Assembly (NCBI GenBank): GCA_016197205.1
Contig: JACPWG010000185.1
Coordinates: 124,001 to 188,000, forward strand
Source of the DNA: Planctomycetota bacterium
Lineage (GTDB): Bacteria > Planctomycetota > MHYJ01 > WSZJ01 > JACPWG01
Length of the DNA stretch: 64,000 nucleotides
Direction: 5' to 3'
The translations under genes were made by a program, and so were the position numbers. The stretch's first letter is position 1. Each line of letters begins with the position of its first letter. Below, one piece after another: positions 1-64,000 of the stretch. Below the pieces are notes generated by a model, which saw only the letters and a program-made list of their open reading frames with translations, searched no databases and was not told the DNA's origin.

Positions 1-1319
1 CAGCGGAGAAGCTTCGCACGCGCACGGCGGCGGCAAGGGCCCTCGTGCCCTTCGGACCGGCGGCGCGGGAAGCGTTTCCCCTCGTGCGCGCGCTCTTGAA
101 GGAATGCGGACGCTACGACACGAGTGCGCCGCTCCTCGCCCTGGCCGCCCTGGGGCCGGCGGCGGCAGAGGCTGCGCCCGATGTGGCACGTCTGCTGAGG
201 GGCCGGGAGCCCTGGGACTGGTCGGAGGAGGTGCGCGCATTGCGGGCCTTCGGGCCCGCGGCCGTGCCCGTGCTGGTGCGTGCGCTGTCCGTGCAGGAAA
301 ACGACACCGCGGTGTTTGCCGCCCGCGCGCTCCGGTTGTTGGAGACGGATGCGAGGGCGGCAGTGCCGGCCCTGGTGGAGTCGCTGAATTCGGACGACGA
401 GGCCCTCCGTCAGGAGGCCGCGCTCACGCTTTCGTCCATCGACCCGCTGCGCGCGGAGGTGGTGCCGGCGATGATGGCCCTCCTGCGTTCCGACGATTGG
501 GACACGAGAGAAGCCGCGGTGAAGTCGCTGAAACAGCTTGGCCCGAAGGCCGCGGCGGCGATCCCCGCCCTCGTTCGCGGCATTCGTGCTGGGGAGGAGC
601 ACCTGGGCGGTGTACTGGCCGCCATCGGCCCGGCGTCGCGGGCCGTGGTGCCCGACCTCGTGGATTGCCTGAAGTCCGACAATTCGACGACGCGCAAGAA
701 CGCGCTGGAGGCGCTGGGCGCGCTGGGCCCCGCCGCGCAGTGCGCGTTGCCCGCCCTGGTGGAGTGCCTGCGGTCCCAGGATTGGACTACGCGCAGAAGC
801 GCCGTCGCTGCGCTCGGAAGGATGGGCACCGCCGCGGCGTCGGCGGTTCCGGCGCTGCTCGACCTGCTCAGGCGCGAGTCCGATACCGAGGCGATCGGTG
901 CGCTGGGGAGCATCGGTCCAGCGGCCCGTGGCGCGGCGCCGCTTCTGCTCGTGCTGCTGAAGGAGCGTACCCGCTGGCCTCGCCTGTTTTGCGCGCAGGC
1001 CCTGCTCGAGATCGACCCGTTCGACGACGAGCCGGTGCGCGTCCTCTCCCAGTACCTCGCCGATCCGTGCGCGGACACGCGCCGGCGGGCCGCGTGGACC
1101 CTGCAGGAAATCGGCCCGCCGGCCAGAGGGGCGATTCCCGCGCTGCTGGTGGCGGCCAAGGACCCGGACCCGTGGGTTCGCGGTGCCGCCCTGGATGCGC
1201 TGCGCAGTTTCGGGCCGGCGGCCCAGGAGGCGGTGCTGGCCTTGGAACGGGCCGCGGCTGCCGGCTTGGCTGCCCCGGGTGCCGGCGCGCGGGCGGAAGC
1301 GTCACTTCCCGGGCGCTGA
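1..1319 (+). CDS. HEAT-repeat protein, 5'-truncated by the window edge
   Basis: Tandem helical repeats of about 37 residues, each with the signature A(L/V)PAL followed by an LG-x-x-G-P-x-A turn, typical of PBS-lyase-like HEAT repeats. The reading frame is open to base 3, and the residues before the first possible start (GTG at 45) read as more HEAT sequence, so the true start lies upstream. Such proteins are usually protein-interaction scaffolds; no catalytic domain is visible. The 3' end overlaps the 3' end of the convergent next gene by 18 bp. The family assignment is firm, but the specific role is unknown. Confidence 0.85.
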   Translation, partial: AEKLRTRTAAARALVPFGPAAREAFPLVRALLKECGRYDTSAPLLALAALGPAAAEAAPDVARLLRGREPWDWSEEVRALRAFGPAAVPVLVRALSVQENDTAVFAARALRLLETDARAAVPALVESLNSDDEALRQEAALTLSSIDPLRAEVVPAMMALLRSDDWDTREAAVKSLKQLGPKAAAAIPALVRGIRAGEEHLGGVLAAIGPASRAVVPDLVDCLKSDNSTTRKNALEALGALGPAAQCALPALVECLRSQDWTTRRSAVAALGRMGTAAASAVPALLDLLRRESDTEAIGALGSIGPAARGAAPLLLVLLKERTRWPRLFCAQALLEIDPFDDEPVRVLSQYLADPCADTRRRAAWTLQEIGPPARGAIPALLVAAKDPDPWVRGAALDALRSFGPAAQEAVLALERAAAAGLAAPGAGARAEASLPGR

Positions 1320-2609
1320 AGCGTCGAACGCCTGCTCAAGGAGGTCCCGCCTGAGACCCAGTTCAGCAAACACGCGTCGATAACTCCCATATTGCAGGCA
1401 GTATTTGCCACCGTCCAGGTGCACGCGGCTCGGGCACGCCAAACATGATCTACCTGGTGAGAGTGGCACGTAGTCCGCGTCTTCGTAACCGCTGAACGAA
1501 ACAACAGCCTGGGGTTCCGGTTCCAGATCAGGAATCGCACTCGTCCCCAGGCCGATCGCGTCGCGCGTCGGAACCGCCTCGATGGCCAGCCATTCTTCAT
1601 GCCGCAGCGAGAAGATGAGCAGCGAAGCCGCCACAGAGGGAGACAGACTCTCTCGATACCCGCGCCCTGTGAAGACAAAATCGCTGTCAGCATACGTCAC
1701 CCAGGCATGGTCTCCAGGGATCGGGGTGTCTTTCACGTCATACCGGCGCCAATTGTACGTCTGCGGATCGAGGGCGAGGATGCCGAGGCCAGCCGTCCCC
1801 ATCCATAGCCACCGTCCTCCCCGCTTCAGACCGCTCACACCCCGGGGGTTCCCCTCACCCGCCGCGTACCATCCGGCAGCGGCAGCGAGCGACCAGAAGT
1901 CGAATTCTGCAAAGGCCCCCGTTCGGTTGTTCCTGACAATGAGGGGGTCGCCGTGGTAGCAGCGTTGCAGAAAGGAGACGTCTCCATACTGGACCTGAGG
2001 GTTCCATTCGTCCGGAGATGGCAAGCAGGTGACTTGCTTTCCCGCAAAGTGCACATCCTGAGCCAGCAGCCGCATGGGATGTTTTCGCACTCGCAGCGGA
2101 AGCGGCTTCGGGTCCATTCGGACAACATCGGAGGGGGGAGGGAAGACCTGTTCGAGGCCATTACCGTCCATGACGACGCGCAACGGGTTGTCTCCATGGG
2201 CCCCCAGTCGCCACCTGAGGTAGCGAGGGTACTCGTCCGTGCCCAAATCGTCGCGAAACCAGTCGTCCAACCTGGCAAGCAACGGCTGCATTTTCTCAGG
2301 CGGAAGGCAGCCGTTCATTTCAACCACCGAGTCGAGCCAGTCGTTGATGTGCTGCTGCAGACGGGCCCTGATCTTCGGTCGCTTCTCTTCTTCGACGTGA
2401 CAAGTTTCGCAAAGCCGGGACACCGCGAGGTCAAGTTTCTCCGTTTCCAGCTCGCGTGCCATCTGGCTCTTGAAATCCGGGTTCGCGCGGTGAAACGCGC
2501 CGTCCACCGCTAGTATCAGCGGCTCTCCCGGAGAAACAACCGGTCCATCATCGCCGAAAAGATGCGCAGCCAGGCCTCCAAGGAAAAGAACAGCGGCTAC
2601 GAGACGCAC
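1302..2609 (-). CDS. Secreted protein of unknown function with one CxxCH motif
   Basis: 435 residues with an N-terminal signal peptide (MRLVAAVLFLGGLAAHLFG) and no later membrane segment, so probably exported. A CETCH motif near residue 70 has the form of a c-type haem-binding site, but there is only one and no recognised cytochrome fold, so haem binding is speculative. The C-terminal half holds W/G-rich stretches that resemble beta-propeller strands. A C-x2-C pair (CLAC) lies near the C terminus. The start overlaps the 3' end of the upstream TIR fragment. I do not recognise the family. Confidence 0.7.
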   Translation of the reverse strand: MRLVAAVLFLGGLAAHLFGDDGPVVSPGEPLILAVDGAFHRANPDFKSQMARELETEKLDLAVSRLCETCHVEEEKRPKIRARLQQHINDWLDSVVEMNGCLPPEKMQPLLARLDDWFRDDLGTDEYPRYLRWRLGAHGDNPLRVVMDGNGLEQVFPPPSDVVRMDPKPLPLRVRKHPMRLLAQDVHFAGKQVTCLPSPDEWNPQVQYGDVSFLQRCYHGDPLIVRNNRTGAFAEFDFWSLAAAAGWYAAGEGNPRGVSGLKRGGRWLWMGTAGLGILALDPQTYNWRRYDVKDTPIPGDHAWVTYADSDFVFTGRGYRESLSPSVAASLLIFSLRHEEWLAIEAVPTRDAIGLGTSAIPDLEPEPQAVVSFSGYEDADYVPLSPGRSCLACPSRVHLDGGKYCLQYGSYRRVFAELGLRRDLLEQAFDASAPGK

Positions 2610-2803
2610 CGGAGATTCTCCTGCAAATCCGCCGCCTTGCCGATCTCACGTGCCCAGTTGACTCCCATGTAGATCCGGCGATCGGGATCCCAGACTTCGA
2701 ACCCCTCCTTCTGCAGCAACGTGGACAATTCCTGGGCGGCCTCGCGATCTTGCGGGTCGTAGCTGAAGAAGACCTGGAACCGACTCGAAGTCTTCGCGGC
2801 CAT
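2597..2803 (-). pseudogene. N-terminal fragment of a TIR-domain protein
   Basis: 68 residues beginning MAAKTSSRFQVFFSYDPQDR, a good match to box 1 of bacterial TIR domains, followed by KEGFEVWDPDRR and NWAREIGKA, which correspond to the BB-loop region and the helix carrying the catalytic glutamate of TIR NADases. The frame then ends in TAG about half-way through a normal TIR domain of roughly 130 residues, running into the start of the next gene. An AG-rich RBS precedes ATG 2803. As read, it cannot form a complete TIR fold, so it is most likely a remnant of a signalling or defence gene. Confidence 0.65.
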
Positions 2804-2998
2804 GGGCTCACTCTCTTTGTGGACGTGCCAAACCTGCCGGCATCCCCCGACCCGAGGGTGGCCGGAAATCCCCCCCCCCCGAGGCTTCGACGTTTCAGTA
2901 TACGCGAGGCATCTCGCGAACTCAAGGCCGGCCTCCAACCCGTGGCATGCGGCCACGGACGGCCCCGCTCTCCGCTGCTCCCCGCCCCGCGCGCCGCC

Positions 2999-3679
2999 TC
3001 ACCGCCCCGCGACCGCGGCGACCTCCAAGTCGTCGAAGTGGATCGGCTCCCCGGAGTCCGGCGAGCCCCCGAGCCACGGCCGGCCGGCGCGCGGCTCTTC
3101 GGTCTCGTCGGCCGTCACCAGCCAGGCCGTCGGCTCCGCTTCCCCCTCGGTCCAGGCACGCCCCTCCACGCGCCAGCCGCCCGCGTCGAGTCGCCGCAAT
3201 TGCAGCCTCAGATGCGTCCAGGCGCCGGATTTCCACGCAAAAGGCGCCTGCCCGCGGGCAGCGTCGCCGCGCCGCAGTTCGAGCGTGCGCGACGCAGGGG
3301 TCACCTGCAGCTTGAAGCCCGTGATGCCGTTCAGGCCGACGCCGAAGCGCGGGAAACGCCGGCCCTTTCCCGTCCCGCGGATCCGCGCGTGCACTTGGAG
3401 GTTTTCCTTCTCGCCGGGCCCGAACACCAAGCCGAAACTGTCCAACGGCTCGCCCGGCAGCACGAGCAGTCGATTTGCCCCGTCCTGCTCCACGCGAAAC
3501 TCGCCGCCCACGACGAGAAAATCAGACGGCACGGTTCCGGGTTCCGTCTTCTCGAAGTCGTTCCGGTACAGAAGAGCAGGCTGCGGCGCCGGAGCGCCGG
3601 CCGGCGGCCCGTCGGAGCCGGCCAATGGGGCGAGACAAATCGAAAGCAATAGGGCCGCCATCCCGTCGCGCATTCGCAT
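2999..3679 (-). CDS. Secreted beta-sandwich-like protein
   Basis: 226 residues with an N-terminal signal peptide, then a mature region starting YRNDFEKTEPGTVPSDF, the typical opening of concanavalin/LamG-like or DUF1080-like jelly rolls. Later strands (FGVGLNGITGFKLQV, WTHLRLQLRRL) and the closing IHFDDLEV fit the same fold. Such domains are common in exported carbohydrate-active proteins of Planctomycetes. No catalytic residues can be assigned. It starts 27 bp after the ABC permease ends, so it may share that transcript. Confidence 0.6.
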   Translation of the reverse strand: MRMRDGMAALLLSICLAPLAGSDGPPAGAPAPQPALLYRNDFEKTEPGTVPSDFLVVGGEFRVEQDGANRLLVLPGEPLDSFGLVFGPGEKENLQVHARIRGTGKGRRFPRFGVGLNGITGFKLQVTPASRTLELRRGDAARGQAPFAWKSGAWTHLRLQLRRLDAGGWRVEGRAWTEGEAEPTAWLVTADETEEPRAGRPWLGGSPDSGEPIHFDDLEVAAVAGR

Positions 3680-3706
3680 TGCACGTCCTCCTCGCTTGTC
3701 TCGCTG

Positions 3707-6700
3707 TCACTCGTCGCGGAGCGCCGCCGCCACGGAGCTCCGGACCGTCCAGAGAATCGCCATTAGCATCCAGACGGTGCCGCTGCCGGCGACGGCTAGA
3801 AACGTGCCCGCGGCCAAGCCGAGCGGGGCCGACGCCTGCGGCACCCGCACGGCCGGCCACACCGACACGGCCGCGGCCACTGCGCCGCACGCGAGGCCGC
3901 CCGCCAGGAGCAGTCCGTGCTCCGCGCCGATCATTCGCAGCAGATGGCCCGTGCCCAGGCCCAAAGCCCGCAACACAGCCAGCTCCGCGCGCCGCTCCAA
4001 GAGATTGCGAAGGACCACCACGCCCAGCCCGACGGTCCCGAGCAGCAGCGCAAGCCCGCCGAGCACGAGAAGCACGGAGAGGTAGGTGTTCTCCACGGCG
4101 TGAAACGCCGCGACGCGCTCCGCGGCCGGCCCGATGTCGAGGCCGAGGTCCGCAAGCGCCCGCGCAAACGCCCGCGCCACCGCCGCCGCCCGGTCCACGG
4201 GCGCATCCACGAGAAATGCGCGATACCCGCTCTCGGACGGAAACAGGGCCTCGAAGTCCCGTTCCGCAATGAGCAGACTCCCCTGTAAAATCGAGCCGTC
4301 GAGGCCGCCGACCAGACGGAGCTGGACCACGCGCCCGCGCTCGTCCTCGCAGGCGACGCACTCCCCGAGCGACTTGCGCAGCGCCCACTGGATCGTCGCC
4401 GCGTCCGCGATCGCAGGCACCGGGTCCTCGGGCGACCGTCGCCCGAGCAGCAGCCACGGATTCGCGACGCCGGGATCCGGCGCATGCTCCGCGAACGAGA
4501 ACGCGCCGCGCGCGCTGAGCGCCTCAGGTGAAGCACCGAGAAGGCGCGGGCGCACCGCGCGGTTGGGGTTCAGGCAGCTCGCATCGTCGCCGTCGTGTAC
4601 GCGCAGGGGGACCACGGAGACCCCATCAAGGGCCGCGGGATCGAGGGCGTAGGCCGCGCGCCCGTCCTCCGCATTCAGGTCGCGCAGCACGGGCAGCGCG
4701 GACTCTCCGTAGAGCGCAAAGCCGCCGGTCCCTCCCTCGCGGCGCGAGGCGTCCGCGGCCGGGTCGTGTCGATTCGCCCCGACGGCCGTAACGAGAAACG
4801 CCCCGCACGCGAGGAGGCCGGCCGTGGCCAGGCTGCGACCGCGCCGGCGCGCGCAGTTCCGGACGCCCAGCCCGGCGAGCGAGAGCCGACCCTCCGCGCG
4901 ACCCGCCGCCGCAAAGCCGGTGAGCAGGGCGTGGCCGAGGAGCAGGCCCGAAGTGAGCAGGAGCGCGCCGGCTCCGAAAAACGCGCCCGCGGCCCCGCTC
5001 CCGCCGCCGGCCTTTGCAGCGAAAAACAGCAACGCGAGCGCGCCGAGGCCCGCGCCGATGGCGGCCGTGAGCGCCGGGGCAAACATCCGGCTGCCGGCCT
5101 TCGGAAGCGCCTCCGCGGAGAGGCCGCCGCCGCCCGCGCCTACCGCGAGCAGCTCCCGGGCGGGCGACCGTGCGCAACCGCGAATGCCCGCGGCGAAAAC
5201 GCTCCAGGCGAGAGCGACGGCGGACAGACACCCGATGGCGAGCGACACCGGTTCGCCGTGAAAGACCAGCGACCCGGCGCCGCCGACGGCGTCCCGCCAG
5301 AGGGTCGACAGGCCGTGGAGCACCGCCCGCGTGTAAGCCGCGCCGCCCGCGGCGCCCACGAGGCCGCCGGCGACCGCGACGAGCGCGCCCTCGCGCAGGA
5401 AGAGGCCGCGGACGCGCTCAGGTGAATACCCTAGGGCAAGGAGCGTCCCGACCTCCTCCGACCTGCGTTCGAGCCCGAACCGGAACAAGAGTCCGGCCAG
5501 GAGCGCGGCGGCGACGATCAAAAAAAAGCTGAGTCCCAGGAAGAGTTGGCCGAAGTCCATCGGCGGGTCGGCCGCGGCCAGGGCCTCCTCGCGAACGGCG
5601 CGGAACGCGAGCCCGAGCGCGGCAGGGTCGAGCGCGCGGGTCAGGGCCGCTTCGAGCGCTTCCCGCGTCCTGCCTTCGGTCCGCGAAAAGCGGAGGGCGG
5701 TCAGGTCGCCGAAGCGATTCGCCCACAGCTTGCGCCCGGCGCGGAGCGTGACGAACGCCTTGGGCGTCTCCCGGTGCGCGGTCCAGTATGCCTCGTCCTT
5801 CTTGCGGATCCGGTCGAGCCGGATCGGCATCCCCGGCTCCCAGTCCCGGCAGTTGGCGGCCTCGGAGAGACCGGGGAAGCGCGGGCTCCACGCCCGATCC
5901 GCCGCAGCCCCCTCGATGCGCGTCACGGCCCGCACGCGGAAGCGAGCCTGCCGTTCCTCGAAGCGACGGGCGGGCCCCAGCACGAAAAATTTCATGTCGA
6001 GGCTGTCCCCGGCCGTGACAGCGAGGTCCTCGGCGAGCCACTCGTTGATGACTGCTTCCTCGTCGCCGAGGTCGCCCGGGAGAAACCGCGGAGACGTCGC
6101 CCCCGCATCCCCACTCGCCGGGCCGACGGCGGCGACCATCGAGTAGGGCGTCGCACGGTCGCCCGCGCGAATCTCGTTCACGAAGTACCCGAGGACGCCG
6201 AGCGCGTCGGGCGCAACGCCGACTGCGGCGCGCGCGACGGCGGCCTCCAGGAAGATCCGATCCGTCTGGAGCTGTAGCACGCCCGCTCCCGGCGGCTCCT
6301 CGAGCGACAAGCCCGCGTCGGCCGGCCGCCACCGCGCGCGAAGGGCGTCCTTCGCCGCGGCGATGGTCGCGGCGGCGGATCCCCCGCCGGTCAGGAGCAG
6401 ATTGGCGCGCCCGGCCAGTTTCAGTTTTTCCTGGAGCCACGGCAGGGAGAGAAAGGCGTTCGCAGGCGGCGTGGGGGACGCGCGGAGGTCGAAGTTGCCG
6501 AGCGCGTCGTCGCGCGCGACGGCTGCGACCGTCACGCGGAGCGCGAGGGCGTCCTTGTCGTCCTTTGCGAGGGGCGTGTCGCCGGGTAAAGGGCTCAGCC
6601 GCTGGACGCGCAGGACGAAGGCGTCGCCAGGTCCGATGCCGAGCGCCGCCGCGAGTCGCGCATTCACCACCGCCGCGTCGACACCGAGGTTGTCAAAGGC

Positions 6701-7069
6701 CGCGCCGCCGGACGCCAGCCGCGCGAAGCGGGAGTCCACGCCGAGTGCCTCTACCCGGGCAACCCGCGCCTCGCCGTCCGCGCGCGCGGCGGTGGCCCGT
6801 AAGCGAAGGACCGGGCAGGCGTCCACGCCCAGCGCGGCGGCGACCTCCGCGGCGAGTTCTTCGCGGAAGGGGCGTTCGCGCGCGTCGAGCGCGAGCTGCA
6901 CGCGACCCAGCCGTGCGAGGGCGAGGCCGCGCAGACTGTGGCGGAGCGAATCCCCGACGAGGAGCGCACCCGTCAGGACGGCGCCGGCGACGGCCACGCC
7001 CACCGCGGCGGCGAGGTGGCTCCTCCAGTGGAACCGCAGGCCCTGCAACACGAGCGTCCAGCCGGTCAT
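3707..7069 (-). CDS. ABC transporter permease, FtsX/MacB/LolC type
   Basis: 1120 residues. An N-terminal membrane helix (AAAVGVAVAGAVLTGALLVGDSL) is followed by a large extracytoplasmic MacB-like core. The first FtsX domain has about three helices around residues 515-640 (DFGQLFLGLSFFLIVAAALL). A second periplasmic stretch and C-terminal FtsX helices follow (NTYLSVLLVLGGLALLLGTV). This is a duplicated-FtsX permease, longer than LolC/E. Its GTG/ATG start overlaps the stop of the upstream ATPase gene by 4 bp, so the two form one exporter, probably for lipoproteins, lipids or small molecules. The substrate cannot be told from sequence. An A8 run (5520-5527) encodes Phe-Phe-Leu in the first FtsX domain. 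Confidence 0.88.
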   Translation of the reverse strand: MTGWTLVLQGLRFHWRSHLAAAVGVAVAGAVLTGALLVGDSLRHSLRGLALARLGRVQLALDARERPFREELAAEVAAALGVDACPVLRLRATAARADGEARVARVEALGVDSRFARLASGGAAFDNLGVDAAVVNARLAAALGIGPGDAFVLRVQRLSPLPGDTPLAKDDKDALALRVTVAAVARDDALGNFDLRASPTPPANAFLSLPWLQEKLKLAGRANLLLTGGGSAAATIAAAKDALRARWRPADAGLSLEEPPGAGVLQLQTDRIFLEAAVARAAVGVAPDALGVLGYFVNEIRAGDRATPYSMVAAVGPASGDAGATSPRFLPGDLGDEEAVINEWLAEDLAVTAGDSLDMKFFVLGPARRFEERQARFRVRAVTRIEGAAADRAWSPRFPGLSEAANCRDWEPGMPIRLDRIRKKDEAYWTAHRETPKAFVTLRAGRKLWANRFGDLTALRFSRTEGRTREALEAALTRALDPAALGLAFRAVREEALAAADPPMDFGQLFLGLSFFLIVAAALLAGLLFRFGLERRSEEVGTLLALGYSPERVRGLFLREGALVAVAGGLVGAAGGAAYTRAVLHGLSTLWRDAVGGAGSLVFHGEPVSLAIGCLSAVALAWSVFAAGIRGCARSPARELLAVGAGGGGLSAEALPKAGSRMFAPALTAAIGAGLGALALLFFAAKAGGGSGAAGAFFGAGALLLTSGLLLGHALLTGFAAAGRAEGRLSLAGLGVRNCARRRGRSLATAGLLACGAFLVTAVGANRHDPAADASRREGGTGGFALYGESALPVLRDLNAEDGRAAYALDPAALDGVSVVPLRVHDGDDASCLNPNRAVRPRLLGASPEALSARGAFSFAEHAPDPGVANPWLLLGRRSPEDPVPAIADAATIQWALRKSLGECVACEDERGRVVQLRLVGGLDGSILQGSLLIAERDFEALFPSESGYRAFLVDAPVDRAAAVARAFARALADLGLDIGPAAERVAAFHAVENTYLSVLLVLGGLALLLGTVGLGVVVLRNLLERRAELAVLRALGLGTGHLLRMIGAEHGLLLAGGLACGAVAAAVSVWPAVRVPQASAPLGLAAGTFLAVAGSGTVWMLMAILWTVRSSVAAALRDE

Positions 7070-7794
7070 CTTGCGGCAGCCTCCGCGGCGCCGGCGTCGA
7101 AGGGGCGGAGACGACCTTCGACCAGTTCATAGACACGGCCCATGCGCATCGCCAGATCCCGGGCATGCGTCGCCACCAGCAGGGCCGTCCCTTCTTCGCG
7201 GTTCAGCTCGAGAAGCAGCTCCGCGAGCTGCGTCGCGGCCGTGCGGTCGAGCGCGCCGGTCGGCTCGTCGGCGAGAACGAGCGCGGGGGCGTTCACGAGT
7301 GCGCGCACGACCGCGACGCGCTGGCGCTCGCCGCCGGAGAGCCGGCCCGGCCGGTGCGCGAGCCGATGCGCGAGCCCCACGCGTCCAAGCAGGCGGCGCG
7401 CCCTTTCCTCGGCCTCCGCCGTCGAGGCGCCGGCCGCGCCCGCGAGCGTGGGGACCAGCACGTTTTCCCAGACGGTGCACTGCGGCAGGAGATGATGGGA
7501 CTGAAAAACAAAGCCGAGCCGGCGATTTCGGACCTCCGCCAGCTCCCGTTCCCCCAGGCCGGCGAGCTCCCGACCCTCAAGCCGCACGGCGCCGGACGTC
7601 GGGCGATCCAACGTGCCGATGAGTTGTAGCAGGGTCGTCTTGCCCGAGCCCGAAGGGCCCATGAGGGCCGCGGTCTCGCCTTGCCGAAGCTCGAGCGTCA
7701 CGCCCCGGAGGACTTCGGTCAGGTCGCCGCCGTCAGGGGAGTCGAAGCGCTTCGACAGGTCGGCGACCGAGAGGAGGATCGCGGGTTCCGTCAT
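7066..7794 (-). CDS. ABC transporter ATP-binding protein, LolD/MacB family
   Basis: 242 residues, the usual length for LolD-type ATPases. Walker A GPSGSGKT is at residues 46-53, the Q-loop is in FVFQSHHLLPQ, the signature LSGGERQR follows, Walker B and D-loop read LVLADEPTGALD, and the switch histidine is in VATHARD. The family powers FtsX-type permeases in lipoprotein release or efflux. It overlaps the permease gene by 4 bp, indicating translational coupling. The exact substrate class is inferred only. Confidence 0.93.
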   Translation of the reverse strand: MTEPAILLSVADLSKRFDSPDGGDLTEVLRGVTLELRQGETAALMGPSGSGKTTLLQLIGTLDRPTSGAVRLEGRELAGLGERELAEVRNRRLGFVFQSHHLLPQCTVWENVLVPTLAGAAGASTAEAEERARRLLGRVGLAHRLAHRPGRLSGGERQRVAVVRALVNAPALVLADEPTGALDRTAATQLAELLLELNREEGTALLVATHARDLAMRMGRVYELVEGRLRPFDAGAAEAAAR

Positions 7795-7870
7795 GCGGCG
7801 GGGCGCTCAAAGGTCCGCGTTGGGGGCCGGCTGACAAAGTGCTGGCTCGCTCTCCGAACATTCATCCGCG

Positions 7871-7930
7871 GCCCTCAGCCCTGCCGCCCGACGCGCCGCC
7901 TGAAGGCGGAACTACGAACGGCGGCGGCGG
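7871..7930. repeat. Dispersed repeat family R1, copy 1
   Basis: A core CCGCCTGAAGGCGG (7896-7909), able to form a 6-bp stem, sits next to ACTACGAACG. The same core with the same flank occurs at about 16267, 30451 and 39684, always outside genes. It resembles a REP-type element. This copy lies between the ABC ATPase start and the thioesterase stop. Confidence 0.8.
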
Positions 7931-7956
7931 CCTTCAAGTACGGTCCGCGCACTTGG

Positions 7957-8454
7957 TCAATCGGCGATGAGGCCGTCGGGGCCGGCGCCGCAGCTCGCGC
8001 CCGCGTCTCCGCGGAGGGCCTCCGCCGGCGCCACGTCGATCCGGTCCGCGAGGGCCTGGGGAATGGGCGTGGCGCGCGGCCCGCCGTTCGGGCCGTCGAA
8101 CCGGACGCACACCGCGATCGCCCGGCCTCGGGCGACCTCGGGCCGGTGCTCCCCGTCGAGCTTGCGAAAGACGTAGGTGAAGGCGACGGTCCGTTCGCGG
8201 CGCTCGCTCACGAGAAGCTGGACTTCGACCTCGTCCTCGAAGCGCAGCGGGGCCTTGTAGTCGCAAGAGGCGTGGACGCGCGGCCAGCCGAGCTTCCCGC
8301 CGAACGCTTCCGTGTGGATCGACGTGCCGAGGGAGCGAAAAAAAGCGCACTCCGCGACTTCCATGAACCGGAAGTAGTTCGAGAAGTGCATGACCCCGGC
8401 GAGGTCGGTGTCCGCGAACTCGACGCGCCTGCGCAAGCGAAGCTCATAGGGCAT
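7957..8454 (-). CDS. Acyl-CoA thioesterase, YbgC/4-HBT hotdog family
   Basis: About 165 residues from ATG 8454, chosen because CAGGTCGCC lies just upstream and the product then begins MPYELRLRRRVEFADTD. The hotdog signature VEFADTDLAGVMHFSNYFRF contains the catalytic aspartate of the 4-hydroxybenzoyl-CoA thioesterase family (D-x2-G-x-(V/M)-(Y/H)-x3-Y). The family hydrolyses acyl-CoA thioesters in the cytoplasm; the preferred acyl chain is unknown. An A7 run (8338-8344) encodes Phe-Phe just after the active-site region. Confidence 0.88.
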   Translation of the reverse strand: MPYELRLRRRVEFADTDLAGVMHFSNYFRFMEVAECAFFRSLGTSIHTEAFGGKLGWPRVHASCDYKAPLRFEDEVEVQLLVSERRERTVAFTYVFRKLDGEHRPEVARGRAIAVCVRFDGPNGGPRATPIPQALADRIDVAPAEALRGDAGASCGAGPDGLIAD

Positions 8455-8471
8455 GTGGCGACCTGATGAAA

Positions 8472-8596
8472 AAGGCTCAAGGCTCAAAGTTCAAGGCTCA
8501 GAGTCCGCGATTCCGTGCCCGGGCTGCGTTCCTGGGTCGTCTTTGAGAATTGAACCTTGAGCCTTGTCTGAGTCTTGAGAATCGAGCATGGAGAAT
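8472..8596. repeat. Imperfect inverted repeat of CTCAAGG/CCTTGAG units
   Basis: Several short units (GGCTCAAGGCTCAAAGTTCA) on the left face their complements (TTGAACCTTGAGCC) on the right across about 45 bp. It fills most of the gap between the response regulator and the thioesterase. It has no coding potential and looks like one of the window's palindromic intergenic elements. Confidence 0.6.
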
Positions 8597-8653
8597 TCAT
8601 GTCGCCCCCCTGCGCGTCGAACGAGGGGGTCACTTTCCTACGGGCCCTCAAAC

Positions 8654-9370
8654 CTACCGCGACGAGGGCTTCGCGTCCGGTTCGAGCGCCTGGAGCACGA
8701 GTCGATGGAACGGGAGGGACACGTTCTCGCGCGGGGCGACCGACTCGGTGGCGACGCGGAAGCGACCGCGCGTCCAGCGGGAGACCTCGAGAAACGCCTC
8801 CTCCCCGAGGAGGGGCTCTCCCGCGCGTCCCTCGACGCGCGCGGAGACGAGCCGGTGGTCCCGGAGGACGAGCTCGCCGGTGGAGTTGCCGTTGGTCGCC
8901 GTGATGCGGTAGGTCCGTCCGTGTCGCATCACGAGGTAGCAAAGATCCGGCGCCCGGAGGACGGAGAGGTCGCCTTCCCAGCCGTCGGTCGGCGTCGCCT
9001 GCGGCGTGCGAGCGACGAGCCACTGGACGGCGCCTGCGAGGGCGTCGAGATCGAAGGGCTTCGGCAGGAAGCCCGCCGCCCCGAGGAAGCGCGCCGCCTG
9101 GCGGTTCTCGATGTCGGCCTCGGCCGTCATGAAGAGCACGGGGAGGTCGTCGGCGAGACCCGACGAACGCATGCGGGCGACGAGGGAGAAGCCGTCCTCG
9201 CCCGGCATGGAAATGTCCGAGATCAGGAGGTCGTAGCGTCGTTCGGAGAGGCGCACGATCGCCTCCGCCGCGCTATGGACCTGGTCGGCTTGGTGCCCGT
9301 CGGCCGTGAGCGCGCAGTGGACCATTTCCGCGAGGGCCACGTCGTCGTCCACGATGAGAATGCGCGCCAA
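8654..9370 (-). CDS. Response regulator with DUF4388-like (PATAN) output domain
   Basis: 238 residues. The receiver domain spans about 1-120, with the acidic DDD at 8-10, phospho-acceptor D52 (LISDISMPG), a conserved T/A switch region and K104 (LPKPFD). The output domain (about 130-220) has the pattern GELVLRDHRLVSARVEG followed by GEEAFLEVSRWTRGRF, which matches DUF4388/PATAN domains found in planctomycete and deltaproteobacterial regulators. There is no DNA-binding domain, so it probably works by protein contacts. It begins 18 bp after the MshEN-like gene ends and is probably co-transcribed with it. Confidence 0.85.
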   Translation of the reverse strand: MARILIVDDDVALAEMVHCALTADGHQADQVHSAAEAIVRLSERRYDLLISDISMPGEDGFSLVARMRSSGLADDLPVLFMTAEADIENRQAARFLGAAGFLPKPFDLDALAGAVQWLVARTPQATPTDGWEGDLSVLRAPDLCYLVMRHGRTYRITATNGNSTGELVLRDHRLVSARVEGRAGEPLLGEEAFLEVSRWTRGRFRVATESVAPRENVSLPFHRLVLQALEPDAKPSSR

Positions 9371-9388
9371 AGAGTTTTCCTTTCCTCG

Positions 9389-11011
9389 CTATTCGGTCCC
9401 GGTCGGGGCCCCATCGACCAGTTCTTGGAGGACCTCGTCCAGGGCTTCGTTGGAGATGTAGCGCTTCGCAATGAGGATCTCGCCGAGCGGCCACGCCATG
9501 CCGCCCGCTGCCATGCGCTTCTGCCCTTCGATGCAGTCGGCCAGGTCCTCCAGCCGGAGCTTCCCCCGCCGGACCAGGAGCTGTCCGAGCGCGAGGTCGC
9601 CTTCGTCGCCGGCCGCCGCTTCTTCGGGCGCGGAGGCGGCCGGAGAGAGATCGGGCGGCGCCGAGCGGGCGACTTCGTGCAGGATCGCGGTGACCACGCC
9701 CGCGGGCAGGAGCTTGCGGACCTGGAGAAACTGGGCGACCGATTGGTACGAGCGGCGCCGCCGGATGAACTGGAACTGCGCGGCGAGCACCTCCTGGCAG
9801 GTCCGCGCGGAGAGGCCGTGGTGGCGGATGGCCAGGGTCACGAAGTGGAGGTCGGTGAGCGCGACGTTGGGCTCCGCCGAAGCGGGGCCGCCGGCGAGCG
9901 GAATGGCGAGGGAGAGGAGGAGATCCCGGACGTCCGGGAGGAGGACGCCGGCGTAGACCAGGAGGTCGGTGACGGGGGAGCCCTGCCCCTCCGTGACCCG
10001 CCCGGCGAGCGCGTCGACCGCGCGATCGACGAGGTCCATGGGAACCAGGGCGTGATCGGAGGCGAGCCAGGCGGCCCGCAGGTCCTGCTCGATCGTCCCG
10101 CGAAACGGGGCGATCGCCCGCGCGGGCAAGGCCTCGGTCCGCGTCGCGCCCAGCGCAGCCAGGAGGTGGGTCACCTCGGCCGGGGGCAGGGCGCCGCTCA
10201 CCACCGCGATCCAGGGCAGATCGGGCACGCTGCCGAGTCGCTGGACGGCTTCGAAGTGCGCATGGATCTCCTCAGCCTCTTCGATGCTGAGCAACTCCTG
10301 CTCGGCGGCCGCCCGGAGGAAGGCCTCCGCGAAGTCGACGCTGCTGGGAAGCGCGGCGACGGGGGCGGGCTGCGCGGCGACGGGCGCGGCGGGCACGGCA
10401 ACGCGAGGAAGCGGCATCGCCGCTCGGGGAGGAGCAGCCGCGGGTCGGGGCGGGCCTGCGGGGGGCGCGGCCGGTCCGCGCGCGGAAGCCGCGGGCGCGG
10501 GCGCCGCCGGTCGGCTGGGCGCGGCCGGGCGCGAATCGGCCGCCGGCCACCGGCCGACCCCGCCGAACTCGCGCGCGAGTCGTGCGTAGTCTCGCTCGTG
10601 CGAGGCCTCGACGAGCACGGCGAGGCCGGGGAAGCGGGCGGGGTCGAGGCTATTCTGGGAGGCGAGGACGTCGAAGAGCGTGTCCGCGCTCTGGTGGAAC
10701 TCTCCCCGAAAGCGCTGTGTTCTTCGGGCGCTGTCGAGCTGCTTGTCGGTCACGAGGCGGTGCTCGAGAAGATAGTCCGTGAAGTACGTTTCCTCGGAGG
10801 CCAGTTTCATTTCGAGGGCGCGGCGCGACATTTCCTGGAGCACGTCGGGGGCGAGGCGGCCCAGGTTCAGGAGAAACTCACCCAGCGGGCAGCCGCGGCC
10901 TTGTGCCTCCTGGGAGGCGAGCAGCCCGAGGGCGTGGACGAGAACCTCCCGCGGCAGCCCCGCATACACGTTGGCGGCCTTCGCGAGCCACAGGTCCTCC
11001 AGCGTCGGCAC
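9389..11011 (-). CDS. MshEN-like repeat protein
   Basis: 540 residues. The C terminus has two MshEN/GspE-N-like modules with the pattern LGQLLVRRGKL(x)LEDL and PLGEILIAKRYISNEALDEVL. A similar module opens the protein (PLGEFLLNLGRLAPDVLQE). A low-complexity Ala/Pro linker spans about 158-225. MshEN domains bind c-di-GMP or act as interaction modules in type II secretion and type IV pilus ATPases, but no ATPase domain is present here. It sits just upstream of a response regulator, suggesting a shared signalling role. Binding of a nucleotide is not shown by the sequence. Confidence 0.65.
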   Translation of the reverse strand: MPTLEDLWLAKAANVYAGLPREVLVHALGLLASQEAQGRGCPLGEFLLNLGRLAPDVLQEMSRRALEMKLASEETYFTDYLLEHRLVTDKQLDSARRTQRFRGEFHQSADTLFDVLASQNSLDPARFPGLAVLVEASHERDYARLAREFGGVGRWPAADSRPAAPSRPAAPAPAASARGPAAPPAGPPRPAAAPPRAAMPLPRVAVPAAPVAAQPAPVAALPSSVDFAEAFLRAAAEQELLSIEEAEEIHAHFEAVQRLGSVPDLPWIAVVSGALPPAEVTHLLAALGATRTEALPARAIAPFRGTIEQDLRAAWLASDHALVPMDLVDRAVDALAGRVTEGQGSPVTDLLVYAGVLLPDVRDLLLSLAIPLAGGPASAEPNVALTDLHFVTLAIRHHGLSARTCQEVLAAQFQFIRRRRSYQSVAQFLQVRKLLPAGVVTAILHEVARSAPPDLSPAASAPEEAAAGDEGDLALGQLLVRRGKLRLEDLADCIEGQKRMAAGGMAWPLGEILIAKRYISNEALDEVLQELVDGAPTGTE

Positions 11012-11440
11012 GTTGAGACCCCCCCGGTACGCTCCCCAGGGGCCCTCTTGCCAGAGCCGACCCGGGGGATGTGGAGCCGGACGCGTCGATGCCCGAAGCG
11101 CCCCCGCGGGCCGCGACGGGCCGGGCAGCGGAAACCACCATTCTCGAATCGGCCGGAGGGTGCGTCAAGGGAAACCCGATTCGGAGCCTGGAGCGGGGGC
11201 GGGCGGAGGGGCTGGCCGAAGCCCGATTTCGAAGGGCTGCTGTTCGACGAAGGCGCCCCTTGGCCACGGAGACGAAACGAGCCACAGAGGGCACGGAGGA
11301 CATCGAGGGAGGCGAAAAAAAGATTACCGATTTCGTCGCTCTTCCCATCCGATCCCGCAGCGGGTACACTGCGACGCGCGCGCGCCCCCGCGGAGGGGCG
11401 GCGTCGAGGCGGAGCGCGATGTGTTTCAGGTAATCTGCGG
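11012..11440. other. Intergenic region with a CACGGAGAC-type repeat
   Basis: No gene is recognised. Around 11266-11310 there are degenerate copies of CCACGGAGAC / CCACAGAGG / CACGGAGG, the same family as at about 35545, 35744, 48330 and 50436. An A7 run follows at 11315-11321. The segment separates divergent genes, so promoters for both should lie here, but none can be picked with confidence. Confidence 0.5.
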
Positions 11441-12202
11441 ATGGCAAAAACCCGGTTCGCCGACTATCGGGACGAGCTCCGCTTCCAGCGCGAGACGTGG
11501 GAGCGGAAGGCCTCGCTCCGGGCGCTCTACCACGCCTGGTACGCCGAGGTGGTGGATGCCCTCTCGCCTCGGCGGCCGGTCGTCGAAATCGGCTCTGGCT
11601 GCGGGAACTTCAAGGCGTTCTTCCCCGCGTGCCTCGCGACGGACGCGCTCCGCGTCGGCGACTGGCTCGGCGCGCAAGTGGACGCCCGGTCGCTGCCGTT
11701 TCGGGCGGGCTCCGTCGGCAACTTCGTGCTGGTGGACTGCCTCCACCACCTCCCGAGGCCGCTCGCTTTTCTGCGCCAGGCGGCCGCTGCGCTTTCGCCG
11801 TCCGGCCGGATCGTCCTGCTGGAGCCGGCGGCCACGCCCTGGGCGCGGTTCGTCTACGGCGCCTTTCATCACGAGCCCGTCGAGCTCACCCAGGACTTCC
11901 TCGCCGAGGACGCGCTCCCGGAGCCGCCCAACCCTGGCTTCTCCTACGCGAACATGGCCGTGGGCACGGCGCTCTTCGAGCGGCGGCCGCGCGAGACGCT
12001 GGCGCGACTGCCCGGCCTCGCGCTCGTGGGCGTCCGCTACACGGACGTCCTGGCCTACCCGCTCACCGGCGGCTTCGGCTACCGGGATTACCTGAGCCCG
12101 GGAACGGTGCTCTCGCTACGCCGGGCGGAGGGGCGGTGGCTGCGCGGTCGCATGGCGGCCAGGCTCGGACTGAAGATGCGAGTGGTGCTGGAAAAGGCGT
12201 GA
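11441..12202 (+). CDS. SAM-dependent methyltransferase, class I
   Basis: 253 residues from ATG 11441, preceded by CAGG. Motif I is VVEIGSGCGNFKAFF (about 46-60), motif II-like residues include DARSLPF, and motif III is FVLVDCLHHLPRPLAFL. These fit the Methyltransf_11 fold, with SAM bound at the E-x-G-x-G-x-G loop. Close relatives often act on quinones, lipids or sugars, but nothing here fixes the substrate. It is a single gene running in the opposite direction to its neighbours. Confidence 0.85.
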   Translation: MAKTRFADYRDELRFQRETWERKASLRALYHAWYAEVVDALSPRRPVVEIGSGCGNFKAFFPACLATDALRVGDWLGAQVDARSLPFRAGSVGNFVLVDCLHHLPRPLAFLRQAAAALSPSGRIVLLEPAATPWARFVYGAFHHEPVELTQDFLAEDALPEPPNPGFSYANMAVGTALFERRPRETLARLPGLALVGVRYTDVLAYPLTGGFGYRDYLSPGTVLSLRRAEGRWLRGRMAARLGLKMRVVLEKA

Positions 12203-12734
12203 GCCTCGCGCCCGTCCTCCCTCCGCCTCCCGCGCGGCCTGGTCGAGAGCGATCCTCCGGCGCATCCGCCGAGGCGCCTGGCGTTCGCAGGCCCGAGCCG
12301 CTACCGTCCGCGAAGAGAGGGTGGCTGCTTTTTTGTTTTGGAACCCGTGCGCGGTCGATGCAAGTGCTACGACGGAGAACTCGCCACCGGAAACACCGAA
12401 GGCAGCGAGAGCAGCGAGAGCAGCGAGAGCACCGAAAGCAGCGAAAGCAGCGAAAGCACCGAAAGCACTCGAACCGTCTCGGTGGAATGCGGAGTCTTCG
12501 GCGTCTTCGGTCGCTCGTCCCTTCCGGTTGCGGCGAAGGGCCGCGCCAGGAGCCCCCTTCTTGTGAGGCGCCGTCTACTGCGTGCGGGCAGGATCGAACA
12601 GGGGGCTGCGGCAGGGCGCGCCGAGGCCGCTCCCTTACGGTCGCGGTTCCGTGTGCTGCACGCGCGTCGGGCGGACGTGAAGGCGCGGGGGCGTCGCGAG
12701 CCGCGCTACCCGGGAGTCCTTTGATCCCGGTCCC
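12203..12734. other. Intergenic region, 532 bp, with a 9-bp tandem array
   Basis: It separates the convergent 3' ends of the methyltransferase and rarA. It holds a T-rich patch (GCTTTTTTGTTTT near 12328) and the tandem array listed separately. No gene or clear terminator hairpin is recognised. Confidence 0.5.
12398..12468. repeat. Tandem repeat of 9-bp AGCAGCGAG/AGCACCGAA units
   Basis: About seven to eight imperfect units with two interleaved forms, AGCAGCGAG then AGCAGCGAA or AGCACCGAA. The change from G-ending to A-ending units half-way along suggests separate rounds of expansion. Confidence 0.85.
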
Positions 12735-14333
12735 TCACCGGGCTTCGTCCGTGCTCCCCAAAGTCCGCTTCGTTCGCAGCTCCGCCCGCGCCGCCGCCCA
12801 CGCGGCCATGCGCGCCGCCAGGGTCGCTTCGAAGCCGCTCGTCGTGGGGCGGTAGTACGAGCGGTCGCGGAGGGAGTCGGGCAGGTAGGCCTGGTCGACG
12901 ACGCCGCCAGCGTGGTCGTGGGGATACAGGTAGCCCGCGCCGTAGCCGACCTCGGTCATGAGCGGGGTCACGGCGTTCCGGATCCAGAGCGGCACAGGCG
13001 GGACCTCGCGGGAGCGCAGATCCTCCTGGACGCGGGCATAGGCCGTGTAGAGCGCGTTCGACTTCGGCGCTGCGGCGAGGTAGGCGGCGAGCTGGGCAAG
13101 GGCGAGCGCGCCCTCGGGCATGCCGATGAAGTGCACGGCGTCCTTCGCCGCGATCGCGAGGCCGAGCGCCTGCGGGTCGGCGAGGCCGACATCCTCCGAG
13201 GCGAAGCGCACCATGCGGCGAGCGACATACAGCGGGTCCTCGCCGCTCTCCAGCATGCGACCCAGCCAGTACAGGGACGCCTGCACGTCGCCGCCCCGCA
13301 GGCTCTTGTGCAGGGCGGAAATGATGTTGAAGTGCTCCTCCCCCGCGCGGTCGTAGAGCAGCGGTCGCGCCTGCGCCGCGGCGCGCACGCCCTCAACGGT
13401 GAGTCGAGCGCGCAACTGCGATCCTTCAGCACCCTCCACGGTACTCGAGGCTCCGACCACCGCTTCCTCCCCATCGGCCGCCCCTCCCCCTCTCCCCGGA
13501 GGGGAGGGGGCTGGGGTGAGGGGCACCCTCGCACCACCCTGTTCGCCCGCCCCCGCCGCCCCCGTCCCCACCGCCGACTGCGCGGCGACCTCCAGCAGCG
13601 TCAGCCCCACGCGCGCGTCCCCGTTCGCCAGCCGGGCGATCTGCTCCAGCGCCTCGGGCGCGGCGTCAACCGCGAGCTCCCCCAGCCCGCGTTCCGTATC
13701 CGCGAGCGCGCGCTCGAGCAGCCGGCGCACCTCCGCCTCCGTCAGCGCCCGCAACACCAGCACCCGGCAGCGAGACAGCAGCGCGGCGTTCACTTCAAAC
13801 GACGGGTTCTCGGTCGTCGCCCCCACGAGGACGATCGTGCCGTCTTCGACGGCGGGCAGGAACGCGTCCTGTTGCGCCCGGTTGAAGCGGTGGATCTCGT
13901 CGATGAAGAGGATCGTCCGCCGGCCCTGCCGCTCCCGGGTCCAGCGGGAGCGCTCCAGCACCTCCTTGATCTCCTTCACGCCGGAGGTGACGGCGCTGTA
14001 CGCCACGAAGTCATGTCCACCGGCGCCTGCGAGGAGCCGCGCCAGGGTGGTCTTGCCGCTCCCCGGCGGCCCCCAGAGGATGAGCGAGGGGGGCGTCCCC
14101 GCGGCGAGGAGCCGCAGGAGCGGCCGGTTCGGGCCGAGGATCTCCTCCTGCCCTACGAATTCCTCGACGGTTCGCGGCCGCATGCGCTCGGCGAGCGGAG
14201 GCCGCGGTCGCGCGCCGGCGCGCCGTGGCGCCTGCCCGGCCGGCGTGCCCGCCGCCTCCGGGTCCTCCATCGACCGGCGCGCCGCGGCGTCCGCGTCCCG
14301 GGCGGCGTCCGCTCGATCGAAGAGCCCTGCCAT
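12735..14333 (-). CDS. rarA: Replication-associated recombination protein A (RarA/MgsA)
   Basis: 532 residues, longer than the usual ~440. Walker A GPPGSGKT is at 88-95 and Walker B ILFIDEIHRFNRAQQDAFLP follows, then sensor 1 (GATTENPSF), an arginine finger (LLSRCRVLVL) and the MgsA C-terminal domain (EEHFNIISALHKSLRGGD ... YLPDSLRDRSYYRPT). RarA acts at stalled replication forks. The ATG overlaps the dacB stop (TGATG). About 60 extra residues between AQSAVG and LTVEGVRAAAQARP are Gly/Ala/Pro-rich and partly encoded by the dispersed repeat at 13481-13530. The insertion falls between the AAA lid and the C-terminal domain and keeps the frame. Confidence 0.93.
   Translation of the reverse strand: MAGLFDRADAARDADAAARRSMEDPEAAGTPAGQAPRRAGARPRPPLAERMRPRTVEEFVGQEEILGPNRPLLRLLAAGTPPSLILWGPPGSGKTTLARLLAGAGGHDFVAYSAVTSGVKEIKEVLERSRWTRERQGRRTILFIDEIHRFNRAQQDAFLPAVEDGTIVLVGATTENPSFEVNAALLSRCRVLVLRALTEAEVRRLLERALADTERGLGELAVDAAPEALEQIARLANGDARVGLTLLEVAAQSAVGTGAAGAGEQGGARVPLTPAPSPPGRGGGAADGEEAVVGASSTVEGAEGSQLRARLTVEGVRAAAQARPLLYDRAGEEHFNIISALHKSLRGGDVQASLYWLGRMLESGEDPLYVARRMVRFASEDVGLADPQALGLAIAAKDAVHFIGMPEGALALAQLAAYLAAAPKSNALYTAYARVQEDLRSREVPPVPLWIRNAVTPLMTEVGYGAGYLYPHDHAGGVVDQAYLPDSLRDRSYYRPTTSGFEATLAARMAAWAAARAELRTKRTLGSTDEAR
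13481..13530. repeat. Dispersed repeat family R4 inside rarA
   Basis: A C/G-rich palindromic element of the CCCTCTCCCC...GGGTGAGGGG type. A second copy of the family is intergenic at 54259-54311. Here it is read in frame as PLTPAPSPPGRGG within the extra linker of RarA. Confidence 0.75.
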
Positions 14334-15997
14334 CAGCGTCTCCCGCGTCGCGCGCTGGGGTCCTGCGCCTTCCCACCGTCCACGAACAGGCGGCACGCCT
14401 TGTCCTGGAATTGCCGGACCTGCCACAGCTCCACTTTGTAGTTGTTGGCGAGGATCGAGAAGGCGACGGTGTCCCCGTCGCGCGCGAGCGCGTAGCCGGA
14501 GAGGGCACAGACGCCCGCGAGATAGCCGGTCTTCCCCAGCACGCGCCCCCGGTAGGATTCCTCGGTCAACCGCTTCTTCAGCGTGCCGGCCTTTCCGGCG
14601 ATGGAGAGGGCGTCGCGGAAGACCTCGAAGTCGGGTCGGCCCGCCATCCAGCGCAGCACGGACACGAGCTGTGACGCCGAAAAGCGATTGCCGCGCGCCA
14701 TGCCGGAGCCGTCGGTGAGGGCGGCGTCGCCGGGCGGGATCCCCGCGCGCGTCAAGCACGCCTTCACCGCCTCGACCCCGGCGGCCCAGGTCCCGGTCCC
14801 CGACTCGTGCGCTCCGACGAGCTTGAGCAGCGTCTCCGCGTACAGATTCTGGCTGTTCTGGTCCATGATCCGGAGCGTGGACGGCAGGTCCGACTCCCAG
14901 GCGGCGATCGGGGACAGGGCCCCGGGGACGAAGGGCTGCGGCGCGGCCCGGACCGTGCCCCGCACCTCGATGCCCTTTCGGGCGAGCGTCTCGCGGAGCA
15001 CGTTTCCGAAAAAAAGAGTTGGTTCGTGCACGGGCACCGATTCGGTGTACCCGGTGCCCTGCGTCCAGCACTGGCCCTTCACGCGCAGGCCTTCGGTGCG
15101 CGGGTCGCGGACGATCGCGATGAGGTGTTTCGCCTTGTCGGTGGTGGTCGTGCACTCGTTGGTCAGGGGGATGGAGGCGGTCGGGGGCTCGAGCGTGACA
15201 CGGGCGGGCGCACCCGGCCGCGGGCCCGGCGCGACGGTGACGTCCACGCAGTTGTCGTTCAGCGTGAGGGCGGAGATCGGCGCGCAGTACCACTGGTCGA
15301 GCTGGTCGGCGGGCCAGCCGGGGTGGAGTCGTTCGCGGTCGAAGAGGGTGTCGTCGCACACGAGGTCTCCGGCGACAGCCTTCACCCCGGCCTTGGTCAG
15401 CGCGTCCGCCCACGCTTCGAAGACGAACGTGCTGTGACCCGGGTGCGCCCGGGCGGAGAGGTTGGGATCGCCGCTCCCCTTGACGACGAGATCGCCGGCG
15501 ACGAGGCCGGCGGCGTCCGGCGGGGAGGTCACGTAGACGCCGGTGAGGAAGCGAAACTGCCGTCCGAGCAGGTCGAGCGCGGCGGCTGAGGTGAGGACCT
15601 TGGTGTTGGACGCCAGGACGAGGGGCTCTCCGGCGTTCACCTGAGCGAGGACGGCGCCGGAGCGCAGGGACACGGCGTAGAGGCCGAGCTTTGTTTTTCC
15701 GAACTGCGCGTCGGCGACCATGCGCTCGATGGCGGTCTGGTATGCGGGGGGCTCGGTCGCGGACGGGGCGCCGGCAGGTGCGACGGGTGCGACGGGTGCG
15801 ACGGGTGCGACGGGCGGGGGCCCGGGCTCAGCGGCCGGGGCGGGGTTTGGGGTCGGTTCGCCCGCGGCGGGCGGGGCGGAGCCGCCGGGCGTGGGGGCGG
15901 GCCCGGCGGAGGCCGGGAAGAGGAACGCGAGGGGCAAGAGCAAGCAGAAGGCGGACAGAAAGGCGTTTGGACTCGCCGGCAGCCGGGGCTTGCGCAT
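14333..15997 (-). CDS. dacB: D-alanyl-D-alanine carboxypeptidase/endopeptidase (PBP4 type)
   Basis: 554 residues from ATG 15997, preceded by AGGAAAGGTG. A signal peptide (about 1-31) and an Ala/Pro-rich linker with PVA tandem units come first. Next is a class C PBP4 domain: SxxK is S130-N-T-K133, SxN lies in MDQNSQN, and KTG lies in VLGKTGYLAG. A large insertion between SxxK and SxN is typical of PBP4. The enzyme trims peptidoglycan peptides in the periplasm. An A7 run (15009-15015) encodes Leu-Phe-Phe using CTT-TTT-TTC. It is followed directly by rarA. The Pro/Ala linker between signal and catalytic domain is longer than usual. Confidence 0.92.
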   Translation of the reverse strand: MRKPRLPASPNAFLSAFCLLLPLAFLFPASAGPAPTPGGSAPPAAGEPTPNPAPAAEPGPPPVAPVAPVAPVAPAGAPSATEPPAYQTAIERMVADAQFGKTKLGLYAVSLRSGAVLAQVNAGEPLVLASNTKVLTSAAALDLLGRQFRFLTGVYVTSPPDAAGLVAGDLVVKGSGDPNLSARAHPGHSTFVFEAWADALTKAGVKAVAGDLVCDDTLFDRERLHPGWPADQLDQWYCAPISALTLNDNCVDVTVAPGPRPGAPARVTLEPPTASIPLTNECTTTTDKAKHLIAIVRDPRTEGLRVKGQCWTQGTGYTESVPVHEPTLFFGNVLRETLARKGIEVRGTVRAAPQPFVPGALSPIAAWESDLPSTLRIMDQNSQNLYAETLLKLVGAHESGTGTWAAGVEAVKACLTRAGIPPGDAALTDGSGMARGNRFSASQLVSVLRWMAGRPDFEVFRDALSIAGKAGTLKKRLTEESYRGRVLGKTGYLAGVCALSGYALARDGDTVAFSILANNYKVELWQVRQFQDKACRLFVDGGKAQDPSARRGRR

Positions 15998-16690
15998 CGG
16001 GCACACCTTTCCTGGAACGAAGTGTTCGAGCGACGCGGGGGCGGACGCGGGGGCGGATGGGCAGGAGAGGCCGGTCGACGAAGTCTTGCTTCCGCTTCCG
16101 GCGGATGGCTCAGCGCCCGCGCAAAAATAACTGCGCAGATTCGGACCTCGAGGCTCCGGGGGGCGCGGCCCTCTGGGCCGCGCCCCCAGGCATCGGTCGA
16201 TCCACGGAAATGTAAAGTAATCCTTGCGCGGGCGCTCAGCGGTCCACAACCCTGCGGCCCGACGGTCCGCCTGAAGGCGGAACCACGAACGGCGACGGCG
16301 GCCATCGAGGACGGCGACCGCAAGGGCCGACGGGTCGTTCGTGCTGCGTTGACAGAGTTCAGGGACGATTCCTGGGGGCGCGGGCCTCCCTCCTTCGCTC
16401 GCTCCCCGCGAGCTACGGAGCCCAGGCCGGCCCGCGCGAGCGGGCGCACGGCGTACACTGCGCAGTAGGCGCGGGGACGACGAGGTCCAAAGCGGGTTAG
16501 TGGGCCCCTAAGGATAGAGCGGGAGCGATGCCGCGTCAACGGGTTTCAGGGCGCGGCTCCTTGATTTTCTATGCGGTCGTCGTATGATGGCGCCCGGCGG
16601 CTTGCCGTGCCGGACGCGACACGCGATTCGGCTTGCTTCCGGCGCCTCGCCACCCCGGTTCGCTCCTTCAGCCAGGAACGGTGGCTCTCC
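15998..16690. repeat. Intergenic region with composite repeats R2 and R1
   Basis: About 690 bp between divergent dacB and the TPR gene. A unit at about 16112-16236 is bounded by a 12-bp inverted repeat (AGCGCCCGCGCA / TGCGCGGGCGCT). It holds a 13-bp perfect stem with loop TCT (16159-16187), and its right half is the conserved R2 sequence also found at 23847 and 44733. It is followed directly by an R1 copy (core 16267-16280). No gene is recognised here. Confidence 0.75.
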
Positions 16691-17689
16691 ATGTTTCGGC
16701 GGCGGTTTCCTTTTGACGTGGACCTCGGGACAGGCGGGGCGCCCGCCTTCCTTCCGCTCCTCGTCGGCCTCCTGCTCTGCGCGTCCCTCTTCGGTTCCCT
16801 GGACGCGGGCGGTTGGGCGGTGCGTGGCCTCCTGACCGTCTCGGCGTTCGCGGTCGTCGCGTTTCTGACCTGGGCCTACCGCGCGCGGGGCCGGACTTTT
16901 CCCCCGGGTCGGTTGGGGTGGTTCCTGCGACGAGCCCGCGGCCACGCGCGGCGCGGCCGGTTCGCGCGGGCGCTCAAGTGCTGCGACCGCGCGACCGACC
17001 TTGCCCCGCGCTCGGCCCGCGTCCACGAGGAGCGCGCGCTCGTGTACCTCCGGATGGGCCAGTACGAGAAGGGGGTCGAGGAGTTCGAGGCGGGGCGCGC
17101 GAGCGATCCCGACCGCTTCGAAATGTACGGGCTCTTCGCCGCGACGTACGCCCGGCTCGGGGACTTCGCACGCGCGGAGGCCGGCTATCGCGAAGTCCTC
17201 GCGCGGCGGCCGCGCGATTGGACCGCATGGCACGGCCTCGGTTTCGCCCTTTGGCGACAGGGGAAACGGGAGGAGGCGGTGGCCGCCCTGCGCGACGGGA
17301 TCGAGCGCTGCGAGTGGTCCGACGTCCTGGTGCCGCCCGCGATGACCTTTCTGGCCCGGCTGGGGAAGACCCCCGAGGCCGAGGAGCTGGGCCGCGCGCG
17401 CCGACCGCGCATGCGACGCCGCTTCTGGTGGCGAGCGGCGGCGGGTCATCTGGTCGGGGACCTGTCCGAGGCCGTGCTGCGTCGCTGGACCGCGTGGACG
17501 CGGGAACCGACCTGGCGGGTGGCGATCTATTTCTATCTCGCCGAACGAGCCGCCGCCCGCGGCGACGCGGAGCGCGCGAAGGCGTATCGTGACCGGTGCG
17601 TGCGCGAGGGGAAGGCGCACGAGTCGAGAGGCCTCGCCTGCCTCGTGCCGGAATGGGGGCTTGCACTCGCGGACTCCGTGGGAAGCTGA
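16691..17689 (+). CDS. TPR protein with two N-terminal membrane helices
   Basis: 332 residues from ATG 16691. The start is chosen because upstream residues are unlike the rest; no strong RBS is visible. Two hydrophobic helices lie at about 18-35 and 42-62 (PLLVGLLLCASLFGSL; GLLTVSAFAVVAFLTWAY). TPR units follow, with signatures RFARALKCCDRATDLAPRS, QYEKGVEEFEAGRASDP and DFARAEAGYREVLARRP. TPR arrays bind partner proteins; the partner is unknown. It is convergent with the damaged phosphatase gene. Confidence 0.75.
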   Translation: MFRRRFPFDVDLGTGGAPAFLPLLVGLLLCASLFGSLDAGGWAVRGLLTVSAFAVVAFLTWAYRARGRTFPPGRLGWFLRRARGHARRGRFARALKCCDRATDLAPRSARVHEERALVYLRMGQYEKGVEEFEAGRASDPDRFEMYGLFAATYARLGDFARAEAGYREVLARRPRDWTAWHGLGFALWRQGKREEAVAALRDGIERCEWSDVLVPPAMTFLARLGKTPEAEELGRARRPRMRRRFWWRAAAGHLVGDLSEAVLRRWTAWTREPTWRVAIYFYLAERAAARGDAERAKAYRDRCVREGKAHESRGLACLVPEWGLALADSVGS

Positions 17690-17699
17690 GGCCCCAGCT

Positions 17700-17857
17700 T
17701 GGTCGACGGGCCCCTGAGTACCGCCCCACAGAATTGGGTGACCAATTTCCTCGGCGATTTCGGCCGCCTGCTTCGTTGCGCTCGCTCGACGTAGTTCTCC
17801 GTTACTACGCCTCGCTCGCGCGCCTCGCGGGCGGCCGAACTTGCCTTCGGCTGTGCA
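17700..17857. repeat. Palindromic element that truncates the phosphatase gene
   Basis: It includes CGGCCGCC (17761-17768) facing GGCGGCCG (17830-17837), with internal CGCTCGCTCG and a CGTAGT...ACTACG hairpin. The element abuts the phosphatase coding sequence exactly where its protein similarity stops. Confidence 0.6.
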
Positions 17858-18412
17858 TGCGCTGCGGCCGTGTCCCTGCGCGCAGTGGATCAGCACGCGC
17901 TCGCCGGCCCGCCGCCGCTCGACGATCCACGTCACCGCCTCCGCGAGGTAGAGCGGGTGCGGGGGCACGCCGTCGAGCATCGGCCGGTAGCGGGCGCGCC
18001 CGGCCGCCGGAGGGAACTCGAAGCAGAGGTTCAGCACCGCGGCGATCCCCGCGTCCCGCACGCGACGACGCTCCCAGGGAAGCGGCAAAGCGCCCACGAA
18101 GAGGCCTTGTCCCACCTCATCGAAGCACGGCTCCCGGCTTGAAAGGCGGCGGAGCACCAGGATCGTCCCGCCGATGGCCGCATAAGGCAGGACGAGGAGC
18201 CGCAAAAAAAAGCGAAGCGGGGCGGGCGAACGCGCGAGCGCATCCTCGGCCCGCAGGCCCGCGGCGCGGGCGAGGAAGAAGGCCGACATCGCGATGCCGC
18301 TTGCGCCGAGCGCGAAGCACGTCCCGCGCGCCGCGACGGGGCCCGGCACGAGCGCTCCGACGGCGAGGAGCGACGACCCCAGGAGGCAGCAGACGAGGGG
18401 GAGGGGATTCAT
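17858..18412 (-). pseudogene. Dual-specificity protein phosphatase, truncated
   Basis: The 185 recognisable residues begin with two or three membrane helices, then a DSP domain with the general-acid Asp (MLDGVPP, D147) and the complete P-loop VLIHCAQGHGRS (C177 to R183). Similarity ends two residues later at a palindromic element. The frame stays open for several hundred more codons but only as antisense of the TPR gene. The helices that normally follow the P-loop are missing, so the enzyme is probably broken. Its ATG overlaps the stop of the upstream Ser/Thr kinase gene (ATGA), indicating a former kinase-phosphatase pair. Confidence 0.75.
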
Positions 18413-20838
18413 GAGGCGGAGGCCAGGCGCGCGGCCACGGTGGCGAGCAGGGCCAGGGCGAGGGCTGCGCTCGTAGGCAGGAAGAGGCGTCGCATGGCGG
18501 GGCGGAGATCGGGCAGGGCCGCGGCGGCGCCCGCGGCGACCAGCGCGTTCGCCCAGACGAGCGCGAGGTAGGCGCCGACACTTCGGGCCGCGCCCACCGG
18601 GGTCCACGTCACCTCGAAGAGCGTGCGCCCGGCGTTCAGCCACGCGTCGTCCACGGCCTTCAGCACGAGAAAGAGGAGCGCGGCCGCCAGCAGCCGGCGC
18701 CCGGCCCGCGGGTCGAAGCCGCGGAGGAGCGCGGCCCACGCCAGGGCAAGGACGAAGGCCGCCGCCGCGAGGCACCAGCGGGAGCCGCCGCGCGGCCCCC
18801 ACCGTTCGATGAGCGTGGAATAGAACGGCCCCCAGGGCACCTCGGAGCTCCGCTTCACTTCCGGGCAGCCGGCTTCGAGCAGGAGGCGGTTCCGCCTCAG
18901 CAGCTCGTCGCGCGAGAGTTCCGAGCTCCCGCGGGCAACAAGCGGCGAGAGCTTCTCCCACGCGGGGGAGGCCTCGAGCCCCGGCCATGAGGTCGCGAGG
19001 TGGTAGTCCCGGCGGCCGAGCACCGCGTTCAACGCCTCGAGCGCGGCCAGCGCCTCCGAGCGTCGGCCCGGGTCCGCATCCGGCGCGTCGGCGACCGCGG
19101 ACACCGCGCGTTCGCCGTCGGGGCCGAGCAGAAGCCGCGTCCGAAACGCGGGCGAGTGCTGCCCGGTTTTCTCCGCCGTGCCCAGCCATGCTGCGAAGCC
19201 CCGCCAGCTCGGCACGTCCTCTTCGGCGAGCAAGGAATACCCCTCGACGCGGATCATCCGGCGATCCCCGTAGACGCCGTAGTGCAGGACGAGGAGATTC
19301 GCGAGGACGAGGAGGAAGGCATTCAGGAGAAGGCCGCCGCCCGCCAGGGGCGCGGCCTCGCCCCGCACGCGAAGCGCGAAGACGCCGAGCGCGACCCCCT
19401 CGTACGCGGCCGCGCCGCCGACCGCGAGGCCGAGCAGGAAGAACGCCTGGAGGACGGGCTCCGACGGGAACCAGCGCAGGCTGAGCGTCGACAGGAGCAG
19501 GTACACGAGCCCGACGCCGACGGAGGCCACGGACGCGAGCATCGAGCAGGGCCCGTACCCGTAGCGGAGGGGGAGATGGAGGACGCCGCGGATCGTCTTG
19601 TGCAGCGGTTCGAGCGGCCGGGCTTGCACGGATTCGCCCGCGAGAAAGCGCTCGAGGTCCGCGCGGAACGCGGCGGCGTCGGCGTAGCGCCGGGCGGGGT
19701 CCTTTTCCAGCGTCTTCAGGAGAATGGTGCCCAGGTCGCTCGGGCACGCCGGGTTGAGCTTCACGGGGTCGGGCGGTTCCGCCGCGAGAATCATCCGGGT
19801 GAGCTCGCTCGCGTCGGCGGAGAGGAAGGGCCAGCGGAGGGTGACCATTTCATAGAGGGTGACGCCGAGGGAATAGACGTCGGTGCGCGCGTCGATCTCG
19901 CGCCCGCTCGCCTGCTCGGGGCTCATGTAGGCGGGCGTGCCGAGGACGTCGCCGCTCGCCGTGAGCGCCTGCGAGCCGGCCATCTTCACGAGGCCGAAGT
20001 CCGTGAGGATGAGGCGTCCGCGCGACTGGTAGATGAGGTTGGAGGGCTTGATGTCCCGGTGGACCATGCCCTTCGCATGGGCCTCGGCGAGCGCGCCGGC
20101 GACCTCGGCGATCAGCCGCGCGGCCTCGCGCACGTAGGCCCCGCCGCGAAGCAGGGGCAAAGGCGCGGGCGGAGGGGCGGGCGTGCCGGGCGCCCCGGAG
20201 GACGCTTCCGCTACCGGGGTGATGCCCGCCGCGAGCGCGTCCGCATCGGCCTGCGGTTCCTTGGCCTTCGCGTGGAGGAGGGAGGAGAGGGTGACGCCCT
20301 CGATGAAGTCCATGACGTAGTAGTGGGTGCCGTGGTATTCGTCGACGCGGAGGACGCGGGCGATGTTCGGATGTTCGAGCCGTGCGGCCGCGCTGGCCTC
20401 GCGGTGGAAGCGCTCGACGAACTCGGGGGTGAGACCGTACGCGGGCGGGAGGAGCTTGAGGGCGACGCGCCGACCGAGGGCCTCGTCCTCGGCCTCGTAG
20501 ACGATGCCCATGCCGCCGCGGCCGACCTCACGGACGAGCCGGTAGGGCCCGATGCGGACGTTCCGCGCCTGCGGCGCGTTGCCGCCGAAGTCGAAGGGCC
20601 CGGTCCAGACTTTGGTGCTGGAGGGCTCGGCGAGCGCGGGGGAGGAGGAGCGCGGTCGAGTGGGCTGCACGGTCTCCTGCGGAGGCGGCGTGCTGCCGCG
20701 CGCGGGGACGGCGGTGAGGTCCTCGGCCGCCGGGCGGATCTCGCTCCCGCACTGGGGACACTGGAGCGGGGGCGCGTCCGCGAGGGCGGGCCGATCGCCC
20801 AGGAGGGCATGGCAACGCGGGCACGTAACGAGGGGCAT
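18409..20838 (-). CDS. Ser/Thr protein kinase with zinc-ribbon head and multi-helix tail
   Basis: 809 residues. The N-terminal zinc ribbon is C6-x2-C9 ... C27-x2-C30, followed by a Pro/Ser linker. The Hanks-type kinase domain (about 99-400) has the Gly loop GRGGMG (106-111), K128, HRDIKPSN (260-267), DFG (280-282) and GTPAYMSPEQ in the activation segment. A low-complexity insertion sits between the N- and C-lobe elements at about 190-230. The C-terminal half has about seven hydrophobic helices. This is a membrane signalling kinase of planctomycete style; its substrates are unknown. It overlaps the downstream phosphatase gene. Confidence 0.92.
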   Translation of the reverse strand: MPLVTCPRCHALLGDRPALADAPPLQCPQCGSEIRPAAEDLTAVPARGSTPPPQETVQPTRPRSSSPALAEPSSTKVWTGPFDFGGNAPQARNVRIGPYRLVREVGRGGMGIVYEAEDEALGRRVALKLLPPAYGLTPEFVERFHREASAAARLEHPNIARVLRVDEYHGTHYYVMDFIEGVTLSSLLHAKAKEPQADADALAAGITPVAEASSGAPGTPAPPPAPLPLLRGGAYVREAARLIAEVAGALAEAHAKGMVHRDIKPSNLIYQSRGRLILTDFGLVKMAGSQALTASGDVLGTPAYMSPEQASGREIDARTDVYSLGVTLYEMVTLRWPFLSADASELTRMILAAEPPDPVKLNPACPSDLGTILLKTLEKDPARRYADAAAFRADLERFLAGESVQARPLEPLHKTIRGVLHLPLRYGYGPCSMLASVASVGVGLVYLLLSTLSLRWFPSEPVLQAFFLLGLAVGGAAAYEGVALGVFALRVRGEAAPLAGGGLLLNAFLLVLANLLVLHYGVYGDRRMIRVEGYSLLAEEDVPSWRGFAAWLGTAEKTGQHSPAFRTRLLLGPDGERAVSAVADAPDADPGRRSEALAALEALNAVLGRRDYHLATSWPGLEASPAWEKLSPLVARGSSELSRDELLRRNRLLLEAGCPEVKRSSEVPWGPFYSTLIERWGPRGGSRWCLAAAAFVLALAWAALLRGFDPRAGRRLLAAALLFLVLKAVDDAWLNAGRTLFEVTWTPVGAARSVGAYLALVWANALVAAGAAAALPDLRPAMRRLFLPTSAALALALLATVAARLASAS

Positions 20839-20891
20839 GGTGCCTAACGCGGCGGAGCCGCAGGGAGCTTGGTCATTCGTCAGCGCGCATG

Positions 20892-20916
20892 GGTTGCGGC
20901 CACCGGCCGCGGTAGG
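20892..20916. repeat. Dispersed repeat family R3, copy 1 (25 bp)
   Basis: A 25-bp sequence with the palindrome GCGGCC-ACC-GGCCGC is identical to 54339-54363. Here it lies just downstream of the ATP-grasp stop codon, within the short gap to the kinase. Confidence 0.85.
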
Positions 20917-20919
20917 AGA

Positions 20920-22362
20920 TTACCTCGTGGCCAGGACTCCGGCCACCCCCCCGTCGCGCGTGATGTTCACGATCCGGCCGCGCGCCATCCGCGCGAGCGT
21001 GGCCATCCCGCGTCGAGTCCCGGAGAAGCCGGCGATGTTGAAGAAAGGTTCGAAGGAGACGCGGTCTCCCGCGAGCACCGGATAGCGTTCGACGTAGACC
21101 TCGACGGCCTCCTGGACCACGGTCTCGAAGGGGCGATGGAGGGCCTCCTCGAGCCGCTGCTCCCATTCCGGCGCGGCGGTCTCGCGGCCGAGGGTCACGC
21201 CGGCGCCGCCGTAGTCGCGATTCGGCTTGAGCACCAGGCGTTCGCGGTGGGAGCGCGTGTAGGTCGCGAGATCGACGTCGCGCCCGTCGGGGTCCTTCGT
21301 GCGCGTGGGGCGAACGACGCGCGTCCAGGGGAGGTGTCTGCGGAAGGTCTCCCGCTGTTCGTCGGTGAGGTGCCGGGCCATGCGCTCGGAGGTGAGGACC
21401 TCGAGGGCCCCCTTGTGGTCCAGCTCGCCGACCAGGCCGGAGACGACTCGATTTTTTTCGAAGGCGAACCGCATGGCGGTGAGGTCGTCCCCTTTGCGCT
21501 CCATTTCGAGGAGGTTCTCGAGCGTGGGGTCGCGGTAGAGGACGTCGAGCGGCGTGTCGCCGGCGAAGAGTTCCCCGTTTCGGACGACGAGGGCGCGGGG
21601 GTCGACGACCTGGGCGTGATAGCCTTGACGCCGGTAATGCTCGGCGATGGTCGGGAACTCATAGGGGCCCGCGAGCGTGCTTTCGTCCTGGACAAGCCCG
21701 ATGTTGGCGCGGGCCAGGCCGAGGGCGCGCGCGTGATCCAGGACCTGGTGGAGGACGAGGGAGAGGACGTCGTCCGCGTACTCGAAGGAGAGCGTCGGGT
21801 CGAGTCGCTGAAAGGCGGGCGCCAGGAGCTCGCGTGCGATCTGGCCGGCGGCGAAGCTGTAGTAGGTCGCCCCGATGCCGGAGAGGTTGACCTCGATCAC
21901 GCGGAGCGTGTCGCGCCAATCGGGGCGGCCGGCGTCCACCGTCGCGTCCAGGCGGCCGAAGAGGGTCTGGAGGGGGACGCGACCGTGCGGGAAGGACCTG
22001 TCGAACCAGTCGCGTTCCGCCTCGGAGAGCGGGAGGAGCCGCTTGACCTCGGGATCTTCGAGCGAGAGGGGATAGAGCTTGCGGCAGGCGTCTTCGATGT
22101 GGAGGTAGACCTGCCGGAAATACTCGCGCTGCGTCGGGGTGAGGATCCAGGGGCGGAGCGCGATCTGGATGAGCCGCCGCTGGGTGTCGCTGGGGTAGAA
22201 GACGACGGAGCGGTCGCTGCCCGCCTTCTCGACGCTCTTGGCGAGGGAGGCGTACTCCGCGGGAGGGAGGCCCTCGAGGAGCTCTTGCAGGCGCTCGCGG
22301 GGAAAATAGTCGAGCTGGGACGGCGGGGAGGGAGGCTCCGATCGCGCCGGGGCTCTGGACAT
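20920..22362 (-). CDS. Circularly permuted ATP-grasp family protein
   Basis: 480 residues. The C-terminal half contains ERLVLKPNRDYGGAGVTLG, a typical ATP-grasp nucleotide-binding loop, followed by WEQRLEEAL and an EAVEVYVERYPV strand. This order and the N-terminal substrate-like region (VIEVNLSGIGATYYS) fit the circularly permuted ATP-grasp group. Members of this group make peptide-like or amide bonds using ATP. The usual partners (alpha-E or transglutaminase-like proteins) are not adjacent, so the substrate is unknown. An A7 run (GAA-AAA-AAT) lies in FEKNRV. Confidence 0.75.
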   Translation of the reverse strand: MSRAPARSEPPSPPSQLDYFPRERLQELLEGLPPAEYASLAKSVEKAGSDRSVVFYPSDTQRRLIQIALRPWILTPTQREYFRQVYLHIEDACRKLYPLSLEDPEVKRLLPLSEAERDWFDRSFPHGRVPLQTLFGRLDATVDAGRPDWRDTLRVIEVNLSGIGATYYSFAAGQIARELLAPAFQRLDPTLSFEYADDVLSLVLHQVLDHARALGLARANIGLVQDESTLAGPYEFPTIAEHYRRQGYHAQVVDPRALVVRNGELFAGDTPLDVLYRDPTLENLLEMERKGDDLTAMRFAFEKNRVVSGLVGELDHKGALEVLTSERMARHLTDEQRETFRRHLPWTRVVRPTRTKDPDGRDVDLATYTRSHRERLVLKPNRDYGGAGVTLGRETAAPEWEQRLEEALHRPFETVVQEAVEVYVERYPVLAGDRVSFEPFFNIAGFSGTRRGMATLARMARGRIVNITRDGGVAGVLATR

Positions 22363-22509
22363 GTCGGCGCGGACCTCGACAGCGGGAGGGGGTGGGATTC
22401 AAGGCCGAAGAAGGTCAGGCCCCGTAGGCCCTCAGCGGGCAAAGAGGGCGGGAATTATAGCACTCGTCGGCGAGTGCGCAAATGAAACTCCGCCGCAGCG
22501 GCGGCAGCG

Positions 22510-23778
22510 CTACTTCTTCGCGGCGGCGGCCGCGGCGGCGGCGGCCTTCCCCTCGCGATTCCACCACTCGACCCAGCGGTCGACGTCGTCCCCGAACCGC
22601 TGCCCGGTGATTTGCTGGAGCGCGTCCACCACGGCGCCCCGCACGATCTCCGCGCCGGCGCCCGCCGGCACGTCGATGGTCGTGGAGACGCTCAGGAGGT
22701 CCACCTGAGGGAGCTCCACGACCGGCGAGTTGCCGCCGACGTTGCCGATGGGCACGGAGCGGATCGAGCCGACGCGCGCGTCCTGGACGCGCACCTCCAT
22801 CCTGACCTTGTGCAGGGTGTAGATCAGCGTGTAGATCGCGGTCGGATCGCCCATCCCCGCGAGCGCGCCGAGCGCATTCGCCGCGAAGAGACGCGCGAAC
22901 GCGGTGTCGTTCTTCAGATAGTAGCAGTAGTAGGGGAGGAAATCCGCCGCCCCGAAGGTCTTCAGATGGCCGAGAGCCGCCTGGCGAAGGGCCGGAACGC
23001 CGTCTTCGAGAGAGACCTTGAAGAAACAGGCCTTGGCGCGCGCGCCGAATTGGTCGGCCAGCGTGTCGACGACGTAGGTCCGGAGCGGGACGCTCGCGTC
23101 GCGGATGCACTCGATCATCGGCCGGAGTCGCGCCTCGCGGTCAAGCGCCGCGAGGGCGAGCCGGGACTCCTCGCGCTTTTTTTCGTCCCGGTACTCGTGC
23201 AGGAGGTCCCGGGCCTTCGCCTCGAGCTTGCGAAGCGTGCGGGTGGCCTCGTTGCGCGCCTCGATGGCGTCCCGCTCTTCGCTGCTGATCCACTTGCCCT
23301 CGTGCTGCACGTAGCCTTTTTCCGTCATCATCGCGGCGTAGGTCATCCACCGGCCGGCGTGCTCGACGAGCCCGGACTCCGCCAGCTCCTCCCGCAGGCC
23401 GGGGAGGTCCGGCCGCGCGCGCACGGCGATCAGGAGCTCCACGATCTGCTCCTCGCGCAGTTTGTGCTGCTTGCAATAGCGGGCGAGCTGGAAGTGTCCG
23501 GCGGCGTCCGGGCCGCTCGCGCTTGACAGCTCCGCCTGCTCGAGGCCGGCGCGCCGATCCGCATAGACCTGCCAGGGAAGGTCCGCCTTTTCGATCCGGT
23601 CGACCTTGTCCCGCGGGATCTTCGTGGTCCCCGTCCGGAGCTTCACGAGGAGCGTGTCGCCCTGTTCGACGACCTCCCCCTCGAGGCGGGCGCCGTTCTT
23701 CAGGTGAACGATGTCCGCCGCGGCCGGGACGGACGCGGCGACGACCGCCGCCACTGCGAAGGCGAGGATCGGCTTCAT
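22510..23778 (-). CDS. Secreted HEAT-like protein with an Sm-like N-terminal module
   Basis: 422 residues from ATG 23778, with a strong AAGGAGGT RBS. A signal peptide (about 1-21) precedes a small beta-rich module (VHLKNGARLEGEVVEQGDTL), as seen in many planctomycete exported proteins. A charged coiled-coil-like region (about 150-200) and helical repeats (about 200-300) follow, with PALRQAALGHLKTFG fitting HEAT units. The C terminus is a poly-Ala tract ending AAKK. It is probably extracytoplasmic and structural or regulatory; no enzyme motif is visible. Confidence 0.65.
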   Translation of the reverse strand: MKPILAFAVAAVVAASVPAAADIVHLKNGARLEGEVVEQGDTLLVKLRTGTTKIPRDKVDRIEKADLPWQVYADRRAGLEQAELSSASGPDAAGHFQLARYCKQHKLREEQIVELLIAVRARPDLPGLREELAESGLVEHAGRWMTYAAMMTEKGYVQHEGKWISSEERDAIEARNEATRTLRKLEAKARDLLHEYRDEKKREESRLALAALDREARLRPMIECIRDASVPLRTYVVDTLADQFGARAKACFFKVSLEDGVPALRQAALGHLKTFGAADFLPYYCYYLKNDTAFARLFAANALGALAGMGDPTAIYTLIYTLHKVRMEVRVQDARVGSIRSVPIGNVGGNSPVVELPQVDLLSVSTTIDVPAGAGAEIVRGAVVDALQQITGQRFGDDVDRWVEWWNREGKAAAAAAAAAKK

Positions 23779-23846
23779 GCGAGGGACCTCCTTGGGAGGG
23801 AGTCGACTGTGCAAGCGTGGTTCCTGGCGCGACCGCGCCGACGAAA

Positions 23847-23922
23847 GCGCCCGCGCAAGAATTACTTTACATTTCCGTGGATCGACCGATGCCTGGGGGC
23901 GCGGGCCTCCGGCCCGCGCAGC
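23847..23922. repeat. Dispersed repeat family R2, copy 2
   Basis: It shares the GGATCGACCGATGCCTGGGG core and the upstream GCGCCCGCGCAAGAATTACT with 16189-16236 (inverted) and 44733-44800. An adjoining GCGGGCC...GGCCCGC stem extends it. It overlaps the 3' end of the esterase gene and supplies its last codons and stop. Confidence 0.85.
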
Positions 23923-25037
23923 GCGGCCCAGAGGGCCAGGCGCGCCGCCCAGGCCGCTTCGTTGTGGCCGCCGTCGGGAACCTCCAGGTACCGCAGTTCG
24001 CGATCGAGCCGGAAGCCCGCGCCGACCAGGGCGTCGCGAAAGGCGCGGGCCCGGTCGAGATTTCCCGCCCAGGCCTCCGCGCCGCTCCCTTCGTGCCCGC
24101 CCATGTCGAGCCAGATGCGCAGCGGCGGGCGCGCACGCGTTCCCCGCACGAGGGCGCGGGCCTCTTCGCCGTTCCACCAGAGGCGGAATTGCGCGTCGAT
24201 CTTCGGCTTCAACTCGCCGAACAGAAAATCGGCGAAGTCGTCGAGACGTCCGCCCGCGCCGACCTCCGGATCGCGCGAGGGGAGGTACTCGTCGGCGCGC
24301 TCCGGCGTGTTGTCGACGGCGACGATGAGGAACGGTGCGCCGCCGGCCGCGACGTGGGCGTCGGCCGCGCGATCCAGCTCCCAGGCGATGCCGAGGAACG
24401 AGCGTCCGGGGTCGAAGAGATTTTGCCCGTCGAGGGCGTAGAGGACGGGGTAGCGGCGGCCGGCCTCCGTGGCGTCGCGGTAGCGAGGCGGCAGGCGGAC
24501 GAGGACGCGGCGCGGCGAGGGGAGGCGTGCGGGGCGAAGGAGACCGAGATCGACGAAGCGGTCGGCGTCGGCCGCGGGCAGGGCGGGCGCGTCACCGCCG
24601 TCGGCCCAGCGCGCGACCACGGCGGCGGCTCGGGTGAAGCCCCGATCGGTTACGGCCACGCGGTTGTCGATTTCAGTGCCGCGTGCGCTCTTCTCGACGT
24701 TGCTCCAGTCGCCGCGCGTGACCTTCCACCGAATCGTGGTGCCCGGCGGGAAGGGCACGCGCGCGGTCCAGTGGCCGCGGCTGTCGGCGGCGAGGCGGAC
24801 GGCGTCAGCGCTCCAGGCGGGTCGCCCGCCGAGGGGCTGATCGAACGCGATGCACACGGGGCCGTGGGTGCCGGCGGGGACCTCGACGTCGAAGTCGAGG
24901 CCGCTGGTCGCGGCGGGCGCGGCGGGCGCGGCGGGTGGGCCGCCGAGCGCGGGTGCGACGAAGATCGTGGTGAGGATCGCGAGGGCGAAGAGCGGGGACG
25001 TTCGAAGGACGGCGGTCTTTGACACGCTGGACCTCAA
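23862..25037 (-). CDS. Esterase-like alpha/beta hydrolase lacking its nucleophile segment
   Basis: 391 residues. A signal peptide (about 1-33) is followed by a CBM20/48-like beta domain (FDVEVPAGTHGPVCIAFDQP) and then an esterase-D-type fold (YPVLYALDGQNLFDP, FLIVAVDNTPERADEY). The family normally continues from DAQFR through a GxSxGG nucleophile elbow to SPSLWW. Here it jumps from DAQFR straight to LWWNGEEA, so about 40-50 residues including the catalytic Ser are absent. The C-terminal acid/His region (LRIWLDMGGHEG ... VPDGGHNEAAW) remains. The last residues, RHRSIHGNVK, come from the R2 repeat. It is probably inactive as a hydrolase. Confidence 0.75.
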   Translation of the reverse strand: MRSSVSKTAVLRTSPLFALAILTTIFVAPALGGPPAAPAAPAATSGLDFDVEVPAGTHGPVCIAFDQPLGGRPAWSADAVRLAADSRGHWTARVPFPPGTTIRWKVTRGDWSNVEKSARGTEIDNRVAVTDRGFTRAAAVVARWADGGDAPALPAADADRFVDLGLLRPARLPSPRRVLVRLPPRYRDATEAGRRYPVLYALDGQNLFDPGRSFLGIAWELDRAADAHVAAGGAPFLIVAVDNTPERADEYLPSRDPEVGAGGRLDDFADFLFGELKPKIDAQFRLWWNGEEARALVRGTRARPPLRIWLDMGGHEGSGAEAWAGNLDRARAFRDALVGAGFRLDRELRYLEVPDGGHNEAAWAARLALWAALRGPEARAPRHRSIHGNVK

Positions 25038-25167
25038 TTCGAAAACCCGCTGACTGACAAGGGGGGCCGGTCGCGAACAGCTTGACTCACGCGACGCATT
25101 CGGGTAGGGTCACGCCGACTTCGGCAGCAGCGCGAATTTCCTGGCCCCTCACGGAAGGCCGCCCGCC

Positions 25168-25755
25168 GTGCTCGATCAGCGCCTCCTCGAATTCCGGATG
25201 GACATCGAAAAGGAAACCAAGGGGGAACATCCGGGGGACGGCGTGATGCGCCGGCTCGCCGAGGCCATTCCCCACGACGCCTGGCGTCCTTCGGTCGCGG
25301 AAATCGCGCCCACGGCCTACTCCGCGGACTTCTGGAGCGGGAGCGACACGGAGGTCCTCACGTCGCTGGAGCTGTTCCGGTCGCACGATCGCAACCAGTG
25401 GCGCCTTCGCGTGGTCGCCGAGGCGTATCCCTACCGGAACAAGACCCCGTTTCTCGTCGCGTTCTGGACCCTCGTGCCGCTCGGCTTGGTCTCGGGCATC
25501 TACCTGGCGACCCACTCGTCGCGTTCGGTAGGGGGAAAGGTGCTCCTGAGCGTCGCCTACGCCGCGGGGCTCGTCGTCCTCGGCTTCGTGCTGGCGGCCG
25601 CGTTCGGCGGCGGGCTCTGGCATCTCCTGCAGCTCGCGCGCCGCGGCGCAATCCGCCGGGCCGTCGACCGCATGCGCGAAGACGTCGCCCGTGCGCTGCC
25701 GAAGGCCATCCCCAGCGTCTCCGAGCTCCACTGGCTCGAGAAACAGCAAGCCTAG
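25168..25755 (+). CDS. Membrane protein of unknown function
   Basis: 195 residues from GTG 25168, with GGAAGG upstream. ATG 25198 is a possible alternative start. An acidic soluble N-terminal region is followed by two membrane helices (about 93-110 and 122-150: LVAFWTLVPLGLVSGIYL; VLLSVAYAAGLVVLGFVL) and a basic amphipathic tail. I recognise no family. Its 3' end overlaps the convergent phosphatase gene by 4 bp. Confidence 0.55.
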   Translation: MLDQRLLEFRMDIEKETKGEHPGDGVMRRLAEAIPHDAWRPSVAEIAPTAYSADFWSGSDTEVLTSLELFRSHDRNQWRLRVVAEAYPYRNKTPFLVAFWTLVPLGLVSGIYLATHSSRSVGGKVLLSVAYAAGLVVLGFVLAAAFGGGLWHLLQLARRGAIRRAVDRMREDVARALPKAIPSVSELHWLEKQQA

Positions 25756-26384
25756 CTCTTGACGAGCCGCGCGACCTCCTCCGGTGATCGCGCGAGGTGG
25801 TCCGGTTGCGCCGCGGTGACCTCCTCCGGGCGGCCGATCCCCCAAAGCACGCCGCACGACGCGAAGCCCGCCCGACGTGCGGCCACGATGTCGTTTTCGC
25901 TGTCGCCGACCATCAGGATCGCGCTCCCGACCTGTGCGCCCATGCGTGCCGCGGCCGCGAGAAGCGGCCCGGGATCCGGCTTGCGCGTCGGCGCGCTGTC
26001 GCCGCCGAGGACCGCGGCGAAGCGCTCGCGCAGCCCGAGCCCCTCGAGGATCCGCACCGAGGGTGCTTCCGGCTTGTTGCTCACCACGCCGAGCGGCAGA
26101 CCGCGAAGGGCGGAGAGCATTTCCACGACGCCCGCGTACGTACGCGTACGGTCCAGGCAATGCTCCATGTAGTGCGGCCGCCATACGGCGATCGCCTGCT
26201 CGAGCACCGCGGCCTCCGAGGTGCCGAACGCCCGTTCGAGCAGGACCCGGACGCCGTCCCCGATGTAGGTCTGGATCCTCTCCACCGGCTGCGCGGGCCG
26301 GCCCAGCGCGACGAGCGCGTGATTGACCGACGCCGCGATGTCCTGCCGCGAGTCGATCAGCGTGCCGTCGAGGTCGAAGAGCAC
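25752..26384 (-). CDS. gph: HAD-family phosphatase, Gph/PGP type
   Basis: About 210 residues from GTG 26384. HAD motif I is FDLDGTLIDS, motif II VVSNKPEAP, motif III KPDPGPL and motif IV GDSENDIVAARRAG, with a four-helix cap between I and II, all as in phosphoglycolate phosphatases. Family members remove 2-phosphoglycolate or related phosphates. A longer frame begins at ATG 26474, but its extra residues (QQSAISHQPS) are encoded by an intergenic tandem repeat, so the shorter start is preferred. No strong RBS is visible for either. Confidence 0.8.
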   Translation of the reverse strand: MLFDLDGTLIDSRQDIAASVNHALVALGRPAQPVERIQTYIGDGVRVLLERAFGTSEAAVLEQAIAVWRPHYMEHCLDRTRTYAGVVEMLSALRGLPLGVVSNKPEAPSVRILEGLGLRERFAAVLGGDSAPTRKPDPGPLLAAAARMGAQVGSAILMVGDSENDIVAARRAGFASCGVLWGIGRPEEVTAAQPDHLARSPEEVARLVKS

Positions 26385-26386
26385 CG

Positions 26387-26432
26387 CTTCGATGGATGGC
26401 TGATGGCTGATCGCTGATTGCTGATGGACGAC
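26387..26432. repeat. Degenerate tandem repeat of GCTGAT(T/G/C)-type units
   Basis: Tandem units GGATGGCTGATGGCTGATCGCT and GATTGCTGATGG lie directly upstream of gph. They can be read as coding, but codon use and the low-complexity product argue that they are intergenic. Confidence 0.65.
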
Positions 26433-26545
26433 CACGCTGTCACCCCTGGCTGCCTCGACACCGGCAAGATGCACTCAGGTCGGTGGAGTACTTGGGAAGG
26501 GCGGCGACTCGGCGTCGCCCCAGCACAACACCGCGCCAGGCGACT

Positions 26546-26757
26546 CCGAACCGCGAGCGTGAGCGAGCGGTCTCGAGGCTCACGACCCCGACGCAGCGTG
26601 CGACTGGGGGGTAGCGCGGTCCAGCGCGGCGAAGCAGGCAATGCGTCTCTCGCAGGACAACTCCCCGGTGGCCCGGCGGTCGATCCCTGGAGGCAGGGTT
26701 CAAGGAGGGCGTCGTCGACGAGGGCCGCGGGACCGCTCGCTCACGCTCGCGGTTCGG
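26546..26757. repeat. Element with perfect 27-bp terminal inverted repeats
   Basis: Positions 26546-26572 and 26731-26757 are exact reverse complements, built around CGCGAGCGTGAGCGAGCGG. The 158 bp between them has no recognised gene. The right arm ends 18 bp from the stop of the enoyl-CoA hydratase gene. The structure resembles a MITE or a large palindromic repeat. No flanking target duplication is obvious. The rest of the 26385-26775 gap holds nothing else I recognise apart from the tandem repeat next to gph. Confidence 0.85.
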
Positions 26758-26775
26758 TTCAGCCGCGTTTCGCGT

Positions 26776-27555
26776 TCATTCGCCCCGGAACGCCGGCTTC
26801 CGCTTCTCGATGAACGCGGTCATCCCCTCGACCTTGTCCTTCGATTCGAACGTCACGGCCTGGGCGAGCATCTCGATCGTGAGCCCCGTGTCGAGGTCCG
26901 TCCGCGCCGAGGCGTTCAGCGTGAGCTTCGCCAGTCGCGTGGCGAGCGGGGCGCGCGCGAGCACTTTGCGGCCCAGCTCGCGCGCCGCCGCGAGCAGGTC
27001 GTCCGGGGGCGACACGACGCGCGAAACGATCCCGAGGGCCTCCGCGCGCGCCGCGTCGAACGTGTCCCCGAGGAGGACGATCTCCTTCGCGCGACCGAGG
27101 CCGACCAGCCGCGGCAGCCGCTGCGTGCCGCCCGCGCCGGGGATGATGCCGAGGCCGGTCTCCGGGAAGCCGAAGCGCGCGTTCGGGCTCGCGATGCGCA
27201 GGTCGCACGCGAGCGCCAGCTCGAAACCGCCCCCCAGCGCCCACCCGTTCACCGCCGCGATCGTCACCTTCTCGAAAGCGTCGATCGCCGCGAAGAGCCC
27301 GGTATTGATGCGCGCGAGGGCGTCGGCCTTCGTGCGCGTGCGCAGCTCCTTGATGTCCGCGCCCGCGACGAAGACCTTGTCGCCGGCGCCGGTGAGGATG
27401 ACCACGCCCACCGAGCGGTCTTCCGCGAGCTGCGCGAGGGCGGCGTGCAGCTCGTTCACGGTCTTCTTGTCCAGCGCGTTCCGCGCCTCGGGTCGGTTCA
27501 AGGTGACGACGCCGATCCCTTCACGGGCGTCGACGAGCAGGTTCTCGTAAGGCAT
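26776..27555 (-). CDS. Enoyl-CoA hydratase (crotonase family)
   Basis: 259 residues, a normal crotonase length. The first oxyanion-hole segment is VFVAGADIKEL and the second is WALGGGFELALACD with the first catalytic Glu. PETGLGIIPGAGGTQRL carries the second Glu. Having both glutamates supports hydratase rather than isomerase activity. The enzyme hydrates trans-2-enoyl-CoA in fatty-acid or butanoate metabolism. It is the last gene of an operon with the 3-hydroxyacyl-CoA dehydrogenase 25 bp upstream, the next step of the same pathway. Confidence 0.9.
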   Translation of the reverse strand: MPYENLLVDAREGIGVVTLNRPEARNALDKKTVNELHAALAQLAEDRSVGVVILTGAGDKVFVAGADIKELRTRTKADALARINTGLFAAIDAFEKVTIAAVNGWALGGGFELALACDLRIASPNARFGFPETGLGIIPGAGGTQRLPRLVGLGRAKEIVLLGDTFDAARAEALGIVSRVVSPPDDLLAAARELGRKVLARAPLATRLAKLTLNASARTDLDTGLTIEMLAQAVTFESKDKVEGMTAFIEKRKPAFRGE

Positions 27556-27580
27556 GCGGAGGTCTCCTCGTCCTCTGGCG

Positions 27581-28450
27581 TCAGCTTCGGGGCGCCGCCT
27601 CGGGGTAGTCGTACACGCCGCGGCCGACCTTCTTGCCGAGCCGCCCCGCCTTGACCATTTGTTCCAGGAGAAGGTTCGGCCGGTAGGCGTCTCCGAGCGT
27701 CTGATGCAGATAGCGGAGGATCGAGAGCCGCGTGTCGAGGCCGACGAGGTCCGCCATTTCGAAGGGGCCCATCGGGTGGTTGAGCCCGAGCTTGAGCGCC
27801 TTGTCGATGTCGCGCGCGCTCGCCACGCCCTCCTGGAGCATGCGGAAGGCCTCGTTGCCGATGAGGGCGTTGATCCGGCTCGTCACGAAGCCGGGGGACT
27901 CGCGGACCTCGACCGTTTCCTTGCCCATGCGCTGCGCGACCTCGACCGTCGCGCCGAGGGTCGCGTCGTCGGTCTCCAGGCCCCGGACGACCTCCACGAG
28001 CTTCATGACGTGGACGGGATTGAAGAAGTGCATCCCGATGAACCGCCGCGGCCGGCGCGTCGCGGCGGCCATTTCCGTGATGGAGAGGGCGGAGGTGTTC
28101 GAGGCGAAGATCGTGTGCGCGGGGGCAGCGCGGTCGAGCGTCGCATAGACCTGGAGCTTGAGCTCGATCCGCTCCGGCACCGCCTCGATGACGAGGTCGG
28201 CCTCGCGCCCGCAGCGCTCGAGGTCGGCGGTCGTGCGCACGCGCTCGAGGGCCGCGCGGGCGTCCGCGTCGGTGAGCTTTCCCCGCTCGACCCCCTTGCG
28301 GAGGTTCGACTCGATCGTAGCGAGCGCGCGGCGGTGCGCCTCTTCGACGACGTCCTGGAGCAGGACCTGGTAACCGCCCAGGGCGGCGACGTGGGCGATC
28401 CCGTTCCCCATCGTCCCCGCCCCGAGCACCGCGATGGTCTGGATGGACAT
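27581..28450 (-). CDS. hbd: 3-hydroxyacyl-CoA (3-hydroxybutyryl-CoA) dehydrogenase
   Basis: 289 residues from ATG 28450, preceded by GAGGAG. An ATG at 28468, overlapping the upstream stop (TAATG), is possible. The N-terminal Rossmann loop is VLGAGTMGNGIAHVAA (G10-x-G12-x2-G15). The catalytic His is in FIGMHFFNPVHVMKLVEVV, and the C-terminal dimerisation domain has FVTSRINALIGNEAF and NHPMGPFEMADLVGLD. The family interconverts 3-hydroxyacyl-CoA and 3-ketoacyl-CoA with NAD(P). It pairs with the crotonase downstream and lies directly after the second selenoprotein candidate. Confidence 0.92.
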   Translation of the reverse strand: MSIQTIAVLGAGTMGNGIAHVAALGGYQVLLQDVVEEAHRRALATIESNLRKGVERGKLTDADARAALERVRTTADLERCGREADLVIEAVPERIELKLQVYATLDRAAPAHTIFASNTSALSITEMAAATRRPRRFIGMHFFNPVHVMKLVEVVRGLETDDATLGATVEVAQRMGKETVEVRESPGFVTSRINALIGNEAFRMLQEGVASARDIDKALKLGLNHPMGPFEMADLVGLDTRLSILRYLHQTLGDAYRPNLLLEQMVKAGRLGKKVGRGVYDYPEAAPRS

Positions 28451-28467
28451 GCGCTGCGCGCTCCTCA

Positions 28468-28911
28468 TTACTTCTGGACGGCGGCCAGGGCCTCCTTCAT
28501 CTTGGGCAGGAGCGCATCCTCGCCCGTCAGCCCGGTACTCTGGAAGATCGTGTCGCCGTTCGCGGCGAGCACGCGAAGATCGGGGATGGCCCCGACTTTG
28601 AGCGCCTCGACGGCAGCATCATCGGTCATCTTGTCCACCCGGATGCAGACGAAGTTCTTGGCCAGGTCGACGACCTGGGCGCTGGAGAGCGTGGTCGCAT
28701 CCAGCGTCTTGCAGAACCCTCAGTACCTCCAGCCGACGTCGATGAGGATGGGCCGGCCGGCGGCCTTCGCGGCCTTGAGCCCTTCTTCATACGACACCCA
28801 CGGGATCGGCGAGGACACGCCCATGTAGCGGATGTGCGGGTACGCGACCGCGCAGGCCAGCAGGAGAGCGGCGATCGTTGCGCCGAGTCCGAACTTCTTT
28901 TTTCGGGACAT
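28468..28911 (-). CDS. Thioredoxin-like selenoprotein candidate B (UxxC)
   Basis: 147 residues if TGA 28722-28720 is read as selenocysteine (U64). ATG 28911 has GGAGGT seven bases upstream. An N-terminal anchor (about 7-24, GLGATIAALLLACAVAYP) precedes a thioredoxin-like domain: strand RPILIDVGWRY, then U-G-F-C (U64 to C67), helix KTLDATTLSSAQVVDLA, a strand FVCIRVDKM, and the cis-Pro loop AIPDLRVLAANG. The reading frame after TGA is fully coding and ends at TAA 28470-28468. It is about 50% similar to the gene immediately upstream, which has TGA at the same column. A matching hairpin follows the TGA. As a plain stop, the product would be a 63-residue anchor only. Confidence 0.85.
28681..28705 (-). 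promoter_or_regulatory. Candidate bacterial SECIS hairpin in gene B
   Basis: Starts 14 bases after the TGA. It has a 6-bp stem GCTGGA/TCCAGC and an inner GCG-ACCA-CGC stem-loop, with the apical loop about 24 nt from the TGA. That is within the 16-37 nt spacing usual for bacterial SECIS elements. The same hairpin occurs at the same distance in gene A. Covariation cannot be tested with only two close copies. Confidence 0.6.
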
Positions 28912-28964
28912 CAAGCACCTCCAATACGGTTGCCTTGGGCTTCCGTCGTCGGTCGTCCGTCGTT

Positions 28965-28994
28965 GGGATTTGGGATTTGGGATTTTGGATTTTA
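28965..28994. repeat. Short GGGATTT tandem repeat
   Basis: Three to four GGGATTT(T) units lie at the 3' end of selenoprotein gene A, partly overlapping its TAA. It is a simple repeat; no function is implied. Confidence 0.8.
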
Positions 28995-29426
28995 TTTCTT
29001 AGCGATCGCCCCCTTCATCGCCTCAACGAGCGCGGCCTCCTCGATGACGCCGGCCTTCTGGAAGAGGACGTCGCCGTTCGAGGCGTAGATGCGGACGTCG
29101 GGAATGACGAACGGCTTCAGCGTGGCGATCGCCGCGTCGTCGCGCCCGCGTTCGACACGGGCACTAACAAAGCTCTTGGCCAGGTCGACGACCTGGGGGC
29201 TGGAAAGCGTGGTCGCCTCCAGCTTCTGGCAGCCCATTCAGTTCTCCGAGCCGATCTTGACCAAGAGCGGCTTCCCGCTCGACTGGCTTTCCTTCACCGC
29301 GTCTTCGTAGGGGACCCAGGCGATCGGGCTTTTTCCGCCTGCGCCGCCTCCCCGCAGAAACGGGACCGCGAAGAACGCGGCGCCAAGGACGAGGGCGGCC
29401 GCTGCGCCCAGCACGAAATTCTTCAT
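28992..29426 (-). CDS. Thioredoxin-like selenoprotein candidate A (UxxC)
   Basis: 144 residues if TGA 29240-29238 is read as selenocysteine (U63). The start ATG 29426 lies 12 bp after the amidohydrolase stop. A membrane anchor (about 4-24) is followed by PIAWVPYEDAVKESQSSGKP, strand LLVKIGSEN, then U-M-G-C (U63 to C66), QKLEATTLSSPQVVDLAKSF, and cis-Pro loop VIPDVRIYASNG. It aligns without gaps through the active site with gene B, including the shared TTLSSxQVVDLAK helix. The domain probably faces the periplasm and carries out thiol/selenol redox chemistry. If UGA were a stop, the remaining piece would lack its anchor and first redox residue. Confidence 0.85.
29199..29223 (-). promoter_or_regulatory. 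Candidate bacterial SECIS hairpin in gene A
   Basis: GCTGGA/TCCAGC stem with inner GCG-ACCA-CGC, beginning 14 bases after the TGA. Position and sequence match the hairpin in gene B except in two unpaired loop bases. Confidence 0.6.
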
Positions 29427-29438
29427 GAACGGGGTCTC

Positions 29439-30320
29439 TCAAAAACCAAGTCGGAGGGCGTTGTCTCGCAGAATCTTTTTTTTCGCATCGTCGGAGAGGG
29501 GAAGCGCGAGGAACTTGTCCAGGTTGGCCTTCATGGAGGGGACCATGGGGGCCGGCCAGTCGGTGCCCCAGAGGCACTTGTCGGCGAGGGACTCGAGCTT
29601 CGGCAGGTATTCGAGGAGGCTGCCGGGCGGGATGCTCGAAAGGTCCAGCCAGACGTTCGGGTGGCGGCGGGCGAGGAAGACGGCGGTTTCGGTCCAGAGC
29701 GGTCGGCCCGCGTGGGCGAGGAGCATGCGGAGGCGCGGGAAATCCACGGCGACGTCGTCGAGGTGGATGGGGTCGCCGTACTTCACGCGCGCGCCGGCGA
29801 AGATCGACGTGCCCGTGTGGAACATCACGGGGACCGCGGCCTCTTCGCACCGGCGGTAGAGGACTTCGAGCGCGCCGAGGCCCTCGCGATAGGCGTTCGG
29901 GTAGAAGAGCTGGTGGGGCGGGTGAATCTTCACCATGCGGATCCCGAGGTCGCCGAGGAGGCGATCGACCGCGGCGCGCGCGTCCTTCACGTGGGCCGGG
30001 TGGAGGGAGCCGACGGGGATGAGCCGGTCACGGTGGTCTTTGCAATAGGCGGAGATCCAGTCGTTGACTTCGTCCGTGAAGCCCATGACCTCGGGCGCGA
30101 CGTAGTTGACGAGCGCGGCCTTTTCGATCCCGGAGCGGTCGAGCAGGCCGAGGAAGCGGTCCGGGTTGGCCATGACGTCGACGATTTCCGCGTGATCGGC
30201 GCGGCCTCGGCTCATGCGCTCGAGGATTTCCGGACGGAGCATCCTCCACGGCTGGACGTGGACATGGAGGTCGATGACGGCATAGTCGCGGGGCACGGCG
30301 AGCTCCGGTGCGGAGGCCAT
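29439..30320 (-). CDS. Amidohydrolase 2 family metal-dependent hydrolase
   Basis: 293 residues. TIM-barrel metal site: DLHVHVQPW (H-x-H on strand 1), KIHPPHQLFY, MFHTGTS, LLAHAGRPLW and the strand-8 Asp in WGTDWPAPM. These match the ACMSD/amidohydrolase 2 family, which hydrolyses or decarboxylates small carbonyl compounds. The substrate is not predictable. It is the first gene of an apparent operon running into the two selenoprotein candidates and the beta-oxidation pair. A T8 run (29476-29483) encodes Lys-Lys-Lys near the C terminus. Confidence 0.85.
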   Translation of the reverse strand: MASAPELAVPRDYAVIDLHVHVQPWRMLRPEILERMSRGRADHAEIVDVMANPDRFLGLLDRSGIEKAALVNYVAPEVMGFTDEVNDWISAYCKDHRDRLIPVGSLHPAHVKDARAAVDRLLGDLGIRMVKIHPPHQLFYPNAYREGLGALEVLYRRCEEAAVPVMFHTGTSIFAGARVKYGDPIHLDDVAVDFPRLRMLLAHAGRPLWTETAVFLARRHPNVWLDLSSIPPGSLLEYLPKLESLADKCLWGTDWPAPMVPSMKANLDKFLALPLSDDAKKKILRDNALRLGF

Positions 30321-30434
30321 CGAAGGGGCGAGATTCTATCCGCGGCCCGGTCGAAGTGTCAACGGCATTGACGCGGGGCCCCTGGAACGGGAGAATACTT
30401 AGCGCGGCCCCGAGCCCAGTGCGCGACCGGACGC

Positions 30435-30470
30435 GGCCCCGTTCGTAGTCCCGCCTTCAGGCGGAGCGTC
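30435..30470. repeat. Dispersed repeat family R1, copy 3
   Basis: CGTTCGTAGTC followed by the core CCGCCTTCAGGCGG (30451-30464). It lies between divergent genes and is followed by a G-rich stretch. Confidence 0.85.
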
Positions 30471-30547
30471 CGGGGGGTTCGGGGGGCGGCAGCCTCCCGC
30501 GAGCCGCGCCATCAGGCTTCGATTTTTCAACAACCTGGAGTCCTCGC

Positions 30548-31576
30548 ATGAAGGCCGTTCGCATCCACGAGCACGGCGGTCCGGAGAAGCTGCTCCTGGA
30601 GGATGCCCCGCGTCCGGAGCCGCGCGCGGGCGAGGTCCTGCTCCGCGTGCACGCCGCGGCGCTGAATCACCTGGACCTCTTCGTGCGCCGCGGCATGCCG
30701 GGCGTGCGTGTCGCGTTTCCGCGCATCCCGGGCGCGGACGCGGCGGGCGTCGTCGAGGCGGTCGCACCCGACGTGACCTCCGTTCGCGTGGGGCAGCGCG
30801 TGCTCGTGAATCCGGGCGTGAGCTGCGGCCAGTGCGAGTTCTGCGCCTCCGGCGAAGGCAGCCTTTGCGTCAGTTACCGGCTCCTTGGCGAGAGCGGGGA
30901 CGGTACGTACGCGGAGTACGTCGCGCTGCCCGCGCGGAACTGCCTGGAGCTGCCCGCGGGGATGGGGTTCGTGGAGGCGGCCGCGGCACCGCTGGTCTTT
31001 CTCACGGCGTGGCGGATGCTCGTGACGCGCGCGCGCCTGCGGCCGGGCGAGGACGTGCTCGTGTGGGGCGCGGGCGCGGGCGTGGGGACCGCGGTCGTGC
31101 AGATCGCGCGGCTCGCGGGCGCGCGCGTCTTCGCGACCGCGGGCGGGGCGGCGAAGTGCGAGCGTGCGCGCGCGCTCGGCGCGGAGCACGTCCTCGACCA
31201 TGCCTCGCAGGACGTGGAGGCCGAGGTCCGCCGGCTCACGGGGAAACGCGGCGTGGACGTGGTCATCGACTACGTGGGGAAGGAGACCTGGGGAAAGAGC
31301 CTGCGCTGCGTGCGCCGCGGCGGCCGGATCGTGACCTGCGGCGCGACCACCGGTTTCGACCCGGTCGAGGACCTTCGTCACATTTTTTTTCGGCAACTCC
31401 AGCTCCTGGGCTCGACGATGGGGTCGCCGGAGGAGTTCCGGCAGGTCATGTCGTGCGTGTTCCGCGGGCAGCTCCGACCGATCGTGTACCGGTCCTTCCC
31501 GCTGGCCGAGGCGGCGGCGGCGCACCGGCTGCTGGAGTCGCGGGAGCCGTTCGGGAAGGTGGTGCTGGAGGTGTGA
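30548..31576 (+). CDS. Zinc-containing MDR alcohol dehydrogenase / quinone reductase
   Basis: 342 residues. The GroES-like N-terminal domain has HAAALNHLDLFVRRG and PGADAAGVVEAV. A structural-zinc lobe is formed by CGQCEFCASGEGSLC. The Rossmann domain has VLVWGAGAGVGTAVVQIA. The usual catalytic-zinc Cys of classical ADHs is replaced by Asn (NHLDL), so it is nearer to the quinone-reductase-like branch with a retained structural zinc. It oxidises or reduces an unknown substrate with NAD(P)H. A T8 run (31383-31390) encodes Ile-Phe-Phe. Confidence 0.88.
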   Translation: MKAVRIHEHGGPEKLLLEDAPRPEPRAGEVLLRVHAAALNHLDLFVRRGMPGVRVAFPRIPGADAAGVVEAVAPDVTSVRVGQRVLVNPGVSCGQCEFCASGEGSLCVSYRLLGESGDGTYAEYVALPARNCLELPAGMGFVEAAAAPLVFLTAWRMLVTRARLRPGEDVLVWGAGAGVGTAVVQIARLAGARVFATAGGAAKCERARALGAEHVLDHASQDVEAEVRRLTGKRGVDVVIDYVGKETWGKSLRCVRRGGRIVTCGATTGFDPVEDLRHIFFRQLQLLGSTMGSPEEFRQVMSCVFRGQLRPIVYRSFPLAEAAAAHRLLESREPFGKVVLEV

Positions 31577-31765
31577 ATGCCTGGCGGCGACGCCGGGGGG
31601 GGGGCGGGCGTGGGAACCTCGAAGCGCGCCATTCCGCCCTTGTCGAAGGCAGGTAGGCTAGCGTACAATACGCGCCGCCTCGGCACTTCCGTGGAAAGGC
31701 CTCTGGCCGCAGGCCGCGAGTGCGGCACAGGCGACCTACCGAATCCCCCCTGCAAGGACCTGAAC

Positions 31766-32932
31766 ATGCCTTCCGTTTCCGCTCCGTCCCGTGCGCGCGT
31801 CGCGGGCACGGCGATGACCGAGAACATCCTCGTCGTGAGCCTGGTGGCCATCGGCGTCCTGGCGACGGTGGGCCTGTTCGGCCGCCAGCTCGCGAACCTC
31901 TTCACCCGCTCGACGACGTCGCTCAACTCGGGAACCGTCGTGGCGGCCGCGACGACGGCGGCGGGTGGCTACAGCGGCCTCTCCGACGGCTCCGCGGCCG
32001 GGTCCGGCGCGGGCTCGGGTGCAGGCGCCGGCTCAGGTCCGGGTGGCGGGGGAAGCGGGACCCCCTTCGGCGTGGAGCCCGCGCGACCCCGTTTCGCACC
32101 GGTGGGGCCGGGCCGCAGCGGGACCGGGACAGGGACCGGTTCGGGTTCGACCGGAACCGGAGGCGGAGGGCGGGCCGGCGGGAGCAGCGGCAGCGGCAGC
32201 GGCGGGCCGGCCCGTTCCGGGGGCGGGACCGGGACGACCGGCGGCCCGGCCGATCCGATTCGCGGCGGGAACGGCCCGCGCGATGCCGATCGCGGACCCC
32301 ACTTCGCGCGGGGTCCCCATTACGAATACGAGGTCAGCGACTCCGACGGCGACGGGACGCGGGACACGGCCCAGATCCAGGGCAGCGTGGCGCGCGGCCA
32401 CAGCGAGGCGAACGCCGGCGGCATCATCGGGTACGAAGCGGACGGCGAACTGATCTACGGCGAGGGGCAGGCGTATGCCCGTGGGAACGCCGGCGGGGGC
32501 GCGGGGGCGAGCGCCGGGGTGGGCGTGGGGCGTGCGCGGGTGGCGGTGAATCTCGGGGACCAAGTCAATCCGTACGTGCGCGCCGAGGGTTCGGGCGAGG
32601 TCCTTTCGGCCGACGCCCAGGCCGACGGATTCATCGGCGACGACGGCCGCCGCGTGGGCATCGGCGGGCGCGCGGGCGCCGGTGCGCAGCTCGCCCAGGG
32701 CCGCGTCGGGGCCGAGTACAACATCCCGATCCCCTTCACGAACCAGAGCATCCGGTACCGCGCCGGGGTTAAGGGGGCCGCGGGTTCGGTCGGCGCCGCG
32801 GCCGGCGGCTCCGCCTACTACGACCGGCAGGAAAGTCGCTTCCACCTCGGCGGCCTTCTCGACATCGAGGCGATCCTCGGCGTCGGGATCGACGTGGACC
32901 TCAGCTTCGGGCGGCGACCGACCTCGCGGTAG
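31766..32932 (+). CDS. Flp-pilin-headed Gly-rich secreted protein
   Basis: 388 residues from ATG 31766, with AAGGA upstream. The start looks like a class III prepilin: RARVAG then TAMTENILVVSLVAIGVLA, with a Glu at +5 after the Gly and one hydrophobic helix, as in Flp/Tad pilins. A long Gly/Ser/Thr-rich linker (about 70-180) follows, then SDSDGDGTRD, an EF-hand-like calcium loop. A Gly/Ala-rich C-terminal region with beta character (GIGGRAGAGAQLAQGRVGAEY ... YYDRQESRFHLGG) ends the protein. It is far longer than a normal Flp pilin (about 60 residues). It may be a pilus-tip or surface protein; that role is inference. Confidence 0.6.
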   Translation: MPSVSAPSRARVAGTAMTENILVVSLVAIGVLATVGLFGRQLANLFTRSTTSLNSGTVVAAATTAAGGYSGLSDGSAAGSGAGSGAGAGSGPGGGGSGTPFGVEPARPRFAPVGPGRSGTGTGTGSGSTGTGGGGRAGGSSGSGSGGPARSGGGTGTTGGPADPIRGGNGPRDADRGPHFARGPHYEYEVSDSDGDGTRDTAQIQGSVARGHSEANAGGIIGYEADGELIYGEGQAYARGNAGGGAGASAGVGVGRARVAVNLGDQVNPYVRAEGSGEVLSADAQADGFIGDDGRRVGIGGRAGAGAQLAQGRVGAEYNIPIPFTNQSIRYRAGVKGAAGSVGAAAGGSAYYDRQESRFHLGGLLDIEAILGVGIDVDLSFGRRPTSR

Positions 32933-32989
32933 GCCGGCGTCCATCGCGACAGCTACGCTTTTCGCGATTTTCCCTCGGCGCGCCCACGG

Positions 32990-33517
32990 CTACGCCCGCT
33001 CGTATCGCAGCTCGACGGCGCCGCTCTTGTACGCATGCGTGTGGGTGAGCGCGAGGCCGCGCGGTCCGGTCGAGGTCGGCGGAAAGAGGCGGACTCCCTG
33101 GCCGAGGAGCGCGGGGATCACGAAGATCCGCCACAGGTCCACGAGGCCGGTGTCGACGAAGGCCTGCAGCGTTCGGCCGCCGCCGACGAGCCAGATGTCG
33201 CCGGGGAAGTCGCGGCGCAGGCGTTCGGCCACGGCGCGGACGTCGCCCGCGGCAGGCAGGATCCGCGCGGGGGGCGGCGGAGGAGGCGGGAGGGTGCGGC
33301 CGGTCAGCACGCATACCGGCAGCTCGCCGTACACCCACGGATGACGGACCGCGAATTCGTAAGTGGCCCGCCCCATCACCGCCGAGCGGATCGAGCCGAT
33401 GAACTCGGGGAAGCTGTCCAGCGCGTCGTCGAAGGGCTCGAGCCAATCGACGCCTCCGCGCGGGTCGGCGATGTAGCCGTCGAGGCTCGCGGCGATGTAA
33501 AGCACGATGCGGGACAT
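32990..33517 (-). CDS. Dihydrofolate-reductase-like protein (RibD C-terminal family)
   Basis: 175 residues. It opens with IVLYIAASLDGYIADPRGGVDWL, has VMGRATYEF, and ends with DIWLVGGGRTLQAFVDTGLVD and IPALLGQGVRLFP, all typical of YwjB/YyaP-type DHFR-like reductases. The fold binds NADPH, but the physiological substrate of this subfamily is mostly unknown. A poly-Pro stretch sits between the two halves. Confidence 0.87.
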   Translation of the reverse strand: MSRIVLYIAASLDGYIADPRGGVDWLEPFDDALDSFPEFIGSIRSAVMGRATYEFAVRHPWVYGELPVCVLTGRTLPPPPPPPARILPAAGDVRAVAERLRRDFPGDIWLVGGGRTLQAFVDTGLVDLWRIFVIPALLGQGVRLFPPTSTGPRGLALTHTHAYKSGAVELRYERA

Positions 33518-33592
33518 CGGTCACCTCGCTTTTCTACGATTGGGGGGGGCGTGCTTCGAGTCTGGATAACAGCTTGCCGTCGGCCGCCTGTC

Positions 33593-33684
33593 GTAGGGGC
33601 GCCCCTTGTGGGCGCCCGCGATTGGCTGCAAGCCCTTGGAGTGCGCCGTGTCGCCAGCAGGGCGGGTACAAGGCCCGCCCCTAC
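33593..33684. repeat. Palindromic GTAGGGGCG element (R5)
   Basis: Left end GTAGGGGCGCCCCTTGTGGG and right end CAAGGCCCGCCCCTAC are imperfect inverted repeats of about 25 bp around a 42-bp centre. A related GTAGGGGC hairpin is at 44978-45002. It lies between two minus-strand genes. Confidence 0.8.
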
Positions 33685-33725
33685 GGCCGATCCCGGCGCC
33701 GCATTGCCCGCCGGCCGCCTCCGTG

Positions 33726-35321
33726 CTACCGTGGCGCCTCGGCGAGGACGAAGCAACGCACGTTGTGCGCCTGGCGTCCGATCGCCCGCCCGTCGGCGTC
33801 GAAGGCCTGGATGTAGCACCAGGCGACTCTTCGTCCGGGCATCGAGGCGGCCCGATCCAGGACTTCGCGCGCGCCATGCTCACAGTCCGCAAGCACCAGC
33901 CGTGCCTCCCGCGTGGTCGCTCTCTGCCAATCCCCGTAGCTGCACCCGTTCTCGTGGTCTTCCCGGTTCGCCAACGAAAGTTCGTAGCGCTCTGCCCCGG
34001 CGATCGGCGTCCACTCCAGCACGCCGGTGGCCCGCGAGACGGTCTGCCCCTCCTCAGGGCCCAGGGCATCGATCTCTTCCAGCAGCCGCGCCCGGATCGG
34101 CGGGAGGTCCAGCGTCTCCCCGGCGATGCGCACCTCCTTCGGGAGAGACGACGTCTCCAGCTCCAGGAGTTCGCGAAGGGGAACTCCCTCTCCTGCCCAG
34201 GCATTTCGCACACCGACCCGCAGCCGGTAGGTGCCCTCCCCAACGCCGACGCGTGCAGTACGATCCGGGGCAAGGCCGACCGATCGGCCGAGGTAGTCGT
34301 ACCAATCCTCGTCCGGGACGGAGTCGGGCAGAGACGTATCCCACAGGCTGACTTGGAGACTGACTCGCCACGGGGCAGGAAATTCGGTCCCCTCGACTCG
34401 GAGACGGAGTCCTCCGTGGTGGAGGTCCGGGACGGCCGGATCCATGCGTCGCGCGGCAGCTTGGACCGCGCACAGCAGCCCGCACGCCGCACCCCGGTAG
34501 TTCGGAAGGCCGTCCCAGTCCGCCCCCTCGTAGGTCGGATACGCGGACCGCAGCAGGTCGTACGCCCGCCGGCACAGGGCGCGGGCGAGGGCGAGATAGC
34601 CGGCCTTTTCGAGTCGGAGGGAAAGGACGTACGCCGTCTTTCCGCGCTCCCACGGATTCAATTTCGGCTCCTCAAGCTGCCGCGCGAGCTTGCGGGGTGC
34701 GCCGACCGGCAGCTCGTCCTGGCGCGGGGCCCAGGTGCTCGTGAAGAGGGTGCGGAAGGCGGAGCGACTCAGCGTCACCGTGTATCCGGGTGCATGCCCG
34801 TGCAGCAGGTCCCCGACCCCGTCCCGAATGCGGACGCCGAGGGACTGTCCCTCGGCCTCGTCCGGGTCGTGCTCGCCGGGCTGGGGCGGATCCGGCGGCA
34901 GCGTTCCGGCCACCCGTCTCGCGACGAGCGCGTCCCATTCGCCGAACGACCGTCCGTGGGCCGCGGCCGCGAGCACGACCGCCGCGTCCGCGACCGCCTC
35001 GCCGTCGCCGGTCTCGCCCCCGCAGCGGACCATCCCCTCGAGCCCCGCGCGCCGCAGCGGGCCGGCGCCGGCACGGGCGGCGAACTTCCAGAGGCGGAGC
35101 GCCGCGGCATGGGCGCCCGCTTCGTGCTCGCGGCGAGCGGCCCACTCGAGCCCCGCGACGAGTGCTTCGGCGATCGCCGCTCCGGCGACGATCGCGAGGA
35201 GCAGCCTGCGGAGGACCCGCGACAGACGGCGCGGGTCCGCGGCGAGCGGTGACGCCGGCTGCGGCGTGCCGGCCGGGCAGGCGGCTACCGGACAAGGCAC
35301 CGCCGGACACTGATCTGCCAT
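33726..35321 (-). CDS. Membrane-anchored protein of unknown function with C-terminal Fn3-like region
   Basis: 531 residues from ATG 35321 (GGAG upstream). A Cys/Pro-rich N terminus (DQCPAVPCPVAACP) and one membrane helix at about 37-54 (LRRLLLAIVAGAAIAEALV) come first. Helical, possibly TPR-like segments follow (HAAALRLWKFAARAG, ALARALCRRAYDLLR). The C-terminal GVLEWTPIAGAERYELSL pattern is typical of fibronectin-type or sugar-binding beta domains. I do not recognise a named family. Confidence 0.6.
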   Translation of the reverse strand: MADQCPAVPCPVAACPAGTPQPASPLAADPRRLSRVLRRLLLAIVAGAAIAEALVAGLEWAARREHEAGAHAAALRLWKFAARAGAGPLRRAGLEGMVRCGGETGDGEAVADAAVVLAAAAHGRSFGEWDALVARRVAGTLPPDPPQPGEHDPDEAEGQSLGVRIRDGVGDLLHGHAPGYTVTLSRSAFRTLFTSTWAPRQDELPVGAPRKLARQLEEPKLNPWERGKTAYVLSLRLEKAGYLALARALCRRAYDLLRSAYPTYEGADWDGLPNYRGAACGLLCAVQAAARRMDPAVPDLHHGGLRLRVEGTEFPAPWRVSLQVSLWDTSLPDSVPDEDWYDYLGRSVGLAPDRTARVGVGEGTYRLRVGVRNAWAGEGVPLRELLELETSSLPKEVRIAGETLDLPPIRARLLEEIDALGPEEGQTVSRATGVLEWTPIAGAERYELSLANREDHENGCSYGDWQRATTREARLVLADCEHGAREVLDRAASMPGRRVAWCYIQAFDADGRAIGRQAHNVRCFVLAEAPR

Positions 35322-35828
35322 GAAATTCGAGCTCCGTGAAAGTGGCCAGGGCCGGATTGTAACCTCCCCGGCCTCGGCGCCGCAATGCCGAGAAAGCCCG
35401 GGGGACGCAGGCTCGTTCGCGTCGCGGGCGTGCGGTCGACCTCTCGGACTCGTTGACGAGGTGGGGCGGGCCGGATACCATTCGCGGCGTGTAGGTTTAA
35501 GCGTGTCTCCGCCGGAAACGAGATCAAGAGTAAGTAACCGTTCACCACGGAGAAACCGAGGCCTGACGCAGGACCTCCACCGGCTTTGCGAACACACGAC
35601 TTTCCACGAGCAATTGCGTCGAATTTCTCTCTGACAGGATAACAGGATCAACGGGATAAGGAAGTGGAACATCCTGTTGATCCCGTTATCCTGTCAAGAA
35701 CAAGTCGCCAGATTCCCGAATCGACATGTTAATCTCTCCGTGCCTCCGTGGTGATGCACACCTCCCCGTGAACGGTTACAAGAGTGACTGCCCCTATTTT
35801 CCCTGCGTACCCAGGGGGAGTGTCGCCC
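35322..35828. other. Intergenic region, 507 bp, between divergent genes
   Basis: It separates the membrane-anchored protein gene from the kinase-FGE gene. The right half is the nested inverted-repeat element listed separately. The left half has no gene or promoter that I can name. Confidence 0.5.
35534..35779. repeat. Nested three-tier inverted-repeat element
   Basis: Outer pair: GTAACCGTTCAC (35534-35545) and GTGAACGGTTAC (35768-35779), exact. Middle pair: CACCACGGAG (35543-35552) and CTCCGTGGTG (35744-35753), exact. Inner pair: TGACAGGATAACAGGATCAA (from 35632) against GTTGATCCCGTTATCCTGTC (to 35695), with two mismatches. The whole could fold into one long hairpin. It ends 50 bp before the kinase-FGE start codon. 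Confidence 0.88.
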
Positions 35829-38800
35829 ATGTCGAGCGAGGTCGACCGGCTGCTGGGCCGCGTCGCGGTCGAGCGCGGATGGCTCGCCGAGCCGCGGCTC
35901 GCGCTCGCCCTCGCGGCGCAGGAACGTGCGGAAGCCGATGGGCGCCCGCGACGGCTCCTCGGCGCGCTCCTCGTCGAGCGCCAGGAGTTGACCGAGGCGC
36001 AGGTCGCCGAGCTCCTCGACGCGCAGGCGCGTGCGGCGCTCACCGACGAAGATGCCCTCTTCGGCGCCACGCTCGTCCGGAACGGACTCGCCACCTGGGA
36101 AGCCGTCGGGCGTGCGCTCGGCGCCCAGCTCGCCATGCCCCTGCCGAAGCGCCTGGGCGAGCTCCTCCGCGAGCGCGGGGAGATCTCGGAGCAGGCGCTG
36201 GCCGCGACCGTGCGCGCCCAGGAGCGCATGGGCGCGAAGCTCGCAGCGCCGTCGCCCGCGGCCGCCGACGTGGGCCTGGCTGCCGCGGCGCCCGCGACCC
36301 GCCGCGTCACGCCCCCCGGCGACACGCTCCTACCCGAGGGCGTCGAACCGCTCCCCTCCGACGCTACCGTGTCGACCGCGCAGCACCCCGCGCCCGCCGG
36401 CCCGCCTCCGCCGCCGCTGGTCGCCGGCCGCTACGAGGTCCTTGCCAAGCTCGGCGAGGGCGGGATGGGGGTCGTCCACCGCGTGCGCGACCGCCAGCTC
36501 GGCCGCGAGGTCGCGCTCAAGCTCCTTCTCCGCGCCGACCGCGCCGACGACGAGGACGTCGATCGCTTCTCCCGCGAGGTCCGCGCCGCCGCGGGCCTCT
36601 CCCACCCGGGGATCATCCGCATCCACGATGTCGGCCTCGCCGACGGCAAGCCCTACTACACGATGGAAATCGTCGAAGGGGAGGAGCTGGAGTCGCTCAT
36701 CCGCTCCGGCCGGCTCTCCCCGCGCGACGCGGTCGAGGTGACCCTCCGCGTCGCCGAGGCCCTCGAGTTCGCCCATGCCCACGGCGTCCTCCACCGCGAC
36801 ATCAAGCCGCGAAACATCATCGTGCAGCTCGATGGCCAGGCCATTGCAGCCGTCAAGCTCCTGGACTTCGGGATCGCGAAGTTCGCCGAGCGCGAGGTCC
36901 AGATGCCGCGGGAGGCCGCCGGCGACTTGTCCCCCGAAGCTCGGGCGAAGGCCAGAGCGAAGGGGGAAAAGTCGCTCCGCACGCTTACGCGCACCGGCCA
37001 GCTCATGGGGACGCCGCTCTACATGTCGCCGGAGCAGCTCGACGAGGCCGGCGCCGTGGACGGACGCGCGGACGTCTACTCGCTCGGGGCGTCGCTCTAC
37101 GAGATGCTCACCGGGCGCACGCCCTTCCACGAGTCCCCCTCGCTCGCGAACCTCCTCTTCCGCATCAAGGACGAGGACCCGCTCCCGCCGCGCCGGCTCG
37201 TCCCGGATCTGGACCTGGACACGGAGACGATCGCGCTCAAGTGCCTTGCCAAGGCCCCCAAAGACCGGTACGACTCCGCGGGCGCGCTGGCGGAGGACTG
37301 CCGGCGCCGGCTCGCCGACGAACCGATCGCCGCGCGCCCCGTCGGTCGGGCGGCGCGGCTCTGGCGGCGCGCGAGGCGCAATCGCCGGATCGCGCTCCCG
37401 TTCGGCGCGCTCTCGCTCCTCCTCCTCGCCGTCGGGGCGTACTTCGCGGCCGGCGCGATCGGGCACGCCCTCGACGTCCGTAAGTTCCGGGGCGAGGCGG
37501 ACGCGCTCCTGGCGGAGGCGGCCGCGGCGACGGGCGACGAGCGCAAGGCGCGTCTTGACGAGGCGCTCCTGAAGGCGGGCAGCCTCCTGGCGCTTTCGCC
37601 GCGGGACTCGCGCGTGCTCGACCTCGTCAACCACGTGCGGTCGGAGCTCTCGGTGGCAAAGGGGGACGGGGCCTTCGACCGCTACAAGGCCGGGCGACGG
37701 TCGGTCGAGGAGGGGCGGCGCGCGTGCGAGGCGGCCGAGCGGACCGGGCTCGCCGCGAAGCTGCATAAGGACAAGGGGGCGATGTGGGACCTGAAGGAGG
37801 GGCTGCGGGCGGCCGAGGAGGAGCAGGGCCGGTGGTCGGCGGACGCGATCTCTGCGTACACGGAGGCGGTCGGCTACGAGACGGGAAACGCGTCCGCGCG
37901 GCAGCGGCTGGCCGAGCTGTACTGGGACAAGTACCAGGATGCCGAGCGGCGCCGGGACCTGGCGGAGCAGAAGACGTGCTCCGACCTGTTGAAGGGGTTC
38001 GGGGGGCCGGAGTACGAGGAGCGGCTGCTCGGGACGCGGCGGGTGCGCGTGCGGTTCCTCCTGCCGGCCGGCTTCGGCGGGCAGGGCGCCGCGGGGGCGT
38101 CGGTCCGCGTGGTCGCGTACCTTCATCGCTATGAGCTGAACAAGCACCCGCCTGTCCTGGTCCCGGTGCCGTGCGACCCGGAGACGGGCCGGGCGCTGGG
38201 CAAGCCCGAGCTGCCGCCGGCCGAGCCGGTGCCGGTCGAGGACGTCCCCGTCCCGGGCGCAGAGGGGACGGCGGGCGCCCAAAGCGCGCAGTCGGCCGCC
38301 GCGCGGGCCGTTCGGGAGGCGCGCTGGGGGAGCGTCTTCCGTCTACGGGAAATACCGGAGAACCGCGTCGAGCTGCTCCCGCCGGCGCAGACCGACGGGA
38401 CGGCGGCCGCGGAGCGACCGGCGGTGGTCTTCGAGCGGCGGCTCCCAAAAGGCTCGTACCTCCTCCACGTCCCGCCGGGGCAGGGCCTGTACGAGACGCG
38501 GTATCCGTTCGAGGTCGCGCGCGACTTCGACTGGGACGAGGCCTGCGAGCTGGTCGCGGAGGACGACGCGCCTCCGTTGCCGGCCGGCGTGGACGTGCCG
38601 CCCACGACGAAGGAGAACGCGGGGGACCGCGCTCTGTACTGGAGCTACCTCCCCGCGGGTCCGTACCGTGCGAGCGGGGACCCGGGCACGCAGCAGTCGC
38701 CGCCGCGGGACGCCGCCTGGATCCGCTTGCCCGAGGGGGAGGCGTGGACCGCGGAGCGCCGTGGAAAAGCGCCGCCGCCGCGTCCGACCGGGGTCTTCCT

Positions 38801-39452
38801 CGCGCGCTTCGAGGTGACGACCGCGACGTACCTCGCCTACCTCGACGACCGGGGGTGGCAAAAGGCGGACGCCGCGTTCAAGCGGGCCCCGCGGAGTGCA
38901 ATGGTTGCCACGGACGAGACGGCCTACTGGCCGCGCGGCCGAGCCGGCCGGTTCGACCCCCGCGGCAAGGTCCCGGCTTGGCGCGACGACTGGCCGATCT
39001 TCGGGATCTCGGGGGAGGACGCGACCGACTGCGCGCGGTGGCTGGCGGCCCAACATGCCGGCGGCGGCTGGGAGGTTCGGCTCCCGCTGGAGGACGAATG
39101 GGAGAAGGCGGCCCGGGGCGTGGACGGACGCTTCCACCCGTGGGGGGACGAGTTCGACCCGACGTTCTGCCGGATGGCGGACTCGCGGCCCGGGGAAGCG
39201 GCCACGAGGCTGCCGGAGCCGTTCGGCCTCTTCCGGCTCGACGAGGGTCCTCACGGCGTGCGCGACCTCGCGGGGGGGATGCGCGAGTGGACGGCGACCC
39301 CCTCCGGTGCATCAGGTGAATACCGCATCGTGAAGGGCGGGGCGTGGGGCGGCCCCGCCTCGTTGTGTCGCGGGGCCGACCGCTTCGCCTCCGGGCCAGG
39401 GAACGTGTTCGCCAATAACGGTCTGCGGCTCGCGGCGGCCAGGACTCGTTAA
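35829..39452 (+). CDS. Ser/Thr kinase fused to a formylglycine-enzyme-like domain
   Basis: 1207 residues from ATG 35829 (GGGGGAG upstream). MshEN-like helical modules span about 1-135 (RLLGALLVERQELTEAQVAEL; LGELLRERGEISEQAL). The kinase domain (about 201-480) has Gly loop GEGGMG (209-214), K231, HRDIKPRN (322-329), DFG (346-348) and GTPLYMSPEQ. One membrane helix lies near 530-550. A helical and beta-rich extracytoplasmic region is followed by an FGE-sulfatase/SUMF1-like C terminus (about 1000-1207: VFLARFEVTTATYLAYL, VRLPLEDEWEKAARG, HGVRDLAGGMREW, RIVKGGAWGG). Such fusions are typical of Planctomycetes. Formylglycine-generating activity is doubtful; many such domains only bind ligands. Confidence 0.9.
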   Translation: MSSEVDRLLGRVAVERGWLAEPRLALALAAQERAEADGRPRRLLGALLVERQELTEAQVAELLDAQARAALTDEDALFGATLVRNGLATWEAVGRALGAQLAMPLPKRLGELLRERGEISEQALAATVRAQERMGAKLAAPSPAAADVGLAAAAPATRRVTPPGDTLLPEGVEPLPSDATVSTAQHPAPAGPPPPPLVAGRYEVLAKLGEGGMGVVHRVRDRQLGREVALKLLLRADRADDEDVDRFSREVRAAAGLSHPGIIRIHDVGLADGKPYYTMEIVEGEELESLIRSGRLSPRDAVEVTLRVAEALEFAHAHGVLHRDIKPRNIIVQLDGQAIAAVKLLDFGIAKFAEREVQMPREAAGDLSPEARAKARAKGEKSLRTLTRTGQLMGTPLYMSPEQLDEAGAVDGRADVYSLGASLYEMLTGRTPFHESPSLANLLFRIKDEDPLPPRRLVPDLDLDTETIALKCLAKAPKDRYDSAGALAEDCRRRLADEPIAARPVGRAARLWRRARRNRRIALPFGALSLLLLAVGAYFAAGAIGHALDVRKFRGEADALLAEAAAATGDERKARLDEALLKAGSLLALSPRDSRVLDLVNHVRSELSVAKGDGAFDRYKAGRRSVEEGRRACEAAERTGLAAKLHKDKGAMWDLKEGLRAAEEEQGRWSADAISAYTEAVGYETGNASARQRLAELYWDKYQDAERRRDLAEQKTCSDLLKGFGGPEYEERLLGTRRVRVRFLLPAGFGGQGAAGASVRVVAYLHRYELNKHPPVLVPVPCDPETGRALGKPELPPAEPVPVEDVPVPGAEGTAGAQSAQSAAARAVREARWGSVFRLREIPENRVELLPPAQTDGTAAAERPAVVFERRLPKGSYLLHVPPGQGLYETRYPFEVARDFDWDEACELVAEDDAPPLPAGVDVPPTTKENAGDRALYWSYLPAGPYRASGDPGTQQSPPRDAAWIRLPEGEAWTAERRGKAPPPRPTGVFLARFEVTTATYLAYLDDRGWQKADAAFKRAPRSAMVATDETAYWPRGRAGRFDPRGKVPAWRDDWPIFGISGEDATDCARWLAAQHAGGGWEVRLPLEDEWEKAARGVDGRFHPWGDEFDPTFCRMADSRPGEAATRLPEPFGLFRLDEGPHGVRDLAGGMREWTATPSGASGEYRIVKGGAWGGPASLCRGADRFASGPGNVFANNGLRLAAARTR

Positions 39453-39769
39453 GTTCCCTCTTCTCTCTCTCCCTTTTCCCTTTTCCCTCGTCCGTTGTCG
39501 CGTGGCCGCGCGCGGCTCGCGCGTGCGTCTCGCCGGCCGCGGCGACGCGGCCTGGCGCGCCCCCGCCCCGTCCGCGCGGGCCACTTGTCCCGACCGCTGA
39601 AATCGGACAGGCGTGGGGCGACGGTGGGCAAGGGTCCAGTCCCGGATGCCGCTCCCGACGCGCCGCCGCGGTCGTTCGTAGTTCCGCCTTCAGGCGGCGC
39701 GTGACCGGAAGGGCAGCGCGGCGCCGGTCGAGTCGTTCCGCCCCTGGGGCGTCGGGGCGCGGTGCGCGC
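39453..39769. repeat. Intergenic region with dispersed repeat R1, copy 4
   Basis: Convergent gap of 317 bp. A CT-rich tract follows the kinase stop (CTTCTCTCTCTCCC). The R1 core is at 39684-39697 within CGTTCGTAGTTCCGCC. No gene is recognised. Confidence 0.75.
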
Positions 39770-40906
39770 TCAAACCTCGGCCGAGAACTCCTTGAGGCTG
39801 GAGGCCTCGATCGCCAGATCGAGGAGTCGGTCCAGCTCGGGGAGGCTAGTGACCCCCGTCACTCTTGCCCGGAGCGCCCGGGGCACACGGCCGAAGCGCC
39901 GCTGGAGGACGCGGAGCACGGCCTTGGCCTTGCCCAGCGCTTCGCCGTCCACCCTTCCCTTCGCCTCGCCTTCAGCCTTCCCCTGGGCCTTCCCCCGCGC
40001 GATGCCCTTCCGAATGAGATACTCCGCCATCGTCGTGGCCATTTGTTCCACCTCCGATCGACCGCCGACCGTCTCCGCCGAATCCTTCAGGACATCCATG
40101 AGTATAGCATGCTCGCGAGGTGCGCGGTAGAAGTGACAGATGCGGACGAGCGAGAGCCTCAGCCGGCGCCAGCGCCTGGGCCGCGAGTGCGCCAGGGGGG
40201 CGAGCCCGGCGGTCGCCGCGCGAACAGTCTCCGCGAACGGTGCGGGAGCGTTCGCCCGTGCCACAAGCACCTGCAAGACGAGTCCGAAGAACCGCTCGGC
40301 CTGCAGTAGGGCAGCCGAGGCAGTCCGCGCGAGATCCACGTAGAGAACCTTTTCGCTGGGGACGAACTCGTCGAGCTCCGGCGGCGCGGCGATCAGGTCG
40401 CGGAGGGAGGGCCCGCGCGGCCAGGGCCTGAGCCCGGTGTAAAGGACGAGCGGAACGAACCACGAGCAGGGGCCGCGGCCGCGAGAAGGGCCGGATCGCA
40501 CTTGCGAACGGAGCCGCCGACCGGCTGCGGAGAGCTCGCTTTCCCACCGCCGTGTCATGCAGCGAAGAATACGGAGGGATACAGTCGTGCTCGGGCTCGA
40601 CAGGTGCTCGAGCAGCACGTGAGCCGGGACCGCGGTCGATCCGCGCCGCCCGCGGGCTATCGGTGGCCGATAGGGCACGCGCACGAGCAGGTCCGACGTC
40701 TTCTGGCGCAGTCCCGCAAAGGTGAACCGGCCAGGGAGAAGCGTCCTGCGATCGAAGTCCAGCCGGCATGCGAGCGCGGGAGAGGCCAAGCGGACTAACG
40801 CCCGCAGATGCTCCGGCCAAGCCAGGAGCTGCTTCAGCTCGCGATCCAGGAAAGCCCGCACCAGCGGCGTATCGACGCCGCGCTCCCCGCGCTCGACATG
40901 TGCCAT
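39770..40906 (-). CDS. Rpn/YhgA-like recombination-promoting nuclease family protein
   Basis: 378 residues. The N-terminal part has the PD-(D/E)XK-like layout of Rpn proteins (SDLLVRVPYRPP, where a D-x-L strand is expected, then a helix with VLLEHLSSPSTTVSLRILRCM, and PLVLYTGLRPW). The C-terminal tail is rich in K/E/G-A repeats (RKGIARGKAQGKAEGEAKG), which is characteristic of this transposase_31/Rpn family. These proteins nick or cut DNA and promote recombination. Whether the active site is intact was not resolved. Confidence 0.75.
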   Translation of the reverse strand: MAHVERGERGVDTPLVRAFLDRELKQLLAWPEHLRALVRLASPALACRLDFDRRTLLPGRFTFAGLRQKTSDLLVRVPYRPPIARGRRGSTAVPAHVLLEHLSSPSTTVSLRILRCMTRRWESELSAAGRRLRSQVRSGPSRGRGPCSWFVPLVLYTGLRPWPRGPSLRDLIAAPPELDEFVPSEKVLYVDLARTASAALLQAERFFGLVLQVLVARANAPAPFAETVRAATAGLAPLAHSRPRRWRRLRLSLVRICHFYRAPREHAILMDVLKDSAETVGGRSEVEQMATTMAEYLIRKGIARGKAQGKAEGEAKGRVDGEALGKAKAVLRVLQRRFGRVPRALRARVTGVTSLPELDRLLDLAIEASSLKEFSAEV

Positions 40907-41275
40907 CGCTCACCCGCCCTTCTCCGTTCCCGTCACCATGCGCAAAAGTCCGCGCTGCGCGCGACGATCCCCCGCGCTCCGGAGCATCCGGCGGGCCATA
41001 AAACAAATATGTCAACTGAATCCAGTGTAAGCTCGGGAATCACAGGCGGAGCAAGGGTATGAAGCCCCAGCGCTCGGCGGAGGGATCGTGACGTCCGGCC
41101 GGCGTGGACGCCAGGTGGTCCGATTGGTAACGCGGAGCTGGGAAGCATCGTTACGCCGGGGTCTTCCGAAACTTCTTCGGTCGGGCGTGTTCACGATGCT
41201 CCTTGTCCGCGGCGGCCCAGCGCGCTAGAATCCCACGTAGCGGCCCACCCGTTCTCCTCCCTTCTCGAGGCGCCC
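40907..41275. other. Intergenic region, 369 bp, between divergent nuclease genes
   Basis: It holds a short AT-rich patch (AAAACAAATATGTCAACTGA, about 41000-41019), unusual for the window and possibly a promoter for the Rpn-like gene. No clear -10/-35 pair can be assigned. Nothing else is seen. Confidence 0.35.
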
Positions 41276-41977
41276 ATGTCGAGTCCGAGCGCCGAGCGCT
41301 GCCTGGTGCTGGAAGACGGCGTGCGCGTCCCCTTCGGCGCGCGCACGCTGGAGTCCTTTCGGCGCTGGGCGCGTTCGCCGAGCTTTCCGGAGGCGGGGCG
41401 GATCGACTTCCTGCAGGGCGACGTGGAGGTGGACATGAGCCCGGAAGACCTTGGAACCCACGGGTCGCCCAAAGCAGCGATTGGCGCCGCGCTCTTCGAG
41501 CATGTCCGGCTCGGCGACCTCGGCATGGTGTGGATCGATAGGGCCCGGCTTTCCAACCGGAAGGCGGACCTTTCCTGCGAACCGGACGTCGTGTTCTTCC
41601 GCTGGGAGACCCTCGAATCCGGGCGGGCGAGGCTCATCCGCCGGGCGAGCCGTGCCCCCGGGAGATACATCGAGGTGGAGGGGACCGCGGACCTGGTGGT
41701 CGAGGTGGTGAGCGATTCGTCGGAGGCGAAGGACACGCGGCGCCTGCGCCGGCTGTATCACCTGGCCGGCGTCAGCGAATACTGGCTCGTCGACGCCCGT
41801 GGTCCCAAACCGGGGTTCGCCGTCCTGCTCCGGAGGACGCACGGCTACGCCGCGGCCCCGGTGAATCGCGCGGGCTTTACCGTGTCCCGCGTCCTGAAGC
41901 GGAAGGTCCGGCTCGTGAGTTCTGCGAGTCGCATGGGGCTTTCGCGGTATGAGCTGGTGCTCCGCCCACGCCGATGA
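41276..41977 (+). CDS. Uma2-family (DUF820) restriction-endonuclease-like protein
   Basis: 233 residues. Motifs of the PD-(D/E)XK Uma2 family are visible: RIDFLQGDVEVDM, CEPDVVFFRWE, DLVVEVVSDSSEAKDTRR and YHLAGVSEYWLVDARG. The conserved Asp/Glu residues are present, but the family's biological role is poorly known and its members spread widely in cyanobacteria and planctomycetes. It is an isolated gene upstream of the secreted amidohydrolase. Confidence 0.85.
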   Translation: MSSPSAERCLVLEDGVRVPFGARTLESFRRWARSPSFPEAGRIDFLQGDVEVDMSPEDLGTHGSPKAAIGAALFEHVRLGDLGMVWIDRARLSNRKADLSCEPDVVFFRWETLESGRARLIRRASRAPGRYIEVEGTADLVVEVVSDSSEAKDTRRLRRLYHLAGVSEYWLVDARGPKPGFAVLLRRTHGYAAAPVNRAGFTVSRVLKRKVRLVSSASRMGLSRYELVLRPRR

Positions 41978-42043
41978 CCGGTCTGGGTTTCGGGCGGGAG
42001 CGCGAGATCGACCGTTGCCGCTATTTTCCCGGGGAGGGTCTTC

Positions 42044-43753
42044 GTGCCTGCCCTGCGCGTACATGCCTTCGTCCGACGCGTCCTCGTCGCCGCCTGTGCC
42101 CTTGCGTTGGCCGGAGGGGTGGCCGCCGCGCAGTCGGCGCCGCCCGCGACGCCGCCGGCGCCGACCGAGCTCCTCGTCGTGAACGGCCGCATCCACGCCG
42201 CGGACGGCGCCACGGCCCTTCTCGCACGCGGCGAACGCATCGTCTCCGTCGGAAAGGACGCCGAGGTCCGCGCGCTGGCGTCCCCGGGCGCGGCCGTGCT
42301 CGATGCGGCGGGCGGCGCCGTCCTCCCGGGCTTCCACGACGCCCACCTCCATCTCGTCTCCGGCGGCGTCTCGCTCACGCAGCTCGACATCTCCAACCAG
42401 ACGACGATGGAAGGCGCGCTCGCGGCCATTCGAAAGTACGCGGAGGAACATCACGAGTTGACGTGGATCCAGGGGCGCGGCTGGCAATACGGCCTCGTGC
42501 CCACCGGTTCCTTCCCTTCGCGCAAGGACCTCGACCGCGCCGTCGCGGACCGGCCCGCGCTCCTCGAGAGCTATGACGGTCATGCGGCGTGGGCGAACAC
42601 GAAGGCGCTCGAGCGGGCGGGCGTGACCGCGGCGACGCCCGACCCGCCCGGCGGCCGGGTCGTCCGTGAGGAGGACGGCAAGACGCCGCAGGGCGCGCTC
42701 CTGGAAGGGGCCGGGGGACTGCTCGACGATGCCCTCCCTGCGACCGACCGCGACGCGCAGCTCCGCGCGCTCGAGGCCGCGCTCCGCTACTGCCTGGAGC
42801 TGGGCCTCACGTCGGTCGACGACATCGGCGGCGGCGCGGAGACCTTCGCGATGCACGCGGAGCTTCAGGCGGCCGGCCGCTCGTGCCTGCGCGTGACCGT
42901 CTCCCCGCCCCTCGGCGGCAACCTCGACTCCTACCGCAAATTGCGACGTCGCTATGTCTCGCCGACCCTCCGCTTCGGTTTTCTGAAGGCGTTCGTGGAT
43001 GGGGTGATCGAGTCGAAAACCGCGTACATGCTCGAGCCGTACGAAGGCGGCAAGGACCGCGGCAAGCCGCAGCTCCAGCCAAGGCGCCTGAAGGAACTGA
43101 TCGCGCGCGCCCACGCCGGGAACTTCCCCGTGGCCCTCCACGCCATCGGGGACGGCGCGGTCCGCCTCGCGCTCGACGCCTTCGAAGAAGCCCAGGCGCG
43201 GCACCCGGAATTTCGGCCGCGCCACCGGATCGAGCACATCGAAGTCGTCGATCCGAAGGACGTGCCGAGGTTCCGGGAGCTGGGCGTGCTCGCTTCCATG
43301 CAGCCGTTCCACGCGAACCCGTTCGGCCCAACGCCGGACCAGGGGGTCTGGTCGGAGAACCTCGGCCCGCGTCGCCTGCCAATGACCTTCGCCTGGAAGG
43401 CGCTGCTCGCGGCCGGAGCGCATCTCGCGTTCGGCTCGGACTGGCCCGTGATGACCGCCGATCCGCTCGCGGGGCTCGCGGTCGCGACCACGCGCCAGGA
43501 CGAGAAGGGGCAGCCGGAGAAGGGCTGGAACCCGCAGCACGCGCTCACGATCGACGAAGCGATCGACGCCTACACGACGGGGTCGGCCGATGCCGTGAGT
43601 CGCGAAGAGGAGCTGGGCCGGCTCGCGCCGGGGTTCCTCGCGGACCTCGTCGTGCTGCCGCCGGACGCCCGCCTCGATGCGCCGCGCTCCCTGTGGGGGA
43701 AGAAGGTCCGGCACGTGGTGATCGGGGGGGTGGTGCGCTTCAGCCGTCCGTGA
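42044..43753 (+). CDS. Secreted YtcJ-type amidohydrolase
   Basis: 569 residues from GTG 42044, with GGGGAGGG eight bases upstream. A signal peptide is about 1-29 (HAFVRRVLVAACALALAGG). The amidohydrolase 3 metal site is seen in GFHDAHLHLV, HAIGDGAV, HRIEHIEVV and FGSDWPVMT, and the composite domain closes with LAPGFLADLVVLPPDA. The family hydrolyses amide or ester-like bonds with two metals; substrates of exported members are largely unknown. The domain match is strong. Confidence 0.9.
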   Translation: MPALRVHAFVRRVLVAACALALAGGVAAAQSAPPATPPAPTELLVVNGRIHAADGATALLARGERIVSVGKDAEVRALASPGAAVLDAAGGAVLPGFHDAHLHLVSGGVSLTQLDISNQTTMEGALAAIRKYAEEHHELTWIQGRGWQYGLVPTGSFPSRKDLDRAVADRPALLESYDGHAAWANTKALERAGVTAATPDPPGGRVVREEDGKTPQGALLEGAGGLLDDALPATDRDAQLRALEAALRYCLELGLTSVDDIGGGAETFAMHAELQAAGRSCLRVTVSPPLGGNLDSYRKLRRRYVSPTLRFGFLKAFVDGVIESKTAYMLEPYEGGKDRGKPQLQPRRLKELIARAHAGNFPVALHAIGDGAVRLALDAFEEAQARHPEFRPRHRIEHIEVVDPKDVPRFRELGVLASMQPFHANPFGPTPDQGVWSENLGPRRLPMTFAWKALLAAGAHLAFGSDWPVMTADPLAGLAVATTRQDEKGQPEKGWNPQHALTIDEAIDAYTTGSADAVSREEELGRLAPGFLADLVVLPPDARLDAPRSLWGKKVRHVVIGGVVRFSRP

Positions 43754-43975
43754 GGGCGCCGGCGCGCCCGGGGCGGACGGACCGAAACCCCGAGGGTCGC
43801 GCACCTCGCACCTCGAGGGGCTCTTCAAGCTCCCCCGCGATCTTGACGATAAAAGCCTGCGTTCTCTCCCTGCCGGAAGGCCGATGGAGAGGGGCCGACT
43901 CGTTCGATGCCTTCGGCGAAGCAGGTGGTGCGAGGCTCGGGGCGGGAGCTGCCGGATTCGAAGGGGGAGACGCAC

Positions 43976-44725
43976 ATGAATTACGCGGAGCACATCGGGC
44001 TGGTCATTTTCGCCGGTCTCGCCTCGACCGTCGGGATGTACGTGGTGAGGCGTCGCGTGTCGCTGGAGACGCTGGCGAAGCACCACGAGGTTGGCGGGCT
44101 GATGTTCGTCCAGCTCGGCGCCCTCTACAGCGTCTTTCTGGCCTTCGTGGTCGTCGCCGTATGGGAACACTCGAACGACGCCGAGGAGGCCTCGTTTCAG
44201 GAGTCCTCCATCCTGCGGACGATGATCCGGCTGGGGTCGCCGCTGCCCGAGGCGACACGCACTCCCCAACAACTGGCGATCGTGAATTACGCGAAGGCCG
44301 TGATGTCCGAAGAGTGGGAGACCATGGCCGACGGCAAGGCCGCCCCGACCTGCAGCCGGCTTTTCCACGAGCTGGGAGACTGCTGCATGAACTTCGAACC
44401 CAAGACTTCCCAGGAGACCGTGCTGTACGCGGAGCTCCTTCGCAACCTGGGAGCCGCCCGCGAGGCCAGGACGCGCCGGCTCTTCTGTGCCGCTCCGAGC
44501 GTATCGGGTTTCATGTGGACCATCCTGCTCCTGGTCGGCGCTTTGCTCCTCTCGATGTGCTATTTTTTCGGCCTGGAGCAGCGCGTCTCACAGGCGCTCA
44601 TGGTGGCCGGCTTCGCCGCCAGCTTGACCGCCATCCTGCTGCTGGTCTACGATCTGGACGCCCCCTTCGGCGGGGCGGTTACGGTGTCCCCGGAGATCTA
44701 CGGGGTCGTGATCACGGGGTCTTGA
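43976..44725 (+). CDS. DUF4239-like membrane protein
   Basis: 249 residues from ATG 43976, preceded by GGGGGAGA. Four membrane helices occur in a two-plus-two layout: about 8-24, 43-63, then 182-203 and 208-228 (SGFMWTILLLVGALLLSMC; ALMVAGFAASLTAILLLVY). The cytoplasmic middle region includes EEASFQESSILRTMIRLG, which resembles the bestrophin-like DUF4239 family. The family's function is not established. A dispersed repeat R2 begins 7 bp after the stop. Confidence 0.72.
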   Translation: MNYAEHIGLVIFAGLASTVGMYVVRRRVSLETLAKHHEVGGLMFVQLGALYSVFLAFVVVAVWEHSNDAEEASFQESSILRTMIRLGSPLPEATRTPQQLAIVNYAKAVMSEEWETMADGKAAPTCSRLFHELGDCCMNFEPKTSQETVLYAELLRNLGAAREARTRRLFCAAPSVSGFMWTILLLVGALLLSMCYFFGLEQRVSQALMVAGFAASLTAILLLVYDLDAPFGGAVTVSPEIYGVVITGS

Positions 44726-44732
44726 CGCGTTT

Positions 44733-44800
44733 AGCGCCCGCGCAAGAATCACTTTGCACTTTGGTGGATCGACCGATGCCTGGGGGCGCGGGCCAGCCTG
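44733..44800. repeat. Dispersed repeat family R2, copy 3
   Basis: It has the same order as the 23847 copy (GCGCCCGCGCAAGAAT, then GGATCGACCGATGCCTGGGG), with a few substitutions. It lies directly downstream of the DUF4239-like gene. Confidence 0.85.
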
Positions 44801-44899
44801 CGCTCCGCAGCTCGCGTCGGCATGGTTCAAACCGGGGTAACAGCCTTCTCCCGCTCGAGGGGAGCAAAACGGGGACATGACCTGAATGCAGGAAAGGGC

Positions 44900-45871
44900 T
44901 TACGAGCATCCGGGGACGGTCATGGAATTCAGGGCATGGTTCAAATTCGGGTCAGACTGCACGAAGGGCTCGTATCCGTAGGGGCACGGCGTTGCCGTGC
45001 CCGCGAGGCGAGTGGCCGTATTCAGACTTGCGCAACGGCATCGGCATTTTCCGGGTGATCCAACTGCCGATGACGATTTTGCGAGATCGACTGCGACGTC
45101 CGCTCGCCAGGTCGCCACGCGGTCGGCAAGCAGTACCAGGTCCACGCGCCGCACCCGCGACAGAAAGTCCGGGTCCTCCAGCGCGAGCTTCACGCGCGGG
45201 TCCGACCCCACGGCGAAGAGCGCAAGCCGCGACCCCCGCGCCGCCTGCCCCGCTTGTTCGACGAGCGACAGGTCCTCCCACAACGGTCGCATCGGTTCGC
45301 TCTCCGCCACCGCCCGCACTTCCGGGATTTCGTAGACGAGCTTCGCCTCCGCGGGCGTCAGGTCCGCCAGCGTTCGCACGGCGCGCACGGTGGCGATCGG
45401 CCCGTCGAGCCAGTTCGCCCCCGAGCCGGCACCGGACGCCGCCGAGGCCCCGGCCGCGGCCGTTCGCGGTGCAGCAGCAGCCGCGGCGGCCTGTGTGCGG
45501 GCGCCCGGCCCCTCGCCCGCCGGCATCGTCGCCCCGATGAACCACACGACAACCGCCGCCTGCCCCACGCCGAGACCTGCGCCCAGCCAGCGATCACCGC
45601 GCATTCGCACGTTGCCCACTCCGCGGCGCCCGGCCCAGCGCACGAACCCGCGCACCGCCCACCGCGCGCCCCACGCGGCGCACGCGAAGGCCAGGAGCAC
45701 CGCCCCCGCCTGCTCGAAGAGCGTCCTTCCGACGCGCGCCGCCAGGACGACGCACGCGGCGCAGGCCCCCACCATGGCCGTGAAGGTCAGGAAGAGGCTT
45801 CGCCGCGCGCCCAAGCCGAAGCCAAGCGCCGCCAGAGCCAGGACGAGGGCGCCGGCCCACAGGTAGCTCAC
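44900..45871 (-). CDS. CvpA-like membrane protein with a repeat-derived C-terminal tail
   Basis: 323 residues from GTG 45871, which overlaps the upstream stop (GTGA). Four membrane helices at the N terminus (VSYLWAGALVLALAALGFGLG; LFLTFTAMVGACAACVVLA; LFEQAGAVLLAFACAAWGA; WLGAGLGVGQAAVVVWFIG) resemble CvpA/colicin V production proteins. An Ala-rich linker and a soluble helical domain (LTPAEAKLVYEIPEVRAVAE) follow. The last ~45 residues are encoded over a GTAGGGGC hairpin element and look unrelated, so the native C terminus was probably altered. Confidence 0.6.
   Translation of the reverse strand: MSYLWAGALVLALAALGFGLGARRSLFLTFTAMVGACAACVVLAARVGRTLFEQAGAVLLAFACAAWGARWAVRGFVRWAGRRGVGNVRMRGDRWLGAGLGVGQAAVVVWFIGATMPAGEGPGARTQAAAAAAAPRTAAAGASAASGAGSGANWLDGPIATVRAVRTLADLTPAEAKLVYEIPEVRAVAESEPMRPLWEDLSLVEQAGQAARGSRLALFAVGSDPRVKLALEDPDFLSRVRRVDLVLLADRVATWRADVAVDLAKSSSAVGSPGKCRCRCASLNTATRLAGTATPCPYGYEPFVQSDPNLNHALNSMTVPGCS
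44978..45002. repeat. GTAGGGGC hairpin (R5-related) in the CvpA-like gene
   Basis: GGGCACGGC-GTT-GCCGTGCCC forms a 9-bp perfect stem. It is related to the element at 33593-33684 and falls inside the 3' end of the open frame. Confidence 0.75.
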
Positions 45872-48216
45872 TTTTGGCTCGCCTCCTCGGGCAGGTCTTC
45901 GAGAAATAGCCACTGCCGCTCCAGGTCCAGCCCCTCCTTGCGCACGGTCGCCGAGGCCATCGCCCGGTGCACGCGCGCGACGCCCACGAGCGTGGCTGCA
46001 AAGGTCCGCATCTGCCCCAGCTCCTCCCTGTCCTTGGCCGTCAGCTTCGGCCCCTGCACGGCCTCGACCTGCGCGAAGATCCCTTCGGAGGTCGCGCGCA
46101 AGACCTCCGTGAGCCGGTCGCCGTCCACGAACGTCACGGCATGCGCCCCGGGTTCGAGGACGACGCCCATCTTCCGGTGCAGGTCGGAGCCGGCGATGTT
46201 CGGCGCGGCGCCCGACGCGGTCGCCCGCAGCTTGGCGGAAAGGGCGTACGAGCTGGAGAGGACGAGGTCTTTCCCAAGGACGAAGAGATGGGGTTCGAAG
46301 CCGGCGGCAATGGACTTCGATAAGTCGAGGGCGTAGACGGTCACGCCGTCGACCTCTTTTTTCTCGAACGTGGGCGGGGCCGGCGGCGCGGGCGCGTTCG
46401 GCCGCCGGCTGCCGGCGCCTCCCTGCAGGAAGCCGGCGAGGGCGGGAAGCAGGTTCTGGACGCCGCGGATGGCCGCGTCCGGGTCGTCGCTGGCGACGGC
46501 GATCGCGCCGCTCGGGATGGGGAGGTCCTTGATCTCCGCGTCGGGGGCGTGGACGGTGAGCGGGACGGCGGCGCCGAGGATCCCGGTCATCCGGCCGCGG
46601 AAGTGCGGCGCGAGGTCGGTGTTGATCGGGTCCAGGATGGCCGCGCAGGCCGCTCGCCGCTCCTTGATCATGTCGGCATAGCGCGGGTCGCGGCCCAGGC
46701 GCGGGTCGGTCCGGACCTGCTTCTCGAGGTCGTCGGTCTGCGCGTTCATGCCCGCGACCACGTTCCGAAGCTGCGCCCAGAGGTAGTCCCAGGAGGTTTC
46801 GTGGATCGCCGTGTAGCCGACCGCGTCCGCCGGGACGAGCCGGGCCAGCCCCGGGTCGCCCGCGGGCAGGGCCGGTGCGCCGGCTGCGAGGTACGAGCGG
46901 CGTTCCACCTTGATGCCCTGGTGCAGGTGCTGCAGGGCCTCGATGCGCACGTACTCGGGCTGTGTCGTCTGGGGCTCGAGCGACTCGCGCATCTGCTGGA
47001 GCGTGCCGAGGGTAGAGGCCGGAATGCCGAGAAGCGGGAGCCGCGCCGGATTTTCGAGTTGCTTGAGGAGCGGCACCACGCGCTCGCGCAGCGCGTTCTG
47101 CCCATGGACGAGGTCGAGGAAGGAAAGGCCGGTCGTTGCCGGTTGCACCTGCTCGCGCAGGTACTTGAAGCTTTCCCCGTCGGCGAGGTTCTTGCCCGCC
47201 CCTTTGGCGTCGAACAGGGTCGCTGCGGCGCGCAGGAGGGCGTCGTCGGGTCCGAAGGCGACGACGAAGTATTCGCCGAGGAAGCCGAAGTGGAGGGTGA
47301 GACTCTTCGCGCAGAGGGCCTTGGCAAGCTCCGCGACGGCCTCGGGCGGACCGGGGACCTCGGCCATGCGTTCCTGCAGTTCCTCCTCGCGTACGCGGTC
47401 GCCGATTTTGAAGGAAAAGCGGTGGAAGGCGTGAGAGCCGAGTTCGATTTTCGCGTACAGCTTGTCGAAGGTGATCGGGACGGCGCTGGTGGGGACGGGT
47501 GGGAGGCCGGCGGCCTCGGCGTTGCCGTCGCCGTCGGCGCGGGCCTTGGCGGCCTCGTCCACGGCCTTCTTCGCCTTTTCGATGAGCTTGTAGACGAGGG
47601 CGTCGAACTTGGCGGGGTCGGGGACGCGGGCGGCCAGGAGGACGGAGGGGAGGTTGGCGCGGCGGACGGACTCGACCCAGCCGGGGACGAGCGTGGCGCG
47701 CCACTGGGAGAGCTCCTCGTCTTCGCTGGTCCCCGGGGGCGCGGCGCCGGGGGGCAGGATGAGGCCGGCGTACAGGGCGGCCGCAGCGAGGTTGGCGCCG
47801 TTCACCGACGCATCGCCGCCGACGGCCATGCACACCTCCTCGTCGAAGGCGTCGGCGAGGGCGTCGAGGGTCTCCTGGACCTCGGGCGGCATCTTGGCCT
47901 TCTCCGGTTCGACTTCTTTTTTGAAGGCCGCATCGATTTTTTTTGCCTCTTCCGTGTCCATCACCTGGTGATAGGCGCGGGAGTCGCGGACCGTGCGCCA
48001 GAGGGCGCCGGCGTGGAGGAGGGCGAAGTAGCCTTCGCAGTCGTCGGGGAGGAAGCGGCTGAACCCGAGGAGTGCGCTCTTCTGACCCGAGGAGAGGGGT
48101 TCCTGGGGGACCCAGCCGAGGAGTCTGGCCGGGGAGAGGAAGTGGCGGACGAGGAAGATGCCGGCGACGAGCACGGTGGCGGCGACCGCGGCGCCGATGA
48201 GGAGCTTTTTCTGCAT
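45868..48216 (-). CDS. Large exported or anchored protein of unknown function
   Basis: 782 residues from ATG 48216 (GGGGGACGG upstream). An N-terminal anchor is about 4-24 (KLLIGAAVAATVLVAGIFLV). The mature part has two related halves built of alternating alpha/beta segments and phrases such as LVPADAVGYTAIHETSWDY and FLPDDCEGYFALLHAG, reminiscent of DUF3352-type secreted proteins of Planctomycetes. It has no catalytic motif. It overlaps the CvpA-like gene by 4 bp, so both are probably co-expressed. T8 (47937-47944) and T6 runs encode Lys-Lys. Confidence 0.6.
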   Translation of the reverse strand: MQKKLLIGAAVAATVLVAGIFLVRHFLSPARLLGWVPQEPLSSGQKSALLGFSRFLPDDCEGYFALLHAGALWRTVRDSRAYHQVMDTEEAKKIDAAFKKEVEPEKAKMPPEVQETLDALADAFDEEVCMAVGGDASVNGANLAAAALYAGLILPPGAAPPGTSEDEELSQWRATLVPGWVESVRRANLPSVLLAARVPDPAKFDALVYKLIEKAKKAVDEAAKARADGDGNAEAAGLPPVPTSAVPITFDKLYAKIELGSHAFHRFSFKIGDRVREEELQERMAEVPGPPEAVAELAKALCAKSLTLHFGFLGEYFVVAFGPDDALLRAAATLFDAKGAGKNLADGESFKYLREQVQPATTGLSFLDLVHGQNALRERVVPLLKQLENPARLPLLGIPASTLGTLQQMRESLEPQTTQPEYVRIEALQHLHQGIKVERRSYLAAGAPALPAGDPGLARLVPADAVGYTAIHETSWDYLWAQLRNVVAGMNAQTDDLEKQVRTDPRLGRDPRYADMIKERRAACAAILDPINTDLAPHFRGRMTGILGAAVPLTVHAPDAEIKDLPIPSGAIAVASDDPDAAIRGVQNLLPALAGFLQGGAGSRRPNAPAPPAPPTFEKKEVDGVTVYALDLSKSIAAGFEPHLFVLGKDLVLSSSYALSAKLRATASGAAPNIAGSDLHRKMGVVLEPGAHAVTFVDGDRLTEVLRATSEGIFAQVEAVQGPKLTAKDREELGQMRTFAATLVGVARVHRAMASATVRKEGLDLERQWLFLEDLPEEASQK

Positions 48217-48365
48217 GAACCGTCCCCCTGTCAGCAAGGCCGTGCGAAACCGCGATGAGCGGATTGTAGCCGGGGCGAAGGCTCGGAAGCAAGACCTGGT
48301 GTGACCATTCCTTGGGAGGGTCGTTTCGCCACGGAGACACGGACTCACCGAGACACGGAGGACGC

Positions 48366-48572
48366 ACGGAGAGGCTGATGCATCCGGAGGCGGTCTTCCG
48401 GGGAGCCCCGGTGTCACGGTGGTGAACCGTCACCGGCACGCTTCGGGCGCTTGCCTACGCCGCCCGCCTCCCTCCCCGCTACTGCGGCAGGTACTTCTCG
48501 AACAGCGTCTTGTTCGTGGCGCAGAGGTAGGCGTCCTCGGCCCGGATCACGCCCTGCTGCAAGTAGTCCAGC
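48366..48572. repeat. 207-bp direct repeat, copy A
   Basis: Matches 50811-51017 over the full 207 bp. Differences are concentrated in the first 75 bases, and the last ~95 bases are identical. The matched part includes the last 31 codons of pilT and its 3' flank. Confidence 0.9.
48479..48572 (-). pseudogene. Duplicated 3' end of pilT
   Basis: Encodes the last ~30 residues of the PilT at 50924, ending KTLFEKYLPQ-stop, with no upstream pilT sequence and no start. It is a by-product of the 207-bp duplication. Confidence 0.88.
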
Positions 48573-48693
48573 GCAGTGGGCCCGGCACCCGCGGCGCGCG
48601 TGACGAGGCCCTGCATCCGCCGCCAACCCCTCGCTCTGGCCGAGTAGAAGCCATCGCAGGGAGTTCATACCCGCACCTGCCCGGACCTCCGGG

Positions 48694-49983
48694 CTACAGA
48701 CAGGACCATGGCAAGGCCGTTACCCGGTCGGCGATTTCCAGGGGCACGGACGTGCGGCAGATGACGTATCCGTGCGCTGCGGCCTTGGGGTGGTCCTCCA
48801 GAAAGGCCAGGAGGTGGCGCGCGTCCGCGTGCGTCGGATGGTCAGTCCACTTCACCTCGATGGGAATGTAGCGGCCGTCCCGCTCCACGATGAAGTCCAC
48901 CTCGGCGCCGGCCTTCGTCCGGAAGTAGTTCAGCCGACCGGACTCCAGGTAGCCCAGGCGTTTCCACAATTCGATGCCGACCCACTGCTCGAAGAGCGGG
49001 CCCGGATTCGCGCTGACCGCGTCCGGCGAGAGCGGGAGACGCGCCGTCGCGTTGCGCACGCCGAGATCGAAAAAAAGAAAGCGTTCGGTGGAGAGCAGGT
49101 TCTTGCGCGGGCTGCCCGAAAATGCGGTGACGCGAAAGCCCAGGAACATGTCCTCCAGCAACTGATAGTAGTTCTTGATCGTGGGGACGGAGACGCCCGC
49201 CTCCTGGGAGAGCGCGGAGTAGTTCAGGATGTGGCCCGACTCGGCCGCCGCGAGCTGGAGGAATCGGGCGAACGCTCCCCAGTCCTTGATCAAGGCCTCG
49301 CGCCGCAGCTCCTCTTCCAGGTGAACCATCGCGTATGCGCGCAAGAGGTCCGGGCGGTCTTCGGGCCCGGCGGTGGCCACGCCCGGCAGGTCGCCGAAGA
49401 GCAGGCGCTCGACGAGCGGGCTCGGTGGGAAGTGTGGCGATGCGGGGGGAGGCCGCGGCCGGCCACGGGCGGAGGCGGGGGCGGATCCGGCAGGAGCGGA
49501 CAGGGGCAGTGGAGGGTCCACGCGCAGGGTCGACGTCTCCCCGGCGGGTACGGGTCGTTCGGCCAGGACGAGGGGATACAGGTGGTGCAGGAAGGATCGA
49601 CCGGGGAGGAGGTTGGCGCCGGTCCGGCGCAGCTTGCGCGCCGAGCTGCCGCACAGGACGAATCGCCAGCGCTGCTTGTCGGAGTCGTAGAGGTGTTGGA
49701 CGGCGTCGAACAGGGCGGGGACGTTTTGTGCCTCGTCCACGACGACGACCGTCGGCCCCTCGGAGGTGGGGAGGGCCCGGCAGAGGCCGACGAGCCGATC
49801 CGGGTCGCGCAGGAATTCCGAGCGCTCGGCGGGCCGGGCGAGGTCGATCCAGACCGCCGGCTCGGGCAGGACCTGCCGCAGCAGGGTCGACTTGCCGGTC
49901 TGGCGCGCGCCGAACACCAAGTGGACGTAGGGCGTCGCGAGCTTCTTCCGCCAGACCGGCTCGATCCAACGACCAAACAGCAT
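48694..49983 (-). CDS. AAA ATPase with DUF4143 domain
   Basis: 429 residues. Walker A GARQTGKS is near 27-34, Walker B is VVVVDEAQNVP, and sensor 1 lies in FVLCGSSARKLRR. This AAA_14 domain is followed by a DUF4143 C terminus (LEEELRREALIKDWGAFARFL, GVSVPTIKNYYQLLEDMF) and an Mrr-like end (NYFRTKAGAEVDFIVERDG, IPIEVKWTD) with nuclease-like Asp/Glu/Lys residues. These proteins are common near mobile or toxin-antitoxin loci; their activity is unclear. A Pro/Ala-rich insertion lies at about 150-190. It sits inside the segment bounded by the 207-bp repeats. Confidence 0.88.
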   Translation of the reverse strand: MLFGRWIEPVWRKKLATPYVHLVFGARQTGKSTLLRQVLPEPAVWIDLARPAERSEFLRDPDRLVGLCRALPTSEGPTVVVVDEAQNVPALFDAVQHLYDSDKQRWRFVLCGSSARKLRRTGANLLPGRSFLHHLYPLVLAERPVPAGETSTLRVDPPLPLSAPAGSAPASARGRPRPPPASPHFPPSPLVERLLFGDLPGVATAGPEDRPDLLRAYAMVHLEEELRREALIKDWGAFARFLQLAAAESGHILNYSALSQEAGVSVPTIKNYYQLLEDMFLGFRVTAFSGSPRKNLLSTERFLFFDLGVRNATARLPLSPDAVSANPGPLFEQWVGIELWKRLGYLESGRLNYFRTKAGAEVDFIVERDGRYIPIEVKWTDHPTHADARHLLAFLEDHPKAAAHGYVICRTSVPLEIADRVTALPWSCL

Positions 49984-49984
49984 G

Positions 49985-50019
49985 TTGACTTTATATCAGG
50001 ACGACGAATCTAAAGTCAA
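49985..50019 (-). promoter_or_regulatory. Inverted repeat TTGACTTTA/TAAAGTCAA with promoter-like elements
   Basis: 9-bp exact arms (49985-49993 and 50011-50019) separated by 17 bp. On the minus strand TTGACT (50019-50014) and TATAAA (49995-49990) are 18 bp apart and end seven bases before the ATPase ATG, which suggests a nearly leaderless transcript. The symmetry also gives a promoter-like pair on the plus strand and a possible operator. Confidence 0.55.
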
Positions 50020-50080
50020 GTGTGCGGTTGGTCGCGCACTGGAAAAAGTCAAACCTGGGATCCCGTTCAGGCGACGGCTT

Positions 50081-50347
50081 TCACGTTTTTACAGGCTTAC
50101 CGCACTTCGGGCAGGTTGACGAAAGACCCTTGCGGTCCTGAGGCGCCTTCCAACGGTTGCCGCAGTGCGGACAGGATGCCTAGCGAAGAATCCGTGGAGC
50201 GCCCGAAGAGCCGGAAGCCTGCTTCCTCCTGGCTTTCCTCTGGCAGCCGATCGAACAGAAGCCTTCCAGGGTCGGGCCTGCCATCCCCCTCACGAAGATC
50301 TGGCCGCAACCGGAGCACACTCCCTGGTCCGGCGCGAGCTTTTCTAT
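50081..50347 (-). pseudogene. Two-zinc-ribbon protein interrupted by a stop codon
   Basis: In one frame, CSGCGQIFVRGMAGPTLEGF...C-S-I-G-C is followed by TAG (50182-50180) and then, in the same frame, CPHCGNRWKAPQDRKGL...CPKCGKPVKT and TGA. Both halves have clear C-x2-C knuckles. No start codon is evident after the upstream TGA at 50350. It is likely a decayed short zinc-ribbon gene. Confidence 0.6.
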
Positions 50348-50810
50348 TCAACAAGCCGAAGTGAAGCCAAAACCGATCTCCCCGTGCGTTGCCGGAGATC
50401 ATCGCCGGTAGAGGACGGTGGACTCAGCGCCCGGCCTCTGCGTCTCCGCGTCTCTGTGTAAAAGTTTCGCATTCGCCCCACGCGCCGGGTCGAATTCAAA
50501 TTGCAAAAAGTCAAATTTCAAATTTCAAATTTCGCCCGCGTCTAGCTGGGACGCGGAGCCATGATCTAGCCATTTGCCGCCGTCGGTCGAGTTTAGCCTC
50601 AGTTCGGGTTGTTGTTTCTATTGCCTGCGCCTTGACGTGGGAGACGATCCATTCCAGGAGTCTCGGGGGAGCCATCGACAACGCCTGGAATAGCCCCTGG
50701 CTGGCGGGACCGTGTCTTCCAGGAGAAGGCACAGTGCGCCTCACCGCGCAGGGGGCTCGACGCATCGCTACCCTCCGGTGAAACGTGAAGACCTGACCCC
50801 TGCTACGCGG

Positions 50811-51017
50811 ACGGAGAGGCTGGTGAAGCCGGAGGCGGTCTTTCGGGAAGCCTCGGGGTCTCGGTGGTGAACCGTCACCGGAACGCTTCGGGCGCTTGCC
50901 TACGCCGCCCGCCTCCCTCCGCGCTACTGCGGCAGGTACTTCTCGAACAGCGTCTTGTTCGTGGCGCAGAGGTAGGCGTCCTCGGCCCGGATCACGCCCT
51001 GCTGCAAGTAGTCCAGC
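50811..51017. repeat. 207-bp direct repeat, copy B (native pilT 3' end)
   Basis: Pairs with 48366-48572. This copy continues into the intact pilT gene, so it is the original. Confidence 0.9.
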
Positions 51018-52045
51018 ATCCCCCGGTCCATGCTCTGCATGCCGTCGGCCCGCCCGCCTTCGATGATGCTCTGGATCTTCGCCGTATTCCCCTCCCGGAT
51101 CACGTTGCCCAGGCCGGAGGAGGCCGTCAGGATCTCGTTCACCGCCAGCCGCCCTTTCCCGTTCGTGGTCTGGAGCAGGATCTGGCAGACCACGGCCCGC
51201 AGCACCTCCGCGAGCACCCCGCGCACCTGCGGCTGCTGTTCGGGCGGGTAGACGTCGATGATCCGGTCGATCGTCGTCGGCGCGCTGTTCGTGTGCAGCG
51301 TCCCGAAGACCAGCATGCCCGCCTCCGCCGCCGTCAGCGCCAGGGAGATCGTCTCCAGGTCCCGCATCTCGCCGATCAGCACGATGTCCGGGTCCTGCCG
51401 CAGGGAGGCCTTCAGCGCCCGCGCGAACGACTTCGTGTGCGAGTCCACTTCGCGCTGCCGGAGGATCGACTGCTTGTTCGGGTGCACGAACTCCAGCGGG
51501 TCTTCGATGGTGATGATGTGCCGCTTCTGCGTCGAGTTGACGTGGTCGATCATCGCCGCGAGCGTGGTGGATTTGCCCGAGCCGGTCGCGCCGGTCACCA
51601 GGACCAGCCCGTGGCGAAGCTCTGCGATCGAGCGGACGACCGGCGGGAGATTCAGCTCGGCGATGGTCTTGATCTTCTCCGGGATGATCCGGAACACCGC
51701 GCCGGGACCGCAGTTTTGCTGGAAGTAGTTGCAGCGGAAGCGCGCCACGCCCGGGAGGCTGTAGGCGAAGTCCGTATCGTGCGTCTCGTCGTATTGCCGG
51801 AGGCGCACGGGCGGGCAGATCTCCCGCAGGTAGGCCATGCAGGCCTGGCGGGTGAGGGCCGCGTGCTCCGCCACGTCCTCCAGGTCGCCGTGGATGCGGA
51901 GCTTCGGCGGCTGCCCCGCGGCCAGGTGCAGGTCGGAGGCGCCCGAGGCCTTGAGCAGGCGGAGGAGACCGTCGACTTTGGCCACGCCGGGGACCGCTCC
52001 ACTGGCGAAAAAAAAGCGGATCGAAAGGAGCCGGCCCGGCGCCAC
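50924..52045 (-). CDS. pilT: Twitching-motility/pilus-retraction ATPase PilT
   Basis: 373 residues as drawn. A GTG at 51985 (GGAG upstream, product beginning VAKVDGLLRLL) is a good alternative start that removes an odd hydrophobic N terminus containing a T8-encoded Phe-Phe-Phe. Walker A is GATGSGKS (152-159 in the long form); the Asp box is IITIEDPLEFVH; Walker B is DPDIVLIGEMRD; the His box is FGTLHTNSAPTTIDRIIDV. PilT powers type IV pilus retraction from the cytoplasmic side. It is followed upstream on the same strand by a second PilT-family ATPase. No other pilus genes are in the window. Confidence 0.92.
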   Translation of the reverse strand: MAPGRLLSIRFFFASGAVPGVAKVDGLLRLLKASGASDLHLAAGQPPKLRIHGDLEDVAEHAALTRQACMAYLREICPPVRLRQYDETHDTDFAYSLPGVARFRCNYFQQNCGPGAVFRIIPEKIKTIAELNLPPVVRSIAELRHGLVLVTGATGSGKSTTLAAMIDHVNSTQKRHIITIEDPLEFVHPNKQSILRQREVDSHTKSFARALKASLRQDPDIVLIGEMRDLETISLALTAAEAGMLVFGTLHTNSAPTTIDRIIDVYPPEQQPQVRGVLAEVLRAVVCQILLQTTNGKGRLAVNEILTASSGLGNVIREGNTAKIQSIIEGGRADGMQSMDRGMLDYLQQGVIRAEDAYLCATNKTLFEKYLPQ

Positions 52046-52093
52046 GGACGCGGAGGGAAAACGACGGCCCGCGGCACGCGGCCGGCGCTGTCG

Positions 52094-53950
52094 TCAGAGC
52101 TCGGCCTTCGCCTCGGCGAGCGGCCGGGCGGCCTCCGCCGTGATCACGCCCGCCCGCACCAGCTCCGTCAACGAGGTGTCCATCAGGCGCATGCCCAGCT
52201 TCCGGCCGGTCTGCATCTGGGAGCGCAACTGGAACGTCCGGCTGTCCCGGATCAGGTTGCCGATGGCCGGCGTGTTGAAAAGGAGCTCGGTGACCGCGAC
52301 GCGGCGGCGGCCGTCGGCCGTGCGCACGAGCTGCTGCGTGAGCACGCCGCGGAGGGAGACCGAGAGCATCGCACGGATCTGGGGCTGCTGGATCGGCGGA
52401 AACACGTCGATGAGCCGGTCCACCGTGCTGGTCGCGTTGCGGGTGTGGAGGGTGGACAGCACCAGGTGCCCGGTCTCCGCCGCGGTGATGGCCAGCGAGA
52501 TCGTCTCGAGGTCCCGCAGTTCGCCGATCATGATGATGTCCGGGTCCTCGCGCAGCGCGGCACGGAGCGCCTGCCCGTAACTGCGCGAGTCACGCGGGAT
52601 CTCCCGCTGGTTGATCAGGCAACGCCTGCTCGTCATCACGAATTCGATCGGCTCCTCGACCGTGATGATGTGCTCTTTTCGGTCGCGATTGATCGTGTCG
52701 ATGAGCGCGGCCATCGTGGAAGATTTGCCGCAGCCGCTCGGACCCGTGATCAGGACGAGCCCCTGGCTGTAGGTCGTGAACTTGGCCACGATCGAAGGGA
52801 GCCCCAGCTCCTCGAGCGTCGGCACCTTGCTGGAAATCACGCGGAAGACCAGCCCGAAGCCGTAGGCATCGCGAAGGAGGTTGGCCCGGTAGCGTCCGAG
52901 CCCGTCGGCGATGTAGCAGAAGTCGAGGTCCTGCTCGTGGAAGAACTCGCTCTTTTTTTCGGCCGGCAGGGCGGTGCGACAGAGGTTCTCGGTGTCCTGG
53001 GGCGTGAGCGGAGGGACGTTCAGGAAGACGATTTCGCCCTGCAGGCGGACGAAAGGCTTGCACCCGGCCTGGAGGTGCAGATCGCTGGCGCCCAGACGGC
53101 GGGCAGCCTCGAGGAGGGCGACCAGCCGGTTGGGGTCGACCGGGCCCCGGGCGAGCGTGTCGGCGAGCGCTGCCGCGGCCTGCTCGGGGGCCGGTGGCGG
53201 AGGGGGCTGGCCTTCGGTCGGCGCGGTGGCGGTCGCGGTCGCCGGGGCCGGGGCCGGGGCCGTGGCCGGGGCCGGGGCAATCGCCGGGCCGCGGACACTC
53301 GGCGCGGCGGACGCAGGGCGCGGGAGGCGGCTGGTGTCAGGCCCGGTGGTGGCGTGGCGCGCGACCGGCGCGGGCGCGGGGCCGGGCGGTTGTGCGTGGG
53401 CCGGCGGATGCGGCGGCGCGGCAACGGGCGGTTGTGGGGGCTTTCTGGAGGTGGCGGTGCCGCCCATCCCGCCGGGGGCTCGGGGTTGCGGGCTCGGAGC
53501 GGGAGCCGCAACCGGCGCGGACGCGGGAGGAGTTGGGTGGGCATCGTCGCCGCTCGTCGAGGCCGCGGGTACGGGCGTCGCAGGCGGCGAAGTCCCGGCG
53601 GCAGGCGCGGGCAAGGGCGCGGGTGTGGCGCCCCCGACAGCCGCCGCGGCGTCGGCGCCGACGGGCGCAGGCCCGCACGCCCATTCCTGTTCCGGCCCCG
53701 GCGAAGGCTCGGCCGCCGGCGCCGCTGCCGGTGCCTGCGCCTTCGGCCGCGCCAGCCGCCGCTGCATATCGAGGATGCGGTCCAACTGGGCCTGGCTCAT
53801 GTAGCCCTTCGAGACCGCGAGGTCGCCGAGGTGGCGATACTCGTTCAAGTTGCCCTGCAGCACCAGCAGTTCTTGGAGCTGTTCCGGGGTGAGCAGCCCT
53901 CCGACCAGCGCGAGTTGGCCGAAAAGCGTTCCCTCTCCGAACTGTTCCAT
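52094..53950 (-). CDS. PilT-family ATPase with N-terminal MshEN-like module
   Basis: 618 residues from ATG 53950 (GAGGAG upstream). The MshEN-like module is 1-70 (FGQLALVGGLLTPEQLQEL; LGDLAVSKGYMSQAQLDRIL). A Pro/Ala low-complexity linker of about 200 residues has AP/AT tandem units. The ATPase domain has Walker A GPSGCGKS, IITVEEPIEFV, DPDIIMIGELRD and LSTLHTRNATSTVDRLIDV. The ATPase half is about 45% similar to the PilT downstream, 48 bp away, but it carries an added sensory or docking module. It is probably a PilU-like or alternative retraction motor. Confidence 0.88.
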   Translation of the reverse strand: MEQFGEGTLFGQLALVGGLLTPEQLQELLVLQGNLNEYRHLGDLAVSKGYMSQAQLDRILDMQRRLARPKAQAPAAAPAAEPSPGPEQEWACGPAPVGADAAAAVGGATPAPLPAPAAGTSPPATPVPAASTSGDDAHPTPPASAPVAAPAPSPQPRAPGGMGGTATSRKPPQPPVAAPPHPPAHAQPPGPAPAPVARHATTGPDTSRLPRPASAAPSVRGPAIAPAPATAPAPAPATATATAPTEGQPPPPPAPEQAAAALADTLARGPVDPNRLVALLEAARRLGASDLHLQAGCKPFVRLQGEIVFLNVPPLTPQDTENLCRTALPAEKKSEFFHEQDLDFCYIADGLGRYRANLLRDAYGFGLVFRVISSKVPTLEELGLPSIVAKFTTYSQGLVLITGPSGCGKSSTMAALIDTINRDRKEHIITVEEPIEFVMTSRRCLINQREIPRDSRSYGQALRAALREDPDIIMIGELRDLETISLAITAAETGHLVLSTLHTRNATSTVDRLIDVFPPIQQPQIRAMLSVSLRGVLTQQLVRTADGRRRVAVTELLFNTPAIGNLIRDSRTFQLRSQMQTGRKLGMRLMDTSLTELVRAGVITAEAARPLAEAKAEL

Positions 53951-54208
53951 GGGCTCCTCGCTACGGCGGGTCGATGCCGTGCTTGCCGGCCGCTGCTCGC
54001 GGGCCCGCGCAGCCGCGCCGCTCGAGGGCGGGTCGCCCTCGCCTCGCCGCGTGTTCCGGCGCGTGGACGATAGCCGCGAGCAGACGGGTCCGGAAACTCT
54101 GCGGGGGGGATACCCAGGTGTGGAGGCGCAGGTGGGAAGGAATCCGAGTCGGAGTGTAGCATTCGGCCCGTGGGGAGACAAGCGCAAAGGGGCGACGACC
54201 TTATGTGC

Positions 54209-54257
54209 TATTCCTCCGCCGGATTTGCGCGATCAGCGCAAATCCGGCGGAGGAATA
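54209..54257. repeat. Perfect 22-bp stem-loop
   Basis: Arms 54209-54230 and 54236-54257 are exact complements (TATTCCTCCGCCGGATTTGC... ) around a GATCA loop. No T-tract follows on either strand, so a simple rho-independent terminator is unlikely. Confidence 0.9.
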
Positions 54258-54258
54258 A

Positions 54259-54311
54259 CCACCCTCTCCCCTCGTAGGGTATCAGGGGAGAGGCTCGGGG
54301 TGAGGGGTGCC
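54259..54311. repeat. Dispersed repeat family R4, copy 2
   Basis: CTCTCCCCT...AGGGGAGAG stem with the GGGGTGAGGGG end also seen inside rarA at 13481-13530. Confidence 0.78.
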
Positions 54312-54338
54312 ACAAGCGTAGCATCCGTGTTCGTCTTT

Positions 54339-54363
54339 GGTTGCGGCCACCGGCCGCGGTAGG
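54339..54363. repeat. Dispersed repeat family R3, copy 2 (25 bp)
   Basis: Identical to 20892-20916, with the GCGGCC-ACC-GGCCGC palindrome. It lies just after the kdpE stop. Confidence 0.85.
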
Positions 54364-54415
54364 CCCCCGGGTCCTCCGTGCGGCGCGACGAATTTGCACG
54401 GTCGTTCGCTCGATA

Positions 54416-55132
54416 TCAGCTCGTGCGCAGCCGGTACCCCACCCCGGTTTCGGTGAGGAACCATCGCGGACGTGCCGGTGCCGGCTCCAGCTTGCGCCGG
54501 AGCTGCCCCATGAAGACGCGGAGGTACTGGTGTTCGAATTCCGCGTGCGGACCCCACACTTCCGCCAGGAGCTGCCGGTGCGTTAGCACCTTGTCGGCGT
54601 GTCGCACCAGCGTCGCCAAAAGCCGGTACTCGATCGCCGTCAAGTGCACCTCCCGGCCCGACACGAAGACGAGCCGCTTCTCCAGGTCCACCTCCAGCTC
54701 GCCGAAGCGGACCACCGGCTCCGGCGCGCCGCCGCCACTGCCGCTGCCCGGCCGGGCCGAGTGCCGAAGCGCGACGCGCATGCGTGCCAGGAGCTCGTCG
54801 ACGCCGAAGGGTTTCGTGACGTAGTCGTCTGCGCCCGCGTCCAGGGCCTCCACCTTGTCGGCTTCCTGGCCTCGGGCGGACAGCACGAGGATCGGCACGG
54901 CGGACCACGACCGCAGCTCCCGGAGCACCTCGAGCCCGTCCAGGTCCGGCAGCCCGAGGTCGAGGATGACCAGGTCCGGCATCTGGCTCGCCGCCTGGAG
55001 GAGGCCTCGCCGGCCGTTCTCCGCCTCGATGTACCGAAAACCGTGCTGCTCCAGGGTCGCCTTGAGAAAGCGCCGGATCCGAACATCGTCCTCCACCACG
55101 ACAGCGACGGGTCGGCTGTCGCTCGTGCTCAT
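54416..55132 (-). CDS. kdpE: KdpE-type response regulator
   Basis: 238 residues. Receiver with acidic EDD at 14-16, D58 (LVILDLGLPD), and K in VTKPFG. The OmpR/PhoB winged helix follows (LTAIEYRLLATLVRHADKVL, HTY-like HRQLLAEVWGP, LRVFMGQLRRKLE, TETGVGYRL). The overall form is that of KdpE, which controls potassium uptake genes. It overlaps the sensor kinase gene by 4 bp. A Gly/Ser linker separates the two domains. kdpFABC is not in the window; the neighbouring potassium gene is kimA-like. Confidence 0.9.
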   Translation of the reverse strand: MSTSDSRPVAVVVEDDVRIRRFLKATLEQHGFRYIEAENGRRGLLQAASQMPDLVILDLGLPDLDGLEVLRELRSWSAVPILVLSARGQEADKVEALDAGADDYVTKPFGVDELLARMRVALRHSARPGSGSGGGAPEPVVRFGELEVDLEKRLVFVSGREVHLTAIEYRLLATLVRHADKVLTHRQLLAEVWGPHAEFEHQYLRVFMGQLRRKLEPAPARPRWFLTETGVGYRLRTS

Positions 55133-56598
55133 CGCGCCTCGCCTCCGACCAGAAGCGGATCGAAAGCGGGCGGGGGCGGGGGCGGCGGCGGGAGCTCCCC
55201 GACGAGCGGCAGCGAAAAGCGGAAGGTAACCCCGCCCCCCGGCCGATTCTCAGCCCAAATCCGCCCGCCGTGGAGGCGCACGATCCCCTCACAAACGGTC
55301 AGTCCCAACCCCATGCCGCGACCTCTCCCCTCCGCCGTCGTCCGGTAGAATTTGTCGAAGACCCTGCGCTCCTCGCCGGGTTGAAGCCCGGGCCCGCGAT
55401 CGGCCAGGGCAACGATCACCTCCGACTCCACAACGCTCGCCGAAAGCTCGACGGGCGTCCCCGCCGGCGTGTGCTCCACCGCGTTTTCCAGCAGGTTGAG
55501 CAGCACCTTGTGGATCAGCGTCGGGTCGAGCGGCGCCGCGGGCAGCTCGGCCGGCAGCGTGACGGTGAGCGGATGCGCGCGCAGCCGTTGCTCGAGTCGC
55601 TCCGTCACGGCGCCCACCAGCTCCTCCACCGGCACCCATTCCTTGCGGAGCCGAACCGCCCCCGACTCCAGGCGAGTCAGCTCCAGGAGGTTGGTCACCA
55701 TCCGGGCGATGTAGTCCGCCTCCTCCTCGATGTCGGCGATCAGGTCGCCGCGGACCCGCGCGTCCAGGTCGGGGGAGCGAAGGAGCAGGCTGCTCGAGCC
55801 CTTGATGGAGGCGAGGGGCGTGCGGAGGTCGTGCGAAATGGAGCGCAGGAGGGTGTTCCGCATCCGCTCCGCTTCGGCCTGGGCGCGGCACTCCGCGGCA
55901 TCCCCGGCCAGGACTTCCCGCTCCAGGGCCAGGGCGGCCTGCGCGGCGAACGTGGCCAGGAACGCGCGCTCCTCGGCCGGGAGCGGCCGGTCCGCGGCGC
56001 GTACGCGGAAGCGCAGCTCCCCGTGGAGACGTCCCCCCGCGTCCAGCGGGACCCGAAGCGCGCCCTCCGCAGGGTCGTCGTCCGCGACGCGCGGCCCGCC
56101 GGGCACCGCGTCCCGAGTCGGGGCGAGGCGCACGCCCGCTTCGCCGCGGAAGACCTGCTCGACGTGCCGTTTCAGGACCTCCGCCAGGCGCTCGGCCCCC
56201 CGGGTCGACGCCAGCTCGCGGCTCATGGCGTAGAGCGCGGCGGTGCGCCGCTCGCGTTCGGTCGCGGCGTCCGCCTGCCGCCGCACTCGGTCCGCCAGCG
56301 AAGCGACCACCATGGCGACCGCGAACATGATGGAGAAGGTGAGCAGGTACTCCGTGTCCGCCACAGCCAGGGAATGGTAGGGCGGGACGAAAAAAAAGTC
56401 ATAGGAGAGGACGCTCAGGACGCAGGCGAGGCCGGCGGCGCCGCGGTCGTGGCGGGTCGCCACGAAGACGACGCCGGCCAGGTAGACCATGACCAGGTTC
56501 GCCGGGTCCACGTGCGCGAAAAGGGCGGCGTCGAGCGCCGTGCAGGCGCCGGTCACCGCGACCGCCCACACGTAGCCGAGCCGTGCTTGCCGCTTCAC
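55129..56598 (-). CDS. kdpD: KdpD-type sensor histidine kinase, lacking the N-terminal KdpD domain
   Basis: 489 residues from GTG 56598 (GGAGG seven bases upstream); ATG 56667 is an alternative. The DUF4118 four-helix sensor (about 10-105) is followed by a GAF-like region, HisKA with phospho-acceptor H256 (LLRSISHDLRTPLASIKG) and HATPase (LLNLLENAVEHTP, ADRGPGLQPGEE, GMGLGLTVCEGIV). Full-length KdpD has another ~370 N-terminal residues with Kdp and Usp domains, absent here. It is probably a potassium or turgor sensor paired with KdpE. A T8 run encodes Phe-Phe-Phe in the fourth helix region. Confidence 0.88.
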   Translation of the reverse strand: MKRQARLGYVWAVAVTGACTALDAALFAHVDPANLVMVYLAGVVFVATRHDRGAAGLACVLSVLSYDFFFVPPYHSLAVADTEYLLTFSIMFAVAMVVASLADRVRRQADAATERERRTAALYAMSRELASTRGAERLAEVLKRHVEQVFRGEAGVRLAPTRDAVPGGPRVADDDPAEGALRVPLDAGGRLHGELRFRVRAADRPLPAEERAFLATFAAQAALALEREVLAGDAAECRAQAEAERMRNTLLRSISHDLRTPLASIKGSSSLLLRSPDLDARVRGDLIADIEEEADYIARMVTNLLELTRLESGAVRLRKEWVPVEELVGAVTERLEQRLRAHPLTVTLPAELPAAPLDPTLIHKVLLNLLENAVEHTPAGTPVELSASVVESEVIVALADRGPGLQPGEERRVFDKFYRTTAEGRGRGMGLGLTVCEGIVRLHGGRIWAENRPGGGVTFRFSLPLVGELPPPPPPPPAFDPLLVGGEAR

Positions 56599-56933
56599 CG
56601 TGTCGCCTCCGTGGCCGAGGGAGTGGGGTTGTGCGCGCCTTGGCGGGCGCTCGCCCGAACGCGTCATGATACTCCACCGCCCCGCCCGCCGCCAGCCCTT
56701 CGCGCGGCCCGCAAATGCAGCGGCCAAGTTTTATGCGGCCCTTATGCCGGAGTTGGTTAGATAGCGTGCTGTCGCCGGGGCGCGGCCCGGCGTGTTTCGC
56801 GGAAAGCGTCGCCGAGTCTCGCCGCGACGGGAACGGGGGAACCAACGACCCGGGGCGAATCGCCGGATGGCGTAGGGCCACGTCCTCGGCCCGAGCCCGT
56901 CAGCTAACCCCGCAGGCGTCGAGGAGTACAACC
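56599..56933. other. Divergent intergenic region with the riboswitch
   Basis: 335 bp between the kdpD start and the transporter start. Its right part is the riboswitch; the left part (56600-56800) should hold both promoters, though none is clear. Confidence 0.6.
56801..56926 (+). ncRNA. ydaO/yuaA-type c-di-AMP riboswitch
   Basis: Conserved blocks in order: CGCCGAGTC, CGACGGGAACGGGGGAACCA, GGGGCGAAT, GTAGGG, then CGAGCCCGTCAGCTAACC and CGCAGGCGTC, ending at a GAGGAG RBS. These match the known ydaO consensus closely. The element senses cyclic di-AMP and normally turns off potassium uptake genes. Here it lies directly before a KimA-like transporter, exactly the arrangement known in Bacillus. 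Confidence 0.92.
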
Positions 56934-58970
56934 ATGTCCGACACTCCGTCCCCGGGCGCCGGCCCCGATCCGACCCGGCCCGTTACGCCTCCACCGGACC
57001 CGCCCGACCCCTGGTCCCGCGCGAAGCGGTTCCTCGTCGGGCCGCCGCGCGACCTGCGCGACCGGTCGATCTATCAGCACCTTTCCCTCATCGCGTTTCT
57101 CGCCTGGGTCGGACTCGGCGCCGACGGCCTCTCGTCGTCCGCCTACGGCCCGGAAGAGGCGTTCCGGACGCTCGGCGGGCACGCCTACCTCGCCCTCGCG
57201 CTCGCCGTCGTAATGGCCGCGACCGTTCTCGTCATCGCGTACGCCTACAGCCGCGTGATCGAGCACTTTCCCCACGGCGGCGGCGGCTACCTCGTGGCGA
57301 CGAAGCTCCTCGGCGAGCGAGCCGGGGTCGTGTCCGGGTCCGCGCTCCTCGTCGACTACGTGCTCACGATCACCGTCTCCATCGCGGCCGCGGGGGACGC
57401 GCTCTTCAGCTTCCTCCCGCTCCCTTGGCACGCCTGGAAGCTCACCGTGGAGGCCGTGCTGATCGTGTTTCTCTCGGTGCTCAACCTCCGCGGCGTGAAG
57501 GAGTCCGTGCTCACGCTGACGCCGGTCTTCGTCCTCTTCCTCCTCACGCATGCCGTGCTGATCGGCGCCGGCATCCTCGTCAAGGCGCCCGCGCTCGGCG
57601 CGACCCTCGGCGCCTCGCACGAGGGCTTTCGGGCCGGGCTGTCGACCTTGGGCTGGGGCGGGCTGTGCGTCCTCTTCCTCCATGCCTATTCGCTCGGGGG
57701 CGGGACGTACACGGGGATCGAGGCGGTATCGAACGGCCTCGCCATCATGCGCGAGCCCCGCGTCGAGACCGGGAAACGCACGATGCTCTACATGGCCGCC
57801 AGCCTCGCGTTCACGGCCTCCGGCCTCCTCCTCTGCTACCTGCTCTGGAACGTGGCCGCGGTCGACGGGAAGACCATGAACGCGGTCCTCGTGGAGCGCT
57901 TCGTCGAGGTGGTCCCGCTCGGGTCGGCGTTCGTGATCGCCACGCTGGTTTCGGAAGGAGCGCTGCTCGTGGTCGCGGCGCAGGCGGGGTTCGTCGACGG
58001 GCCGCGCGTGCTGGCAAACATGGCCCTCGACTCCTGGGTGCCGCGTCGCTTCGCCGCGTTGTCGGAGCGACTCACGACCGAGAACGGGATCCTGCTCATG
58101 GGGCTCACGTCGCTCTCGGCGCTCCTCTACACGAAAGGGGACGTGCGGCGGATCGTGGTCATGTACAGCATCAACGTCTTCCTCACGTTTTCGATGACCA
58201 TGCTCGCGATGTGCCGCATGTGGGTGCTGGAACGCGCGCGGCGCCCCGATTGGGTGCGAGGGATCGCCGTCCACATCGTCGGCCTCGCCATGTGCGTCAC
58301 GATCCTGGCGATCACCGTCCACGAAAAGTTCGGCGAGGGCGGGTGGATCACGCTCGTGGCCACGGGCGCGGTGATTGGGCTCTGTTTCCTCATCCGGCGG
58401 CACTACGACTCGGTCACGGTCGAGCTCCAGGGCCTGTTCGCGTCCCTCCTGTCCGTGTCCCGTCCCGCCGGGCTGCAGCCGCCGGGGGAACTGGACCCCG
58501 CGCAAGCCGTCGCCGTGGTGCTCGTCGGCGGCTACAGCGGGCTGGGCATCCACACCTTTCTGAACGCGCTCCGCGCGTTTCCCGGTCACTTCAAGGGGGT
58601 GGTCTTCGTGTCGGTCGGCGTGATCGACTCCCGGGAATTCAAAGGGGAGGGAACCGTGGAGGCGCTCCGGGCGAACGTCGAGGCGCAGCTCGCGAAATAC
58701 GTCGGGCTGGCGCGAGGGCTCGGGCTGCCCGCGGCCGCGCGCTCCGGCATCGGCACGGACGCCGTCGACGAGGCGGAGCGCCTGTGCATCGAAACGTCGC
58801 GGGAGTTCGCGAAGAGCACCTTCTTCGCGGGCAGGATCCTCTTCGGTCGGGAGCGCTGGTACCAGCACCTCCTGCACAACGAATCCGCCTTCGCGGTCCA
58901 GCGACGGCTGCAGTGGGCGGGCAAGATGATCGTCGTCATCCCGGCCCGGCTGGGGGCGCCGGCCGCGTGA
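56934..58970 (+). CDS. kimA: KimA-like potassium transporter (APC superfamily)
   Basis: 678 residues from ATG 56934 (GAGGAG upstream). About twelve membrane helices, with KimA-like motifs: GADGLSSSAYGPEEAF, FPHGGGGYLVATKLLGE and SGSALLVDYVLTITVSIAAA. The C-terminal cytoplasmic domain ends RWYQHLLHNESAFAVQRRL, close to the equivalent segment of Bacillus KimA. KimA imports K+ with protons and is inhibited by c-di-AMP. The riboswitch upstream supports this function. It is divergent from kdpDE. Confidence 0.88.
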   Translation: MSDTPSPGAGPDPTRPVTPPPDPPDPWSRAKRFLVGPPRDLRDRSIYQHLSLIAFLAWVGLGADGLSSSAYGPEEAFRTLGGHAYLALALAVVMAATVLVIAYAYSRVIEHFPHGGGGYLVATKLLGERAGVVSGSALLVDYVLTITVSIAAAGDALFSFLPLPWHAWKLTVEAVLIVFLSVLNLRGVKESVLTLTPVFVLFLLTHAVLIGAGILVKAPALGATLGASHEGFRAGLSTLGWGGLCVLFLHAYSLGGGTYTGIEAVSNGLAIMREPRVETGKRTMLYMAASLAFTASGLLLCYLLWNVAAVDGKTMNAVLVERFVEVVPLGSAFVIATLVSEGALLVVAAQAGFVDGPRVLANMALDSWVPRRFAALSERLTTENGILLMGLTSLSALLYTKGDVRRIVVMYSINVFLTFSMTMLAMCRMWVLERARRPDWVRGIAVHIVGLAMCVTILAITVHEKFGEGGWITLVATGAVIGLCFLIRRHYDSVTVELQGLFASLLSVSRPAGLQPPGELDPAQAVAVVLVGGYSGLGIHTFLNALRAFPGHFKGVVFVSVGVIDSREFKGEGTVEALRANVEAQLAKYVGLARGLGLPAAARSGIGTDAVDEAERLCIETSREFAKSTFFAGRILFGRERWYQHLLHNESAFAVQRRLQWAGKMIVVIPARLGAPAA

Positions 58971-59193
58971 GGGGCCGCGACTGCGCGATCACGGGACCCG
59001 CGCGGTGGGCCCGTGCGGGAGGCCTGCGACTCCGCCGTTTCGCATTGAACGCCTGTGCCTCGCTTGCTACAATCCGGCGCACGTGAACGCGCCTCGCCTC
59101 CCCGTCGCGTTCCCGCACTTCAGCGTTTTGCCGGTGACGCCGGAATTCCGAGAGGGTCGTACCTCGCAGCTCTCCCGTTAGGATGTCTCGCCG

Positions 59194-59583
59194 ATGGCCA
59201 GGTTTCTCAAGCCCTACGCCCCGCACGCCTACGCGCTCATGCGCATGGTCGTCGGCTTTCTTTTTCTCTTCCACGGGATCCAGAAACTCTTCGACTTCCC
59301 GCCCTCCGGTCATGGCCCCATTCCCGCTTTCATCGCCTACGTCGCGGGGCCGATCGAGCTGGGGGGCGGAGCGCTTGTCCTTGTCGGGCTCTTCGCGCAC
59401 GAGGCCGCCTTCCTGTGCAGCGGCTTGATGGCCGCCGCCTACTGGATGGCGCACGGGACCAAGGCGCTCTTGCCGATCCAAAACCAGGGGGAGCCTGCGG
59501 CGCTCTACTGCTTTGTTTTTCTCTTCATCGCCGCACACGGGTCCGGGATCTGGAGTCTCGACGCGGCGCGGGGGAAGGCGTAG
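59194..59583 (+). CDS. DoxX-family membrane protein
   Basis: 129 residues with four membrane helices and the DoxX opening RMVVGFLFLFHGIQKLFDF, then GPIELGGGALVLVGLFAH. The family includes quinol-linked and redox-associated membrane proteins. Its specific function is unknown. It stands alone 223 bp after the transporter. Confidence 0.85.
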   Translation: MARFLKPYAPHAYALMRMVVGFLFLFHGIQKLFDFPPSGHGPIPAFIAYVAGPIELGGGALVLVGLFAHEAAFLCSGLMAAAYWMAHGTKALLPIQNQGEPAALYCFVFLFIAAHGSGIWSLDAARGKA

Positions 59584-59734
59584 AGGGGCGAGGGGGAACA
59601 GGGGGTTGGCGAGCTGAAGTTCCCCCTCGCGGTCGGCCTTGATGCATGGCCCTGGAGGTCGTCCCGGCGGCGCCGCCCCCGTTCGATAGGTGAGTCCTTG
59701 TCCGCGCGGCGAGCAAAAAGTAGAATCCCCGCTC

Positions 59735-61114
59735 ATGGAAATCGCCGATGCCCTCCGACCGCTCCGCTACCACCAGGACGTGGTCGACTACCTGCGCGCC
59801 GAGGAGCCCGGCCTCTGGTCGTGGTATGCCTCGCAGCGGGCGCGCGTCGAGCTTGCGGACGAGATCCGGCTCGAGATCCTGAAGACCGCCTATCGCCTCG
59901 AGCCGGCCGCTCACCCCGAGGTCTACGCAATCGCCGGAGAGGCGCTGCGTCGCCTGGGGCTCGCGCGGCCGGAGCCGCTGCCCGACCCGAATCCGCCGCC
60001 GCCGCCGCAGCAACCGCCGCCGCCCGGCGAGGCGACGACTCCGTCCGCCCCCGAGGCCGCTCCCCCGCCCCGCCCCGTCCCCGCGAGCGCGCCCGCCGCG
60101 CCGCCGCTCACGATCTACCAGTCGCAAGAGGCCGGCGCCATGAACGCCTCCCTCGCGTACCTGCCGGGCGAGCTCCACCTCATCCTCGCCGGTCCCGTCC
60201 TCGCCTCGCTCGGCCCCGTCGAAAAGCTCGCCGTCTTCGCCCACGAGTTCGCCCACTTCGCGCTCTGGGAGTGCGGAGAGGCCGCGTTCTACGTGGCGGA
60301 ACGCATCCTCCACGCCATGGCCGGCCACCCGCAGGTCGAGCCCAGCCACCTTCGCACCGCGCAGCTCTTCGACCTGTACGCGGAGCTCTTCGCGGATCGC
60401 GCGGCCCTCTTCGTGACCGGCGACCCGCTCGCCACCATTTCGTCGCTCGTGAAAATCGAGACGGGCCTCACCGAGGTCAGCGCCGAGAGCTACCTCCGTC
60501 AGGCGGAAGAGATCTTCCGCAAAGAAGACGTCCAGACGCGCGCCGCGAGCCATCCGGAGACCTTCATCCGGGCCTTCGCCGTAAAGGCCTGGTCCGAATC
60601 GCCCGCCTCCGCCGAGGGCCGCATCGCTCCGCTGCTCGAAGGCCGCCTGGCCATGGACGCGCTCGACCTCCTCGGGCAGCGACGGCTCACAAGCTGGACG
60701 CGGAATTTCCTCGAGAAATTGCTCGCCGCGCCCGCGCTTCGCACCGAACCGATGCTCGCGTACGCGAAACTTTTTTTTGATGACTTCGACGCGGGCGACC
60801 GGCCGACCGCGTTCGCGGACGCCCCCGCGCCTTCCGCCGCGCGGACCGGCGCCGAGTCGCTCAACGGGCTATGCCTCGAGGACCCGGGCCTGCGAGACTA
60901 CGTCTGCTACCTCCTGCTCGATTTCGCGACGGCCGACCCGACGCTCGAAGACGCGCCGCTCGTCGCGGGCTTTGCCCTGGCCGAGTCGCTCGGCCTCGGC
61001 GATCGACTTCAAGAGCTGGCGGCCAAGGAGTTGAAGCGCCGCAAACGGGCGCTCGACCAGGCGCGCAAGGCCGGCGCGACCGCCGCGGCGGCAGGTCCAA
61101 CCGGGACAGCCTAG
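59735..61114 (+). CDS. Zinc metallopeptidase-like protein with HExxH motif
   Basis: 459 residues from ATG 59735. A GTG at 59690 is possible; neither has a strong RBS. An N-terminal helical region is followed by a Pro-rich linker (about 75-125). The gluzincin-like motif is FAHEFAHFALWE (H-E-x2-H), with the third ligand probably the Glu in LYAELFADRAAL. There is no signal peptide or membrane helix, so it appears cytoplasmic. It lies 44 bp upstream of the helicase gene and may be in one operon with it. A T8 run (60771-60778) encodes Leu-Phe-Phe. Confidence 0.7.
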   Translation: MEIADALRPLRYHQDVVDYLRAEEPGLWSWYASQRARVELADEIRLEILKTAYRLEPAAHPEVYAIAGEALRRLGLARPEPLPDPNPPPPPQQPPPPGEATTPSAPEAAPPPRPVPASAPAAPPLTIYQSQEAGAMNASLAYLPGELHLILAGPVLASLGPVEKLAVFAHEFAHFALWECGEAAFYVAERILHAMAGHPQVEPSHLRTAQLFDLYAELFADRAALFVTGDPLATISSLVKIETGLTEVSAESYLRQAEEIFRKEDVQTRAASHPETFIRAFAVKAWSESPASAEGRIAPLLEGRLAMDALDLLGQRRLTSWTRNFLEKLLAAPALRTEPMLAYAKLFFDDFDAGDRPTAFADAPAPSAARTGAESLNGLCLEDPGLRDYVCYLLLDFATADPTLEDAPLVAGFALAESLGLGDRLQELAAKELKRRKRALDQARKAGATAAAAGPTGTA

Positions 61115-61158
61115 TAGCCAACCCTGCACGGAATTGCCCGGCACTGCGGAGCCGCACG

Positions 61159-64000
61159 ATGACCCCGTTCCTCGATTTCCTGCGCAGCCGGCTCGAGCAG
61201 CCGCTCGGGACCGAAGACGTACTCGCGGCCTTTCTCCCACTCCTCCGGCAGGTCGTGCAGGCGCACGACAGCGGTCGCGTCGCCCCGCTCGAGGGGGTCG
61301 GCCTGCTCCGGGTCGAAGGCGCCCGGATCTTCTTCGAAGCGGCCCACCTTGCCGCCCCGCGCCACAGCCCCGACAAGCTGCGCGCCCTCGAACAGCCCGC
61401 GGCCCGCGCGTTCGAGGTCGTGGACGAACTGCACCGCACGACCGACCTGGACGAGGGCATCCAGACCGAGGACTCGGTGCTCGCCGGCGCCCCCGGGCAG
61501 GAGCCGACGCGCCCCGTTTTCCTCCCCGGCTTCGCAACCTGGGAGCACCTCGTCGACCACCACGACCCGCTCGCCGACGTCGCCGTCCTCGGCATGGTCC
61601 TCGCCGGCCTCGCCTGCGGCCTCGACCTCACCGACCCCGAGGATTTCAAGCGCTTCGTCGGCCATCGCCGCAACCTCTTCGCCCTCCGCCCCGGTCTCCA
61701 CCCGGTCCTTGCCAAGACCGTCGTCCAGATGACCGAGCTGGACCGGCGCCGGCGCCCCCGCACCCTCGCCTCCATCCTCCACCGGCTGGAAAACTACCGC
61801 GACGTCGACCCGGGGCTCGACGTGGACCTCGCCCGCATCCCCGGCTTCCACCAGAAGGACCTCAAGGGGAAGCGCGAAATCGTGCTCGACCGCCTGCGCG
61901 AACGGCTTTTCGAGGTCTCCCGTCGAAATCGGCTGCTGTACTTCCAGCCCACCCTTCGCCAGCTCAACCTCACCGAGGGCTCGGTCCCGCTCCTCATCGA
62001 CGTGCGCAACCTCCGCCCCGACCACCTCCTCACCTGGCGACCCGAGCTGGCGCGCTCGTTCGCCGATGGACGCACGCTCCCCCTCGGCCGCTACCTCCGC
62101 TTCGAAGAGGCGCCCTACCTCTCCGGCACGCTCGACGGCATCCTCGCCGATACGCGGCGCGACCTCGCGGAATACGGCTTCTCCCACCTCCGGCTCGTGC
62201 TCGCCTTCCTGTCCTGGCACGACCTGAAAGAAGCCCCCGCGGAGCGCATCCGCTCCCCGCTCCTCCTCCTCCCCGTGCGGTTGGCGAAAAAAAAGGGAGT
62301 CCGCGACAGTTACACGCTCGAGGCGACCGGGCCGTCGGCGGAGGTGAACCCCGTCCTGCGGCACCGCCTGAAGAGCCTCTACGGGATCCGGTTGCCGGAG
62401 CGCGTGGACCTCAGCGAGCGCATGGCCGACGAGTTCCACGCGTTTCTCGAAGAGCGGATCCGCGCGACCGAGCCGGGCATCACGCTCGCCAAGGTCGAGC
62501 TCCCGCAAGTAAAGCTCGTCCACGAGCGCGCACGCCGCCGGCTCGATCGCTGGCGCCGCCGGGAACGCCTCGGCGGGCGCGGCGTCCGCGTGTTCCATGA
62601 CCTTAGCTACAGCTACGAGCGCGAAAATTTCCACCCGCTCGGACTTCGGCTCTTCCTTGCGAAAGTCCGGCCTTCCCCGACGAAGCTCCGCACGCTCCTC
62701 GAGGACCCCACGCGGAAGCGCGCGCAGTTCGCCGAGCCCGTCGACGAAAAACGGCGCGACGTGCTCGTCTTCGGAGAGGGCGGCCCGGCGAATCCCTACC
62801 TGTGGGAGTTCGACCTCACGAACGTGACCCTCGGCAACTTCAAATACCGAAAGGTCTCGCTCGTCCGCGACTACGACGCGCTCCTGGAGGAGGAGCTGCC
62901 GAACCCCGCGTTTGACTCGATCTTTTCCCTGGGTCCGCGCGACCCGCCCGCGCCCCCGCCGGAGCCGATCCCGTTCGAGGTGCTGTTCCCCGTCGTTTCG
63001 TGCGACCCCACGCAGGCCTCGGCGATCGCCGTCGCGCGCACCGGGAAGAGCTACGTCATCCAGGGGCCGCCCGGCACCGGCAAGTCGCAGACGATCACCA
63101 ACCTCATTGCGGACTACGTTGCGCGCGGCAAGCGCGTGCTTTTCGTGTGCGAGAAGCGCGCGGCGCTGGACGTCGTGTATCATCGGCTGCGCGCGCTCGG
63201 CCTCCACGAGACCTGCTGCCTCGTGCACGACGCCCAGGAGGACAAAAAGGACTTCATTCGCGACCTGCGCGAGACGTACGAGCGCTTCCTCGCGCAGGGC
63301 GCGGTCGGCGAGGAGGCGAAGAGCGGTCCGGGCGGCAAGGGCGCGGGGCCGGAGGAAACGCGTCGGCGGCAGGTCGCGGACTTGCGGAAAGAGCTGGAGC
63401 CGCTCGAGCGCCACGACGAGTGGATGCGGGGGACGCCGGAGGGGGTCGGGCTGCCGCTCCGAAAGCTGCTGCACCGGGCCGTGGAGCTGGCGGAAAATAA
63501 AACAGCGCTAGCGCCCCTCCAGCGAGAGGCCTTGCCGCCATATGCGGAGTGGGTGCGCGGTGCGGAGGCCCTGGAGCGCTTCCGGGCGGCGCTGGCCGAG
63601 GTCCGGCCGGACGGCGTCTTCGCCCGGCACCCGCTCGCCGCGCTCGATCCGCGCGTGGCCCAGGCGGAGCGCCCGAGCGAACGGGTCTTCGGCGGCGTCG
63701 AGCGGGCCGAGGCAAAGCGCTCCCGGGCGGCGCAGGCCTTCGAGGCCACGGGTCTCCCGCGCGAGCAATGGGACGCTCTGGACGCGGCGCGCGCGCTGGG
63801 TGACTTCGCGCGCCAGGCCCTTTTCCTGGCGCGAAAGGGGCTCCTGGAGCTTCTCGACCCGGCGGCGCCTCTCGCGAAGCGGCTCGCGGAGACCAGTGCG
63901 GAGTTGGCACAGAGGGACGGAGACTGTGCCGGCGCGCGCGTCGCCGCCGCCGGCTGGCGCGCGAAGCTGCCGGCGGAAGAGGTCGAGAACGCCCTGGCGC
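61159..64000 (+). CDS. DUF4011-type superfamily 1 helicase, 3'-truncated by the window edge
   Basis: 947 residues visible from ATG 61159 (GCGGAG upstream); the frame is open to the window end. The N-terminal DUF4011 region contains FEVSRRNRLLYFQPT, LSWHDLKEAPAERIRSPLLL and LGNFKYRKVSLVRDYDALL, all marks of this family. The helicase core begins with Walker A VIQGPPGTGKSQTITNLIADY (about 632-652), then KRVLFVCEKRAALDVVYHRL. Related full-length proteins reach 1500-2000 residues and some end in a Vsr-like nuclease. Members of this architecture have been linked to phage defence. The C terminus lies outside the window. Confidence 0.88.
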   Translation, partial: MTPFLDFLRSRLEQPLGTEDVLAAFLPLLRQVVQAHDSGRVAPLEGVGLLRVEGARIFFEAAHLAAPRHSPDKLRALEQPAARAFEVVDELHRTTDLDEGIQTEDSVLAGAPGQEPTRPVFLPGFATWEHLVDHHDPLADVAVLGMVLAGLACGLDLTDPEDFKRFVGHRRNLFALRPGLHPVLAKTVVQMTELDRRRRPRTLASILHRLENYRDVDPGLDVDLARIPGFHQKDLKGKREIVLDRLRERLFEVSRRNRLLYFQPTLRQLNLTEGSVPLLIDVRNLRPDHLLTWRPELARSFADGRTLPLGRYLRFEEAPYLSGTLDGILADTRRDLAEYGFSHLRLVLAFLSWHDLKEAPAERIRSPLLLLPVRLAKKKGVRDSYTLEATGPSAEVNPVLRHRLKSLYGIRLPERVDLSERMADEFHAFLEERIRATEPGITLAKVELPQVKLVHERARRRLDRWRRRERLGGRGVRVFHDLSYSYERENFHPLGLRLFLAKVRPSPTKLRTLLEDPTRKRAQFAEPVDEKRRDVLVFGEGGPANPYLWEFDLTNVTLGNFKYRKVSLVRDYDALLEEELPNPAFDSIFSLGPRDPPAPPPEPIPFEVLFPVVSCDPTQASAIAVARTGKSYVIQGPPGTGKSQTITNLIADYVARGKRVLFVCEKRAALDVVYHRLRALGLHETCCLVHDAQEDKKDFIRDLRETYERFLAQGAVGEEAKSGPGGKGAGPEETRRRQVADLRKELEPLERHDEWMRGTPEGVGLPLRKLLHRAVELAENKTALAPLQREALPPYAEWVRGAEALERFRAALAEVRPDGVFARHPLAALDPRVAQAERPSERVFGGVERAEAKRSRAAQAFEATGLPREQWDALDAARALGDFARQALFLARKGLLELLDPAAPLAKRLAETSAELAQRDGDCAGARVAAAGWRAKLPAEEVENALA

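Follow-up and report, generated by a model that had tools for sequence, protein, structure and literature searches.

Two adjacent genes of a planctomycete genome very probably both encode selenoproteins, thioredoxin-fold proteins in which an in-frame UGA would be read as selenocysteine (Sec) at the first position of the active-site motif. The genes, P0002 (gene 1) and P0001 (gene 2), lie in a stretch of 64,000 nucleotides, referred to here as the window, from a Planctomycetota MAG (G000; 9.1 Mb, 197 contigs, approximately 91% complete). The position of the UGA, the Sec machinery of the host, a hairpin downstream of the codon, the conservation of the site and the fold of the products jointly argue for this reading. 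Each gene contains one TGA and is otherwise open throughout, and both TGAs share one aligned column with the TGA of the nearest relative (G001). An earlier sequence-only reading had described adjacent paralogues whose CxxC motifs both begin, in one aligned column, with TGA (U-M-G-C and U-G-F-C); the alignment bears this out, and the residue numbers it gave (U63 and U64) are correct when counted from ATG. The features of the locus are collected in Table 1.

Table 1. Features of the selenoprotein gene pair and its surroundings (positions in the window unless a contig of G000 is given)
Feature	Position	Strand	Remarks
Gene 1 (P0002), putative selenoprotein gene	28992..29426	-	144 aa; N-terminal hydrophobic segment and Thioredoxin_7; site U-M-G-C; PF13899 9e-12
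Gene 1, predicted Sec63 codon (in-frame TGA)	29238..29240	-	Sequence and alignment
Gene 1, SECIS-like hairpin	29199..29223	-	UGA to apical loop 24 nt; -14.5 kcal/mol; p=0.02 vs synonymous recodings
Gene 2 (P0001), putative selenoprotein gene	28468..28911	-	147 aa from ATG; N-terminal hydrophobic segment and Thioredoxin_7; site U-G-F-C; cis-Pro motif IPD; PF13899 1.5e-12, PF00085 1.4e-6
Gene 2, predicted Sec64 codon (Sec65 counting from TTG; in-frame TGA)	28720..28722	-	Sequence and alignment
Gene 2, SECIS-like hairpin	28680..28706	-	UGA to apical loop 24 nt; -15.9 kcal/mol; p=0.01 vs synonymous recodings
GGAGG, Shine-Dalgarno-like, ahead of gene 2 ATG	28918..28922	-	Seen in sequence
Amidohydrolase (PF04909), upstream	29439..30320	-	TGA is its true stop; syntenic in G001
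3-Hydroxyacyl-CoA dehydrogenase, downstream ORF	27581..28468	-	Start likelier at 28450 (G001 comparison); syntenic in G001
Enoyl-CoA hydratase, next in same gene run	26776..27555	-	Profile match
Putative Sec-DsbD of G000	G000:C131:123102-123743		C-terminal Thioredoxin_7 reads FTAFT-U-T-N-C

Coding sequence had been proposed to run on past the TGA, and features of the genes agree. GC3 is 0.84-0.88 on either side of the codon in both genes, with like codon statistics on the two flanks; position 2 is the most conserved codon position between the paralogues; and their amino-acid identity is 42% 5' and 55% 3' of the TGA, the complete read-through proteins being 49% identical and alignable at both ends. 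In a homology-free codon-usage scan of 1.64 Mb of G000, only 20 in-frame TGAs had coding signal on either flank, three of which lie in the window (the TGAs of genes 1 and 2 and the upstream amidohydrolase's own stop); this strict scan gives a lower bound, as it passed over several known positives, such as selD and a gene on contig C196. The TGAs might be thought ordinary stops or sequencing or assembly errors, in decaying or mis-sequenced genes that yield fragments of 62-63 aa or nothing, and both the division of the MAG into 197 contigs and the frequency of TGA as a stop lend this some plausibility. The unbroken coding signal, the presence of TGA at one and the same codon in both paralogues, in a relative whose genome was assembled independently and in dozens of homologues, and a complete Sec machinery in the genome render it extremely improbable, in support of the earlier judgement that error or decay was very unlikely.

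This machinery comprises selA (541 bits), selB (333 bits; cut-off 242), selD (399 bits) and a tRNA-Sec gene, selC, with a TCA anticodon (80.6 bits), each above its curated cut-off, and selD itself carries an in-frame TGA (AGUACK). All four components that the sequence-only reading had proposed to look for are present, and an objection from missing machinery fails. TGA is the commonest stop in G000 and ends 407 of 739 scored genes; reassignment of the codon was rejected for this reason.

A SECIS-like hairpin lies approximately 14-41 nt 3' of the UGA in the TGA genes. Its stability was compared with that of synonymous recodings of each peptide: the TGA genes folded more stably than their recodings, with a mean z of -1.77 (p<0.05 in 14 of 29), and the Cys homologues had a mean z of -0.06 (p<0.05 in 1 of 18), a difference with a Mann-Whitney p of 1e-4. 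Dinucleotide shuffles of the 49-nt piece gave z -1.45 for gene 1 and -1.35 for gene 2. With the spacing and energies listed in Table 1, a 4-nt loop and 10 pairs plus a bulge, both window hairpins lie within the published bSECIS ranges (UGA-to-loop distance 16-37 nt, loop 3-9 nt, stem 4-16 bp, MFE <= -7.5; PMC13188914). A published rule also places a G within the first two apical-loop positions; the predicted loop is ACCA in both window hairpins, and a G comes first only with the closing G-C pair opened. RNAalifold returned no consensus structure for the mixed SECIS alignment, probably owing to two stem registers among the members. When members were split by their Pro or Ser codon, covariation supported the stem in the Pro-type subset (95.8% of cells paired; 3 of 500 shuffles) and picked out no single register in the Ser-type subset, which includes the window genes.

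These hairpins also bear on whether a suppressor tRNA or a wider code change causes the UGA to be read as Cys or Trp instead of as Sec. Homologues do function with Cys at the UGA column, but the hairpins stand behind in-frame TGAs and none stands behind the homologues' Cys codons; SelA, SelD and SelB are present, the tRNA-Sec has a UCA anticodon, and more than half of the scored genes end in TGA. We consider Cys or Trp insertion very improbable, and selenocysteine is the preferred reading.

Conservation of the site extends through the phylum. Among the matches listed, at least 42 homologues in 24 Planctomycetota genomes carry the in-frame TGA, and the remaining listed matches are stop-free. 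In the aligned homologues the first CxxC column holds Sec-TGA or Cys and nothing else, and the UxxC/CxxC columns are the sole invariant ones in a 38-row alignment from approximately two dozen genomes. The homologue search suggested by the sequence-only reading thus found Cys at the U63/U64 column in other members and no homologue ending at the TGA; all of those seen have Sec or Cys there and run on beyond it. One further Trx7-type protein of G000 (C148:8681-8848) carries an in-frame TGA twice, at a spacing of four codons (FRUVTUPGC).

The nearest relative, JACRIP010000479.1 ('Planctomycetota bacterium NC_groundwater_1806_Pr3_B-0.1um_71_12'; G001), belongs to the window's own family and keeps the gene order amidohydrolase, single Trx7 selenoprotein, 3-hydroxyacyl-CoA dehydrogenase, with the TGA at the same codon; a pattern scan of genome contigs for relatives recovered this contig and little else. 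In the tree, P0001, P0002 and the G001 protein form a clade (98/90) whose internal branching is not settled; its sister is a tandem pair in G008 (98/92), the two members of which cluster together (99/97). The window and G008 pairs are separate in the tree, and tandem duplication therefore occurred at least two times. The window pair would have arisen by local duplication of a gene of which a sister genus has one copy at that locus, or the relative would have lost one copy. A tandem selenoprotein pair, as first described, is present, but its supposed rarity must be softened, as at least four related genomes of the same phylum (G008, G003, G091 and G124) have Trx7 genes in tandem that both carry an in-frame TGA. 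The G008 pair (G008:C3:40000-59000) has no signal sequences and adjoins a Cys-type DsbH-like protein (46901-48964).

The spacer of the two window genes holds 4.3 copies of a TTGGGAT heptamer (28963-28992), low in GC relative to the 70.5% overall; arrays resembling this repeat occur at 26395, 39454 and 50495. Elsewhere in the window a c-di-AMP riboswitch (RF00379, 81.7 bits) was located at 56800-56933 on the plus strand.

The fold of the products is that of thioredoxin. An AlphaFold2 model of P0001 has a mean pLDDT of 87 (core approximately 97), and its best solved matches by Foldseek are Chlamydia DsbH (2ju5, 2.8e-7) and the C-terminal (gamma) domain of DsbD (1.5e-6). The two proteins score 47.9 and 45.4 bits with PF13899, above its Pfam gathering cut-off of 27, and both also exceed the cut-off of PF03190 (Thioredox_DsbH). 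Named families at NCBIfam are matched below their cut-offs: disulfide reductase DsbH (NF043050) at 19.3 and 25.9 bits against 190, a resemblance only; the Trx7/PDZ selenoprotein (NF041199) at 30.9 and 26.3 bits against 300, with no PDZ domain in the window proteins; and the rhodanese/DsbD fusion TsoB (NF045694) at 37 and 30 bits against 805. A membrane anchor had been ascribed to each protein; the hydrophobic N-terminal segment is found in both, but instead of anchoring the protein it may be a signal peptide that is cleaved off (possible sites A-V-A↓Y in one copy, A-L-A↓Y in the relative). One copy has a weak lipobox (LLAC).

A mechanism can be proposed on this basis. The UGA would be decoded by tRNA-Sec(UCA) and SelB, aided by the hairpin directly downstream, and the products would be two exported or membrane-tethered thioredoxin-fold proteins with the Sec of UxxC as nucleophile. 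Their most likely role would be that of reductases of the cell envelope, as for DsbH or DsbD-gamma: the Sec would attack a substrate disulfide, the resolving Cys would then release the substrate, and the oxidised U-x-x-C would be re-reduced by the DsbD of G000, whose gamma-type domain reads U-T-N-C. We infer Sec incorporation in the cell, the envelope location and the reductase direction, and DsbD is the presumed electron donor by analogy. Identification of the window proteins as DsbD-fed envelope reductases is somewhat favoured. A different role for the selenoproteins, such as the handling of peroxide or metal(loid)s in connection with the acyl-CoA operon, carries lesser but considerable weight: the neighbours that are conserved encode an amidohydrolase and enzymes of the beta-oxidation type and include no dsb genes, and the differing xx dipeptides (MG and GF) suggest differing potentials, whereas the fold and CxxC/cis-Pro anatomy are those of DsbH/DsbD-gamma reductases and G000 has a Sec-type DsbD. 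The neighbours leave the role unexplained and may perhaps be operon company only.

The genomic setting is a stronger point than the tandem pair itself. At least 23 selenoprotein genes were seen in G000, at least 21 of them beyond the window pair, a lower bound from a handful of families and a partial scan: nine Trx7, nine AhpC/TlpA-like, one TlpA-like (C99:6497), a thioredoxin, AhpD/CMD (CEYU), DsbD and SelD. The only DsbD_TM protein found combines DsbD_N, DsbD_TM and Thioredoxin_7 with TGA at the first CxxC position, and the best classical thioredoxin match likewise carries TGA (UPVC). Because this gene set includes both the best classical thioredoxin match and the only DsbD found, the thiol relay of the envelope may be selenium-based, and electrons would pass along it to the two window proteins, predicted to be exported, as its last members. 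The fuller proposal, that the thiol-disulfide relay of this lineage runs on selenium from cytosol to envelope (Sec thioredoxin UPVC, Sec DsbD UTNC, duplicated exported Trx7 pair UGFC/UMGC) and that its selenoproteome is among the larger bacterial ones, is advanced tentatively, as somewhat short of probable. The highest published counts are 57 and 63, and the groups described as richest in a recent review are Thermodesulfobacteriota, Synergistota and Clostridia (PMC13188914); the locus points to a selenoprotein-rich branch within Planctomycetota. Standard gene finding would end both window proteins ahead of the active-site Cys, and the only DsbD of G000 would be cut short in the same way. The clean Sec/Sec paralogue pair with its single-copy relative lends itself to the question of why envelope reductases retain Sec and duplicate it.

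Thioredoxin-like selenoproteins with a UxxC site have been described before. Sec is likewise first in UxxC in described families (Trx PF00085, thiol:disulfide interchange PF13098, SaoT, HUIPC; PMC13188914), and the window pair represents at most a new subfamily, because PF13899 is absent from the 119 selenoprotein families catalogued in the literature (PMC13188914) and the nearest named ones, Trx7/PDZ and TsoB, are matched below cut-off; Trx7/PDZ has CxxU where the window genes have UxxC. Our literature search found no paper on planctomycete Trx7 selenoproteins. With PF13899/PF03190 proteins the pair shares passage of both models' cut-offs, a CxxC-type site and the cis-Pro loop, but it has Sec for the first active-site Cys and is stand-alone, tandem and predicted to be exported. 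Chlamydia DsbH (2ju5) and DsbD gamma (2fwe, 1uc7) resemble the window proteins as best structure matches and in having a single thioredoxin domain that is exported, as predicted for the window proteins, and differ in their approximately 20% identity and in Cys where the window proteins have Sec, the latter also scoring under the NCBIfam DsbH cut-off. As in the Tso/SAO selenoprotein operons (PMC13188914), several selenoprotein genes stand abreast in one operon, although here they are two paralogues of one family in an acyl-CoA/amidohydrolase run, with no adjoining rhodanese/DsbD fusion. Within the phylum, full Sec machinery has been reported for the Porphyra-associated Planctomycetes P1 and P2 (PMC4807772) and is present in G000 too, with six putative antioxidant selenoproteins in P1 (PMC4807772) compared with at least 23 in G000.
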